Source: an uncultured Erysipelotrichaceae bacterium (GTDB taxonomy: Bacteria > Bacillota_I > Bacilli_A > Erysipelotrichales > Erysipelotrichaceae). Taken from it: 54,183 nt of DNA. The notes under the pieces were generated by a model. The model ran no database searches. It was not told where the DNA came from and saw nothing but the letters and a program-made list of their open reading frames with translations. The position numbers were made by a program, and so were the translations under genes. Positions 1 to 54,183 of this stretch are shown in pieces. The stretch's first letter is position 1. Every line of letters starts with the position of its first letter. The stretch is taken from assembly GCA_902786245.1 (NCBI GenBank), contig CADABS010000008.1, positions 1 to 54,183 on the forward strand, read 5' to 3'.

Positions 1-516
1 TTAAGAAAATGATCAAAAAAATGCAGGGCTGATATTTGACCGCTACATTTCACATTACATCAAATGCCGGATTTCCCTTTATTCATCGGGGTTTCCGGCG
101 TTATTGGTTTGTTCAAGTGTCGAAGATGGGATTATACTTGGCTATCCAGTTACGTAGGGTGTGGTGACTTGGAATCTGATATTTATTGCATATATCATTC
201 AGTGATCCGCCACCCGAAAGATAATCTTCTACTGCTTTGACTTTGAACTCTTTGGTATACGAACTGTTCTGCAGCTTCGGCATTAATGATTCCGGACCAT
301 TCGTACGGTACTTGTTTACCCATGTTCTTAATTCCTTCGGACTAACTCCGATATCCGTTGCTATCTGAGATGTTGAGCCTTTACCGCCAATATAGTCCTC
401 ACATGCCTTGATCTTTTCTTCATAGGATATCTTTGATTTCCTTCCCATGATAAAATCCCACCTCCATAGATACACGTTTCTATATTTCGTGTGTCTACTT
501 TGGCGGGATCATATCA
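1..516 (-). mobile_element. Truncated IS3/IS150-type insertion sequence
   Basis: Read on the minus strand, the element begins at 516 with TGATATGATCCCGCC followed by an AAAGTAGACA block (492-501). This is the style of left end seen in IS150-group elements, and a short OrfA-like reading frame follows. It lies 14 bases beyond the stop codon of the CvpA-like gene. No matching right inverted repeat and no DDE OrfB are present before the window edge. The AT-rich sequence at 1-112 has no supported gene. The element is either truncated or cut by the window end; family assignment rests on layout and HTH content only. Confidence 0.6.
113..448 (-). CDS. IS3-family OrfA-like helix-turn-helix protein, short or truncated
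   Basis: A 111-residue protein with two consecutive helix-turn-helix repeats (about residues 5-50 and 58-105). Each starts with a basic segment and carries an aromatic WV.KY or W..KY signature, as in IS150-group OrfA, which binds the element's ends. The ATG at 448 is preceded by GGAGGTG at suitable spacing, so I prefer it to the in-frame start nine codons upstream. Full OrfA proteins of this group are about 170 residues with a coiled coil after the second HTH. That part is absent here, and the frame stops at TGA before any OrfB or frameshift signal. Probably non-functional in transposition. Confidence 0.65.
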   Translation of the reverse strand: MGRKSKISYEEKIKACEDYIGGKGSTSQIATDIGVSPKELRTWVNKYRTNGPESLMPKLQNSSYTKEFKVKAVEDYLSGGGSLNDICNKYQIPSHHTLRNWIAKYNPIFDT

Positions 517-530
517 ATGATTTCCGGTTT

Positions 531-1253
531 TTATTCTGCTTTTTCATCGGGTTCATATATCGTATTTTCGATGCACCAGGCGGTCAGCTCTTCCATGTCT
601 TCACTGCAGATGCGGATGCCTTTCTGCCAGAATTCCTCTGCTTTCTTCTGATCCTGCAGGATCAGTCCTGTGACAGGCTGTGCAGCGCAGCGCACCGGCA
701 GGATGAGAAAGGTATGGCTGACAATATCTCTGCCGCCATCCAGGATGCCGCTGCTCTGGCAGGAGACCAGGATCAGTGCCGCAAGACAGGCATGCAGGGT
801 GAAGGATACGGCTCCGCACAGCGCTCCGGCAATGCGGTCGGCTGTCTGCACGGCACCCGTACTGTGCCTTTTGTTCCGGATCTTTCTGCGGATCAGGGCC
901 GCAAGCACATGGAACAGAACCAGGAAAAGGATGAAGCCGATCAGAAAGCTCATCAGCTGCCGGTAGAAGTCCAGGGCAAATGCATTCAGTCCCGGCCAGG
1001 GGGTATTCCTTCCGGCACTGCGTTCATAAATGAAGCGGCCGACGGCATCGGACCATGCGTCCTGCCAGACAGGGTATATCCTGACAAGCAGCCCGGAGAG
1101 AAACCAGGCAGCCGCACCGGTCAGGAATGACAGAAGAAGATCTGTCAGAACCGTTACGGCACCGGTTTTCCAGCCTCTGTATATCAGCCAGACTGCCAGA
1201 AAGACAAGAATCATATTGATCAGCCAGTAAACGAAAAATCCTGCTGTGAACAT
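531..1253 (-). CDS. CvpA-like integral membrane protein
   Basis: A 240-residue protein with a hydrophobic N-terminus (residues 4-25) and further membrane segments near 30-60, 95-125 and 145-165, ending in an acidic soluble tail. The topology resembles the CvpA/colicin V production family, which in many Bacillota lies near recombination and cell-division genes. No catalytic motif is visible. The start at 1253 has AAAGGA seven bases upstream. It follows the PBP gene on the same strand but is separated from it by a strong terminator (1268-1302), so its expression may depend on read-through. Family assignment is by topology and is not certain. Confidence 0.55.
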   Translation of the reverse strand: MFTAGFFVYWLINMILVFLAVWLIYRGWKTGAVTVLTDLLLSFLTGAAAWFLSGLLVRIYPVWQDAWSDAVGRFIYERSAGRNTPWPGLNAFALDFYRQLMSFLIGFILFLVLFHVLAALIRRKIRNKRHSTGAVQTADRIAGALCGAVSFTLHACLAALILVSCQSSGILDGGRDIVSHTFLILPVRCAAQPVTGLILQDQKKAEEFWQKGIRICSEDMEELTAWCIENTIYEPDEKAE

Positions 1254-1267
1254 ATCGGTTCCTTTCT

Positions 1268-1302
1268 CAAAAGAAAGGGGAGAGACCTCTGCATCTCTCC
1301 CC
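1268..1302 (-). terminator. Rho-independent terminator after the PBP gene
   Basis: On the minus strand a perfect 9-bp stem, GGGGAGAGA (1294-1302) with TCTCTCCCC (1277-1285), closes an 8-base loop and is followed by TTTCTTTT. It lies between the PBP gene and the CvpA-like gene. Confidence 0.85.
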
Positions 1303-1310
1303 GGCTGTTT

Positions 1311-4082
1311 TTATTCTGCCGGTTCTTCCGGTTCGGCAAACGGATCGGTATCGCTGTAGAAGACAAGAACAATGGAGAGGTCAGGATTGATGACACGTCC
1401 GTAGATGGTGTGTCCGTCCTGGGTAAACTTATCGATCGTTCCTTCCGGATGGGAGGAGTCGGTCGGAATTACGGTGTAATTGAGAACCAGGTTATTGTTC
1501 GATGCCCAGTTCAGAATTTCGAAGATGTCGGCACCGGCTTCCGGTGCAGTGATCTTGCGGCGAGGTGTAACGAAGGTCGTACATACTTCGTTGGAAGAAT
1601 CGCTTTCGTTCTCATAGGCATAGAAGCCGCAGACCTGTGTTTCCGTATCATATTCAAGTCCGGATGTATCCGTACTGAATGTTTCCTTATCCGCGGTGAT
1701 CTCCCGGACCGTGCTGCCGTTCTGCATGATTCTAGCTTTATAGCGGACCGGTCCCCATACCCAGGAATAATCGAACATCCGGGTGCCGTAGGCAGTAGCC
1801 AGAATATTTCCGTAGGGATCCTTTGCGGTCATGGTCATACTGCTCGGTGCCACCTCCAGTTTGGAGGGATCCGGATAGGTCGACCAGGAGAAGGTGAGCT
1901 GTTTCATATCATCATCGACACCGGCGCTGAATGTAGCCAGCGACTGCAGAGCAGCTCTGCTTTCCGGTGCGGCGAGCTTGGCGTATTCCGATTTGACCAT
2001 GCCCGTTGTGATATATTCAGCCGGCATGCCTTCGATCGGTGCAGCGTAGGGGAATGTCGCAAGAATATGCGTAATATCCGAGATGCCTTCGGGTCTGGGT
2101 ACCCAGCCCGGTGCTTCGTTGCGGTTGAGTACGTCGAGCATATAGCTGTTGATATTGCCGGTCAGGTTCTGCTGGCCTTTCCAGTCTTCGATCCAGGTAT
2201 GGCATTCTTCAACGGGCAGCGGCTTTTCATAGCCGAGCCATACAGCGGTCGTATACTGGCTGGTTTCGCATACCATCCAGCTTTCTTTCGATGCGCCGTA
2301 GGGGATGCCGTACGGTTCACCGGCGTCGCCGTAGTCGGTCGTACCGGTCTTGGCATATACAGGGTATCCTCTCTGCAGCAGCTGCATGTAGTTGCCCCAG
2401 TTGTACGATACGTTTCTTTCAAGAATCGTTGACATCAGATATGCCGCCTGGGAAGAGACGACCTGACGCGGTGTATACTGCGGTTCGAGGGGATCCTGCA
2501 GACCGCTGCGGTAGACGATGCGCTTGATCGTATGCGGTTCGATGTAATAGCCGCCGTTCATGTTTACGGCATGGGCAGCCATCAGTTCCTTGGCGCTGAT
2601 CAGCATCGTGCCGGCGCCGATGGCGTACTGAATATCGAACAGATCGCGGTTGAAGTGGGAAAGTCCGATGCTTTCGAGATAATCGCAGACCTTGTCGGAG
2701 CCGATCGCTGCGATGACATCCTGCAGCGCCTGGATGGCGGGTGTGTTCAGCGACCAGCCGACGGCTGCGTCGATCTTCAGATGTCCTCTGTATACATTCG
2801 TTCCGGCATTGGTGAAGACATGGCTTCCGTATGCGACCGGCTGGTCGGTGACGACATGGTCGGTTGCCCAGCCGAGATATTCAAATGCGAGCAGATAGTC
2901 GAGAATCGGCTTGACCGTGGAACCGGGCTGGTTGAACTGATCGGTTGCGTGGTTCAGCAGCATCGATCCGCCTCTTGCGTAGTTGCGGCCGCCGCCGATG
3001 CCGACGATTTCACCGGTCTGGTTGTTTTCGGAAATGATCGCGTTTTCGACATAATCATCGAAGAACTGGATCCAGGTCTCACCGGCCTGAATGTTTTCGA
3101 TCTCCGTCTGGACATAGGGATCCATGGCGGTATAGATTTCCATGGATACGGTCAGCGGATCCTGTCCGGTGACGCGTTCTGCTTCTTTGACGACTTCATC
3201 GATATATGCCTGATATCTGTAGCCGTTGCCGTCTTCTTCTTCGCCATATGGGTCGACGAGCAGGTCTTCGACCTTGACGCTTTCGGCCAGCATATATTCT
3301 TCATCATTGATATAGCCGTGATTCCACATCTGGTAGAGAACTTCGTTTCTTCTGTACGTAGCGTTTTCCAGATACCAGTGCGGATCGTAATAGTAAGGTG
3401 AATTGACGATGCCGGCCATCAGCGCCGCCTCGGAGATGCCGATTTCCCAGACATTCTTTCCGAAGTACTGCTGGCAGGCTTTCTGAATGCCGCGGATATT
3501 GCCGATACCGCCGAAATTCAGCTTGTTCATGTACATCTCGAAGATTTCCTTCTTCGTCGTCTGCTTCTCCAGTTCGATGGCCAGAGCGATCTGCTGGACT
3601 TTGTATTCGACGTCCTTGGTCCGCGATGTACCGCTCTCATCGTTCATGAAGTAGGTCATCTTGACCAACTGCATCGTGAAGGTGGAGCCGCCCTGCATGT
3701 TGTGGTTCGTAAACGTCTCGATGACCGCCTTGGTGAAACGCGGGATGTCAAAGCCGTTGTGCGTCCAGTAGCGGGAGTCTTCAATTGCCAGGAAGGCATC
3801 GACCAGGGCTTCCGGAATCTCGTCATAGGTGATATTTTCACGCAGCTGGGTTCCGATATCGGCGATCTGGTTGCCTTCGGCATCGAAGATCAGCGTCGAC
3901 TCCTGGGTCAGGAAGTCATTGACGTCCAGATCCGGTGTGCCCTTGAGCCAGCCGTTGAGTCCGATCAGTCCGACGGTGCCGCCGACCAGTTCGAAGCCCA
4001 CCAATATGGCCATGAATAATGTTATAAACCGGAATCCATGGAATCTCTTCCGCGTTCCGGCGGGCTGTCTTTTATTTGCCAT
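1311..4082 (-). CDS. ponA: Class A penicillin-binding protein (glycosyltransferase plus transpeptidase)
   Basis: A 923-residue bifunctional peptidoglycan synthase. A short cytoplasmic basic segment and one membrane anchor (about residues 18-42) precede a GT51 domain with EDSRYWTHNGFD (101-112) and GGSTFTMQL (131-139). The transpeptidase domain has the triad STVK (388-391), SLN (444-446) and KTG (578-580). A beta-rich C-terminal region of roughly 250 residues follows. The start at 4082 has AAGGAG nine bases upstream, is at the natural basic N-terminus, and overlaps the end of recU by 11 bases, the recU-ponA order known from Bacillus. It polymerises and cross-links lipid II outside the membrane. 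Confidence 0.95.
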   Translation of the reverse strand: MANKRQPAGTRKRFHGFRFITLFMAILVGFELVGGTVGLIGLNGWLKGTPDLDVNDFLTQESTLIFDAEGNQIADIGTQLRENITYDEIPEALVDAFLAIEDSRYWTHNGFDIPRFTKAVIETFTNHNMQGGSTFTMQLVKMTYFMNDESGTSRTKDVEYKVQQIALAIELEKQTTKKEIFEMYMNKLNFGGIGNIRGIQKACQQYFGKNVWEIGISEAALMAGIVNSPYYYDPHWYLENATYRRNEVLYQMWNHGYINDEEYMLAESVKVEDLLVDPYGEEEDGNGYRYQAYIDEVVKEAERVTGQDPLTVSMEIYTAMDPYVQTEIENIQAGETWIQFFDDYVENAIISENNQTGEIVGIGGGRNYARGGSMLLNHATDQFNQPGSTVKPILDYLLAFEYLGWATDHVVTDQPVAYGSHVFTNAGTNVYRGHLKIDAAVGWSLNTPAIQALQDVIAAIGSDKVCDYLESIGLSHFNRDLFDIQYAIGAGTMLISAKELMAAHAVNMNGGYYIEPHTIKRIVYRSGLQDPLEPQYTPRQVVSSQAAYLMSTILERNVSYNWGNYMQLLQRGYPVYAKTGTTDYGDAGEPYGIPYGASKESWMVCETSQYTTAVWLGYEKPLPVEECHTWIEDWKGQQNLTGNINSYMLDVLNRNEAPGWVPRPEGISDITHILATFPYAAPIEGMPAEYITTGMVKSEYAKLAAPESRAALQSLATFSAGVDDDMKQLTFSWSTYPDPSKLEVAPSSMTMTAKDPYGNILATAYGTRMFDYSWVWGPVRYKARIMQNGSTVREITADKETFSTDTSGLEYDTETQVCGFYAYENESDSSNEVCTTFVTPRRKITAPEAGADIFEILNWASNNNLVLNYTVIPTDSSHPEGTIDKFTQDGHTIYGRVINPDLSIVLVFYSDTDPFAEPEEPAE

Positions 4083-4662
4083 CTGCTGTATCTCCTTTTT
4101 CAAAATAGTACCTGTCCACGATTTCCAGATAATCGACAGGTTTCGTGTAGGTTTCACGGATCAGAAAGCAGTTTTCCGTGAACCAGTCATGCGGAATCGA
4201 ACTGCGTTCGGCCGTATTGATATATTGTATCATTCTGTCAGCCGGAACAAACCATGTTTCATTGAAATCGATAAAGCGGATGATCGCAAATGCGATGCCG
4301 CCATGGCGGATAATGCTTTCCAGGTGACGGATCTGATGGGCATGGATCGACTTCAGCGGAAATGAAGTAGGCACCCGGCATTCTTTGGCTTCGAAATCGA
4401 TGTATCTGCCGCGGTAGATGCCGTTGTAGTCGGTCGTGCTCGGTGTCTTGAAGTAGGCTTCCGTGATCTTCGCCTTGTTGCGGGAAGGGTAGTCTACCTT
4501 GACAATGGTGACAGGCGTCGGCTTTTTATGGATCACGGCTCTGTCTTCATCCAGATAGTTCTGGTTTGTCAGATTGATTTCATGTTCCAGTTCCATGCCC
4601 CGGCCGCCGGCCGAAACACTGCTGGTCCATGTGCTTTTTTTGCCGTTCGGATAATTGACCAT
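4072..4662 (-). CDS. recU: Holliday junction resolvase RecU
   Basis: A 196-residue nuclease-fold protein of normal RecU length. Recognisable features are GRGMELEHEIN near the N-terminus, the K-V-D-Y-P core, and the catalytic segment ending with YIDFEAKEC, followed by HQIRHLE and the F-I-R-F-I-DF strand. RecU resolves four-way junctions during recombinational repair and segregation. I chose ATG 4662, which has GGGCGGTG upstream; an alternative GTG three codons earlier (4671) lies only eight bases from a TATAAT box. It forms an operon with the PBP gene, which starts inside its last codons. Confidence 0.93.
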   Translation of the reverse strand: MVNYPNGKKSTWTSSVSAGGRGMELEHEINLTNQNYLDEDRAVIHKKPTPVTIVKVDYPSRNKAKITEAYFKTPSTTDYNGIYRGRYIDFEAKECRVPTSFPLKSIHAHQIRHLESIIRHGGIAFAIIRFIDFNETWFVPADRMIQYINTAERSSIPHDWFTENCFLIRETYTKPVDYLEIVDRYYFEKGDTADGK

Positions 4663-4679
4663 CGTGTTCACCGCCCTAT

Positions 4680-4685
4680 ATTATA
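4680..4685 (-). promoter_or_regulatory. Probable recU-ponA -10 box
   Basis: Minus-strand TATAAT ends eight bases before GTG 4671 and 17 bases before ATG 4662. The -35 region at 17-bp spacing (TTCCTT) is weak. The leader would be at most about 12 bases. Confidence 0.5.
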
Positions 4686-4714
4686 CAATTCCCGGATTGA
4701 ATAAGGAAGATTTA

Positions 4715-4743
4715 TTGATTTTCACAAAATCCGATGAGATAAT
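4715..4743 (+). promoter_or_regulatory. gpsB promoter
   Basis: TTGATT (4715-4720), a 17-bp spacer and GATAAT (4738-4743) lie 21 bases before the gpsB start, divergent from the recU promoter. Confidence 0.75.
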
Positions 4744-4764
4744 GAACGGCAGGAGGCAGTCGTC

Positions 4765-5097
4765 ATGGCAAAGTTCAATCTGGATCCGCAGGAAATAGTC
4801 GATAAAGAATTTGATATTGAGTTTAAAGGCTACAGTCCCGACCAGGTTGACATGATGCTTGATCAGGTCATCAAGGACTATCAGACCTATCAGAAGCTGG
4901 TCAATGACCTGGATATGAAGGTCGAGGACCTGGAACGGACGAATGCGTCTCTGAGAGCGAAGCTGATCGAACTGGAAGGCAAGCTGAAAGCACAGTCGGA
5001 AGGTTCATCGATGAGCGCAGGCGCGGCCAATGTCGACATTCTCAAGAGATTGTCAAGACTTGAGAAACAGGTGTTCGACGAGAAAAACCGCCAGTAG
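4765..5097 (+). CDS. gpsB: Cell-cycle protein GpsB
   Basis: A 110-residue coiled-coil protein. The N-terminal DivIVA-type module carries FDIEFKGYSPDQVDMML (about residues 17-33), followed by a heptad-rich coiled coil (35-75) and a short C-terminal helix LKRLSRLEKQVF, the typical GpsB trimerisation end. Length matches GpsB rather than the longer DivIVA. GpsB connects division-site proteins with class A PBPs, which fits its divergent position next to the PBP operon. ATG is preceded by AGGAGG. Confidence 0.92.
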   Translation: MAKFNLDPQEIVDKEFDIEFKGYSPDQVDMMLDQVIKDYQTYQKLVNDLDMKVEDLERTNASLRAKLIELEGKLKAQSEGSSMSAGAANVDILKRLSRLEKQVFDEKNRQ

Positions 5098-5100
5098 AAA

Positions 5101-5450
5101 AATATACACGTGAGGCAGCCGCTGGGTAACCAGAGGAAAGTCCATGCTCGCACAGGCTGCGATGCCTGTAGTGTTTGTGCCTGTCCAATCAATAAGGCAG
5201 GGCACCGGAGACGGTGACGGCGGAGCAGAAGCCTAAAGACGATGTCCATGGCGGATGCCCTTAAGGTGTCACAGTGACGTAGTCCGTATGGAAACGTACG
5301 GAGTGGAACGGGATAAACCCCGCAAGCGAGAAACCCAAATTCGGTAGGGGAACCGGCCGGGATGAAATGAAATCGACGCCGGGTGTGAAAGCACAGATAA
5401 ATGGCTGCCATGCCGCAAGGCAGACAGAACATGGCTTATGATCGTGTGTA
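5101..5450 (+). ncRNA. rnpB: RNase P RNA, bacterial type B
   Basis: This is the catalytic RNA of RNase P, which matures tRNA 5' ends. The conserved block AGAGGAAAGTCCATGCTCGC lies near the 5' end. The core CCACAGTGACG-like segment, GAGTGGAACG, AGCGAGAAACCCAAATT and GGTAGGGGAACC follow, with ACAGAACATGGCTTA at the 3' side, in the same order as in Bacillus subtilis. Terminal segments ATACACG and CGTGTGTAT can pair. About 350 bases, slightly shorter than the B. subtilis RNA. Ends are estimated. Confidence 0.95.
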
Positions 5451-5456
5451 TTCACA

Positions 5457-5480
5457 GGGAAGAGCAATCTTCCCTTTTTT
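5457..5480 (+). terminator. rnpB terminator
   Basis: GGGAAGA, GCAA loop, TCTTCCC, then six T's, directly after the RNase P RNA. Confidence 0.92.
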
Positions 5481-5500
5481 GTACCGGGAACGTCTTTGCA

Positions 5501-5509
5501 TGGTATACT
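5501..5509 (+). promoter_or_regulatory. Extended -10 promoter for pgsA
   Basis: TGG-TATACT (5501-5509) after the rnpB terminator; no good -35 at normal spacing. It lies 24 bases before the pgsA start. Confidence 0.55.
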
Positions 5510-5533
5510 AGTAAGAACGGAGGAAATTCGATT

Positions 5534-6127
5534 ATGAATCTGCCTAACAGGTTGACAATCTTCAGGATCGTTCTGATTCCTGTCATCATACTGGTATATC
5601 TGTTCCCGTATTCCGTCTTCGGAATCGAACCGGCGGTGCTGCAGATCGGCGGCATCAGTCTCTCGGTGATCAATATCATCGCCCTGATCATCTATGTCAC
5701 GGCGGCGGTGACGGATGCGCTGGACGGACATATCGCCCGCAGCCGCAATATGATCACGACATTCGGCAAATTTGCCGATCCGATCGCGGACAAGCTTCTG
5801 ACGACAGCGATGTTTCTGCTGTTTGTCAGCCGCGGTATCATCCCGGTCGTTCCGGTTATTATCATGATCGCCCGGGATACGGTCGTCGACGGCTGCCGGA
5901 TGATGGCTGCGTCCAACGGCAAAGTCGTTGCGGCAGGCATGATGGGCAAGATCAAGACGGTTCTGCAGATGGTTACGGTCGCCCTGGTGCTTCTGAACAA
6001 TCTGCCGTTTGAAATGTGGAATCTGCCGGTAGCGGAGATCATGCTGTGGTTTGCGGCACTGGTGTCCTTTGCGTCCGGCGTGCAGTATTTCAACCAGATG
6101 AAGGAAGATATTCTGGAATCAAAATAA
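5534..6127 (+). CDS. pgsA: CDP-diacylglycerol-glycerol-3-phosphate 3-phosphatidyltransferase
   Basis: A 197-residue membrane enzyme that makes phosphatidylglycerol phosphate from CDP-diacylglycerol. The CDP-alcohol phosphotransferase motif is complete: DALDGHIARSRN, then G..ADP.ADK (about residues 60-90). Five or six membrane helices surround it. The start MNLPNRLTIFR at 5534 is standard for PgsA and has GGAGG ten bases upstream; the longer upstream frame runs into the rnpB terminator and is rejected. pgsA next to recA is a common Bacillota arrangement. Confidence 0.95.
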   Translation: MNLPNRLTIFRIVLIPVIILVYLFPYSVFGIEPAVLQIGGISLSVINIIALIIYVTAAVTDALDGHIARSRNMITTFGKFADPIADKLLTTAMFLLFVSRGIIPVVPVIIMIARDTVVDGCRMMAASNGKVVAAGMMGKIKTVLQMVTVALVLLNNLPFEMWNLPVAEIMLWFAALVSFASGVQYFNQMKEDILESK

Positions 6128-6181
6128 AAATGCCTGTTTTTCTGAAACAGTGCGTATAACCTTGATAGGAGGCTGTATAAA

Positions 6182-7234
6182 ATGGCAAAAGATACAAAAC
6201 TGAAAGATCTGACAGATGACAAGAAAGACCAGCTGCTTCTTGATGCTGTAAAGACGATTGAGAAAGAATACGGAAAAGGCTCGATCATGCGCCTTGGCGA
6301 CAGGGCGGAGGTCAGTGTCGATGCGATCCCGTCCGGATCGCTGGCCCTGGATCTGGCTCTGGGCATCGGCGGATATCCCAAGGGAAGAATCATTGAAATC
6401 TACGGTCCGGAGTCTTCCGGCAAGACGACACTGGCGCTGCATGCGATCGCCGAGTGTCAGAAAAAGGGCGGCCGCTGCGCATTCATCGATGCGGAAAATG
6501 CGATCGATCCTGTCTATGCGAAAAACCTCGGTGTCGATATTGATGAACTGATTCTCTCGCAGCCGGACAGCGGCGAGCAGGCTCTGGATATTACCGAGAT
6601 CCTGATCAAGAGCGGTGCCATTGATCTGGTCGTCATCGACTCGGTCGCTGCCCTTGTCCCGCAGGCGGAACTGGACGGTGAAATGGGCGACGCCAGCGTC
6701 GGTCTGCAGGCCCGTCTGATGTCCAAGGCAATGCGCAAGCTTGCCGGTGTCATGAATCATTCAAATACGACTGCGATCTTCATCAACCAGCTGCGTGAAA
6801 AGGTCGGAATCATGTTCGGCAATCCCGAGACGACCCCGGGCGGCAGAGCACTGAAGTTCTATTCTTCGGTCCGTCTGGATGTAAGAAAAGGCGAAGCGCT
6901 GAAGAACGGTTCGGATGTCATCGGCAACGCGACAAAGATCAAGGTCGTCAAGAACAAGGTCGCTCCGCCGTTCAGAACGGCGCTGGTCACGATCATCTAC
7001 GGCGAAGGTATTTCCCATGTCGATGAGATCATCAACATGGCAGTGGAAAACGATATCATCGATAAGTCGGGTGCCTGGTTCTCCTATGAAGGCGAAAAGA
7101 TCGGCCAGGGCTTCCAGGCAGTCCGCGAATACATGAAGACACATCCGGAATTTGACGAAAAAGTAACGCAGCAGGTCAAGGAAAAGCTTTTTGCGGCTGC
7201 TGCACCTGCAAAGGATGAAACAGAACCGGCATGA
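6182..7234 (+). CDS. recA: Recombinase RecA
   Basis: A 350-residue RecA of normal length. Walker [10 protein letters not shown] lies at residues 75-83, the Walker B strand [13 protein letters not shown] follows, and the L2-type segment has [17 protein letters not shown]-terminal acidic tail is present. It forms filaments on single-stranded DNA for strand exchange and SOS induction. AGGAGG is well placed before ATG. The 54-base upstream gap contains a small stem (CTGTTT/AAACAG) but no Bacillus-type SOS operator (CGAAC-N4-GTTCG), so damage control is not visible here. Confidence 0.98.
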
Positions 7235-7251
7235 TCCGATTCTGTTTTTTT
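7219..7251 (+). terminator. recA terminator overlapping its stop codon
   Basis: ACAGAA-C-CGG, loop CATGAT, CCG-A-TTCTGT, then a run of seven T's. The last recA codons and the TGA lie inside the stem-loop. Confidence 0.85.
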
Positions 7252-7264
7252 GAACAGAGACGCT

Positions 7265-7756
7265 ATGGAAGGGTTTGAGAACTGGTATCAGAAACTGTCG
7301 GAAAAGATGCGCAGCCATCCGGATGCGGTTTTCGTGCTGAACCGGTTCAATACCGTTTTTACCGCTCTGTTCTATCTGATTTACGGGGCGGTGCTGTTTT
7401 ACTGTCTGATGTACCGCAGACAGGATGTATTTCAGTTTATCATCATCCCGGGCGGCGGGTTTGCGGCGGTTACGGTGCTGCGGCGGCTGCTCAACCGCAG
7501 GCGTCCCTATGAAGCACTGGCAATCGATCCGCTGATCACCAAGGATACCGAAGGAAATTCCTTTCCCAGCCGGCATATGTATTCGGCTGCGGTCATTTCC
7601 ATGTGCATGTGGAAAATCTGGCCGCCGGCCGGCATTGTGCTGGTGGTCCTGACGGTGCTGGAAGGGTTTACCCGGGTCATCGGCGGTGTGCATTATCCTT
7701 CCGATGTACTGGCAGGCACGGCAATCGGTGTTCTGTGCGGGCTGCTGCTGCATTGA
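7265..7756 (+). CDS. PAP2-family membrane phosphatase
   Basis: A 163-residue membrane protein with the PAP2 phosphatase motifs in order: RLLNRRRP (motif 1, with Arg in place of the usual first Lys), FPSRHMYSA (motif 2, PSRH for PSGH) and TRVIGGVHYPSD (motif 3, catalytic His and Asp). Family members dephosphorylate lipid phosphates such as undecaprenyl pyrophosphate or phosphatidylglycerol phosphate. The exact substrate cannot be read from sequence, though its position near pgsA is suggestive. ATG 7265 is chosen over an in-frame TTG at 7250 that lies in the recA terminator. No strong ribosome site is visible. Confidence 0.82.
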   Translation: MEGFENWYQKLSEKMRSHPDAVFVLNRFNTVFTALFYLIYGAVLFYCLMYRRQDVFQFIIIPGGGFAAVTVLRRLLNRRRPYEALAIDPLITKDTEGNSFPSRHMYSAAVISMCMWKIWPPAGIVLVVLTVLEGFTRVIGGVHYPSDVLAGTAIGVLCGLLLH

Positions 7757-7791
7757 GATATCGATTAAAAATTGTAAATTGTCATATAAAC

Positions 7792-7820
7792 TTGTGAAAA
7801 ATATGTGAAACCGCTATAAT
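7792..7820 (+). promoter_or_regulatory. rny promoter
   Basis: TTGTGA (7792-7797), 17-bp spacer, TATAAT (7815-7820), giving a leader of about 40 bases. Confidence 0.85.
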
Positions 7821-7866
7821 TATCCGGAGAGAATTTTTCTCTGCAACGAAAAATGGAGGAACTTGT

Positions 7867-9420
7867 ATGCCGCATATTACAGCCGCCATTTTCGCTGGCA
7901 TTGTAGGTGTTTTGATCGGTATCGGCATTATGCTGATAGCCGGCAAAATGGGACTTGACCGGGCTCGTGAAAAGTCCCAGGACATTCTGGATGAAGCTAA
8001 TTCCAAAGCGGAAACCACTGTCCGTCAGGCAAGTCTTGACGGAAAGCAGCAGGTTTATGAAATGAAACTGCAGGCGGAGAAGGAACTGAAGAGTCAGCGC
8101 GACCGTATTCAGGCCACCGAGAACAAACTCGTCCGCCGCGAAGACAATCTGAATTACCGTGAGGAAAACCTTGTACAGAAGGAAAAGAAGGTCAGTGATA
8201 AAGAAAAACTGGCGGATAGCAAACTTGCAAATCTCAGCAAAATGGAAGAAGAACTGCAGCAGAAGATCGACAACCAGATCATCGTTCTGGAACGGGTTGC
8301 CGGCATGTCGCAGGAAGATGCAAAGAAAGAACTGATGCAGATCGTCGAAAAGCGCACGGAAAAGGAAATCGCGCAGTATCTGCATGAACAGCAGGAGGAA
8401 GCTGAAACAAAGGCGGCGGATAATGCCCGCAACATTATCTCGCTGGCAATTCAGCGCTACTCGCAGGAAGAAACGATCGAGCGCACTGTCTCAACCGTAA
8501 CGCTTCCGTCCGAAGAAATGAAAGGCCGGATCATCGGCCGTGAAGGCCGCAACATCAAGGCAATCGAACAGGCGACCGGTGTCGATCTGATCATCGATGA
8601 CACACCGGATATCATCACGGTATCCTGCTTCGATCCGATCCGCAGAGAAATCGCAAGACAGTCTCTGGAAATCCTGATGAAGGACGGACGCATCCAGCCG
8701 GGCCGCATCGAGGAAGTCGTGGAGAAGGTCACCAGGGAAATGGATGAGACGATCCTGAAGATCGGCAATGACGCTGTCTTCCAGCTCGGGATCGGCCGTA
8801 TGAATAAGGAACTGATCAAGCTGGTCGGACGGCTGCGTTTCCGCTACAGCTACGGTCAGAACGGTCTTGAACATTCCATGGAAGTGGCTGCGTTTGCCGG
8901 TATGATGGCAGCGGAACTCGGTCTCAACCAGAATCTTGCCAAGCGGGCAGGTCTTCTGCACGATATCGGCAAGGCACTGGATTTCGAGCAGGAAGGCTCC
9001 CATGTGGAACTCGGTGCCAGAGTTGCCAAGAAATACGGTGAAAATGCAATCATCGTCAATTCGATCGAAAGCCATCACGGCGACAGCGAACCGCAGGATA
9101 TCATCGCGGTGCTGGTCGCGGCGGCAGATACGCTGTCGGCTGCCCGTCCCGGTGCCCGCTATGAATCGATGGAAGGCTATATCAACCGTCTGGAAATGCT
9201 CGAGAAAGTCGCATCCGGATTTGACGGTGTCGACAAGGCATTCGCAATCCAGGCAGGACGCGAAGTCCGGGTTCTGGTCAAGCCGGATAAAGTCGATGAC
9301 ATCGGCATGGTGAAGATTGCCCACGATATCCGTGAGAAGATCGAAAATGAAATGACATATCCGGGTCAGATCAAGGTAACGCTGATCCGCGAAGTCAGAG
9401 TCCAGGAACTTGCAAAATAA
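7867..9420 (+). CDS. rny: Ribonuclease Y
   Basis: A 517-residue membrane-anchored endoribonuclease that starts mRNA decay. One N-terminal membrane helix (about 5-25) is followed by a long coiled coil (30-200), a KH domain with GRIIGREGRNIKAIEQATG around residue 220, and an HD domain with the HSMEVA and LLHDIGKALD segments (about 335-370). Length and domain order match the family. TGGAGG precedes ATG. It has its own promoter; the B. subtilis order recA-rny-ymdB is kept here but with inserted genes. Confidence 0.97.
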   Translation: MPHITAAIFAGIVGVLIGIGIMLIAGKMGLDRAREKSQDILDEANSKAETTVRQASLDGKQQVYEMKLQAEKELKSQRDRIQATENKLVRREDNLNYREENLVQKEKKVSDKEKLADSKLANLSKMEEELQQKIDNQIIVLERVAGMSQEDAKKELMQIVEKRTEKEIAQYLHEQQEEAETKAADNARNIISLAIQRYSQEETIERTVSTVTLPSEEMKGRIIGREGRNIKAIEQATGVDLIIDDTPDIITVSCFDPIRREIARQSLEILMKDGRIQPGRIEEVVEKVTREMDETILKIGNDAVFQLGIGRMNKELIKLVGRLRFRYSYGQNGLEHSMEVAAFAGMMAAELGLNQNLAKRAGLLHDIGKALDFEQEGSHVELGARVAKKYGENAIIVNSIESHHGDSEPQDIIAVLVAAADTLSAARPGARYESMEGYINRLEMLEKVASGFDGVDKAFAIQAGREVRVLVKPDKVDDIGMVKIAHDIREKIENEMTYPGQIKVTLIREVRVQELAK

Positions 9421-9445
9421 GATCCTGAAAGAACGTCTGTGAAAC

Positions 9446-9506
9446 AAACCGTCAGTTCATCAGAACGCACATGCGTGCTTCTGTGCGGACTGCCGGTTTT
9501 GTTTTA
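9446..9506 (+). terminator. Branched stem-loop after rny, probable terminator
   Basis: Outer arms AAACCG-CAGT (9446-9456) and ACTG-CGGTTT (9489-9499) pair. They enclose an inner hairpin CAGAA-GCAC/GTGC-TTCTG (9461-9483). TTTTGTTTT follows the outer 3' arm. Confidence 0.6.
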
Positions 9507-9521
9507 CCGGAGGAGGAACCC

Positions 9522-10250
9522 ATGGAAACAAACCCTGCAGTATGCGGAAAGGACTGTGCATCCTGTCCGTATGAAATACCGGAAGATCTGCGTATGGCAG
9601 CTGTGTGCTCTGAAAAGAAAGAAACCGCCTGTTCTTCCTGTCCGTCATACCCTTGCGGCACCGTCCGGGAATGCGCATTGACAGGGCAGGCAACAGCTTA
9701 TGTTCATGAACTGTTCAATGGCAATGCCGGCGGACATGACGTGCAGCATACCCTGCGGGTATACCGCAATGCCATGCAGATCGCTGCACAGGAACCGGGA
9801 TGCGACCGGCTGACGGTTATGCTTGCTGCGCTGCTCCATGATGCGGATGACCATAAGCTGTTTGCAACAAAGAATAATGAAAATGCCCGCCGCTTTCTGG
9901 CAGATCAGGTATCTCTGGAACAAATGGAAGAGATCTGTGCCTGTATCAATTCGGTTTCGTTCAGTCAGAACAAAGGCAGAAAGCCTGCTTCTCTGGAAGG
10001 GATGATCGTACAGGATGCGGACCGTCTGGATGCCATGGGTGCCATCGGCATTGCCCGGGCATTTGCCTTCGGCGGGGAACACGGCCGTCCTCTCCATGAA
10101 ACGGTGCGGCATTTTGATGAGAAGCTTCTGCTGCTCAGGGATCTGATGAATACGGAGCCGGCAAAGCGGATCGCTGCGGAGCGGCATGCGTTCATGGAAG
10201 CCTTCCTGGAACAGCTGAAGAAGGAGACCGGATCATCCGGCAGTATCTGA
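9522..10250 (+). CDS. HD-domain hydrolase with Cys-rich N-terminal segment
   Basis: A 242-residue protein in two parts. Residues 1-55 are cysteine-rich (CGKDCASCPYE, later CSSCPSYPCG and an EC pair), resembling small DUF3795-type metal-binding segments. Residues 60-235 form an HD phosphohydrolase of the YpgQ/YedJ type with GHDVQHTLRVYRNA, LAALLHDADDHKLF and the late VQDADRLDAMGAIGIARAF motif. The HD core predicts metal-dependent phosphohydrolysis; YpgQ relatives cleave nucleotides, but the substrate is unknown here. ATG 9522 follows GGAGGAGG; the longer upstream frame lies in the rny terminator. The N-terminal fusion is unusual. Confidence 0.75.
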   Translation: METNPAVCGKDCASCPYEIPEDLRMAAVCSEKKETACSSCPSYPCGTVRECALTGQATAYVHELFNGNAGGHDVQHTLRVYRNAMQIAAQEPGCDRLTVMLAALLHDADDHKLFATKNNENARRFLADQVSLEQMEEICACINSVSFSQNKGRKPASLEGMIVQDADRLDAMGAIGIARAFAFGGEHGRPLHETVRHFDEKLLLLRDLMNTEPAKRIAAERHAFMEAFLEQLKKETGSSGSI

Positions 10251-10252
10251 GG

Positions 10253-10275
10253 GACCGGCAGGACCGGTCTTTTTT
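10253..10275 (+). terminator. Terminator after the HD-domain gene
   Basis: GACCGG, loop CAGGA, CCGGTC, then six T's. Confidence 0.85.
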
Positions 10276-10295
10276 CTGCAGAAGCGGGCGGAATA

Positions 10296-10304
10296 TGGGA
10301 TAAT
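10296..10304 (+). promoter_or_regulatory. Extended -10 box six bases before the Y-polymerase start
   Basis: TGG-GATAAT (10296-10304) ends exactly six bases before ATG 10311. No Shine-Dalgarno sequence lies between, so the transcript may be leaderless. No SOS operator was found in the gap. Confidence 0.5.
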
Positions 10305-10310
10305 CAGAGT

Positions 10311-11807
10311 ATGAGTGAACGGACGTATATATGCATTGATCTGAAATCATTCTATGCCTCGGCCGAATGCGTAGCCCGGGGACTGGATCCGCTGAAGGAG
10401 AATCTGGTCGTGGCCGATGAGAGCCGGACAGACAAAACGATCTGCCTGGCAGTTTCACCGACGCTGAAGAGCTTCGGTATTTCCGGGCGTCCGCGTCTTT
10501 TCGAAGTGCGCCAGAAGGTCCGCGAGATCAACCGGCGCCGTCTGTATAAAACAAAAACAGGCCGCTTTACCGGTCTTTCCGCCAATATCGATGAACTGGA
10601 AAAGAATCCGGATTTCGAACTGGCTTTTCATATTGCCGTGCCGCGGATGGCAGAGTATATCGCAATCAGTTCCGGCATTTATCAGATCTATCTGAAATAT
10701 ATCGCCCCGGAAGATATTCATGTCTATTCGATTGATGAAGTTTTTATCGATGCGACCGGGTATCTGAAAACATACGGGATGAGCGGCCATGAGCTGGCGA
10801 TGGCGATGATCCGCGATGTGCTGCGGACGACCGGCATTACGGCAACCGCCGGCATCGGTACGAATATGTATCTGGCCAAGGTCGCCATGGATATCGTCGC
10901 CAAGCATATACCGGCTGATGAAGACGGGGTGCGCATTGCTGAGCTCGATGAGATCAGCTACCGCGAGAAGCTCTGGGAACATACGCCGCTGACCGATTTC
11001 TGGCGGATCGGCAGGGGAACCGTGCGCCGTCTTGAAGAAGCCGGTCTGCATACGATGGGAGATATTGCCGTGTGTTCAGCCGGCGATCCTTCCGACCGGT
11101 ACAATGCCGAGCTGCTGTATCAATTGTTCGGTATCAATGCCGAACTGCTCATCGATCATGCCTGGGGATATGAACCCTGCACCATGGCGGATATCAAGGC
11201 ATATAAGCCGGATGCCTCCAGCATCTCCAGCGGTCAGGTACTGGCTGAAGGATATGAAAAAAGCAAGGCAAAGATCATCATCCGGGAAATGGCGGAATCG
11301 CTGATCCTCGATCTGGTCGATCACGGTCTCAAGGCCAGGGGTGCAGGTCTGGCACTGTCCTATGATTCCGAGTCTTTTGAAACGGAAGGGGCTGTCAGGG
11401 AAACCGGAAAAGACTATTACGGAAGGACCGTTCCGAAGGGAACGCACGGGGCGGTGAAATTCGATATCTGGACCGATTCGAGAAAAAAGATCATGGATGC
11501 GCTGCTTGCCATATTCGAACAGAAGGCAGATCCGGCGCTGCTGATCCGCAGGATCAATCTGTCGCTCAATGATGTCCTGCCGGCCGGGAAAGCAGAGCAG
11601 ATGGCTGCCGGACGGCAGATCAGCCTGTTTGATGCGCCGGAAACGGAACAGCAGGAAGAAGACCAGGAAAAGGAACTGAATGCACTCAGGGCAGTACTGC
11701 AGATCCGGAAGAAATACGGACGCAATGCGGTGCTGAAGGGTACAGACCTGGAAGAAGGGGCGACCGGCAGAGAGCGCAATGCCCAGATCGGGGGACATAA
11801 AGCATGA
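10311..11807 (+). CDS. Y-family translesion DNA polymerase (UmuC/UvrX type)
   Basis: A 498-residue polymerase. The palm motifs IDLKSFYASAE (about residues 9-19) and SIDEVFID (about 139-146) supply the catalytic acidic residues, and a TAGIGTNMYLAKVA helix-hairpin-helix-like block follows. A C-terminal little-finger region ends in a region with QISLFD, which resembles a beta-clamp binding motif. It is of the UvrX/YqjW type rather than DinB/PolIV. The ATG of the YolD-like gene overlaps its TGA by four bases, the usual polymerase-YolD pair. Expected role is DNA-damage tolerance. Confidence 0.88.
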   Translation: MSERTYICIDLKSFYASAECVARGLDPLKENLVVADESRTDKTICLAVSPTLKSFGISGRPRLFEVRQKVREINRRRLYKTKTGRFTGLSANIDELEKNPDFELAFHIAVPRMAEYIAISSGIYQIYLKYIAPEDIHVYSIDEVFIDATGYLKTYGMSGHELAMAMIRDVLRTTGITATAGIGTNMYLAKVAMDIVAKHIPADEDGVRIAELDEISYREKLWEHTPLTDFWRIGRGTVRRLEEAGLHTMGDIAVCSAGDPSDRYNAELLYQLFGINAELLIDHAWGYEPCTMADIKAYKPDASSISSGQVLAEGYEKSKAKIIIREMAESLILDLVDHGLKARGAGLALSYDSESFETEGAVRETGKDYYGRTVPKGTHGAVKFDIWTDSRKKIMDALLAIFEQKADPALLIRRINLSLNDVLPAGKAEQMAAGRQISLFDAPETEQQEEDQEKELNALRAVLQIRKKYGRNAVLKGTDLEEGATGRERNAQIGGHKA

Positions 11808-12199
11808 AGGAGAAGTATATTCCATACCTGTATATGGAACGCCCTGAAATACCCGGGCATCCGCGCATGGCAAAAGCGGACCGGGCTGCCCAGTTCATGC
11901 CGTTTGCGGCACTGAAGGGATATGAAGATGCCATCGCCGATAAAGAGATCCGCGATGCGGAAATGCCGCTGCTTTCCGAAGAAGACCGGGCCCAGCTGCA
12001 GCAGACGCTTGTACAGCTGCTGCAGAAAGACAGACCGACGGCGCAGATCCGCTGGTATGAAATCGATGAAAATACGGGCAGAGGGGTCATAAGGGATGAG
12101 ATTGTGACCGTCCGGAAGGTTTCGGAAGCTGCCCGGACGGTCACGGCAGGGAATCATGTGATTTTGATTGACAATATTATAGAAATGAATGAAAAATGA
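11804..12199 (+). CDS. YolD-like protein, partner of the Y-family polymerase
   Basis: A 131-residue protein. PRMAKADRAAQFMPFAALKGYEDAI near the N-terminus is the signature of the YolD-like family, found next to UvrX-type polymerases on chromosomes, phages and plasmids in Bacillota. The C-terminal half is beta-rich. It is translationally coupled to the polymerase through an ATGA overlap. Biochemical function is not established; a UmuD-like accessory role has been proposed for the family. Confidence 0.8.
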   Translation: MKEKYIPYLYMERPEIPGHPRMAKADRAAQFMPFAALKGYEDAIADKEIRDAEMPLLSEEDRAQLQQTLVQLLQKDRPTAQIRWYEIDENTGRGVIRDEIVTVRKVSEAARTVTAGNHVILIDNIIEMNEK

Positions 12200-12231
12200 T
12201 GAAAATGTCCATGCAGTTAGTAATAACTTAC

Positions 12232-12260
12232 TTGCTTTCGCCCGACTCCGCGATTATGAT
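12232..12260 (+). promoter_or_regulatory. ymdB promoter
   Basis: TTGCTT (12232-12237), 17-bp spacer, TATGAT (12255-12260). The leader to ATG 12332 would be about 65 bases. Confidence 0.65.
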
Positions 12261-12331
12261 ACATGCAGGTGAGGTATTCACCAGGACTCGGCGGACATCT
12301 GCCGGTTCCGGAAGGGTTTATAAGGTTTATA

Positions 12332-13105
12332 ATGAATATCCTGTTTTTGGGAGACGTGGTCGCAAAAAGCGGCCGCGAAGCAGTGCTCAGACAGCTTGGC
12401 TCACTGAAGGAAGAGTATTCAGCCGATTTTACAATTGTAAATGCCGAAAATGCAGCGCACGGCAAGGGAATCACTCCGAAAATCTACAGCAGTCTGATTA
12501 AGGCCGGTGCCGATGTCATCACACTTGGAAACCATGCATTTTCCAAGAAAGAAATGATTCAGGAAATCGATACATGTTCCTTCATGGTCCGTCCGGTCAA
12601 TATGGAACCAACGGAAGCCGGAAATATTATCGTGATCCGCAGGTTCAAAGACCTGCGTATTGCAGTGGTCAATATCCTCGGCAAAGCATTCATGAGCGGC
12701 ATTACGGATGATCCGATCCCGGCGATGGAAAAGCTTCTGCCGCAGATCAGGGCGGATATCATCATCGTTGATTATCATGGCGAAGCGACCAGTGAGAAGA
12801 TGATGTTTACAAAGTATTTCAGCAGCCGGGTGACCGCGGTCATCGGTACGCATACGCATGTGCAGACGGCGGATGAAAGAATCATCGACGGATGCGCGTT
12901 TATTACGGATGCCGGCATGTGCGGCGCCTATGACAGTATTCTCGGCCGCGATTCGAGCGAGGTCATGCAGCATATGATCGAAGGAAAGTTGACCAGCTAT
13001 ACACCGGCCGGCGGTCCGGCAGTCATTTCCGGATGTCTGATCACGGTGGATGAGGAGACCTGCAGAGCGGTTTCGATCCGGCGGATCCAGAAGCGTCCGG
13101 CCTGA
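12332..13105 (+). CDS. ymdB: YmdB-family metallophosphoesterase
   Basis: A 257-residue calcineurin-like phosphodiesterase. MNILFLGDVVAKSGR supplies the first metal-binding Asp, IVNAENAAHGKG the Asn, LGNHAF the GNH motif, and DYHGEATSEK and GTHTHVQTAD the remaining His ligands. YmdB proteins hydrolyse cyclic nucleotides in vitro and affect RNase Y-linked regulation in B. subtilis, in line with its place after rny. Start 12332 is the family start; an upstream frame beginning at 12263 would overlap the promoter leader. AAGG lies six bases upstream. Confidence 0.93.
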   Translation: MNILFLGDVVAKSGREAVLRQLGSLKEEYSADFTIVNAENAAHGKGITPKIYSSLIKAGADVITLGNHAFSKKEMIQEIDTCSFMVRPVNMEPTEAGNIIVIRRFKDLRIAVVNILGKAFMSGITDDPIPAMEKLLPQIRADIIIVDYHGEATSEKMMFTKYFSSRVTAVIGTHTHVQTADERIIDGCAFITDAGMCGAYDSILGRDSSEVMQHMIEGKLTSYTPAGGPAVISGCLITVDEETCRAVSIRRIQKRPA

Positions 13106-13116
13106 TTCTTTGTCCA

Positions 13117-13145
13117 TTGACCTCCAGTCAGCATTGTCCTATAAT
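13117..13145 (+). promoter_or_regulatory. Ferredoxin gene promoter
   Basis: TTGACC (13117-13122), 17-bp spacer, TATAAT (13140-13145), a near-consensus promoter 20 bases before the start codon. Confidence 0.88.
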
Positions 13146-13165
13146 GGGTGCAGGAGGAAAGAGTT

Positions 13166-13345
13166 ATGCCCGTAACAATTGATAGAGAACTGTGCGTCGG
13201 CTGCGGTGCCTGCGTAGGTACATGCCCGGTAGGAGCACTTGAACTGGACGATGAAGGAAAGTCCGTCTGCAACGAAGATGTATGCATTACATGCTTAGCA
13301 TGCACAGGTGCCTGCCCGACAGAGGCAATTTCCGAAAAAGAGTAA
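13166..13345 (+). CDS. 2[4Fe-4S] ferredoxin
   Basis: A 59-residue clostridial-type ferredoxin with two clusters of C-x2-C-x2-C-x3-CP: CVGCGACVGTCP and CITCLACTGACP. It carries low-potential electrons between soluble redox enzymes in the cytoplasm. AGGAGG precedes ATG 13166. It is a single-gene unit with its own promoter and terminator, directly upstream of miaB. MiaB is a radical-SAM enzyme that needs an electron donor, but no direct link can be claimed. Confidence 0.95.
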   Translation: MPVTIDRELCVGCGACVGTCPVGALELDDEGKSVCNEDVCITCLACTGACPTEAISEKE

Positions 13346-13357
13346 ATCGCACAACAG

Positions 13358-13380
13358 AAAACCAGCGCAGCTGGTTTTTT
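13358..13380 (+). terminator. Ferredoxin gene terminator
   Basis: AAACCAGC, loop GCA, GCTGGTTT followed by further T's. Confidence 0.92.
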
Positions 13381-13433
13381 CATAGGTAAGCATAACTGTA
13401 TTGAAATTGCTTTTAAAACGGTGAAAGGTCAGA

Positions 13434-13439
13434 TATAAT
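13434..13439 (+). promoter_or_regulatory. TATAAT overlapping the first ATG of miaB
   Basis: TATAAT (13434-13439) includes the first miaB ATG (13438). A transcript from it would start near 13446-13447, at the second in-frame ATG. The -35 region is poor. Confidence 0.4.
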
Positions 13440-14877
13440 GAAGCCCATGAAAAAAGATGAAAACTATATCCTGCCGGATCACGCGGCAGAAAGAAGACGT
13501 TCGCGCAATGCGGCAGAGACCGCTTTTTTTGAGATGGGCGAGCAGAACCGGATGGCCGGTCTGCATAAGAAATACTATATCCGCACATACGGCTGCCAGG
13601 CCAATGTCCGGGACGGGGAAACCATGGCCGGCATGCTGGAGATGATGGGATTTGAGAAAACAGAAGATATGCAGGAGGCGGATGTCCTTCTGTTCAATAC
13701 ATGTGCCGTTAGACAGGCTGCCGAGGAAAGAGTTCTCGGGGAGATCGGATCGCTGAAGCCGATGATCCTGGCACATCCGGAAAAGATCATCGGTCTTTGC
13801 GGATGCATGGCCCAGGAGGAAACGATCGTCCGCCGGGTGCTGCAGAAGTACCCCCAGGTAAAACTGATCTTCGGTACCCATAACATCCACCGCCTGCCGG
13901 ATCTGCTGAGCCAGGTGATGCATACCGGAAACAGAATGGTCGAAGTTCTTTCCGAAGAGGGAAAGATCGTCGAAAATCTGCCGGCGAAGCGCACCCAGCA
14001 GTACAAGGCTTTTGTCAATATCATGTACGGCTGCAACAAGTTCTGCACCTACTGCATCGTTCCCTATACCAGAGGCAAGGAGCGTTCCCGGACCAGACAG
14101 GATATTCTGCGGGAGATCCGGGATCTGCAGGAAAACGGCTGCCGGGAAGCGGTACTGCTCGGGCAGAACGTCAATGCCTACGGCAAAGATCTCAATGAAA
14201 CAGACGGATTCACCGCGCTCCTGCGGGACTGTGCCAGGACGGGCATCGACCGGATCCGTTTCTATACCAGCCATCCCCGCGATTACAGTTCGGCGACGAT
14301 CGATGTCATGCGGGAATATCCCAATATCATGCCGTCCCTGCATCTGCCGGTGCAGTCCGGCAGCGATGCCATCCTGAAGCGGATGAACCGCGGCTATACG
14401 GCAGAAAGCTATATGCGCCTGTATGATGAAATGAAGGAAAAGATTCCCGGCATTACGTTCACCACCGATCTGATCGTCGGCTTCCCGGATGAAAGCGATG
14501 AAGACTTTGAAGATACGCTGAAACTGGTCGATTACTGCCGTTTTGATCTTGCCTATTCCTTTATCTATTCGCCCCGGGAAGGTACGCCGGCCGCATCCAT
14601 GCCCGACAGTATTCCCATGGAAGTCAAGAAGGAGCGTCTGCAGATCCTCAACAGCCGGCTGGCGCAGTATGCCAATGAGAACAATCAGCGCTTCAAAGGC
14701 CAGGTCCTGGAGGTGCTGTGCGAAGGATCTTCGAAGAAGAACGATGACGTTTACAGCGGCTACAGCCGGGAAAACAAACTGGTGAATTTCAGGGCAGACA
14801 GAAATCCTGAGGGAGAACTGGTGAATGTTGAAATTACGGACATTCACAGTTTTTCGCTGGACGGGAAAGCATTGTGA
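13438..14877 (+). CDS. miaB: tRNA-2-methylthio-N6-dimethylallyladenosine synthase MiaB
   Basis: A 479-residue radical-SAM methylthiotransferase that modifies A37 of tRNAs reading UNN codons. The N-terminal UPF0004 cluster ligands are in YGCQANVRDGE, FNTCAVR and LCGCMAQ. The radical SAM motif is CNKFCTYC, followed by a C-terminal TRAM domain. Length is normal with an N-terminal extension. GAAAGG lies upstream of ATG 13438, but a TATAAT box covers that codon; ATG 13447 (MKKDENY) is the alternative start if the box is used. The B. subtilis ymdB-miaB neighbourhood is retained. Confidence 0.95.
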   Translation: MKPMKKDENYILPDHAAERRRSRNAAETAFFEMGEQNRMAGLHKKYYIRTYGCQANVRDGETMAGMLEMMGFEKTEDMQEADVLLFNTCAVRQAAEERVLGEIGSLKPMILAHPEKIIGLCGCMAQEETIVRRVLQKYPQVKLIFGTHNIHRLPDLLSQVMHTGNRMVEVLSEEGKIVENLPAKRTQQYKAFVNIMYGCNKFCTYCIVPYTRGKERSRTRQDILREIRDLQENGCREAVLLGQNVNAYGKDLNETDGFTALLRDCARTGIDRIRFYTSHPRDYSSATIDVMREYPNIMPSLHLPVQSGSDAILKRMNRGYTAESYMRLYDEMKEKIPGITFTTDLIVGFPDESDEDFEDTLKLVDYCRFDLAYSFIYSPREGTPAASMPDSIPMEVKKERLQILNSRLAQYANENNQRFKGQVLEVLCEGSSKKNDDVYSGYSRENKLVNFRADRNPEGELVNVEITDIHSFSLDGKAL

Positions 14878-14900
14878 GACAATGTGTTTTCCTATATAAT
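14872..14900 (+). promoter_or_regulatory. Promoter of the RNase J-like gene
   Basis: TTGTGA (14872-14877, overlapping the miaB stop), 17-bp spacer, TATAAT (14895-14900). The box sequences and spacing are the same as at rny. Confidence 0.82.
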
Positions 14901-14942
14901 ATTGACGATAAGAGAATTACCTTTATAAAGGAGACATAATTT

Positions 14943-16610
14943 ATGAGCAAAGTACGCATTTTTGCCCTTGGCGGACTCGATGAAGACGGCAAGAACATGT
15001 ATGTGGTAGAGAACGGCGACGATATCTTTGTCATGGAATGCGGTATGAAATATCCGGATGCCGGTCAGCTCGGCATTGAGATGATCATTCCCGATTTCCG
15101 CTATCTGTCCGAAAACAGAGACAGGATCAGAGCGGTATTCATTTCCCATGGCCACGATGATGTCATGGCGGCTCTGCCCAATCTGATCCGGGAGATCCCG
15201 AAAGTGCCTGTCTATATGGCGCCGCTGACAGCGCTGATGTTCGAGCGCAGAGCGAAGAAGCTGGGTCTGACGAATATGAACATCCACCGGATCATGCGCA
15301 ATGCGAAGTTCAAGATCGGCAGGACGGAGATCCGCACCTTCGGCACGACCCAGTCGATCGCCGACGGCTACGGTGTCGCGATCAAAACGGAAGACGGCTA
15401 TGTCGTCTATTCATCGGAATTCATCGTTGACTATGATACAAAAGAAGAAGCGTTCAAATTTGATATTTCCAATGTCACGGATCTCGGTACGGCCGGTGTA
15501 CTGGCACTGATGTGCGAGTCGGTCGGTGCGACCAGGGACGGACACAGTGCGCCGCATCACCGCATCACCGGAATGATCGAGCAGTATTTTGAAGATTCGC
15601 CGGGCCGGATGTTCATTACGCTGTTCAACCAGAACATCTACCGCGTGATCGAGGTCGTTGAGCTGGCAAACAAGTACAACCGGAAGGTCATGATCTATGA
15701 TACGGAACTGCGCAATGAGCTGGCGGATATGGCCAAACTGGGCTATTATCATATTCCGGCAGGTCTGGAGATCGCACCGAGCGCCTTCCGCAATGATATT
15801 GATAATGTCATCGTGATCATTGCCGGAACCGGATCGAGCATCTTCCGCAAGGTGCACCGCATCGCAACAAAGGAAGATGAGAACATCGAACTGCGCTCCA
15901 CCGATACGGTCATCATCGCTTCTCCGGCAGTGCCGGGCACGGAACGCGAAGAAGCGGGCATGGAAGATGATCTTTACAAAGAGGCAGGCAGAGTTCTGAC
16001 CGTCGATGCCAAGCGCACCTTCACGATGCATGCGGCGATCGAAGATCTGAAGATGATGATCTACCTGATGAAGCCGAAGTTCTATATTCCGGTCAAAGGC
16101 GAATACCGTCATCTGATCGCCAACGCGAACATTGCCCTGGATATGGGCTATAATGCGGATAAGATCATCGTCATGGACAACGGCCAGGCAGCGGTGATCA
16201 CCGACGGCGAACTTTCCCGTTCGTTCGACAGCATTCCGGTCGACAATGTTCTGGTCGATGGCAATGACAGACTGGATGAGAGCGGCATGATCCTCAAAGA
16301 CAGAGAACTGCTGAGCACGGATGGTGCTATAATCGTAGGGATTGTCATGAATCACGCGACCAAGGAGATCATCGGCGGTCCGGATGTGCAGAGCCGCGGC
16401 GTCATCTACCTGAAAGACGCGGATTACATTGTCCGGGAGATCGGCAATATCATGGAGACAACGATCAACGACGCTGTCAGAGACGGCCGTTATGACAATA
16501 TGAGCTGCCGGGCGGAAGCACGGGAAAAGATCAGCCGCTATGTCATGCGGGAAACAGGCAAGCGTCCGATGATCCTGCCGGCGATCGTTGAGATCAATAC
16601 AGTGGATTAA
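14943..16610 (+). CDS. RNase J homologue with degenerate active site (RNase J2-like)
   Basis: A 555-residue metallo-beta-lactamase/beta-CASP protein of full RNase J length, ending in the usual C-terminal domain. The metal-binding core is altered. The H-x-H-x-D-H motif reads HGHDDV (residues 69-74). The expected F-x-x-N-H-S reads GTTQS (134-138), HTGDF reads YSSEF (156-160), and HGEYR reads KGEYR (385-389); His363 of the SGH region remains. It is likely poorly active or structural, like RNase J2 subunits that work with J1. A place just upstream of ftsK/spoIIIE matches that of rnjB in B. subtilis. AAGGAG precedes ATG. Confidence 0.85.
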   Translation: MSKVRIFALGGLDEDGKNMYVVENGDDIFVMECGMKYPDAGQLGIEMIIPDFRYLSENRDRIRAVFISHGHDDVMAALPNLIREIPKVPVYMAPLTALMFERRAKKLGLTNMNIHRIMRNAKFKIGRTEIRTFGTTQSIADGYGVAIKTEDGYVVYSSEFIVDYDTKEEAFKFDISNVTDLGTAGVLALMCESVGATRDGHSAPHHRITGMIEQYFEDSPGRMFITLFNQNIYRVIEVVELANKYNRKVMIYDTELRNELADMAKLGYYHIPAGLEIAPSAFRNDIDNVIVIIAGTGSSIFRKVHRIATKEDENIELRSTDTVIIASPAVPGTEREEAGMEDDLYKEAGRVLTVDAKRTFTMHAAIEDLKMMIYLMKPKFYIPVKGEYRHLIANANIALDMGYNADKIIVMDNGQAAVITDGELSRSFDSIPVDNVLVDGNDRLDESGMILKDRELLSTDGAIIVGIVMNHATKEIIGGPDVQSRGVIYLKDADYIVREIGNIMETTINDAVRDGRYDNMSCRAEAREKISRYVMRETGKRPMILPAIVEINTVD

Positions 16611-16614
16611 AAGA

Positions 16615-19101
16615 ATGGCAAGAAAAACTAGGAAACAGCTTGAAATTGAAAAACAGAACAGGGAACGCATGCAATGGATCACGATTGTGATCCTTTCTGC
16701 GTTTATTCTGCTCGGATTCTTCCGGCTCGGGGCGGTCGGCATTTTTCTGTCCGGTCTGCAGAGACTGCTTTTCGGCGATCTGTACTGGCTGATCCTGGCA
16801 GCGGTGATCCTCTGCCTGATCATGCGGATGCGCAGAGGGGAAGGCGGTACAGGCCTGCGCAGCCCGGTGCCGTATATCCTGATCAGTGCGGCGATCCTGC
16901 TGACCTGTACGTTCATCGATGCAGATCCGGAAGCTCCCGGCATGGATTTTTTCATGGATATTGCGGCTAATGCGAAGAACTTCTTTACCGGCATGCCGGA
17001 GAAGATCGGCGGCGGTCTGTGCGGCGGTCTGCTGTATGGCGCGGCTTCGCAGCTGTTCGGCAGAGCCGGCGTCATCCTGGTCATTACGGTACTGACCGTG
17101 ATCGCATTGTTACTGGCGGTGCCGGTCGATACGTATAAAGGTGCGGCAGCTTCCGTATTCGGTTTCTTCAAGCTGCCGGAAAAGCCGGTCAGAGAAGAAA
17201 AAGAAGAGCCCAAAGAAGCGCCGAATCTCTGGAAAATCGCCCAGGAACATAAAGAAAAGCGCCGCATGAAGATGATCGAAGCGGATGCGGAGACGGAAGA
17301 TACCGCCGGCATTCAGATGATGCATGAACCCGAACCGGCTGTACGGAAGGATGAACCGCATCTGACGACGCTGCTGAATATTACCGCCGACGGACCGACC
17401 CAGGAGATCCAGGTGGTATCGATTCCCGGTAAGACAATTTCTTCAAAGGAATCGGTTTTCATCAATATCGATGATCTCTATGACAGAGCGGAAAGCATTG
17501 ATTATGAAGAAGATTACGATGAGACGGAGATTCGTGCCTATGAAGAACCGGAACCCGAACCGTATGAAGAACCGGCGGTGATTGAAGAACCTGTCATCAA
17601 TGCGGAAACAAAAGAAGAGACTGCTCCGGCACCTGTATCATCCAAAAAACGCGAACCGTTCAAAAACTACCGGATCCCGGTTGCCGGACGTCTGCTGGAT
17701 GAGATCCAGAGGACCCAGGCCAATACGGAAAATGAACTTGCCGCAGCCGAAAAGGGCGAACTGCTGATTTCGATCCTGCGCAATTTCGATATCCCGGCAG
17801 AACTGGTGGCGACCCATATCGGACCGTCTGTCACCCAGTTTGAGATCCGTCCGGATGCCAATGTCAAGGTCAGCAGGATCCTGTCTCTGACCGACAATAT
17901 CAAGATGCAGCTGGCGGCCAGAGATGTCCGTATCGAAGCGCCGATTCCCGGCCGCAATGCCGTCGGCGTGGAAATACCGAATGCAAAGACGACACCGGTA
18001 AAGATGCGCGAACTGTTCAGGGAAATCCCGGCACCGGATGAGAAGAACCGCCTGATGTTCGTGTTGGGCAAGGATCTGCTCGGACGTACCGTAACCTGTC
18101 AGCTCAACAAGATGCCGCATATGCTGATCGCCGGTGCGACCGGATCGGGCAAATCGGTATGCATGAACTCGATCATCACATCGCTGCTTCTGCGGACGAA
18201 GCCGGATGAAGTCAAGCTTCTGCTGGTCGATCCGAAGAAAGTCGAATTCACGCCGTATCATGATATTCCCCACCTGATCGGTCCGGTCATCAATGATGCG
18301 ACCAAAGCGAGCAATGCCCTCAAGATCATCGTCCAGATCATGGATGAGCGCTATAACGTATTCGCATTGAGCGGGGTGCGGAATATCGAAGGCTACAACG
18401 AAATGGTGAAGAAGCAGGGCGGACGGCCGAATGAAGACGGTTCACCTGCACCCAAGCCGCTGCCGTATATCGTCGTGATCATCGATGAGCTGGCCGACCT
18501 GATGTCGGTTGCCGGCAAGGAAGTCGAGTCTTCGATCCAGCGCATCACGCAGCTGGCCAGAGCTGCCGGCATCCATCTGATCGTCGCCACCCAGAGACCT
18601 TCGGTCGATGTCATCACCGGCATCATCAAGGCGAATATCCCGAGCCGTATCGCATTTGCGGTATCTTCCGGCACGGATTCAAGGACGATCCTCGACCATG
18701 TCGGCGCGGAGCGTCTGCTCGGCAACGGCGATATGCTGTATATCCCGATCGGCCAGAATGCGCCGATGCGTGTGCAGGGTGTCTTTGTGACCGACCGCGA
18801 AGTCGAAGCGATCACATCCGATGTCAAGAAGAAGGCAAAGCCGGAATATGACGATCACTTCATCATGCTGGAAGGTGTCGAAGGAAACGGAGGCATTGTT
18901 TCGGCTTCCGAAGATCCGATGCTCGAAGAGATCAAGGAATATGTCATCGAAGCACAGAAAGCTTCCACGTCGCTGCTGCAGAGAAGATTCGGCATCGGCT
19001 ACAACCGGGCTGCAAGAATGATCGATGCCCTGGAAGAAGCAGGGGTCATCGGACCGGCCCAGGGCTCCAAGCCCAGAGAGGTATTTATCAAGAAAAAGTG
19101 A
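16615..19101 (+). CDS. ftsK: DNA translocase FtsK/SpoIIIE
   Basis: An 828-residue septal DNA pump. Four membrane helices occupy about residues 20-175, followed by an acidic, proline-rich linker (180-340). The RecA-like motor has Walker A GATGSGKS (about 506-513) and Walker B VVIIDELADLM (about 620-630). A winged-helix gamma domain with RRFGIGYNRAARMID ends the protein. It moves chromosomes through the closing septum; whether the cell sporulates cannot be judged here. ATG 16615 lies four bases after the RNase J stop and has no clear ribosome site, so translational coupling is likely. Confidence 0.96.
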   Translation: MARKTRKQLEIEKQNRERMQWITIVILSAFILLGFFRLGAVGIFLSGLQRLLFGDLYWLILAAVILCLIMRMRRGEGGTGLRSPVPYILISAAILLTCTFIDADPEAPGMDFFMDIAANAKNFFTGMPEKIGGGLCGGLLYGAASQLFGRAGVILVITVLTVIALLLAVPVDTYKGAAASVFGFFKLPEKPVREEKEEPKEAPNLWKIAQEHKEKRRMKMIEADAETEDTAGIQMMHEPEPAVRKDEPHLTTLLNITADGPTQEIQVVSIPGKTISSKESVFINIDDLYDRAESIDYEEDYDETEIRAYEEPEPEPYEEPAVIEEPVINAETKEETAPAPVSSKKREPFKNYRIPVAGRLLDEIQRTQANTENELAAAEKGELLISILRNFDIPAELVATHIGPSVTQFEIRPDANVKVSRILSLTDNIKMQLAARDVRIEAPIPGRNAVGVEIPNAKTTPVKMRELFREIPAPDEKNRLMFVLGKDLLGRTVTCQLNKMPHMLIAGATGSGKSVCMNSIITSLLLRTKPDEVKLLLVDPKKVEFTPYHDIPHLIGPVINDATKASNALKIIVQIMDERYNVFALSGVRNIEGYNEMVKKQGGRPNEDGSPAPKPLPYIVVIIDELADLMSVAGKEVESSIQRITQLARAAGIHLIVATQRPSVDVITGIIKANIPSRIAFAVSSGTDSRTILDHVGAERLLGNGDMLYIPIGQNAPMRVQGVFVTDREVEAITSDVKKKAKPEYDDHFIMLEGVEGNGGIVSASEDPMLEEIKEYVIEAQKASTSLLQRRFGIGYNRAARMIDALEEAGVIGPAQGSKPREVFIKKK

Positions 19102-19102
19102 T

Positions 19103-19717
19103 ATGAACCAGGAAGAACGCAGAAAAAACGGATGCCTGTATGATCCGTACTACGTCCCGGACAAGGACAGAGAACAAACAGGGGAACTGCTGGAACGCTA
19201 TAACCGGGCATATACCAGAGCAATGCGCAAAGCGCTGGAACCGGAGCTGTTTGCGCTGCTCGGTTCATGCGGTGAGCATGTGACCATCACACCGCCGTTC
19301 TACTGCACGTATATCGGACATATATTCATCGGCGATGATTTCTATGCCAATACCCAGTGGATGGTCATCGCCAACGGCGAAGTGCATATCGGCAACAGGG
19401 TACAGATCGGACCGCGGGTAACGGTCGTGACGCCGGTGCATCCGCTCGACAGCGGACTGCGGGCGACCGGTCTGGAAAAGGCTCTGCCGGTCGTGATCGG
19501 CGATGATGTATGGATCGCTGCCAATGTCACAGTCAATCCCGGCGTGACGATCGGAGACAGATCCGTCATTGCGTCCGGAGCGGTCGTGACGAGGGATATC
19601 CCGGCCGATTCGCTGGCAGCCGGTGTACCTGCCAGAGTCATCCGGAAAATCGGCGAAGAGGACAGACAGAAACTTCTGGAAGAATACAATGCATATCTGC
19701 AGGATCCTGACGTATGA
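19103..19717 (+). CDS. Maa/LacA-type sugar O-acetyltransferase
   Basis: A 204-residue left-handed beta-helix enzyme. An N-terminal helical cap (residues 1-60) precedes hexapeptide repeats such as VHIGNRVQIGPRV and VTIGDRSVIASGAVV. The catalytic His is in TPVHPLDSGLRATGLE, as in maltose and galactoside acetyltransferases. It should transfer acetyl from acetyl-CoA to a sugar hydroxyl; the acceptor is unknown. It starts one base after the ftsK stop, so the two genes are cotranscribed. Confidence 0.88.
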   Translation: MNQEERRKNGCLYDPYYVPDKDREQTGELLERYNRAYTRAMRKALEPELFALLGSCGEHVTITPPFYCTYIGHIFIGDDFYANTQWMVIANGEVHIGNRVQIGPRVTVVTPVHPLDSGLRATGLEKALPVVIGDDVWIAANVTVNPGVTIGDRSVIASGAVVTRDIPADSLAAGVPARVIRKIGEEDRQKLLEEYNAYLQDPDV

Positions 19718-19730
19718 GCAGGATTCTTTT
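19702..19730 (+). terminator. Terminator at the end of the ftsK-acetyltransferase unit
   Basis: GGATCCTG, 9-base loop containing the stop codon, CAGGATTC (one G-U pair), then four T's. Confidence 0.7.
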
Positions 19731-19755
19731 ATACGCATGAGTTAGATTAAACTAA

Positions 19756-19783
19756 TTGCAATTCATACAAAGCTGAGTATGAT
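19756..19783 (+). promoter_or_regulatory. Promoter of the small Cys-rich membrane protein gene
   Basis: TTGCAA (19756-19761), 16-bp spacer, TATGAT (19778-19783). Confidence 0.65.
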
Positions 19784-19803
19784 AATGGCAGGAGGCATGA
19801 AAG

Positions 19804-20013
19804 ATGAATGCTGGTTCATGGTTTGTACTGTTAATACTGGCCGCAATTGTCGCATGGGCGGTGCGGGATATGATCGTCAACGGCATCGACAGCTGTTCCG
19901 GAGAATGCGGATCCTGCGGTTCCTCCTGCAAATGGGTCAATGATATCCAGAAAGCAAAGAAGGCGGCGGAGCGCAGAAGGAAGCTGAAAGCATTTTTCCG
20001 GATCGGCGGCTGA
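19804..20013 (+). CDS. FeoB-associated Cys-rich membrane protein-like
   Basis: A 69-residue protein with one N-terminal membrane helix (about residues 5-25), a cysteine cluster with spacing C-x3-C-x2-C-x3-C (SCSGECGSCGSSCK, about 30-43), and a basic C-terminal helix. This is the layout of the FeoB-associated Cys-rich membrane family, whose genes usually follow feoB. No feoB or feoA is in this window; the gene stands alone with its own promoter and terminator. AGGAGG precedes ATG. Function unknown; metal or thiol chemistry is only a guess from the cysteines. Confidence 0.7.
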   Translation: MNAGSWFVLLILAAIVAWAVRDMIVNGIDSCSGECGSCGSSCKWVNDIQKAKKAAERRRKLKAFFRIGG

Positions 20014-20036
20014 ATTTGAATGCAATTGTCAGACAG

Positions 20037-20068
20037 GACAGATTTGTACAGCGCAAATCTGTCTTTTT
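20037..20068 (+). terminator. Terminator after the Cys-rich membrane protein gene
   Basis: A perfect 10-bp stem GACAGATTTG/CAAATCTGTC with a 7-base loop and five T's. Confidence 0.95.
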
Positions 20069-20141
20069 CTGTTATTTCCGGCAGATTCGGCGATTTGAAT
20101 GCGTCTGCAGGATACGGCAGGATATACGTGCAAGGAGGTAA

Positions 20142-20459
20142 ATGAAAGTGCTGACAACATGTGTCATTGCAGGAAAAGTAACCGAGAAACCGGAGGTGAT
20201 CACCACTGCCAGAGGCAATACGATGGCATCGATGATCGTCGAAGCACAGCGGCCGTACCGCAACGATGACGGAACCCAGACCAGCGACCGTTTCAAGGTC
20301 ATCCTCTGGCGCGGCATTGCGGATGAATGCGCGGATGTGTGCGATGTCGGATCGCATGTCGTGATCCGGGGCCGTCTGCAGGCGAACAACCGGATGATCG
20401 ATGACGTTCTGTACTACAACTGCGAAGTCATTGCCGAAAAGGTCGTTTATCTGCAGTAG
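20142..20459 (+). CDS. Short single-stranded DNA-binding (OB-fold) protein
   Basis: A 105-residue OB-fold protein. The sequence from CVIAGKVTEKPEV through VILWRGIADECADV to VVIRGRLQANN follows the SSB core. The acidic C-terminal tail that canonical SSB uses to recruit partner proteins is missing, and the protein ends directly after the last strand. It may be an accessory SSB (like B. subtilis SsbB/YwpH) or a PriB-like protein; the housekeeping ssb would then be elsewhere. AAGGAGG precedes ATG. It is a single-gene unit. Confidence 0.8.
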   Translation: MKVLTTCVIAGKVTEKPEVITTARGNTMASMIVEAQRPYRNDDGTQTSDRFKVILWRGIADECADVCDVGSHVVIRGRLQANNRMIDDVLYYNCEVIAEKVVYLQ

Positions 20460-20461
20460 GG

Positions 20462-20498
20462 ATGCAGAGGTGTCTGACACCTTTGCATTTTCTTTTTT
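20462..20498 (+). terminator. Terminator after the SSB-like gene
   Basis: TGCAGAGGTGT, CTG loop, ACACCTTTGCA (one G-U pair), followed by TTTTCTTTTTT. Confidence 0.93.
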
Positions 20499-20561
20499 CC
20501 ATCCATCGAAAGATATCCGTTTCTGTGATACTATTGCAGTGTTTGAAGCGAGGTAATAAGT

Positions 20562-21959
20562 ATGGCATTTGATTCACTGAGTGAACGTCTGAATAAAGCA
20601 ATGCGCAATGTCGCCGGCAAGGGAACCCTGACCGACGCGAATATGGAGGAAATGCTGAAGGAGGTGCGTCTGGCCCTTCTGGAAGCGGATGTCAACTACC
20701 GGATCGTCAAGCAGTTCCTGGAGGATATCCGGGAAAAGGCGAGAGGCGAGGATGTTCTGGCCAGCGTTGAACCGGGTCAGCAGCTCGTCAAGATCGTCCA
20801 TGATCAGATCATTGAACTGCTCGGTACGGATGATACTGAACTGAAATTCAAAGAAGACGGCATTACAACGGTCATGCTCGTCGGTCTGCAGGGTACCGGT
20901 AAAACGACCAGTGCAGCCAAGATCGCAAAGATCTGCAAGGAAAAGCACAACCGGAAGATCCTGATGATCGCGGCAGACGTCATCCGTCCGGCGGCCATCG
21001 AACAGCTGCAGACACTGGGCCGTGAAGTCGGTGTCGATGTCTATACACTGGGACCGGAAAAGAGCGCCAAGGAAACCGTCGGCAGAGGCATGATCTATGC
21101 CCGCGACAACGGCTATGATACCGTTCTGATCGATACGGCCGGCCGTCTCCATATCGATGAGCAGCTGATGGATGAGCTGCGTGTCATCAATGAGAATGTC
21201 CATCCCGATGAGATCCTTCTGACGGTCGATGCGATGACCGGTCAGGATATCGTCAATGTCGCAAGAGCGTTCAAGGAAGCGCTGCCTCTGACCGGACTGG
21301 TCGTCACGAAGTTCGACGGCGATTCCCGCGGCGGCGGTGTTCTGTCTGTCAAGAAGATCACCGGTGTTCCGATCAAGTTCATCGGTGAAGGCGAAAAGAT
21401 CGATGATCTCGGCGTGTTCCATCCCGACCGTATGGCCGACCGTATTCTCGGCATGGGCGATGTCGTCAGCCTGGTTGAAAAAGCCCAGGAAAAGATGGAC
21501 ATGGAAGAAGCCGAGAAGATGGCCGAGAGAATGATGAACGGACAGTTCACGATGGATGACATGCTCAAGCAGTTTGAGCAGATCCAGAAGCTCGGTCCGC
21601 TGGGCGGCATCATGAAGATGCTGCCGGGCATGAATCAGTATGCCGGCATGATCGATGATGTCCGTGCCAATGATGCGATGAAGCATACCAAGGCGATCAT
21701 CCAGTCCATGACAAAATATGAAAGAGCGCATCCGGATAAGATCCGCAGCACGATGAAGAAGCGGATCGCAGCCGGTTCCGGTACATCGGTCAATGAAGTC
21801 AATAAGCTGATCAATCAGTTCGAAAAGATGAAGAAGGCGATGAACCAGATCGGTGCCCTGCAGCGCAGCGGTTCTCTGAATGAAGAGTCTCTGGACAGAA
21901 TGATGGAGAATGCCCAGAAGAATGCCCGCATGAATCCGAATATGTTCCGCAGAAAATAA
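20562..21959 (+). CDS. ffh: Signal recognition particle protein Ffh
   Basis: A 465-residue SRP54 homologue of usual length. The N domain occupies residues 1-90. The G domain has GLQGTGKTT (about 107-115), DTAGR and TKFDGDSRGG. The methionine-rich M domain from about residue 300 binds 4.5S RNA and signal sequences; it carries the LGPLGGIMKMLPG and RSTMKKRIAAGSGTSVNEVN segments. It sends nascent membrane proteins to FtsY and SecYEG. Usually ylxM precedes it in Bacillota; no such gene is seen here. The start follows GAGGTAA. Confidence 0.97.
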   Translation: MAFDSLSERLNKAMRNVAGKGTLTDANMEEMLKEVRLALLEADVNYRIVKQFLEDIREKARGEDVLASVEPGQQLVKIVHDQIIELLGTDDTELKFKEDGITTVMLVGLQGTGKTTSAAKIAKICKEKHNRKILMIAADVIRPAAIEQLQTLGREVGVDVYTLGPEKSAKETVGRGMIYARDNGYDTVLIDTAGRLHIDEQLMDELRVINENVHPDEILLTVDAMTGQDIVNVARAFKEALPLTGLVVTKFDGDSRGGGVLSVKKITGVPIKFIGEGEKIDDLGVFHPDRMADRILGMGDVVSLVEKAQEKMDMEEAEKMAERMMNGQFTMDDMLKQFEQIQKLGPLGGIMKMLPGMNQYAGMIDDVRANDAMKHTKAIIQSMTKYERAHPDKIRSTMKKRIAAGSGTSVNEVNKLINQFEKMKKAMNQIGALQRSGSLNEESLDRMMENAQKNARMNPNMFRRK

Positions 21960-21963
21960 AAAC

Positions 21964-22002
21964 AGGTCTGTCAAGGTTTTTGCCTTGACAGGCTTTTCTT
22001 TG
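21964..22002 (+). terminator. ffh terminator
   Basis: CTGTCAAGG (21968-21976), 6-base loop, CCTTGACAG (21983-21991), then TTTTCTTT. Its 3' arm contains the -35 box of the rpsP promoter. Confidence 0.9.
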
Positions 22003-22012
22003 ATGTTATAAT
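21985..22012 (+). promoter_or_regulatory. rpsP operon promoter embedded in the ffh terminator
   Basis: Consensus TTGACA (21985-21990), 16-bp spacer, consensus TATAAT (22007-22012). The -35 hexamer forms part of the terminator's 3' arm. Confidence 0.88.
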
Positions 22013-22040
22013 CATTCCTGCAGTAAGGAGGAAATAAGAA

Positions 22041-22325
22041 ATGGCAGTTAAACTTCGTTTAAAGAGAATGGGTGCGAAGAAGGCACCGAGATACCGTATC
22101 GTTGCAGCGGATGCACGTGCTCCCCGTGACGGACGTGAGATCGAAACAGTCGGCTGGATCAATCCTACAGCTGAACCGGCAGAGATCCATGTAGATGAAG
22201 AAAAGGCACTGAAGTGGCTCCACAACGGTGCGCAGCCTTCCGACACAGTTCGCAATATTCTGTCTTCCCAGGGTGTCATGAAGAAGTTCCATGACGAGAA
22301 GGCAGCTGCGAAGAAGAAGGCTTAA
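22041..22325 (+). CDS. rpsP: 30S ribosomal protein S16
   Basis: A 94-residue S16 protein beginning [21 protein letters not shown], with the conserved [13 protein letters not shown] segment. It is an early-assembly 30S protein. AAGGAGG precedes ATG. It opens the rpsP-khpA-rimM-trmD operon from a consensus promoter, in keeping with high expression. Confidence 0.98.
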
Positions 22326-22330
22326 GTTCC

Positions 22331-22579
22331 ATGACCGAGCTGGATAAGGTATTATACGACCTTTGCAAGCCAATGGTCGAGGATCCGGACAGTCTGGATG
22401 TAAGAGTCATGCCGAGTATGAATGAGCGGGAAGTCGTTCTGCATGTATATGCGAAGAACGATGATATCGCCCGTCTGATCGGCAGAAAAGGTTCCATGGC
22501 TTCTGCTCTGCGTCAGGTGATGTCTGTCGCTTCGCATGCAGAGAACAAGAAAGTCACAATCAAGTTTGAACAGATCTGA
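22331..22579 (+). CDS. khpA: KH-domain RNA-binding protein KhpA
   Basis: An 82-residue single-KH protein with the GxxG loop as IGRKGSMASALRQV (about residues 55-68). KhpA, often with KhpB, binds many RNAs in Bacillota and affects cell elongation and translation. The rpsP-khpA-rimM-trmD order is standard. It starts six bases after the rpsP stop, with AAGG near the end of rpsP as the likely ribosome site. Confidence 0.92.
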   Translation: MTELDKVLYDLCKPMVEDPDSLDVRVMPSMNEREVVLHVYAKNDDIARLIGRKGSMASALRQVMSVASHAENKKVTIKFEQI

Positions 22580-22600
22580 GGATGCGGAAAGCATCCTTTT
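22580..22600 (+). terminator. Weak intra-operon terminator between khpA and rimM
   Basis: GGATGC, GGAAA loop, GCATCC, then four T's. It starts at the last base of the khpA stop codon; the short T run suggests partial termination. Confidence 0.6.
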
Positions 22601-22614
22601 CTGAAGGAGTTGTT

Positions 22615-23124
22615 ATGGAGTATATTCAGATCGGCACGATCATCAATACGCACGGCATCAGAGGCGAACTCAAGATCCGCAGTTTTTCGGATTTCGATGC
22701 CCAGCGCTATAAGAAAGGCAATACCGTCTATATCGGCAATGCCCAGGAAAAACAGGCATTTACGGTCGATTCCTTCCGCAGCCACAAGGGCTTTTCTCTT
22801 GTCGGTCTGAAGGATATGCGGGATATCAATCTGGTGGAACCGTTTGTCGGCATGGATGTCTTTGTCGATGCCGCAGACCGTGCACCTTTGAAAAAAGGCG
22901 AATACTACCGCAGCGATCTGGAAGGACTTCTAGTGACCGATGAAGAGGGGAATGCCCGCGGAACGGTCGTGGATGTGGAAGAAACGCTGGGTGCCCAGAA
23001 CAATCTGCGGATCAGACTTTCTTCCGGCAGAGAGATCCTGATGCCGTATAATAAGGCGTTCGTCAGAAATATCGATCTGGAAAAAGGGGAAATCACCGTC
23101 GTATGGATGGAGGGTCTGGAATGA
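22615..23124 (+). CDS. rimM: Ribosome maturation factor RimM
   Basis: A 169-residue protein with an N-terminal beta-barrel beginning YIQIGTIINTHGIRGELKI and a C-terminal PRC-barrel with YYRSDLEGLLV and ILMPYNKAFVRNIDLE. RimM binds S19 and helps 16S rRNA 3'-domain maturation. ATG 22615 has AAGGAG upstream; an in-frame upstream extension would lie in the intercistronic hairpin. Its last codon overlaps the trmD start (ATGA). Confidence 0.95.
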   Translation: MEYIQIGTIINTHGIRGELKIRSFSDFDAQRYKKGNTVYIGNAQEKQAFTVDSFRSHKGFSLVGLKDMRDINLVEPFVGMDVFVDAADRAPLKKGEYYRSDLEGLLVTDEEGNARGTVVDVEETLGAQNNLRIRLSSGREILMPYNKAFVRNIDLEKGEITVVWMEGLE

Positions 23125-23849
23125 GAATCACCGTCATGACCCTGTTTGCGGAAATGTTTGACAGCTTTCTGCAGACATCCATCGTCGGCCGTTCGCTGGA
23201 GAGAGGACTGGCATCTGTCGACTTTGTGAACTACCGGGACTTTGCCCATGACAACTACCGACATGTCGATGATACTCCCTTCGGCGGCGGCAACGGCATG
23301 GTCATGAAATGTGCGCCGGTAATGGAAGCACTGGACAGCATCAGAACAGAAGACAGTTATGTCATCATGATGAACCCTGCCGGCACGCCGCTGAACCAGA
23401 AAAAGGTCAGGGAACTGGCACAGAAAAAGCATCTGGTCATCATGTGCGGCCATTACGAAGGCATGGACGCAAGGATCGAGAATCATATCGATGAATGCAT
23501 TTCCATCGGCGATTACGTACTGACCGGAGGAGAACCGGCTGCCATGATCGTCATGGATTCCGTGATCCGTCTGCTTCCCGGGGCAATCAAAGAAGGATCG
23601 GCCGATGATGAGTCCTATGAAAACGGACTGCTTGAGTATCCCCAGTATACCCAGCCGGCGGACTTCAACGGGGAGAAGGTGCCCGAGGTGCTTCTGTCCG
23701 GCAACCATGCAAAGATCAAAGCATGGCGTCTGTATCAGTCGCTGGAGCGGACGAAAAAGATCCGTCCGGATCTGTATGATGCGTATGAACTCAGCAAAGA
23801 AGAAAAGAAACTTCTGAAAAAATACGGATTCGAATCAGAGAAACAATGA
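23121..23849 (+). CDS. trmD: tRNA (guanine-N1)-methyltransferase TrmD
   Basis: A 242-residue SPOUT methyltransferase making m1G37. The N-terminus MRITVMTLFAEMFD, the PFGGGNGMVMK loop, the knot segments CGHYEGMDARI and GDYVLTGGEPA, and the C-terminal PEVLLSGNHAKI are all present. It is translationally coupled to rimM through a 4-base overlap. In most Bacillota rplS follows directly; here rplS is over 6 kb away. Confidence 0.97.
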   Translation: MRITVMTLFAEMFDSFLQTSIVGRSLERGLASVDFVNYRDFAHDNYRHVDDTPFGGGNGMVMKCAPVMEALDSIRTEDSYVIMMNPAGTPLNQKKVRELAQKKHLVIMCGHYEGMDARIENHIDECISIGDYVLTGGEPAAMIVMDSVIRLLPGAIKEGSADDESYENGLLEYPQYTQPADFNGEKVPEVLLSGNHAKIKAWRLYQSLERTKKIRPDLYDAYELSKEEKKLLKKYGFESEKQ

Positions 23850-23850
23850 T

Positions 23851-23881
23851 GCGCAGAGAATACCTGCGCTTTTTCTCTGCG
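23851..23881 (+). terminator. trmD terminator with two alternative stems
   Basis: GCGCAG/CTGCGC (23851-23869) followed by five T's forms a terminator. A second 9-bp stem, CGCAGAGAA (23852-23860) with TTCTCTGCG (23873-23881), uses the same 5' arm and would enclose the T run, so the two exclude each other. Confidence 0.7.
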
Positions 23882-23974
23882 TTCAGAAACACATAACAAA
23901 TACATACGGTACAGGGATGAATGCGCATAATATATGAAATAATCCGGCAGAACCCTATATATAAGAAATTTCGG

Positions 23975-23980
23975 TATAAT
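23975..23980 (+). promoter_or_regulatory. -10 box before the lipoprotein gene
   Basis: Consensus TATAAT with a poor -35. The leader of about 60 bases can form AACCGGA/TCCGGTT (23990-24018). I see no known riboswitch. Confidence 0.5.
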
Positions 23981-24045
23981 GAAAACAGAAACCGGATGGC
24001 GCTGAGGGTTTTCCGGTTCAGATACAAAAGGAGGAAATAAAGGAA

Positions 24046-25005
24046 ATGAAAAAAATCATTCTCTGTCTGTCTGCAGCAGTTCTCTGCGGATGTGCAGGCA
24101 CGCAGACTGTTTCTGTCAATCTGATTCAGCCGCCGTATTCTTTTGTGCCTTCTTTTGCGGCAGATACAGTGCTTACCGCACAGTCTGATACCATGGAACT
24201 GACCCTGCCGAAGGAGGACGGTTTCAGTCTGATCGTTGCGTCAAAGAACGATATAGACGGTACCTATGAAGTTTTGCATCTGTCAGATGGTGAACCGTGC
24301 CGGATCGGTACGGTCAAAGGACAGGAATATATACTCGGTATACAGGGAGACAATGATACCGGAACATATCAGCAGATCAGCGTGGAAATCAAGGGAGCTT
24401 CCTCTGCCGAAAGCAGCGTTCCTTCGCTGCGGCAGGTCATCGCGGAAAACAGAACGGATATCGGCAGTCCATCAGAAGCGGACATCACTGCTGTCTGGGG
24501 AAAAGGACATGAAGAGGGAAACACCCGCTGCTATGCATCGGACGGCTATATCGTCCGCTGTGCATTTGAAAATGAAGTGCTGAAATCACTGGAAATCACT
24601 GCACCGGAAGTCATCACAGACGCCGGGGATACGGGATTTAATGAGACAGTGTATCTTGTGAAGACGGAAGATGGCAGGGGATATATCCCGGTATGGATCT
24701 GCACCTGGAAAGACAATGATCTGCAGATGGCGGATACAGATCTCTTCCATATGCAGTATACGTATGAACAGGCAGGGGAACGGCAGGAACAGGATGCGTC
24801 TGGCCGGGCTGCGGATGCGTATAAGGAAAGGATCCGCATGTCGTATTCACCGGGTATCGTTATTCCGGCTGCTGCGCTGCAGGATGAAATACAGACACTT
24901 CTGATACAGAAACATACATTCATCCTGGAGGACGGACAGTACCGGCAGAATCTCATTCTGAAAGATATCGGTATCGGAAAAGACGGTATTGTCATTGTGG
25001 AATGA
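24046..25005 (+). CDS. Predicted lipoprotein of unknown function
   Basis: A 319-residue secreted protein. The N-terminus has Lys-Lys, a hydrophobic core and the lipobox VLCGC (Cys at about residue 16), so it should be lipid-anchored outside the membrane. The rest is mostly beta strand with no recognised motif; a KD or PASTA-like domain was not seen. AGGAGG lies upstream. It has its own -10 box and a strong terminator. It is the first gene of the block between trmD and rplS. Confidence 0.72.
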   Translation: MKKIILCLSAAVLCGCAGTQTVSVNLIQPPYSFVPSFAADTVLTAQSDTMELTLPKEDGFSLIVASKNDIDGTYEVLHLSDGEPCRIGTVKGQEYILGIQGDNDTGTYQQISVEIKGASSAESSVPSLRQVIAENRTDIGSPSEADITAVWGKGHEEGNTRCYASDGYIVRCAFENEVLKSLEITAPEVITDAGDTGFNETVYLVKTEDGRGYIPVWICTWKDNDLQMADTDLFHMQYTYEQAGERQEQDASGRAADAYKERIRMSYSPGIVIPAAALQDEIQTLLIQKHTFILEDGQYRQNLILKDIGIGKDGIVIVE

Positions 25006-25009
25006 CGGA

Positions 25010-25033
25010 CGGAATCGAAGGATTCCGTTTTTT
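25010..25033 (+). terminator. Lipoprotein gene terminator
   Basis: CGGAATC, GAAG loop, GATTCCG, six T's. Confidence 0.93.
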
Positions 25034-25085
25034 CTTATGCCATCCATGCATTTGTCGGGTAAAATAATATGGAAGGTGATGTGAA

Positions 25086-26129
25086 ATGAAGTATACAGAT
25101 AAAAAAGAAGCTCCGCTGAAATGGCATCGCACCGTGCAGTTTCTGATCATGCCGCTGTGCCTTGCTTTTTCCATATACAGACTGATCTCAATGGTCTGCG
25201 AACTGCTGAATATCAAAGCCGGATGGACGATGCAGTGGATCGGTGATCTGCTGGCAGTCCTCGGAACGGATGTATTCCATCTCGGTCCGTATTTCTGGCC
25301 GGTGGTCGGGGTGCTGGCATTCCTGATCCTGCAGACGGTACTGCTGCTGTTTGCCTGGATCGATTCGTTCAAATGGCACCGTACCAGTCTGATCTGCTGG
25401 CTGCTGTTTACGCTGTTCTCGCTGATGGAAACCGGGCTGACCGCCTGGCTGATCGAGACGGTCGGCATCCGCAAGGGCATGCTCGCAACGGCGGCGCCGT
25501 ATATATCCAGAAGACTGAATATCGTATTCAGCGCTTCCAATACGACATACTGGCTGCTGCGGATCCTGCTGATCATTCTCGTTGCGGCAGCGCTGGCGGC
25601 ATTCATCTGCAATTTCATCTACTACTGGAAGCGCAGAGGTCTCTATCACAATGCGTCCAATGTCCAGAAGCCATATGAAGAAAAGGAACCCGTCTATACA
25701 CCGGAGCCGCTGCCTGCAGCAGAACCTGAAACACCTGTCGTTGAAGAAAAGGAAACATGGGTCTGCCCGAAATGCGGTACTACAAATGAAAAGGCATTCT
25801 GCAGCGAATGCGGCTATGCCAAAGGCGCACCGATCCTGGATGAACCGGCGATGCCGATCTCGGTGGAAGCCGATCCGGATGACCGTCTGCTGAATGAAAC
25901 GCAGGTGATCAATTCCATCGTCGATGAAGTTGCGCCAGTATCGTATGAACCCGATCCGGATGACCGTCTGCTGAATGAAACACAGGTCATCAATTCCATC
26001 GTCGATGACGCTGCCGGAGAGATCCAGAAATCAAAAGTACAGCTGTTCTGTCCGGAATGCGGTGCGAGACTGGGCGAACACGATGTGGTCTTCTGCACGA
26101 AGTGCGGACACAGACTCAAGGAATTCTGA
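25086..26129 (+). CDS. Membrane protein with two zinc ribbons and an internal repeat
   Basis: A 347-residue protein of unknown function. Residues 15-195 contain four or five membrane helices. The soluble C-terminal part has a zinc ribbon CPKCG..FCSECG (about 223-240) and a second, CPECG..FCTKCG, at the very end. Between them is a duplicated stretch containing DPDDRLLNETQVINSIVDE (two copies, 27 residues apart). The ribbons and repeats look like protein-binding elements. GGAAGGTG precedes ATG. Confidence 0.75.
   Translation: MKYTDKKEAPLKWHRTVQFLIMPLCLAFSIYRLISMVCELLNIKAGWTMQWIGDLLAVLGTDVFHLGPYFWPVVGVLAFLILQTVLLLFAWIDSFKWHRTSLICWLLFTLFSLMETGLTAWLIETVGIRKGMLATAAPYISRRLNIVFSASNTTYWLLRILLIILVAAALAAFICNFIYYWKRRGLYHNASNVQKPYEEKEPVYTPEPLPAAEPETPVVEEKETWVCPKCGTTNEKAFCSECGYAKGAPILDEPAMPISVEADPDDRLLNETQVINSIVDEVAPVSYEPDPDDRLLNETQVINSIVDDAAGEIQKSKVQLFCPECGARLGEHDVVFCTKCGHRLKEF
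25870..26008 (+). repeat. Tandem 58-bp coding repeat
   Basis: Copies at 25870-25927 and 25951-26008 differ at two bases, with an 81-bp period. They encode the DPDDRLLNETQVINSIVD segments of the zinc-ribbon protein. The near identity at wobble positions suggests a recent duplication or conversion. Confidence 0.93.
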
Positions 26130-26167
26130 GAAGAAACAGGATTTCAGTATCTGAAATGAACATGCAT

Positions 26168-26202
26168 ACACCCATACCTGTGCGGTACGGGTGTTTTTTT
26201 TT
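26168..26202 (+). terminator. Terminator after the zinc-ribbon membrane protein gene
   Basis: ACACCC-A-TACC, loop TGTGC, GGTA-C-GGGTGT, followed by eight or more T's. Confidence 0.95.
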
Positions 26203-26252
26203 CAGGTTCAGTATGTTCCGGTCTGCATAAGAAAAAATGTCCTTGCGGACAT

Positions 26253-26762
26253 TCAGGATTCTTTCTGTATTTCGTATGTTTCAAAGAAGCACTGCAGATA
26301 CATCTTATAGGCAAGGGCATTGACGATGTTGCGGCGCATCAGTTCCTTCTGGGAAGCACCGGTGTCGATGCCCGGACCGTTTCTGTCCGAGAAGCTCTGC
26401 AGCATATTCTGCAGATCCCGGGCATAGGAAGAATAGGTTTCTTCGATGGAGCCGCCGTCTTCGGCGAAGTTATTCAGCAATATCCGGATTTGGTCGATCG
26501 AAAGGACGGTCTTGGTCAGAACGATGAACAGGATCACGGCGATCTGCTCACGGCTGTATGTTTTCTTGTTTACGCGCTGGAACAGCTTCTGTTTGGCATA
26601 GTTGGAAATCATCGAAGGAGTGACTTCCATCTGCGGAAAGATCGACAGATAGGTATTGATGAATTTGGCGACCTGTTCCAGGTAGAGACCGACATCCGGT
26701 ATTTCGTTATACGCCGGCAGTCTGAACATTGCCAGTGTTTTTTCTATTTCCCTGTTTTCCAT
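26253..26762 (-). CDS. DUF1836-family predicted HTH regulator
   Basis: A 169-residue protein. FRLPAYNEIPDVGLYLEQV starts the DUF1836 domain, and VTPSMISNYAKQKLFQ resembles a MerR-type recognition helix-turn-helix; the C-terminal half is helical. It is probably a transcription factor, but no target is known. ATG 26762 is only six bases after a strong -10 box on the same strand, and no Shine-Dalgarno sequence lies between, so the mRNA may be leaderless. An in-frame TTG at 26801 lies upstream of the promoter and is rejected. It is divergent from hlyIII across a repeat-rich gap. Confidence 0.75.
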   Translation of the reverse strand: MENREIEKTLAMFRLPAYNEIPDVGLYLEQVAKFINTYLSIFPQMEVTPSMISNYAKQKLFQRVNKKTYSREQIAVILFIVLTKTVLSIDQIRILLNNFAEDGGSIEETYSSYARDLQNMLQSFSDRNGPGIDTGASQKELMRRNIVNALAYKMYLQCFFETYEIQKES

Positions 26763-26768
26763 ACCATC

Positions 26769-26797
26769 ATTGTAATAAGGGTGTCCGGAATCGTCAA
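26769..26797 (-). promoter_or_regulatory. DUF1836 gene promoter
   Basis: Minus-strand TTGACG (26792-26797), 17-bp spacer, TACAAT (26769-26774); the start codon follows after six bases. Confidence 0.8.
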
Positions 26798-26803
26798 ACA
26801 AAA

Positions 26804-26877
26804 TATCGGATAACTCTTGACCGGTTAAGCGAAAACCGATATAGTATAATTGACAATCGGATAATCAAAAACCGATA
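26804..26877. promoter_or_regulatory. Four-copy ATCGG half-site array between the DUF1836 gene and hlyIII
   Basis: ATCGGATAA occurs twice (26805-26813 and 26856-26864). CCGATA occurs twice in the opposite sense (26836-26841 and 26872-26877), each preceded by AAAA. They form two inverted pairs around the hlyIII promoter, the layout of an operator. Confidence 0.6.
26817..26845 (+). promoter_or_regulatory. hlyIII promoter
   Basis: TTGACC (26817-26822), 17-bp spacer, TATAGT (26840-26845). The spacer and -10 overlap a CCGATA half-site. Confidence 0.7.
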
Positions 26878-26904
26878 GCAAGATAACAGAAAGCGGGTGA
26901 AAAC

Positions 26905-27591
26905 ATGACAACATTCAATCGTTCTGTTCCTGAGATCAATGTGCACATGCCTGCTTTTGCCGTCAAAGACAAATGGAGTGCAAGGACACATTTCTGGGGA
27001 CTGGTCGGGGCAATCATCGCAACGCCGATCCTGATGATCCGGGCAGCAGGCTGTTCCATGGCAGCGCAGATCAGTTTTGCATTATTCATGCTGAGCATGA
27101 TCCTGCTCTATGGTGCCAGTACGTCCTATCATGCATTCAATATCGGATCGAAGGGCAATCTGAAGCTCAAGCGTCTGGATCATATATCCATCTTCTGGCT
27201 GATCGCCGGTTCCTATGCGCCGATATGCATTCAGGTACTGAAAGAGGACGGCAGGCTGCTGCTGGTCTGTGTCATCGGACTGGCGGTATGCGGTACGGTA
27301 TTCAAGCTGTTCTGGGTGACCTGTCCAAGATATGTTTCTTCAGTAATCTATATCGGCATGGGCTGGGCATGCATGAGCGTAGCACCGCAGCTGATTTCTG
27401 CGATGAGTACGGCATCCTTCGGGTGGCTGTTGGCAGGGGGACTGTTCTATACAGCCGGCGGTGTGATCTATGCAATCAAAAAGCCATTGATCCGTCTGAA
27501 AGGATTCGGAAACCATGAGCTCTTCCATTGCTTTGTGCTGGCCGGGAGTCTATGCCATTACATACTCATGGCCGCATATCTCTGTGCATGA
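26905..27591 (+). CDS. Hemolysin III/YqfA-family (PAQR-like) membrane protein
   Basis: A 228-residue protein with seven predicted membrane helices. Family motifs are LYGASTSYHAF, LKRLDHISIFWLIAGSYAP and, near the end, GNHELFHCFVLAGSLCHY, which supply the conserved His and Asp of the HlyIII/PAQR group. Bacterial members are of uncertain function; haemolysis was reported for one Bacillus cereus protein, and the fold suggests membrane lipid hydrolysis or sensing. GCGGGTGA precedes ATG. It is divergent from the DUF1836 regulator, which may control it. Confidence 0.87.
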   Translation: MTTFNRSVPEINVHMPAFAVKDKWSARTHFWGLVGAIIATPILMIRAAGCSMAAQISFALFMLSMILLYGASTSYHAFNIGSKGNLKLKRLDHISIFWLIAGSYAPICIQVLKEDGRLLLVCVIGLAVCGTVFKLFWVTCPRYVSSVIYIGMGWACMSVAPQLISAMSTASFGWLLAGGLFYTAGGVIYAIKKPLIRLKGFGNHELFHCFVLAGSLCHYILMAAYLCA

Positions 27592-27595
27592 TCAG

Positions 27596-27626
27596 GTGCT
27601 GTACATCATGGTGTACAGCGCTTTTT
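27596..27626 (+). terminator. hlyIII terminator
   Basis: GTGCTGTAC, 8-base loop, GTACAGCGC (one G-U pair), then TTTTTCTTTT. Confidence 0.9.
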
Positions 27627-27662
27627 CTTTTCTGTCAGATAATCATTGCGGGAGGTGAAACG

Positions 27663-27839
27663 ATGGACAGGAAATACGCACATGCGCAGGAAGAGATGAA
27701 AATGATCCTGCAGGGCTATGAAGAACATAGGCCGGTCAGTGAAATCACCGGTGAGCGGCGCATGTACCGGAAGGCTGCCTGCATGTATATGGAATGGACG
27801 ATCGCATCTGCACTGCAGGCCATGCACAGAAGAAGATAA
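27663..27839 (+). CDS. 58-residue protein of unknown function
   Basis: A small mixed-charge, mostly helical protein beginning MDRKYAHAQEEMKMIL, with no recognised motif, signal or membrane segment. The case for a real gene is the strong GGGAGGTG ribosome site seven bases before ATG 27663, a terminator just upstream, and a fit between two genes without overlap. The 45 codons upstream of this ATG in the same frame overlap the end of hlyIII and its terminator and are not part of it. Function unknown. Confidence 0.55.
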   Translation: MDRKYAHAQEEMKMILQGYEEHRPVSEITGERRMYRKAACMYMEWTIASALQAMHRRR

Positions 27840-27871
27840 TGCAGTAAAATAGATGTACGGAGATGCATATC

Positions 27872-29200
27872 ATGAGATTTGTGGATGTAATAGATAAAAA
27901 GGCAGAAGGCCTTGCTTTAGGCAGGGAAGAGATCGATGCCATGATTCAGGGCTATACGGACGGAGACATACCGGATTATCAGATGAGTGCCATGTGCATG
28001 GCGATCCGGCTGAAAGGAATGAATGCACAGGAGACCGCCTGGATGACGGATGCGATGATGCACAGCGGCGATACGGCGGATCTCTCTGATCTGAGAGGAA
28101 TCAAGCTGGACAAGCACAGTACCGGCGGGGTCGGCGATACGACAACGCTGGTCGTTGCACCGCTGGTTGCCGCATGCGGCGGTACGGTCGCCAAGATGAG
28201 CGGCAGGGGTCTGGGACATACCGGCGGAACCCTGGATAAGCTCGAGTCTGTACCGGGTACTTCGGTGGAAATCAGTCTGGAACGGTTCAAGGATATCGTC
28301 CGGGAAAACGGTGTGGCGGTGATCGGTCAGAGCGGCAATCTGGTGCCGGCCGACAAAAAAATCTATGCCCTGCGGGATGTGACCGCAACCGTACGTTCGA
28401 TACCGCTGATCGCTTCTTCGATCATGTCCAAGAAACTGGCCAGCGGTGCCGATGCGATCGTTCTGGATGTCAAGACCGGCAGCGGCGCATTCATGCGGGA
28501 AAAAGAAGAAGCCTTTGCATTGGCAAAGGAAATGGTATCGATCGGCAATGCGATGGGCCGTAAGGTACGGGCTCTGGTAACGGATATGAACCAGCCTCTG
28601 GGCATGGCGGTAGGCAATGCCCTGGAGGTACGGGAAGCCGTACAGCTGCTTTCCGGCATGATCCCCGAAACAGATCCGCTGTACCGCGTATGCATTCTGC
28701 TCGGGGTGCAGATGATGCGGATGGGCGGTCTGGCGCAGACTGATGCAGAAGCAGAGAAGAAACTGAAGAATGCCATTCATGATGGCAGCGGACTGCAGAG
28801 ACTGCGGCGGATGATTGAACTGCAGGGCGGTGACGGATCGTATATTTCCATGGACCGGATCGATGAACTGGTGCAGGTCAGAAAAAAGATCGATGTCACG
28901 GCACAGGAAGACGGCTTTGTATCATCGATGGATGCGGAAGAAATCGGTACGGCAGCCCAGATGCTGGGAGCGGGCAGAGCGAAGAAAGACGATACCATCG
29001 ATCCGGCAGTCGGTCTGATCATGCAGGTACGCTGCGGATACGAAGTGCATAAAGGAAGTCCGCTGTGTACTTTATATGTCAACGATGACAGAGCGCTTGA
29101 GGAAGTCATTGCGAAGGTGCGCAATGCGGTGAAGACCGATCTGCAGCCAAAGCCGGTGAATGATATGGTCTATGGCATCGTCACGGAGGCGGATCTGTAA
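27872..29200 (+). CDS. pdp: Pyrimidine-nucleoside phosphorylase
   Basis: A 442-residue nucleoside phosphorylase family 3 enzyme. It splits uridine and deoxypyrimidine nucleosides with phosphate, giving the base and (deoxy)ribose-1-phosphate. The signature is LDKHSTGGVGD with MSGRGLGHTGGTLDKLES; VLDVKTGSGAFM follows. Within the family it is closest in style to the Bacillus Pdp enzymes, though DeoA cannot be excluded. ATG 27872 has GGAG nine bases upstream; the ATG at 27863 is too close to that site. It probably shares a transcript with the ComB-like gene. Confidence 0.92.
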   Translation: MRFVDVIDKKAEGLALGREEIDAMIQGYTDGDIPDYQMSAMCMAIRLKGMNAQETAWMTDAMMHSGDTADLSDLRGIKLDKHSTGGVGDTTTLVVAPLVAACGGTVAKMSGRGLGHTGGTLDKLESVPGTSVEISLERFKDIVRENGVAVIGQSGNLVPADKKIYALRDVTATVRSIPLIASSIMSKKLASGADAIVLDVKTGSGAFMREKEEAFALAKEMVSIGNAMGRKVRALVTDMNQPLGMAVGNALEVREAVQLLSGMIPETDPLYRVCILLGVQMMRMGGLAQTDAEAEKKLKNAIHDGSGLQRLRRMIELQGGDGSYISMDRIDELVQVRKKIDVTAQEDGFVSSMDAEEIGTAAQMLGAGRAKKDDTIDPAVGLIMQVRCGYEVHKGSPLCTLYVNDDRALEEVIAKVRNAVKTDLQPKPVNDMVYGIVTEADL

Positions 29201-29201
29201 T

Positions 29202-29894
29202 ATGGAAGTACGGATCCTGCACTGTCTGGAAGGAGCGCGTCAGGCGGAAGGCACCGCTGTTGTCATTGATGTGTTCCGGGCATTTTCACTGGAATGCTAC
29301 ATGTATATGGCCGGGTGTGAAAAAATCATACCGACGGCCGGTGTCGAAGAGACCTTTGCCATGCGCAGAATGATTCCCGGCTGTATTCTGGCCGGCGAAA
29401 GAAACGGAAAAATGATCGAAGGATTCGACTACGGCAATTCGCCTTCGCAGTTTGAACATCTCGATCTGCGCGGGAAGACCGTGATCCATACGACTTCGGC
29501 CGGTGTCCAGGGACTCGATGCGGTCCGGAACGCAGATGAGATCCTGACCGGTTCGCTGGTCAATGCGGCTGCCATTGCGGCATATATCCGCAAGAAGAAC
29601 CCAAAGACCGTTTCCCTTGTCGCGATGGGATGGAACGGCATCCGGCAGACCGAAGAAGATGAACTGTGTGCGGAATACATCGCATCGCTGCTGCAGGATC
29701 AGCCGCTGGCGGATATCGATGAAAGAGCGCTGCAGCTGCGGTATCAGGAAGGAAAGAAATTCTTCGATCCGGCTAACCGGGATGTCTTTCCGGAACGGGA
29801 TTTCTGGCTCTGTATCCGCCGCGATGTATTTGACGGCGTCATCCGTGTGCAGAGAAAAGAAGACAGACTGGAAGCAGAGCTTGTCCATGCATAA
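29202..29894 (+). CDS. ComB-family 2-phosphosulfolactate phosphatase-like protein
   Basis: A 230-residue protein of the ComB fold. The recognisable segments are VVIDVFRAFS near residue 20, LAGERNG..IEGFDYGNSP, and TTSAGVQGL, with GW.G..Q.EEDELCAEYI later. Named members act in coenzyme M synthesis in methanogens; in Bacillota the family is widespread without that pathway, so the true substrate is unknown. It begins one base after the stop of the phosphorylase gene and is probably cotranscribed. Confidence 0.8.
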   Translation: MEVRILHCLEGARQAEGTAVVIDVFRAFSLECYMYMAGCEKIIPTAGVEETFAMRRMIPGCILAGERNGKMIEGFDYGNSPSQFEHLDLRGKTVIHTTSAGVQGLDAVRNADEILTGSLVNAAAIAAYIRKKNPKTVSLVAMGWNGIRQTEEDELCAEYIASLLQDQPLADIDERALQLRYQEGKKFFDPANRDVFPERDFWLCIRRDVFDGVIRVQRKEDRLEAELVHA

Positions 29895-29900
29895 AAAAAC

Positions 29901-29930
29901 TTGCGTCTTTGTGCAGAAGCGTGGTAGTAT
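29901..29930 (+). promoter_or_regulatory. rplS promoter
   Basis: TTGCGT (29901-29906), 18-bp spacer, TAGTAT (29925-29930). Imperfect but well spaced before a structured leader. Confidence 0.5.
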
Positions 29931-29936
29931 ATACGG

Positions 29937-30011
29937 GCGCGATGCGCATCACTGTTCCGCTGGCGGATTCAGGGGCTAAGAGCAGATGATCATACGAAAG
30001 GCGGTTTGTTT
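29937..30011 (+). promoter_or_regulatory. Structured rplS leader, candidate L19 autoregulatory element
   Basis: ATCACTG (29948-29954) pairs with CAG-A-TGAT (29983-29990), enclosing a TCCG/CGGA hairpin and an AGGGGCTAAGAG single-stranded stretch; a GCGC/GCGC stem precedes it. L19 leaders are known upstream of rplS in Bacillota, but I could not match a covariance model. Confidence 0.5.
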
Positions 30012-30362
30012 ATGGATTTAAGTTTAGTTGACAGAATTACAAAGGGACAGATGCGCACGGATATCCCGGCATTCAAAGTCGGTGACACACTGAAGGTCAG
30101 TGTACGTATCCGTGAAGGTGAGAAGACACGTATTCAGGTCTTCGAGGGCGTATGTGTTGACAGATCGAACGGCGGTATCGGAGCTTCCTTTACAGTCCGT
30201 AAGATTTCCAGCGGTGTCGGCGTTCAGAGAACATTCCCGGTACATTCTCCGATTCTTGAAAAGATCGAAGTTGTCCGCCGCGGTAAAGTTCGCAGAGCGA
30301 AGCTGACATACCTGAAGGGACTGTCCGCAAAGAACGCTCGTATCAAGGAAGACAGACACTGA
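30012..30362 (+). CDS. rplS: 50S ribosomal protein L19
   Basis: A 116-residue L19 of standard length, with the core [24 protein letters not shown]-like beta-barrel and [24 protein letters not shown] at the end. It lies at the 30S-50S interface. ATG 30012 has AAAGGCGG upstream. It has its own promoter and leader; trmD is far upstream. Confidence 0.97.
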
Positions 30363-30372
30363 GTTGTTCCGG

Positions 30373-30407
30373 AAAAGAGAAGGCTGCGGCTTTCTCTTTT
30401 GTTTTTT
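30373..30407 (+). terminator. rplS terminator
   Basis: AAAAGAGAA-G-GC, loop TGCG, GC-T-TTCTCTTTT, then GTTTTTT. Confidence 0.93.
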
Positions 30408-30411
30408 ACAG

Positions 30412-30420
30412 TGCTATAAT
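30412..30420 (+). promoter_or_regulatory. Extended -10 promoter of lepB
   Basis: TGC-TATAAT (30412-30420), right after the rplS terminator. The leader to ATG 30438 would be about 10 bases. Confidence 0.65.
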
Positions 30421-30437
30421 GGTATGCGTTTGAGAAT

Positions 30438-31181
30438 ATGACTATGAATGAAGAAAACAGAAAAGAAACTGCAGACAGTGAAGATATGGATTTTCTGTCG
30501 GAAACCAGGGTTTTTGAAACCCTGACGGAGACAGAACCGGAAGAACCCCTCAGCGCGACCGGTGTCATGGAAACATTGACGGAAGGCGATTTCGCAGCAG
30601 AAGAAAAGGAAGAAAAGAAGGAAGAGCAGCCGGAAAAGGAATCCGGCAGTGCGTTGAAGGAGATCCTTCTGTTCCTGCGCGATCTGGCCGTCTATATGGT
30701 CATTGTTTTCCTGATGGTGGAATTCCTGATCCGGCCGATCCAGGTCATCGGTTCTTCGATGTATCCGACCCTCAACGGCGGCGACCGGGGCGTCAGCAAT
30801 CTGCTCGGCTACAGGCTCGGGCATATGAAGCGCTTTGATATTGCGATCATCTATCTGGATTCCAAAGATGAATATCTGGTCAAGCGGGTCATCGGCATGC
30901 CGGGAGAAACAGTTTCCTATACGGACGGACAGCTGTATATCAACGGCGAACCGGTCGAGGAGCCTTTCCTGGATACTGATTATGCAAATTCCTATGACGG
31001 TGTGTTCATGACCGATGTCGAACCGGTCACCCTGGCGGAGGATGAATATTTCTGCCTGGGCGACAACCGGCCCAGATCCACCGATTCGCGCTATTACGGT
31101 CCGTTCAAGGCAGATAAGATCATGGCCAAGGGTGTGTTCATCGTCTGGCCGTTCAGCCATTTCGGGGCTGAGACATGGTAA
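30438..31181 (+). CDS. lepB: Signal peptidase I with long acidic N-terminal tail
   Basis: A 247-residue membrane serine protease that removes signal peptides. An unusually long cytoplasmic tail (residues 1-72) is rich in Glu and carries two similar segments, SETRVFETL (21-29) and SATGVMETL (39-47). One membrane helix follows (about 76-97), then the catalytic SSMYP (Ser107), YLVKRVIGMPGE (Lys149) and GDNRPRSTDSR boxes. Bacillota LepB tails are usually 10-20 residues. The start at 30438 has no strong ribosome site; ATG 30444 is an alternative. rbgA overlaps its end by 7 bases. Confidence 0.94.
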   Translation: MTMNEENRKETADSEDMDFLSETRVFETLTETEPEEPLSATGVMETLTEGDFAAEEKEEKKEEQPEKESGSALKEILLFLRDLAVYMVIVFLMVEFLIRPIQVIGSSMYPTLNGGDRGVSNLLGYRLGHMKRFDIAIIYLDSKDEYLVKRVIGMPGETVSYTDGQLYINGEPVEEPFLDTDYANSYDGVFMTDVEPVTLAEDEYFCLGDNRPRSTDSRYYGPFKADKIMAKGVFIVWPFSHFGAETW

Positions 31182-32047
31182 AGGTGCAGTGGTATCCCGG
31201 CCATATGGAAAAAGCCCGCCGGGAAATGACAGAGAAGCTGAAGGCCGTCGATATGATCATCGAGGTGCGCGATGCCCGGATTCCCGCGGCCAGCACCAAC
31301 CCGATGCTCAACCAGATGGCCCAGGGCAAACCGCGTCTGATCATCCTGTCCAAAACGGATATGGCAGATCCTGTCATGACGGAAAAATGGGAAAAGGCAC
31401 TGCGCAGCGATACATGTGAATGCATGGCGCTGGATGTGCTCAATGATCCCCGCTGCAAAAAGAAAATCGTTGCGGCTTCGCTGCAGCTGATGGAAGAAAG
31501 AAGGCAGAAACAGCGCGCCAGAGGCATCAAGCCGCGGGCGGTGCGGGCAATGGCGGCAGGCATTCCCAATGTCGGCAAATCGACCATGATCAACCGGGTC
31601 GCCGGCCGAAAGAGCGCGAAGACGGAAGACCGTCCCGGCGTTACCAGAAGCCTGACATGGATCCATGCCGATCCCGATCTGGAACTGCTTGATACACCGG
31701 GCGTATTATGGCCGAAGTTCGATGATGAAAAAACAGGATCGCTGCTGGCTGCGCTCGGCTCGATCAATGACAATATCCTGGACAGGAAAATGATCGCCAT
31801 GGATACGATCCGGATCGTACAGGAACTGTATCCCGGACTGCTGGAAGGCATCTATGAAAGCGGCGAAGTCAATCCCAACGGGATGCTGAAGGCGATCTGC
31901 AGCCGCAGGGGACTGGTTCTGGCCGGCGGCGAAGCGGATACGAAGCGGGCAGCCGATCTCTTCCTGCATGAACTGCGCAAAGGCAGACTGGGAAAGCTGA
32001 CACTGGAGAAACCGGATGATGAAACAGAAGAAAACATGTCCGAATGA
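31175..32047 (+). CDS. rbgA: Ribosome biogenesis GTPase RbgA (YlqF)
   Basis: A 290-residue circularly permuted GTPase needed for late 50S assembly. Motif order is permuted: G4 LSKTDMAD comes before G1 GIPNVGKST, and G3 DTPG follows. The N-terminus WYPGHMEKARREM is typical, and a C-terminal RNA-binding helical domain is present. rplS-lepB-rbgA-rnhB is a known Bacillota order. It starts inside the end of lepB, so translation is coupled. Confidence 0.96.
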   Translation: MVKVQWYPGHMEKARREMTEKLKAVDMIIEVRDARIPAASTNPMLNQMAQGKPRLIILSKTDMADPVMTEKWEKALRSDTCECMALDVLNDPRCKKKIVAASLQLMEERRQKQRARGIKPRAVRAMAAGIPNVGKSTMINRVAGRKSAKTEDRPGVTRSLTWIHADPDLELLDTPGVLWPKFDDEKTGSLLAALGSINDNILDRKMIAMDTIRIVQELYPGLLEGIYESGEVNPNGMLKAICSRRGLVLAGGEADTKRAADLFLHELRKGRLGKLTLEKPDDETEENMSE

Positions 32048-32642
32048 TTTCGAGCATTTTTACTGGCCTGACGGCACGCTGGTGCTCGGGCTGGATGAAG
32101 CCGGCCGGGGACCATTGGCCGGACCGCTGTGCGTTGCCGGCGTGATCTTTGAGCCGGGCTATGAAAATCCGGATATCTATGATTCCAAAAGCATCAGCGA
32201 AAAGAAAAGAGAAGAACTGTATGAAACGATCCAGAACGATGCGCTCTGGTTTCAGATCGTTCTTGTCAGCGAAGCGGACATCGACCGCTACGATATCTAC
32301 CATGCCGACCAGATGGCAATGAGCCGGATTGCGATGGAGGCACCTGCCTGTGCCGTGCTCAGCGATGCGATGCCGCTGGAACTGGAAGACAGAACCGTAC
32401 ATGCCATCGTTAAGGGCGATCAGAAATCGATTTCGATCGCGGCTGCTTCGATCCTGGCCAAAGTGACCCGGGACCGGCTGATGAAGGAATATGACAAAAT
32501 CTGGCCCCAATACGGATTTGCCTCGAATAAGGGCTACGGCACAAAGGCGCACCTGGATGCGATCCGCACCTACGGCATCACGCCGATCCACCGCCGCAGT
32601 TTCGGACCCGCCCGGGCGATCCAGCAGAAACTCGATTTATAG
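32016..32642 (+). CDS. rnhB: Ribonuclease HII
   Basis: A 208-residue RNase HII. The catalytic GLDEAGRGPLAGP (about residues 24-36) gives the first acidic pair, and the metal-binding Asp of IVKGDQKS and the C-terminal GYGTKAHLDAI segment follow. It nicks 5' of ribonucleotides in DNA and degrades RNA-DNA hybrids. ATG 32016 has GGAG eight bases upstream and overlaps rbgA by 32 bases; a second ATG follows immediately. Confidence 0.96.
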   Translation: MMKQKKTCPNDFEHFYWPDGTLVLGLDEAGRGPLAGPLCVAGVIFEPGYENPDIYDSKSISEKKREELYETIQNDALWFQIVLVSEADIDRYDIYHADQMAMSRIAMEAPACAVLSDAMPLELEDRTVHAIVKGDQKSISIAAASILAKVTRDRLMKEYDKIWPQYGFASNKGYGTKAHLDAIRTYGITPIHRRSFGPARAIQQKLDL

Positions 32643-32690
32643 AAAGCTTTTCTGAATCTGTGCGAACAGATATTACAGGAGGCTTTTTTT

Positions 32691-33443
32691 ATGATATGTG
32701 AAAGAGAGAAGATCGCCGCCTATGCGGTGATGTATGACGGCAGCTGGACAAAGATTGCCAAAGCGCTGGCGGAGGGAACAGAACCGCGGAGTGTAACCTG
32801 CAGTGAGAACTATATCACGGCTGCCGATCCGCAGTATCCTGCCTGTCTGCGGCAGCTGCGCTATCCGCCCTGGATCCTGTTCTATCAGGGAAATATAAAG
32901 CTGCTGGAGAAGCCGATGATGACCATTGTCGGATCGCGGAATATGTCGGAAACAGGAAAGCGCATGACAGATCTTGTCTGCAATGAGCTCAAAAACAGAT
33001 TCGTGCTTGTCTCGGGTCTTGCCAGAGGCGTGGACGCATGCGTGCACCGCCATGGCATCACCGGGGCGGGAACCATCGGGGTGATCGGCAGCGGACTGGC
33101 CTGGAAATATCCCCGGGAAAACCGGGATCTGTACAGGATCATGGCAGCGGATCATCTGATTCTTTCAGAATATCCGTTCCGTACGGGTGTGCACAGGAGC
33201 CATTTTCCCTGGCGCAACCGGATCCTTGCGGCCCTTGGCAGAGCTCTGATCGTTACCCAGGCGATGCCGCATTCGGGTACGTCGCTGACTGTGAATGAGG
33301 CACTCAGTCTCAGCCGGGATGTCTGGTGTATGCCGTATCCGGCCGATGATGAAAGCGGTCTGGGAAACAACTGGCTGATCCGGGACGGTGCGTCGATTCT
33401 CTGCAGCGTGCAGGATATCGCGAAACTGAATGCGATGTACTGA
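32691..33443 (+). CDS. dprA: DNA-processing protein DprA (Smf), short form
   Basis: A 250-residue Rossmann-like protein with TIVGSRNMSETG, LVSGLARGVDACVH, TIGVIGSGL, HFPWRNRILAALG and SGTSLTVNEAL. DprA loads RecA on incoming single-stranded DNA. An N-terminal segment of about 65 residues precedes the core, but the C-terminal winged-helix domain found in longer DprA proteins is missing. AGGAGG lies eight bases before ATG. Transformation ability cannot be inferred from this gene alone. Confidence 0.92.
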   Translation: MICEREKIAAYAVMYDGSWTKIAKALAEGTEPRSVTCSENYITAADPQYPACLRQLRYPPWILFYQGNIKLLEKPMMTIVGSRNMSETGKRMTDLVCNELKNRFVLVSGLARGVDACVHRHGITGAGTIGVIGSGLAWKYPRENRDLYRIMAADHLILSEYPFRTGVHRSHFPWRNRILAALGRALIVTQAMPHSGTSLTVNEALSLSRDVWCMPYPADDESGLGNNWLIRDGASILCSVQDIAKLNAMY

Positions 33444-33518
33444 TATATTGCTTTTCAGATTTTTTATGATATTCTTTTTAATTGTTTAAATATTATGTGA
33501 AGTTACGAGGTGAAACCA

Positions 33519-35603
33519 ATGAAGAATCTGGTAATTGTTGAGTCCCCGTCAAAGTCCAAGACGATTGCGAAATATCTGGGCAGCGACTATACGGTCGTTT
33601 CCAGCAAAGGACATATCCGCGATCTGGCAATCAAAGGCAAAGACGGACTCGGTGTGGATATAGAGAATAACTTTGAACCGACCTATATTGTTTCCAAGGA
33701 TAAGGTCCAGACCGTCAAGGATCTGCGTTCCATGGCAAAAAAGAGCGCGAAAGTCTTTCTCGCGACCGACCCGGACCGGGAAGGGGAAGCGATCAGCTGG
33801 CATCTGGCCCAGGAACTCGGACTGGATGAAAGCGAACAGGACCGGGTAACGTTCCATGAAATCACAAAGTCGGCAGTGCAGAAGGCGTTTGAGCAGCCCC
33901 GGCAGATCGATATGGACCTGGTCCATTCCCAGGAGACACGGCGTATTCTCGACCGTATCATCGGCTTCAAGCTGTCCAAGCTGCTCAAGACCAAGATCCG
34001 CTCAAAGAGCGCCGGCCGGGTACAGTCGGTCGCCCTGAAGCTGATCGTTGAAAGAGAAAAGGAAATCAAGGCGTTCAAGCCGGATGAATACTGGACGGTC
34101 GAAGCGTCTTTTGTCAAAGACAGAAAAGAGTTTTCTGCTTCCCTGGCAAAGATTGACGGCAAGAAGGCGCAGCTGCACAATGCCGAAGAGGCGCAGCAGG
34201 TCTATGACGGCTGCCAGGGTCCCTTTGAGGTTGCCGAGATCCGCAGATCGACGCGGCGCCGGGACGCAAAGCCGCCGTTCATCACGAGTACGCTGCAGCA
34301 GGAAGCCAGCACCAAGCTTTCGTTCAGCGCCAAGCGGACGATGTCGATTGCCCAGCGTCTGTACGAAGGAATCGATATCGGCAGCGGCCAGGAAGGTCTG
34401 ATCACCTATATGCGTACCGACAGCACCCGTCTTTCGGATGTGTTCATCAATGCGGCAAGGGATAAGATCACTGCCGATTACGGAAAGAATTATCTTGGTT
34501 CCTATAAAGTCAGAAACGATGCGTCTTCGCAGGATGCCCATGAAGCGATCCGTCCGACAAGTCTGGAGAATACGCCGGAGAAGCTCAAGCCGTATCTGAC
34601 CAGTGAGCAGTACCGGCTCTACAAGATGATCTATGCCAGAGCGCTGGCTGCCCTGATGGCACCGGCAAAATATGATTCTGTTTCCGTGACGCTGCGCCAG
34701 GGCATCTATGATTTCAGTGCCCAGGGTTCGGTCATGGTCTTTGACGGCTATCTGGCGGTCTATGCGGATTATGATTCATCCAAGGATGTCGTTCTGCCGG
34801 TGCTGGCTGAAAAAGAAAGCCTGCAGGCAAAAGAAATCAAGATGAATCAGCACTTCACGGAACCGCCCGCAAGATATACCGAAGCCCGTCTGATCAAGGC
34901 ACTGGAAGAAGAAGGCATCGGCCGTCCTTCGACCTATGCCATGATCATCGATACGATCCAGGCCAGAGGCTATGTCAGTCTGGAAAAGACGAATGAGAAA
35001 AGCCGTACGAAAGTATTCATTCCGACCGAGCAGGGGATCCTGACGGTAGATAAGCTGGATGAATACTTCTCCGATATCATCAATGTCCGCTATACCGCTT
35101 CGATGGAAGACAAACTGGATCTGATTGCCGAAGGCGATGCGGATGAACTCGAGATCCTGCGCAGTTTCTATGCCCGCTTCGAACCGCTTCTGGATAAAGC
35201 ATATGAAAATATGGAAAGACTGCAGCCGGAGAAGACCGGAGAAATCTGTCCGGAATGCGGCGGTGAGCTGGTCATCCGGAGCGGCCGCTTCGGAAAGTTC
35301 ATTTCCTGTTCCAATTATCCCGAATGCCGCTATACAAGACAGATCGAGACAAAGCCGAAGGAAGAACCGGAGAAGACCGGAAAGATCTGTCCGGAATGCG
35401 GTCATGAACTCTATAAGCGCAAGAGCAGATTCGGCACGTTCTTCCTGGGCTGTTCCAATTTCCCGGAATGCCGGTATATGGAAAACATGAACGGCGAGCG
35501 GATCATTTCCAAGGCTGAGAGGACGGCGGAGACGAAGGCGGCAGCGGCACCGGGTGCACCGCGGCGCAAATCAAGCCGGCGGGGAATGGTGAAAAAAGCA
35601 TGA
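33519..35603 (+). CDS. topA: DNA topoisomerase I
   Basis: A 694-residue type IA enzyme that relaxes negative supercoils. The TOPRIM domain has [11 protein letters not shown] and [12 protein letters not shown]. The active-site Tyr is residue 297 in [14 protein letters not shown]. Two C4 zinc ribbons end the protein (CPECG..CSNYPEC and [12 protein letters not shown]), followed by a basic tail. ATG 33519 follows a GAGGTG ribosome site; the upstream GTG at 33510 is part of that site. The topA stop overlaps the trmFO start (ATGA). Confidence 0.97.
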
Positions 35604-36895
35604 CACAGGCAAAGGTGATCGGTGCCGGACTGGCAGGCTGCGAAGCCGCCTGGCAGCTGGCAAAGCGGGGGATCTGTGTGGAACTGATTGAAATGAAGCC
35701 GCTGAAGCATTCACCGGCCCATTCCCGCGATACATTCGCAGAGCTCGTCTGTTCCAACTCCCTGCGCTCGGACGCACTGACCAATGCGGTCGGACTGCTG
35801 AAAGAAGAAATGCGCATGTGCGGATCGCTGATCATGGAGGCGGCGGAAAAAACAAAGGTGCCGGCAGGTTCTGCCCTGGCGGTCGACCGGGATGCTTTTT
35901 CCCAATACGTCACCGATCAGATCCGCTCCCATCCATTGATCCATATCACTGCCGAAGAGATTGCAGAGATTCCGGAAGGACCGGCTGTCATCGCGACCGG
36001 ACCATTGACATCGCAGCCTCTGGCAGAGGCAATCGGCAGACTGACCGGCAATGATTCGTTCTACTTCTATGATGCGGCAGCCCCGATCGTGACCGCCGAA
36101 TCGATCGATATGACAAAAGCATACCGCAAGAGCAGATATGACAAAGGCTCCGCCGACTATATCAACTGTCCGATGGACAAGGAACAGTTCGATGCCTTCT
36201 ATGAGGCACTGATCACGGCGGAGACAGCGGAGATGCATGCATTTGAAAAAGAAGTCTATTTCGAAGGATGCATGCCGTTTGAAGTCATGGCAAAACGGGG
36301 CCGGCAGACACTGCTGTTCGGACCGATGAAGCCGGTCGGGCTGGAAAAGGACGGATGGCGTCCTTATGCGGTCGTACAGCTGCGCCAGGACAATGCCATG
36401 GCAAGTCTCTACAATATCGTCGGCTTCCAGACCCATCTGAAATGGGGTGAGCAGAAGCGGATCCTGCAGATGATTCCGGGACTGGAAAACTGCGAGATCG
36501 TCCGCTATGGCGTCATGCACAGAAATACCTATCTCAATGCGCCGCGCTGGCTGCGCGAAACATACCAGTTCAAAGACCGGGATAATCTGTTCTTTGCCGG
36601 TCAGATGACCGGGGTCGAAGGCTATATCGAAAGCGCCGCCTCGGGGATGCTGGCGGGGATCAATCTCGCCCATGTACTGCATGGTGAGGAACCTGCCATT
36701 GCGACACCGGAAACGATGCTCGGGGCGATGGCCCATTACATCACCCATGCCGATCCGGCGTCCTTCCAGCCGATGAACGCCAACTTCGGCATCATGCATC
36801 TGCGTGATAACGTGAAGAAAAAAGACCGCAAGAATGCCTATGCACCGCAGTCGCTTGCGCTGATCAGGGAGATGATCGATGAAGGAAGACTTTGA
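35600..36895 (+). CDS. trmFO: Methylenetetrahydrofolate-tRNA-(uracil-5-)-methyltransferase TrmFO
   Basis: A 431-residue FAD enzyme that makes m5U54 in tRNA using folate. The FAD-binding [17 protein letters not shown] is at the N-terminus; [21 protein letters not shown], the MKPVGL segment and the late [16 protein letters not shown] block are all typical. The topA-trmFO-xerC order is standard in Bacillota. It overlaps topA by four bases and xerC by seventeen, so the three are one transcript. Confidence 0.97.
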
Positions 36896-37802
36896 AAGAT
36901 CGCTGGATTCCTTTCTTGACTATATCCGGCTGAAGAGAACGGGATCGGCAGATACCGAAGATGCATACCGGCGGGATATTGAAAGATTTCTGGTCTGGCT
37001 GCGGGAAGAAGGCATTGAATCCTTCAATGATGTGACGAGGGAGAACGTCAGCGATTATTTCACGAAGCTCAGAAGCGGGGAGATCGGCGGCACGCCGCTG
37101 TCCAACAGCAGCTATGCCCGCAATCTTTCTTCGCTCAAGTCTTTCTACCGCTATCTCAACCGTTCGGAAGGCATTCATGCCAATCCGGTCCTGCAGTTCC
37201 ACGGTACGAAGAACCGCCGCAAGCTGCCGGAGTTTCTGACCTTTGATCAGATGGAGACGATGCTGCGGTGCTTTGACCTCCATGATCCGGCGGATATCCG
37301 CGACCGGTGCATCCTGGAAACGATGTATGCCTGCGGTCTGCGTGTATCGGAATGTGCCGGCCTGCAGATTGGAAAGATCAGTCTGGACGGAGGCTATCTG
37401 ACGGTGCTGGGCAAAGAATCCAAGGAGCGCATGGTTCCTTTCTACCGGCGCTGCGGACAGCTGATCGATCTCTATCTGCGCGAAGCAAGGCCGCAGTTCA
37501 TGAAGAAGACGGAGGAACACGGTTACCTCTTCGTCAATCAGCACGGGCGCCCGATTTCTTCCCGGGCGATCCAGAATATCTGCGAGACTGCCGGGGAAAG
37601 GGCGGGCATCCCGATGCATGTGCATGCGCATATGATCCGCCACAGTTTCGCGACGCATCTTTTGGACAACGGAGCGGACCTGCGGGTGGTGCAGGAGCTG
37701 CTCGGACATGAGAATCTGACAACGACCCAGATCTATACGCATGTCACCCAGGACAGACTCCGCAAGGTGGTGGATCAGGCCCATCCCCATGCACATAAAT
37801 GA
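36879..37802 (+). CDS. xerC: Tyrosine recombinase XerC
   Basis: A 307-residue site-specific recombinase. The N-terminal SAM-like domain binds DNA, and the catalytic domain has the complete R-K-H-R-H-Y set: Arg in [12 protein letters not shown], Lys in [28 protein letters not shown] and Tyr in QIYTHVT. It resolves chromosome dimers at dif with a partner or alone. It is the last gene of the topA-trmFO-xerC unit; the pyr promoter begins just after its stop. Confidence 0.94.
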
Positions 37803-37803
37803 T

Positions 37804-37831
37804 TTGCAATCTGTTTGCCGTAGTGTATAAT
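37804..37831 (+). promoter_or_regulatory. pyr operon promoter
   Basis: TTGCAA (37804-37809), 16-bp spacer, TATAAT (37826-37831). Only about 21 bases separate the expected start point from pyrB, leaving no room for a PyrR-type attenuator. Confidence 0.78.
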
Positions 37832-37858
37832 CTTGACGAATATGAAAAGGAGGTCCTT

Positions 37859-38764
37859 ATGCACAAGAATTCTCTTCTCTCAATGAAAGACCTTTCGAAG
37901 GATGATATTGTTCATATTCTCAGCGATGCTTTGCTGTTTGACAGTTGCTATGCAGATTGGCAGCTTCCTGATGCAGGAAGTCTGGTTGCCAATCTTTTTT
38001 TTGAAGCATCGACGAGAACGCATTATTCGTTTGAAAGCGCCGAGCTGCAGCTGGGTCTGAAAGCGGTCGATATTGCCATTGCCGGCAGTTCCGTAGGCAA
38101 GGGCGAATCGCTCTATGATACGCTGAAAACGCTGGAGATGCACGGCTATAAAGCACTGGTGATCCGCCATTCCAGGGAACGCTACTGGGATGAGCTGGAA
38201 AACCTGAAGATTCCGGTACTCAATGCCGGCGACGGAGCCGGCGATCATCCGACCCAGTGTCTGCTCGATCTGCTGACGATGCAGCAGGAATTCGGTACGC
38301 TGGCAGGACTGAATGTCGTGATCTGCGGCGATATCCTGCACAGCCGGGTCGCATCCTCCAATAAGACAGCGCTCGAACTGCTTGGTTCAAAGGTGACCTT
38401 TGCCGGTCCGAAGGAATGGAGCCGCGAGGGCTATGAATGGGTCGATTTCGACGAAGCGATCCCGGAAGCGGATGTCGTCATGATGCTGCGGATCCAGAAG
38501 GAACGCGGCGCTGCCCTGGATGGCGTCGGCGATGATTCCTACCTGGAGGCATACGGACTGACAAAAGACAGATATGCCCGGATGAAGAAGACTGCCATCG
38601 TCATGCATCCGGCCCCGGTCAACCGCGGCATCGAGATCGATACGGATCTGGTCGAAGCAGAGCGTTCAAGGATCTTCAAGCAGATGTACAACGGCGTCCT
38701 GGTGCGCAAGGCAGTCATCAAGCGCGCCTTCGGCTACGGACCGTTTGAAGGAGAAAACAGATGA
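37859..38764 (+). CDS. pyrB: Aspartate carbamoyltransferase, catalytic chain
   Basis: A 301-residue enzyme joining carbamoyl phosphate and aspartate, the committed step of UMP synthesis. The carbamoyl-phosphate loop FFEASTRTHYSFE and the HPTQCLLDLLTM segment are diagnostic; HPAPVNRG near the end is also typical. AGGAGG lies before ATG 37859. No regulatory chain PyrI is seen. It is the first gene of a six-gene operon in which each start overlaps the previous stop. Confidence 0.97.
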   Translation: MHKNSLLSMKDLSKDDIVHILSDALLFDSCYADWQLPDAGSLVANLFFEASTRTHYSFESAELQLGLKAVDIAIAGSSVGKGESLYDTLKTLEMHGYKALVIRHSRERYWDELENLKIPVLNAGDGAGDHPTQCLLDLLTMQQEFGTLAGLNVVICGDILHSRVASSNKTALELLGSKVTFAGPKEWSREGYEWVDFDEAIPEADVVMMLRIQKERGAALDGVGDDSYLEAYGLTKDRYARMKKTAIVMHPAPVNRGIEIDTDLVEAERSRIFKQMYNGVLVRKAVIKRAFGYGPFEGENR

Positions 38765-40031
38765 TCCGCAGAATTGCCGGAGCGGAAGCGGTCATCGGCG
38801 ATGAAATCGTCAGGACGGATATTCTGTTCGATGAAAACGGCATTATCGATATCGGACCGGATCTGCATGGTGAAGAAGAGCTGATTGACGGCAGCGGCTG
38901 TACCGTTCTGCCCGGTCTGATCGATGTGCATGTGCATTTCCGCGAGCCCGGCTATGAACAGAAGGAAACGATCCTGACCGGTTCAAAGGCGGCAGCCCAC
39001 GGCGGCTTTACGACCGTCTTTGCGATGCCCAATCTCAACCCGTTCCCGGATACACCGGAAGTCATGCGTACATATCTGCAGAAAATCAGGGAAGACTCCG
39101 TGATCAATACGGTTCCCTACGGAACGATCACGCAGGGAGAAAAGGGACAGATCCCGACCGATTATGAAGAACTGAAGAAACTCGGTATCCGCTGGTTCTC
39201 GGATGACGGCGTCGGTGTCGCCGACTGCAGTGTCATGCAGGAAGCGATGCTGAAGGCAAAGGAAGCCGGTGTCATGTTTGCCTGCCATACCGAAGATATG
39301 AATTACAGAAGACCCGGGGCCTGTGTCCATGAGAGCGAATACGGACGCTCCATGGGCTGGGACGGTATACCCGGTGAATGCGAAAGCGAACAGCTCAAGC
39401 GCGACCTGATGCTTGCAGAGAAATACGGATTGAAGTACCACGGCTGCCATATCTCTTCGCATCTGAGCACGGATGCGCTGCGGGAAGCCAAAAAAGCAGG
39501 TGCGGACGTATCGGCAGAAGTCACTGCCCATCATCTGCTGCTGGAGGATACCGATGTCAAAGGTCCGGACTGGAAAATGAATCCGCCGCTGCGCAGCCAT
39601 GCCGACCGGATGGAACTGATCCGCAGTCTGGAAGACGGAACCCTGGATTTCATTGCCAGCGACCATGCCCCGCATACTTCCGCTGACAAGGATAAGCCCA
39701 TGGCCCAGTCTGCCTTCGGCATCGTTTCGCTGGAAACAAGCTTTGCGATGCTGTATACGGAATTCGTACACCGCCAGAAACGCTGGACGCTGCCGCAGCT
39801 GGTCCGCTGGATGAGCACCGCCCCGGCAGAACGGTTCGGTCTGACGGACAGAGGTGCGATCCGCAAAGGCATGCGCTCTGATCTGACCATTGTCAGACTC
39901 AATGAAGAGAACCTGATCCGGAAGGAAGAATTCTTCTCGAAGGGTAAGAATACACCGTTTGACGGATGTACCGTATTTGCGGCTGTGGAAGAGACGATCT
40001 GCGGCGGAAAGACGGTATACAGGAGAAAGCC

Positions 40032-40035
<4 letters not shown>
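38761..40035 (+). CDS. pyrC: Dihydroorotase
   Basis: A 424-residue class I dihydroorotase (amidohydrolase). Metal ligands are in DVHVHFREPGYE; the KYHGCHIS segment, AEVTAHHLLLED and DFIASDHAPH carry later ligands and the catalytic Asp. It closes carbamoyl-aspartate to dihydroorotate. Its ATG overlaps the pyrB TGA. Confidence 0.97.
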
Positions 40036-42364
<2,329 letters not shown>

Positions 42365-42378
<14 letters not shown>

Positions 42379-43030
42379 AAAGGATTTTACCCATTTCATG
42401 CTTGAATGCAATGCGCTGAAGTTCGGCGATTTCACACTGAAATCCGGACGGCGCTCACCGTTCTTCATGAATGCCGGCGCCTATGTGACAGGCGGTCAGC
42501 TGACGAAGCTGGCAGAGTATTATGCAAGAGCGATCCATGACAATTTCGGACTGGATTTCGATGTTCTCTTCGGTCCGGCATACAAAGGCATTCCCCTGGC
42601 AGTTGCGACAGCCATGGCGATCCATCAGCTCTATGGCAAGGAAGTGCGCTACTGTTCCAACCGCAAGGAAGTCAAGGATCATGGCGATACCGGCATCCTG
42701 CTGGGCTCGAAACTGCAGGATGGGGACCGGGTGATCATGATTGAAGATGTCACGACATCCGGCAAGTCGATGGAAGAGACAGTACCGATCGTCAGAAGCC
42801 AGGCAGATGTCGAAATCTGCGGTCTGATCGTATCGCTCAACCGCTGCGAACGGGGCAAATCAGAGATTTCCGCGCTGTCGGAAATCCAGCAGCTCTACGG
42901 CTTTAAGACAGCCGCAATCGTCACCATGCATGAGGTGACGCAGATCCTGCAGGAAGAAGACCGGCTGGACGGGGAACTTCTGCAGAGAATCAGCGATTAC
43001 TATGCGCAGTACGGCGCTGTTGAATCGTAG
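42365..43030 (+). CDS. pyrE: Orotate phosphoribosyltransferase
   Basis: A 221-residue type I phosphoribosyltransferase making OMP from orotate and PRPP. FTLKSGRRSPFFMN, the FGPAYKGIPLA loop and the PRPP motif VIMIEDVTTSGKS are diagnostic. ATG 42365 has GAGG upstream and gives the family N-terminus. It closes the pyrBCKDFE operon; carAB and pyrR are not in the window. Confidence 0.96.
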
Positions 43031-43099
43031 TTTTGTTTTTTGGTATTTAGTGTTAAAATAATTGATAAGTTTGACTTACACATACAAGGGGAGGCTCAC

Positions 43100-44473
43100 A
43101 TGAACTGGAATGAATTAAACGGATACGATGAAAAGTACGCCAAGAAGACGATTCGGGCGCATAAGACTTTTGACGGAAAGGTCATTGAAGTTTTATACGG
43201 CGCCAAGGATGCGGACGGAAATCCCGTCATGGCGAAAGCGTTCGGAGAAGACGGATGCGGCAGATGGTTCGGTATTGAAACTGTCTACGGCACAAAAATG
43301 TTTTCTCTGACAAAGCCGGCATCTGAAGGCGGCGAAACCGAATACGGTACCAGCCATGGCGAGCAGGCTCTTGAAGATATGGAAAATGATCTGCGCACAA
43401 AGCTCGAACTCTGCCGGGAAGCGGAAAGAATCGCCAGAGAGGCAGATGACAGCGCTGAGCCGCAGATGACAGAGATCAAGGCGAAGTTCGATGCCATGGA
43501 AGACTGGGGCACACCGAAGGACGCCGATTATCTGCGCCGTATGAACAATGCGGCTGTTTCCTTTGCAGAACTTCTTGAAGATATCCGTCTGAATAAGGAA
43601 GACAAGCAGAAGCTGATCGCCGAAGCGGAAAAGCTGGCGGAATCCACCGAATGGAAGAAGACGCAGAAAGCATTCCGCGATCTGCAGGATGCCTGGAATG
43701 AAATCGAAGACGCAGGCGCAGAAGACAGAGATCTGAGAAAGCAGTTCGAATCCTTCCGCAAGAGCTTCGATGAGAAGCGTCAGAACTACTTCGCACACCT
43801 CGATGAAGCACATGCGGAAAGCGAAGCGAAGAAGACGGAACTGATTGAAAAGACAAAGGCTGCCCTGGCGGAAGTCAAGAACTGGAAGGCTGCCAGCGAC
43901 AAAATGACGCAGTTCATGAATGAATGGAAGGCAGCGGGTTCTTCCGGCAAGGACAAGGATGATGAACTCTGGGGTCAGTTCAAGGCACTGCGGGATGAAT
44001 TCTATCAGAAGCGTTCGGAATTCTATGATGCCCGTACAGAGGGATTCAGGAAGGCAGCCGAAGCCAAGAAGGCAATCATCGAAGAAGCCAAGGCGATTCT
44101 CGAAAAGAACGACTTCGGCAAGGCTGCGGCAGATACGATGCGCAACCTCGATGTCCGCTGGAAGGAAGCAGGCTATGCCGGCAAGGACAGCAATGATTCG
44201 CTCTGGGATGAATTCAAGGCAGTCAAGAACAAGTTCTGGGATGCAAAGCATGAAAACATGCAGCAGTTCTTCAAGGACACGATCGCCAAAAAGCAGAACC
44301 AGATCACGGAAGTCAGAGCTGAGATCAATGCGCTGGAAGAACAGCAGTTCGAAACAGAGGACTTCACAAGGATCCGCGGTCTGCAGAGAAGAGCAGAAGA
44401 AAAGAAGGATCTCGTTGCCCGCCTGCAGCAGGATATCGAAGATCTCAACAAGAAACTGGATTCCAAGGAGTAA
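43100..44473 (+). CDS. DUF349-repeat coiled-coil protein
   Basis: A 457-residue, highly charged, helical protein. After an N-terminal non-repeated region (residues 1-125) come about three DUF349 units of 70-75 residues, each with the pattern W-x5-KM-x5-EWKAAG and a following LW..FKA..D.F..KR helix. A final coiled coil ends the protein. The repeat family has no clear general function in Bacillota; RNA or ribosome-related roles have been suggested for some members. GGGGAGG precedes ATG. A strong terminator follows, then rpsB. Confidence 0.85.
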   Translation: MNWNELNGYDEKYAKKTIRAHKTFDGKVIEVLYGAKDADGNPVMAKAFGEDGCGRWFGIETVYGTKMFSLTKPASEGGETEYGTSHGEQALEDMENDLRTKLELCREAERIAREADDSAEPQMTEIKAKFDAMEDWGTPKDADYLRRMNNAAVSFAELLEDIRLNKEDKQKLIAEAEKLAESTEWKKTQKAFRDLQDAWNEIEDAGAEDRDLRKQFESFRKSFDEKRQNYFAHLDEAHAESEAKKTELIEKTKAALAEVKNWKAASDKMTQFMNEWKAAGSSGKDKDDELWGQFKALRDEFYQKRSEFYDARTEGFRKAAEAKKAIIEEAKAILEKNDFGKAAADTMRNLDVRWKEAGYAGKDSNDSLWDEFKAVKNKFWDAKHENMQQFFKDTIAKKQNQITEVRAEINALEEQQFETEDFTRIRGLQRRAEEKKDLVARLQQDIEDLNKKLDSKE

Positions 44474-44480
44474 TCCGTCA

Positions 44481-44509
44481 TTGACAAGCACAGGGGATGC
44501 TGAGATAAT
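44481..44509 (+). promoter_or_regulatory. rpsB promoter embedded in the DUF349 gene terminator
   Basis: Consensus TTGACA (44481-44486), 17-bp spacer, GATAAT (44504-44509). Spacer and -10 lie in the terminator's 5' arm. Confidence 0.85.
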
Positions 44510-44529
44510 GTTTCTCAGCATCTCTTTTT
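44495..44529 (+). terminator. Terminator of the DUF349 gene
   Basis: GATGCTGAGA (44496-44505), 7-base loop, TCTCAGCATC (44513-44522), then TCTTTTT. Transcripts from the embedded rpsB promoter start near 44516 and lack the 5' arm. Confidence 0.92.
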
Positions 44530-44667
44530 ATATGCTTTTTTAAGGCATGGGGATGTACTTCTCACACAGTGGATTCACCATCCCGTGCATGCGGACCGCA
44601 CGGTTATGCGCATGTTGCTGGTGTTCGAAGCTGTGGCGGAAAACAACGGAAAGTGAGGTAAATAAAA
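44516..44667 (+). promoter_or_regulatory. Long structured rpsB leader
   Basis: About 150 untranslated bases. CCGTGC (44583-44588) can pair with GCACGG (44598-44603), while CATGCG (44588-44593) can pair with CGCATG (44608-44613); the stems exclude each other. CCGTGC also fits a longer pairing with GCATGGG upstream. Candidate S2 autoregulatory leader. Confidence 0.45.
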
Positions 44668-45627
44668 ATGGCTGTTGTTTCAATGAGGAAAATGCTTGAA
44701 AACGGGGTACATTTCGGACATCAGACACGCAAGTGGAATCCGCAGATGAAACCCTACATCTACACCGCAAAGAACGGTGTCTACATTATCGACCTGAACA
44801 AGACAAGAGATCAGCTCGATAAGGCGTATGCAAAACTGAAGGAAATCACGGAAAACGGCGGAAAGATCCTGTTCGTCGGCACAAAGAAGCAGGCGCAGGC
44901 TGCGATCCTGGAAGAAGCACTCCGTTCCGGAAGCTTCTATGTCAACCAGAGATGGCTGGGCGGCACGCTGACAAACTTCCGTACGATCCAGAAGTCCATC
45001 AAGAGACTCCTCGAGATCGAAGAGATGGAAACAAACGGAACCATTAATGTATATCCGAAGAAGGAACAGGCACAGCTTCTGAAGAAGAAGGAACGTCTGG
45101 ACAACTTCCTCGGCGGCATCAAGGAAATGAAGAAGCTGCCGGATGCTCTGTTCGTCGTCGACCCGCTCGAAGAGCACAACGCTGTTGCGGAAGCACGCAA
45201 GCTGAACATCCCGGTATTCGCGCTGATCGATACAAATGCAGATCCGAATTCTGTTGACTATCCGATTCCTTCCAACGATGATGCACTGCGTTCCGTCAAG
45301 CTGATGGTCAGCCTGATTGCGGATGCGATCGTTGAAGCAAAGGGCGGCGTTCTCGAGAATGCTTACCAGGAAGACGAAACAGAAGCTGACATCACAATGG
45401 AAGATGTCATCATCAATGTTGAACAGCAGGCTGCTGAATACGAGCGCAAGAGAAGACAGAAGTATGAAGAGCGCCGTGCCCAGATGCAGAACAGACGTTT
45501 CAACAATGAACGCGGCGAGCGCCGTGTCTTCAAGAGAGACAATAACAATGCCCGCAAGGCGGATGGCGCTGCTCCGGCAGCTGCACCTGCACCTGCGGCT
45601 GAAACAAAGACGGAGGAAAATGCATAA
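44668..45627 (+). CDS. rpsB: 30S ribosomal protein S2 with C-terminal extension
   Basis: A 319-residue S2. The core is standard: [42 protein letters not shown], and FVVDP near residue 170. From about residue 240 an extra 75 residues follow, first very basic ([14 protein letters not shown]), then Ala-Pro rich with an acidic end; most bacterial S2 proteins stop near 230-260. GTGAGG precedes ATG. tsf follows with a one-base stop-start overlap. Confidence 0.96.
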
Positions 45628-46517
45628 TGGCTATTACAGCTGCACAGGTTAAAGAACTGCGTGAACTGACAGGCGCCGGCATGATGGACTGCAAAAAGGC
45701 CCTGACAGAAACAGAAGGCGATGTAAAGAAAGCAATCGACTGGCTCCGTGAGAACGGTCTGGCTAAGGCTGCCAAGAAGGAAGGCCGTATCGCGGCAGAA
45801 GGTCTGTCCCGTATTCTGGTCAACGGCAACAAGGCCTGCATCGTTGAAATCAACTCTGAAACAGACTTCGTTGCGAAGAACGACAAGTTCCTGGCTCTGA
45901 TGGATGAAACACTGAACACACTGATCAACAGCGATGCCAGGACAGTGGATGAAGCTCTGGCTCTGAACTGCGGCGAAGGCACACTGGGCGATGCATTTAT
46001 CAATGCGGTCGCAGTCATCGGTGAAAAGATCACACTGAGACGTTTCGAAGTCATCGAAAAGGCTGATGATGAAATCTTCGGCACATATACACACCAGGGC
46101 GGCCGGATCACTGCTGTAACAGTCGTTTCCGGAACACAGGACGGCCAGGTTGCCAAGAACATGGCAATGCAGGTCGCTTCCATGAATCCGACATATGTAT
46201 CCCGCAATGATATGCCGCAGGATGTTATTGCCCACGAGAGATCCGTACAGGAAGGTATCGTTGCCAATGACGAAAGCCTGGCAAACAAGCCGGATAAGGT
46301 CAAGAAGGGCATCGTTGAAGGCAGACTGTCCAAGTCTCTGCAGGAAATGTGCCTGGTTGACCAGGAGTTCTTCCTTGATACAAACCTCAAGTGCGGTCAG
46401 TATCTGAAGGACAACGGTGCGACAGTCAGATGCTTTGTCAAGTACACTGTCGGTGAAGGCATCGAAAAGAAAGCTGACGACTTCGCTGCTGAAGTTGCCG
46501 CAATGGCTGCCAAATAA
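45627..46517 (+). CDS. tsf: Elongation factor Ts
   Basis: A 296-residue EF-Tu nucleotide exchange factor of usual length. The N-terminal UBA domain VKELRELTGAGMMDCKKAL and the following EIN.ETDFVA.N segment are diagnostic; two core subdomains follow, ending with VGEGIEKK.DDFA.EV. It is coupled to rpsB (TAATG) and is the last gene before a terminator. Confidence 0.97.
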   Translation: MAITAAQVKELRELTGAGMMDCKKALTETEGDVKKAIDWLRENGLAKAAKKEGRIAAEGLSRILVNGNKACIVEINSETDFVAKNDKFLALMDETLNTLINSDARTVDEALALNCGEGTLGDAFINAVAVIGEKITLRRFEVIEKADDEIFGTYTHQGGRITAVTVVSGTQDGQVAKNMAMQVASMNPTYVSRNDMPQDVIAHERSVQEGIVANDESLANKPDKVKKGIVEGRLSKSLQEMCLVDQEFFLDTNLKCGQYLKDNGATVRCFVKYTVGEGIEKKADDFAAEVAAMAAK

Positions 46518-46528
46518 GATTCAATAGG

Positions 46529-46554
46529 GAACTGCTGAAAGGCAGTTCTTTTTC
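46529..46554 (+). terminator. rpsB-tsf terminator
   Basis: GAACTGC, 6-base loop, GCAGTTC, five T's, then CTTT. Confidence 0.92.
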
Positions 46555-46568
46555 TTTATCTGCGCAAT

Positions 46569-46604
46569 AAAAAAAGATGCTTTCCGCAGACTGCGGAAGG
46601 CATC
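46569..46604 (-). terminator. Terminator of the GlsB-like gene
   Basis: On the minus strand GATGC-C-TTCCGCA, loop GTC, TGCGGAA-A-GCATC, then TTTTTTT. Confidence 0.93.
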
Positions 46605-46608
46605 CGTT

Positions 46609-46857
46609 TTATTTGCCTGTGAATTTGTGATATGCCCAGACGACGGCACATCCGCCGATAACGGACAGAATCACTTCCGCCAGCAGGCTGTTGGCGGAGA
46701 AGCCGATGATTCCGGCAAGGAATCCGCCGACAATGCTTCCGACGATGCCGAGTCCGCAGTTGAAGACAATATTTGAACTGTCCATGTTCATCAGACTGGT
46801 GATGAGCCAGCCGCAGACAGCACCGATGACGAGTGAAACAACAATACTGATGATCAT
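46609..46857 (-). CDS. GlsB/YeaQ/YmgE-family small membrane protein
   Basis: An 82-residue protein with three membrane helices and glycine-rich turns: IGAVCGWLITSLM, then GLGIVGSIVGGFLAGIIG, the signature of the transglycosylase-associated family. Members are often general-stress genes; the enzymatic name is historical and no catalytic residues are present. ATG 46857 has AGGAGGTG eight bases upstream; a GTG three codons earlier lies within that site and is rejected. It forms a single-gene unit. Confidence 0.88.
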   Translation of the reverse strand: MIISIVVSLVIGAVCGWLITSLMNMDSSNIVFNCGLGIVGSIVGGFLAGIIGFSANSLLAEVILSVIGGCAVVWAYHKFTGK

Positions 46858-46886
46858 AAGATTCACCTCCTGTGATTACAGAAATC

Positions 46887-46895
46887 AGTATAGCA
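46887..46895 (-). promoter_or_regulatory. Extended -10 promoter of the GlsB-like gene
   Basis: Minus-strand TGC-TATACT, 29 bases before ATG 46857; no good -35. Confidence 0.6.
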
Positions 46896-46924
46896 CTTTG
46901 TCAGAAAAGTGAATAGACCGGCGG

Positions 46925-47815
46925 TCAGTTTCTGCTTTTGAGCATCTTCAGCAGGAAGCCTTCGCGGATACCGGTCGGCGATATGACGATTTCTTCTGCC
47001 CGGAATGCTTCGGCAATCGCCTGGATCATATGAATGCCAGGCAGGAATACGGGGATCCGGGAGGGGGAGACGGTTTCTTCCATGGCCCGCACGGCTTCCT
47101 GTTCTTCTGCCCGCAGTCTTGTGAACAGATCCTGGAGCTGCTGCACGGCGATCCTGTCTGCGCTGCCGTAGAGTTTTTCGCTGACCAGTCCGACGGCCCG
47201 CATCGTTCCGCCGATGCCGATCAGCGTATCGCATTCCTGAGACAGGGCCGGGTACTGTTTCATGGCAGCCTGCAGCGTATCTTTGCAGATAGTGTCATCC
47301 AGGGAATAGCGGGACAGACGCACGCAGCCTAAGGGAACGCTGAGAGCGGTGGTGATGCGTCCGTCTCTGAATGTGATCAGTTCGCTGGATCCGCCCCCGA
47401 CATCGAAGGCTGCACCGGTTTCAATATCCGGGTATGCAAGCCGGGCTCCTTCATAATCGAGAACCGCTTCTTCGGACCCGCTCAGGGGAACGACTGTAAA
47501 GCCGGTTCTGCGCAGGGCGCTGACAAGTTCATCGCGGTTGGATATGCGTCCGGGTTCGGTGATATCCGCATAGCGGTACTGTATATCCAGTTCATCCAGA
47601 TGGCGGGCATAGCCGGACAGTACCGTATATGCTTTTTCAATGCCTTCTGCGCTCATTCTGCCGTCTTTGACGGTGTCGATCAGATGGGCGGCATCGGAAA
47701 GGTATTCCTTCACGGCAGGGACGCCGCCGATGAGTTCATATACGATCAGTACGACCGTATTGGAGCCGATATCGGCTACTGCATAAAGTTCATTTTTATC
47801 CATAGTCATAATCAT
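46925..47815 (-). CDS. Ppx/GppA-family phosphatase
   Basis: A 296-residue ASKHA-fold protein. The phosphate-1 loop AVADIGSNTVVLIVYE is near the N-terminus and the phosphate-2 loop GAAFDVGGGSSELI near residue 135; SVPLGCVRLS and GIGGTMRAVG follow. This is the short exopolyphosphatase/guanosine pentaphosphatase form without the C-terminal HD domain. It may hydrolyse polyphosphate or pppGpp. Several ATG codons open the frame (47815, 47809, 47803); the first is taken but the ribosome site is weak. Confidence 0.9.
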   Translation of the reverse strand: MIMTMDKNELYAVADIGSNTVVLIVYELIGGVPAVKEYLSDAAHLIDTVKDGRMSAEGIEKAYTVLSGYARHLDELDIQYRYADITEPGRISNRDELVSALRRTGFTVVPLSGSEEAVLDYEGARLAYPDIETGAAFDVGGGSSELITFRDGRITTALSVPLGCVRLSRYSLDDTICKDTLQAAMKQYPALSQECDTLIGIGGTMRAVGLVSEKLYGSADRIAVQQLQDLFTRLRAEEQEAVRAMEETVSPSRIPVFLPGIHMIQAIAEAFRAEEIVISPTGIREGFLLKMLKSRN

Positions 47816-47858
47816 ACATTGCGCATCCGTAAAAAGAAATGAAAACAGACGTATGGTT

Positions 47859-47867
47859 TGCTATAAT
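47859..47867 (+). promoter_or_regulatory. Extended -10 promoter of pyrH
   Basis: TGC-TATAAT (47859-47867), 29 bases before pyrH. Confidence 0.65.
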
Positions 47868-47878
47868 AATTGCAGTGA

Positions 47879-48610
<732 letters not shown>

Positions 48611-48611
48611 T

Positions 48612-49160
48612 ATGGCATATGCAATCGTAGACACGTCTAAAACCAGAATGGACAAGGCAGTCGAACACTTCCAGTCTGAACTGACATCTGTCCGTACCGG
48701 CATGGCAAACGCAAACATGCTGAACAAGGTCAATGTTGACTATTACGGATCTCCGACACCGCTGAACCAGATCGCGGGTATCTCTGTTGTAGAAGGAAGA
48801 ACTCTTGTCATCAAGCCGTATGACCCGAGTTCCCTCAAAGATATCGAAAAGGCATGCCACGCAGCAGATCTCGGCATCGCTCCGCAGAATGACGGACAGG
48901 TCATCCGCATGACCGTTCCGCAGCTGACCGGTGAAACCCGTAAGGAAATGACAAAGAAGGTTTCCAAACTGGCAGAAGAAGCCAAGGTTCAGGTCCGCAA
49001 TATCCGCAGAGATGCGATGACAGCGGTCAAGAAGGATGAAACCATGGACGAAGATGTCCAGAAAGATGCGCAGAACGAAGTACAGAAACTCACCGATAAA
49101 TACATCAAGAAAATCGATGAGATCGCAGATGCGAAGAATGAAGAGGTTCTGAAAGTCTGA
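48612..49160 (+). CDS. frr: Ribosome recycling factor
   Basis: A 182-residue RRF. It splits post-termination ribosomes with EF-G. The N-terminal helix runs through MDKAVEHFQSELTSVRTGMA, and the family segments YYGSPTPLNQIA, PYDPSSLKDIEKA, TGETRKEM and VRNIRRDAM are all there. It starts two bases after the pyrH stop with GGAGG upstream. Confidence 0.98.
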   Translation: MAYAIVDTSKTRMDKAVEHFQSELTSVRTGMANANMLNKVNVDYYGSPTPLNQIAGISVVEGRTLVIKPYDPSSLKDIEKACHAADLGIAPQNDGQVIRMTVPQLTGETRKEMTKKVSKLAEEAKVQVRNIRRDAMTAVKKDETMDEDVQKDAQNEVQKLTDKYIKKIDEIADAKNEEVLKV

Positions 49161-49184
49161 GGATGCGGCACCGCATCCTTTTTT
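49161..49184 (+). terminator. frr terminator
   Basis: GGATGCG, GCAC loop, CGCATCC, six T's. It begins with the first base after the frr stop codon. Confidence 0.88.
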
Positions 49185-49191
49185 AAGGAAT

Positions 49192-50250
49192 ATGACAGAA
49201 ATACGCTGTGAAAACATATCGGTACAGCTGGCAGACACATCGGCACTGGAAGATGTGAGTTTTTCGCTTGCCTCCGGCAGCCGGACGGCGGTGCTGGGAC
49301 CCAGCGGTGCCGGCAAGACGACGCTGCTGCGGGTGATCGCCGGACTGCAGGCACCTTCCCGGGGAAAGGTATACTTTGACGCAGAAGATGTAACAGAACT
49401 GCAGCCGTTCCAGAGACATGCGGCGGTGATCTTTCAGCAGGATTCTCTGTTCATGCATACCAGGGTCAAAGACAATATCGCCTACGGCATGCATAAGCTC
49501 GGCTATGACCGCAGCCATATCCAGTCCATGGTGGCAGAGACCGCACAGATGCTCGGTATCGGCAGTCTTCTCGAACGCTTTCCTTCCGCTCTTTCGGGCG
49601 GCGAGCGGCAGCGGGTCGGCATTGCCAGGGCGCTTGTGCGCAGACCGAAGATCCTGCTTCTGGACGAACCTTTCGCTTCCCTCGATACGCGGCTGAAGGA
49701 ACAGCTGCAGCAGGAGATCCTGAGAATTCAGGAAGAGCAGAATCTGACGATGATCGAAGTCACCCATGACCAGAGAGAAGCGGAGCTAATGGGTGAAAAG
49801 ATACTGCTGCTGGACCATGGCAGGGTACAGAGCTTTGCCGATCCTGCTTCGATGCGCAATGATCCGGACAATCTTTTCACAGCGTCTTTTTTCAGCGATC
49901 CGCGCAATAATATCCTCTCCGGCTATATCCATGCCGGCAGCCTGCTGGTCTGCGGCATGAAGCTGCCGCTTGCCCAAACGCAGACCCGGACGGTCCGGGC
50001 GGTCCTGCGGCCGGATCAGATCATGATCAGCGAAGACGGAATTGCCTGTGTATGTGCATCCTGCCGGAGTCTGCGGGGAAGAGTCCTGTGCGATCTGATC
50101 TGTCTGAACGGCGGCATGGAACATCTTCTTGTTCTCACGGACACACCTCTCAATGAAGGAGAGGAAGTGCATGTTTCCTTTGCCCCGGAGGATCTGCATC
50201 TGTTCGATGCCCGCAGCGGAGAAAGAGTCCGGGTTCAGTTTTTACGGTAA
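49192..50250 (+). CDS. Orphan ABC transporter ATP-binding protein with TOBE-like domain
   Basis: A 352-residue ATPase of the FbpC/PotA/MalK group. Walker A is GPSGAGKTT (about residues 36-44), the Q-loop FQQDSLF, the signature LSGGERQRVG, Walker B LLLDEPFASLD and the switch His in THDQ. Residues 235-350 form beta-rich TOBE-like sequence, as in importers regulated through their ATPase. No permease or binding protein is near, so it may serve a distant transporter. AAGGA lies just before ATG. It separates frr from uppS, which are often adjacent. Confidence 0.85.
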   Translation: MTEIRCENISVQLADTSALEDVSFSLASGSRTAVLGPSGAGKTTLLRVIAGLQAPSRGKVYFDAEDVTELQPFQRHAAVIFQQDSLFMHTRVKDNIAYGMHKLGYDRSHIQSMVAETAQMLGIGSLLERFPSALSGGERQRVGIARALVRRPKILLLDEPFASLDTRLKEQLQQEILRIQEEQNLTMIEVTHDQREAELMGEKILLLDHGRVQSFADPASMRNDPDNLFTASFFSDPRNNILSGYIHAGSLLVCGMKLPLAQTQTRTVRAVLRPDQIMISEDGIACVCASCRSLRGRVLCDLICLNGGMEHLLVLTDTPLNEGEEVHVSFAPEDLHLFDARSGERVRVQFLR

Positions 50251-50256
50251 AAAAGG

Positions 50257-50262
50257 TATAAT
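50257..50262 (+). promoter_or_regulatory. -10 box before uppS
   Basis: TATAAT (50257-50262), 23 bases before ATG 50286; the -35 is weak. Confidence 0.5.
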
Positions 50263-50285
50263 GTTCAGTATTGCAGGTGAATGAT

Positions 50286-50990
50286 ATGAAAGAATGTGTA
50301 CATGCAGCGATTATCATGGACGGAAACGGCAGATGGGCAAAGGCCCAGGGACTGCCGCGGACAGCCGGACATCTGGCCGGTGCGGACAACGTCCGGACCA
50401 TTGCCATTGCGGCAGATGAAATGGGAATCCGGTATCTGACTCTGTATGCCTTTTCCACGGAAAACTGGAAACGGGCCCGGGAGGAAGTGAAATACATCAT
50501 GAAGCTGCCGGCTGTTTTCTTTAAGAAATACATGCAGGAATTCATTGACCGGGGCTTCAGGATGAATATTCTCGGCGAACTCGACCGGCTGCCGGACAAT
50601 ACCCGGAAGGTTCTGGAAGATGCCATGGAACAGTCGAAGAACAATACCGGACTGAATCTCAATATATGCATGAACTACGGTTCGCAGCGCGAGATCACGC
50701 TGGCAGCCAGAGCCTATGCGAAGGATGTTCTGGAAGGCAGGGCTTCTCTGGATATCGAAGAAGCGGATTTTGAGAAATATCTGATGACAAAGGATTTCCC
50801 GCCGGTGGATCTTCTGATCCGGACCAGCGGCGAACAGCGTATTTCCAATTATCTGCTCTGGCAGATCGCCTATGCCGAGCTTGCCTTTGTCAAGGAAGCA
50901 TGGCCGGAATTCACACCGGAAGTTCTGCGCAGGTGTCTGGAGGAATACGGCCACCGCGACCGCCGTTTCGGAGGTATCAAAGATGAATAA
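50286..50990 (+). CDS. uppS: Isoprenyl transferase (undecaprenyl pyrophosphate synthase)
   Basis: A 234-residue cis-prenyltransferase that makes the C55 carrier lipid for cell-wall synthesis. IIMDGNGRWAKAQG gives the catalytic Asp, YAFSTENWKR and RTSGEQRISNYLLWQ are further motifs, and FGGIKDE ends the protein. ATG 50286 follows GCAGGTGA; an in-frame TTG at 50271 is rejected. cdsA starts inside its last codons. Confidence 0.97.
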   Translation: MKECVHAAIIMDGNGRWAKAQGLPRTAGHLAGADNVRTIAIAADEMGIRYLTLYAFSTENWKRAREEVKYIMKLPAVFFKKYMQEFIDRGFRMNILGELDRLPDNTRKVLEDAMEQSKNNTGLNLNICMNYGSQREITLAARAYAKDVLEGRASLDIEEADFEKYLMTKDFPPVDLLIRTSGEQRISNYLLWQIAYAELAFVKEAWPEFTPEVLRRCLEEYGHRDRRFGGIKDE

Positions 50991-51765
50991 GAAAATGCGG
51001 ATCAAGATTCTGACGGCGCTGCTGATGATTGCTGTCGCTTTTCCGCCGGTATACTTCGGCGGTATCTGGGTAAGGATCCTGATGGCGGTCATTGCGGCAA
51101 TCGCCGCCTATGAAATCGCATCCCTGCAGACCGGAAAGCCGGACTGGCCGATGACGGTGCTGAATTTTGCGGTGATGATGGCAGGTCTGTTCCTTGACAG
51201 TTCCTATATCGCTGCGCTTTCCGCTTCCTGGCTGGTGATCCTGTTTGTCATTGAACTGTTTTTCGATAAAAACGCGGATTTCTGTGCATATACCTATGTT
51301 CTGACGACGGTCTGCTTCATGGCGCTGCATTCGGTCGGCAAGATCTATTCCTTCCAGGCCGGCTTCAGGATCATGATGTTTGTCCTGATCGCCTGCTTTG
51401 TCTGCGATACGATGGCGTATTTCTGCGGTGTCTTTCTCGGTAAGCATAAGATGATCCCGCATGTTTCGCCGAACAAGACATGGGAAGGTGCGGTCGGCGG
51501 TTATCTGTTTGCGGCAGTGCTGTCCATTATCTACGGACTGCTCGCATGCAAAGAACTGCCTGTTTCGCTTGTCATCTGCGCCGGTCTGATCCTGCCGGCA
51601 GTGGCGGAGATCGGCGATCTGAGTTTTTCATCTGTCAAGCGCCGCTATGAAATCAAGGATTTCGGCAATCTGTTTCCGGGACACGGCGGAGCCCTGGACC
51701 GGGTGGACAGTATTATTTTCTGTCTGATGGTATTCAGCGGCATTTTGATGATCTGGGGGTTATAA
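50983..51765 (+). CDS. cdsA: Phosphatidate cytidylyltransferase
   Basis: A 260-residue membrane enzyme forming CDP-diacylglycerol, the precursor used by PgsA. Seven or eight hydrophobic helices are present. The signature near the C-terminus is SSVKRRYEIKDFGNLFPGHG followed by GALDRVDS, with SPNKTWEGAVGG upstream. ATG 50983 has GGAGG nearby and overlaps uppS by eight bases. Confidence 0.96.
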   Translation: MNKKMRIKILTALLMIAVAFPPVYFGGIWVRILMAVIAAIAAYEIASLQTGKPDWPMTVLNFAVMMAGLFLDSSYIAALSASWLVILFVIELFFDKNADFCAYTYVLTTVCFMALHSVGKIYSFQAGFRIMMFVLIACFVCDTMAYFCGVFLGKHKMIPHVSPNKTWEGAVGGYLFAAVLSIIYGLLACKELPVSLVICAGLILPAVAEIGDLSFSSVKRRYEIKDFGNLFPGHGGALDRVDSIIFCLMVFSGILMIWGL

Positions 51766-52926
51766 ATGAAAAAACGTCTGATTCTGCTCGGCGCGAGCGG
51801 ATCAATCGGGACGCAGACGGTAGATATCGTTCTTCAGCATCCTGATCTGTTCGAAATCTGCGCTTTGAGCGTCGGAAAGAATATTGAGCAGCTGCACCGC
51901 ATTCTTGCGTCAATCAAAGCCGATACGGTCTGTGTGCAGAATGAAGCAGATGCAGGTGCACTCAGGGAAACATATCCTGATACGGCATTTATCAGCGGCG
52001 ATGAAGGTCTCTGCATGCTTGCAGAGCGTACGGATTATGATGTGCTGGTCAATGCGCTGGTGGGCATCGTCGGATTCCTGCCGACGCTGCGGGCAATCGA
52101 AAGCGGCCATGATGTTGCCCTTGCCAATAAGGAAACACTGGTCTGCGGCGGGGCCCTGATCGATGCGGCACTGAAGAAATACGGACGGAAACTGCTGCCG
52201 ATCGACAGCGAGCACAGTGCGATCTTTCAGTGTCTGCAGGGCAATTCCATCGATCAGGTCAAGCGTCTGATCATCACTGCCAGCGGCGGATCGTTCCGGA
52301 CAAAGTCCAGGGAAGAACTGAAGAATGTGACCGTTGAACAGGCACTCGCGCATCCCAACTGGGCGATGGGTGCCAAGATCACGATCGACAGTGCGGATAT
52401 GATGAACAAGGGCTTTGAAGTCACGGAAGCGCACTGGCTGTTCGGTCTGGATTATGATGCGATCGATGTCATCATGCATGAAGAATCTGTCGTGCATTCA
52501 ATGGTGGAATACAATGATCACAGTATTATTGCCCAGCTCGGTGCACCGGATATGCGGCTGCCGATCCAGTATGCCCTGACATGGCCGGACCGTTTTGCCT
52601 ATGATCTTTCCCATCCGCTCGATCTTGCGGAGATCGGAACGCTCCATTTCCACAAACCGGATGTCAGAAGATTCCCGCTGCTGGCACTGGCCTATGAAGC
52701 AGGCCGGAAAGGCGGCTGCTATTCTGCCGTCATGAATGCGGCGAATGACTGTGCCAATGCGGCATTCAGACAGGGAAAGATTCCTTTTCTGAAGATCGAG
52801 GATATCGTGATTGAAGCAGTGCACAGAACACCGTATACAGAACTGAATGATACCGGTGATCTGATGAATGCGGTGCGCTGGGGTACGGAATTTGCGCAGA
52901 AGAAGGTTGAGGAGACCGGAAGATGA
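51766..52926 (+). CDS. dxr: 1-deoxy-D-xylulose 5-phosphate reductoisomerase
   Basis: A 386-residue NADPH enzyme of the MEP pathway, producing the isoprenoid units used by UppS. LLGASGSIGTQT binds NADPH, ANKETLVCGG and LPIDSEHSAIFQ carry metal-site residues, and MGAKITIDSADMMNKGFE is the substrate loop. It starts immediately after the cdsA stop and overlaps rseP by four bases. Confidence 0.97.
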   Translation: MKKRLILLGASGSIGTQTVDIVLQHPDLFEICALSVGKNIEQLHRILASIKADTVCVQNEADAGALRETYPDTAFISGDEGLCMLAERTDYDVLVNALVGIVGFLPTLRAIESGHDVALANKETLVCGGALIDAALKKYGRKLLPIDSEHSAIFQCLQGNSIDQVKRLIITASGGSFRTKSREELKNVTVEQALAHPNWAMGAKITIDSADMMNKGFEVTEAHWLFGLDYDAIDVIMHEESVVHSMVEYNDHSIIAQLGAPDMRLPIQYALTWPDRFAYDLSHPLDLAEIGTLHFHKPDVRRFPLLALAYEAGRKGGCYSAVMNAANDCANAAFRQGKIPFLKIEDIVIEAVHRTPYTELNDTGDLMNAVRWGTEFAQKKVEETGR

Positions 52927-53981
52927 CGATCCTGTACTTTCTGATCCTGCTGTCCGTGATCATTGTGATCCATGAATGCGGCCATCTGCTTGCGGCGAAG
53001 AAATTCGGTGTCTACTGCTATGAATTCTCTTTCGGCATGGGACCGCTGCTCTGGAAAAAGAAAACGGCCGAGACACAGTACTCCATCCGGGCGATCCCGA
53101 TGGGAGGCTATGTATCCATGGCCGGTGAGCAGGACGGCGATGAGCTGTATCCGGATGTAGAAGTACCTCCGGGAAGACGCATCACCGATCAGGTATGGTG
53201 GAAGAAGATCATCATCATGATTGCCGGTGTCACAATGAACTTCATACTGGCATGGGTCCTGTTCTCGCTGGTCTATCTGTCCAGAGGCGTCTATTATGTA
53301 TCGCCGGAATCCGTTGTCGGCGAAGTGCAGAGCGGTCTGCCTGCGGAAACAGCCGGATTCGAGCCCGGTGACAGGATCATTGCGATCACGAAGGAAGACG
53401 GTTCTTCCGCGAAGGTGAAAACCTTCCTCGATATGCAGGTATTCTGCGCAGACTACAGCGGTGTCATGACCTATACGGTCGAACGCAGCGGACAGCAGCT
53501 GGAAATCGAAGTCCAGCCGGTATATGACAGCGAAAGCGAAACCTACCGGATCGGCATCGTTGCGGAGGAAAGCAGGGCAGTGGATATCAATGTGCTGAAC
53601 TGCTGGTACTACGGCGGTGTCGAGATGAAGGAAATCGCAGTATTGATGTTCCGGACGATCGGGTCGCTGCTGCAGGGCAGAAATCTCGATCAGCTTTCCG
53701 GTCCGGTCGGCATTTATCAGGCAACCGGGACATATGCGTCCATGGGACTGGCAGCGTTCCTGTTCCTGATGGCGCAGCTGAGTCTGAATGTCGGTCTGTT
53801 CAATCTGCTGCCGCTGCCGGTACTGGACGGCGGACAGATCGTGATCACACTGTGCGAAACGGCGGTGCACAGGGAACTGAATGAAAAGGTCAAGCTGGTC
53901 ATCATGGGTGCCTGCTGGGCACTGCTGATCGGACTGATGATCTTTATCACCTGGAATGATATTGCAAAACTGCTCGGATAA
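52923..53981 (+). CDS. rseP: Site-2 intramembrane metalloprotease RseP
   Basis: A 352-residue zinc protease. The catalytic HECGH is in the first membrane helix (residues 17-21), the third ligand Asp is in NLLPLPVLDGGQI near the C-terminus, and a PDZ-like domain with GLPAETAGFEPGDRI lies between. It cleaves membrane anti-sigma factors or signal-peptide remnants. uppS-cdsA-dxr-rseP is the standard Bacillota order. Confidence 0.96.
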   Translation: MTILYFLILLSVIIVIHECGHLLAAKKFGVYCYEFSFGMGPLLWKKKTAETQYSIRAIPMGGYVSMAGEQDGDELYPDVEVPPGRRITDQVWWKKIIIMIAGVTMNFILAWVLFSLVYLSRGVYYVSPESVVGEVQSGLPAETAGFEPGDRIIAITKEDGSSAKVKTFLDMQVFCADYSGVMTYTVERSGQQLEIEVQPVYDSESETYRIGIVAEESRAVDINVLNCWYYGGVEMKEIAVLMFRTIGSLLQGRNLDQLSGPVGIYQATGTYASMGLAAFLFLMAQLSLNVGLFNLLPLPVLDGGQIVITLCETAVHRELNEKVKLVIMGACWALLIGLMIFITWNDIAKLLG

Positions 53982-54050
53982 TGAAAAGGTGCGGATCCAT
54001 CCCAATGCTGGTAAGTTAAGGATTTCCCGGATGTAGTATTATTTACTGAT

Positions 54051-54082
54051 AGATCCTCAAATTATATGGGGATCTTTTTTTT
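54051..54082 (+). terminator. Terminator after rseP
   Basis: AGATCCTC, 9-base loop, GGGGATCT (one G-U pair), followed by eight T's. Confidence 0.9.
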
Positions 54083-54103
54083 CTGAATTTTTCGCTGAAA
54101 AGG

Positions 54104-54183
54104 TTGACAGATACAGGTAATTTCGGGCCGCTTCGCGGCCAGATCTGAAGGTGAGGGCTGTGGAGGTGCCCTGACTTATGTAT
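54104..54183 (+). other. Right-edge segment with hairpin and probable gene start
   Basis: A TTGACA hexamer (54104-54109) lacks an obvious -10. GGCCGC (54126-54131) and GCGGCC (54135-54140) form a hairpin with a 3-base loop. GGAGGT (54162-54167) is ten bases before ATG 54178, so a plus-strand gene probably starts here with Met-Tyr and continues outside the window. Two codons cannot identify it; the hairpin would suit either a leader or the end of an IS200/IS605-type element. Confidence 0.45.

Follow-up and report, generated by a model that had tools for sequence, protein, structure and literature searches.

An RNase J2 of Erysipelotrichales with replaced metal ligands and RNA contacts, a probable partner subunit of RNase J1

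The open reading frame at positions 14943–16610 (forward strand) of the window analyzed here, a 54,183-nucleotide stretch of contig CADABS010000008.1 from the 2.75-Mb MAG of a Solobacterium-like gut bacterium of the Erysipelotrichaceae, encodes a 555-residue RNase J homologue in which four of the seven canonical metal ligands, and most of the residues with which the β-CASP domain contacts RNA, have been replaced. The gene is rnjB, a vertical orthologue of Bacillota RNase J2, and it is under purifying selection in a genome that also encodes an intact J1. From comparison of these sequences with those of characterized enzymes, we consider it probable that this J2 is a partner of J1 that itself catalyzes little or nothing. 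In the mechanism that we propose, J2 of the Erysipelotrichales lineage has lost its second catalytic metal, has seen the first weakened, and has given up the canonical RNA contacts of the β-CASP clamp; such a protein would form assemblies with the cell's own intact J1 and, as has been proposed for S. aureus J2, may support the 5'-exonuclease activity of that J1. The protein itself would then be without exonuclease activity, while that it binds and stimulates J1 is what we infer from other species.

Membership in the RNase J family of β-CASP metallo-β-lactamases follows from a full-length model match together with the domain set. The NCBIfam subfamily model TIGR00649 gives 404.1 bits, narrowly above the cut-off of 400, with 545 of its 546 positions covered, and the Pfam domains RNase_J_b_CASP and RNase_J_C both score above their cut-offs; on the J1-specific model NF047419 the protein reaches 416, far below the required 820. 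A Shine-Dalgarno sequence (AAAGGAG, 14927–14933, forward strand) stands 9 nt 5' of the ATG. The AF2 model of the protein (pLDDT 86.7) matches RNase J structures with Z of 43–49 and superposes on S. epidermidis J2 (6k6w) with an rmsd of 2.0 Å over 436 residues, and by Foldseek E-value its best match is chain A, the first one, in the integrative J2-J1 model of B. subtilis (9a5v); we presume this chain to be J2 because of how the entry is titled and because its identity is the higher. Both the RNase J fold and the C-terminal domain have been retained. A pseudogene or assembly error was considered and set aside, the frame being intact in ~30 genomes of the same genus with a dN/dS of ~0.1; against close relatives the values are 0.09–0.11 for J2 and 0.05–0.08 for J1.

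In a maximum-likelihood tree of 42 sequences rooted on Chloroflexota RNase J, the window protein falls with Bacillales J2 and S. epidermidis J2 into a single J2 clade (bootstrap 100, SH-aLRT 98), whose members come from Salibacterium, Exiguobacterium (where all seven ligands are intact), Psychrobacillus/Macrococcus/Staphylococcus, an RF39-like lineage, and two Erysipelotrichales families. J1, including the B. subtilis and S. epidermidis proteins, forms a separate clade (100/100). An independent, non-J2 duplication within Erysipelotrichia had seemed possible on a first, unrooted tree, and was rejected when the outgroup root placed the protein in the J2 clade. The ftsK/spoIIIE gene (16615–19101, forward strand; NCBIfam FtsK match) starts 4 nt past the rnjB stop codon, and this adjacency, looked for in 12 other genomes, recurs in 11: three other Erysipelotrichaceae genera, three genomes of the sister family, and five Bacillales (Staphylococcus, Macrococcus, Psychrobacillus, Exiguobacterium and Salibacterium). 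In the single RF39-like MAG checked (L260), ftsK was not found beside J2. Because the protein sits in the J2 clade and its gene adjoins ftsK, the gene is rnjB in ancestry as well as in location, which bears out an earlier note that had named it from its place upstream of ftsK. On its other side the gene is flanked by miaB (13438–14877, forward strand; NCBIfam match and synteny comparison), with a TIGR00282 phosphoesterase (12263–13105) and RNase Y (7867–9420) also upstream. The same part of the window holds, upstream of RNA-metabolism genes, a Y-family (DinB/UmuC-like) DNA polymerase (10311–11807) that falls below all named NCBIfam cut-offs, and a 131-residue open reading frame at 11804 overlaps the end of its gene.

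In an alignment to B. subtilis J1 (3zq4) and to S. epidermidis J1 (6k6s) and J2 (6k6w), the window protein retains the J1 ligands H74, H76 and D78 as its own H69, H71 and D73; it lacks the full two-metal ligand set, since the remaining four, H79, H142, D164 and H390, are replaced. All of the motifs concerned lie on the forward strand. HGHDDV (15147–15164) holds the three retained ligands and, at its end, V74 for H79; TTQS (15345–15356) has Q137 for H142, a first-metal histidine lost repeatedly in the family; YSSEF (15408–15422) has E159 for the bridging ligand D164, the one conservative change of the four; and KGEYR (16095–16109) has K385 for H390. The 5'-phosphate histidine, H368 of J1, is kept as H363 (16029–16031). 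The earlier note had read these four motifs correctly from the translated sequence and had counted at least four differing ligand positions, which the alignment gives as four of seven; the intact rnjA that it proposed looking for elsewhere in the genome lies at C4:85828–87465 and encodes a canonical J1 whose seven ligands are all present. In 29 of 29 same-genus relatives examined besides the window (independent MAGs, 68–86% identical), V stands at H79, E at D164 and K at H390, and position 142 holds a residue other than histidine; because of this, and of the dN/dS given above, the changes reflect neither sequencing error nor chance.

Three of the four substitutions are of a kind already known for J2. 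The S. epidermidis protein carries H79→A, D164→E and H390→Q together with D78→H, yet it still binds one Mn2+, through H76, H78, H80, H144 and E166, and is reported to be active in vitro (PMC7864078), while the authors of a study of E. faecalis J2 remark that second-site residues are not conserved in J2s (PMC5383250). The idea that an RNase J of proven activity would not share the substitutions of the window protein thus holds only in part: S. epidermidis J2, reported as active, has lost H79, D164 and H390 as well (PMC7864078), and H142→Q is the new element. Beyond these losses, staphylococcal J2 resembles the window protein in its clade, its ftsK neighbor and its fold, but it has H142, a histidine for D78, and the β-CASP motifs GRSL and GMQGEP, where the window protein has Q137, D73 and K385 and has lost the RNA-contact motifs. 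E. faecalis J2 shares H69, H71 and D73 in the same motif; exonuclease activity has been measured for it and requires both H69 and H71 (PMC5383250). With B. subtilis J1 and the J1 of its own genome, finally, the window protein has in common the fold, the domain order, and H74, H76, D78 and H368, but those J1 proteins have seven ligands and all RNA contacts, where it is without H79, H142, D164, H390, S233, S258, E303 and G367.

Across 78 Erysipelotrichaceae J2 sequences, D73 and H363 never vary, and H69 (77/78), H71 (76/78), E159 and E192 (75/78 each) are near-invariant, while position 137 shows average variability. Among the Zn-2 ligands, H79 is replaced in all 78 sequences and H390 in 73, with K385 standing in 69 and H, M, R or S sometimes found elsewhere. 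H142 is kept in 20 of 20 sister-family sequences and in 38 of the 78 from Erysipelotrichaceae, a family in which the culturable species Dielma fastidiosa has it too, the remainder having Q, M, N, T or E; parsimony requires six changes between histidine and its absence, or at least four when only branches with support of at least 95 are trusted. The second metal site is therefore gone and the first weakened but not erased, so that decay has been uneven. Read off the tree, early J2 was intact or nearly so, and H79, D164 and H390 changed before the Staphylococcus-type, RF39-like and Erysipelotrichales J2 proteins parted, the norm in the last being V74 (or A, M, L, I or S), E159 and K385. A histidine of the HxH pair has been lost as well in a few cases, H76→N in two species and H74→Q in one, and these loci (L225, L191, L192) have the most decayed metal sites seen. 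The RF39-like J2 proteins (L094, L095, L096, L116), sister group of Erysipelotrichales J2 (100/100), resemble the window protein in having lost ligands and β-CASP motifs, but their replacements differ (D78→Q/E/N, H79→Q/Y, D164→N, H390→I/N/T, and in L095 also H142→Y).

What has been retained bears on the main rival to the partner reading, namely that the protein is a weak nuclease with a single metal on H69, H71, D73 and E159 (perhaps also Q137), a slow endo- or exonuclease in the manner of S. epidermidis J2. Four of the five one-Mn positions of the S. epidermidis type are still potential ligands, three of them identical (H69, H71, E159) and D73 a plausible one, and a site of this kind could survive partly in Erysipelotrichaceae J2. 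That these four residues are kept in 75–78 of 78 sequences is beyond what a merely decaying site would be expected to keep and counts against the partner reading, as do the reported activity of S. epidermidis J2 with the equivalent positions and that of M. tuberculosis RNase J H148A, altered at the H142 position (PMC10119312); the invariance of H363, in the 5'-phosphate pocket, fits a nuclease too. Yet Q137 is a poor ligand, the fifth ligand has been lost over and over to M, T, N, Q and E, one of the HxH histidines is replaced in three species, and the RNA-contact residues are gone. We regard a weak single-metal nuclease as unlikely. In support of a J1 partner, M. tuberculosis RNase J became almost inactive when alanine was put in place of its Zn-2 ligands (PMC10119312), the ligands that Erysipelotrichaceae J2 has replaced, and H142 has changed at least four times on well-supported branches while D73 and H363 stayed fixed. 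The structural or regulatory role suggested in the earlier note is the likeliest reading; a purely structural one is not proven by the ligands alone, because the H148A mutant kept its activity.

The residues that hold RNA are those described for RNA-bound M. tuberculosis RNase J (PMC10119312), with B. subtilis numbers obtained by subtracting 7. By this standard the window protein fails to show the contact set expected of a catalytically competent two-metal RNase J: it has E77→D, S233→Q, S258→E, T298→A, E303→S, S332→P, G367→M and H390→K, keeps only H368 exactly, and has a conservative threonine (T361) for S366. Two stretches of the forward strand are affected most visibly, YDTEL (15696–15710) for FGRSM of J1, with S258 become E255, and AGTGSS (15822–15839) for TGSQGE, with E303 become S299. 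Most of these changes are common to the family and its sister family, S233→Q, S258→D/E and loss of GSQGE being general in Erysipelotrichales J2; within Erysipelotrichaceae, Q230 is found in 76 of 78 sequences and M362 in 71, S258 is mostly E or D, and E303 has given way to N, S, T and others. J1 retains the contacts, and Staphylococcus-type J2 retains most of them. Because the phosphate-binding serine S258 is acidic in most members, RNA in the usual channel should be disfavored, which argues against its lying there in Erysipelotrichales J2. As far as we have found, a loss of RNA contacts on this scale exceeds anything described for a J2. It also makes improbable a second alternative, a sensor that, no longer cleaving, would bind RNA at the 5' end and hand it over to J1: H363 and the S/T at 361 of the 5'-phosphate pocket have indeed been kept, but Q at S233, an acidic residue at S258, M at G367 and the missing GSQGE loop should disfavor RNA in the canonical channel. 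An RNA-binding role, also raised in the earlier note, is less likely by the canonical path for the same reason, the β-CASP phosphate contacts having been replaced.

Least credible, in our judgment, is a repurposed active site in which K385, E159, D73, E192 and H363 form a pocket with new chemistry or a new ligand (lysine in place of the second metal, for example, or small-molecule binding), since, for all the consistency of K385, E159, Q230 and M362 across two families and the co-variation of pocket positions 142 and 158 with H142 loss, that co-variation is not significant at four independent pairs, K385 is not constant, nothing independent points to a substrate or a pathway, and the genomic context is that of an ordinary rnjB. 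The search for co-substitution partners of H142 loss had associated positions 142, 158 and 80, and was given up on the same count of four independent pairs on supported branches.

The RNase_J_C domain (PF17770, an oligomerization domain; 16317–16598, forward strand) is the best-conserved domain of Erysipelotrichaceae J2, with a mean pairwise identity of 0.60 against 0.45 for the β-CASP domain, and J1 across Erysipelotrichales and Bacillales shows the reverse order. As a general J2 trait, however, this had to be rejected: it is true of the window's family and absent from J2 of the sister family, and for that reason we take the shift as weak, supporting evidence only.

As to the distribution of the gene, loss of J2 from some genomes was considered and not upheld, several of those without a full J2 match having a J2 that carries frameshifts or runs off the end of a contig. 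In some incomplete drafts (G001, G027 and G199, for example) a J2 was not found, and for two genomes listed as 98–99% complete (G086, G121) every RNase J query came back without a candidate, probably through a data gap. In one single-contig genome (G191, locus L250) rnjA and rnjB are both split by frameshifts, in a manner that resembles long-read sequencing error, and one Erysipelotrichaceae genome (G128) has, besides J2, an extra RNase J (L249) with intact ligands that groups with the Clostridia type and was possibly acquired, or belongs to a contaminant contig.

That J2 can have reduced metal sites and serve as a scaffold is already known. J1 and J2 form a complex in B. subtilis and in E. 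faecalis, with a Kd near 80 nM in either species, and in the latter neither H69A nor H71A in J2 abolishes the binding (PMC5383250); in S. aureus, cells with J2 H76A/H78A grow like wild type while deletion of J2 is harmful, and the authors propose a structural role (PMC3937233). What is new, as far as the literature searched shows, is the repeated loss of H142 and the order-wide loss of the β-CASP RNA-contact set; that search found no paper naming both RNase J and Erysipelotrichia, and nothing on RNase J pseudoenzymes. A stronger proposal, which we offer tentatively as quite conceivable if short of probable, is that Erysipelotrichales J2 is a true pseudo-nuclease that neither cuts RNA nor grips it canonically, its sole reason for persisting being that J1 needs it as a subunit, for assembly or allostery.

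Because most of the J2 proteins studied keep some activity, the purpose of RNase J2 has been hard to establish. A lineage in which the second metal and the RNA contacts are lost, H142 is lost repeatedly, and strong selection nonetheless maintains the gene in the company of an intact J1 would allow the scaffold role of J2 to be told apart from any catalytic one, and would make its J2 a clean protein for tests of J1 stimulation. If the pseudo-nuclease proposal is true, these proteins would be a natural, family-wide confirmation of a structural-partner model built on mutants of S. aureus.
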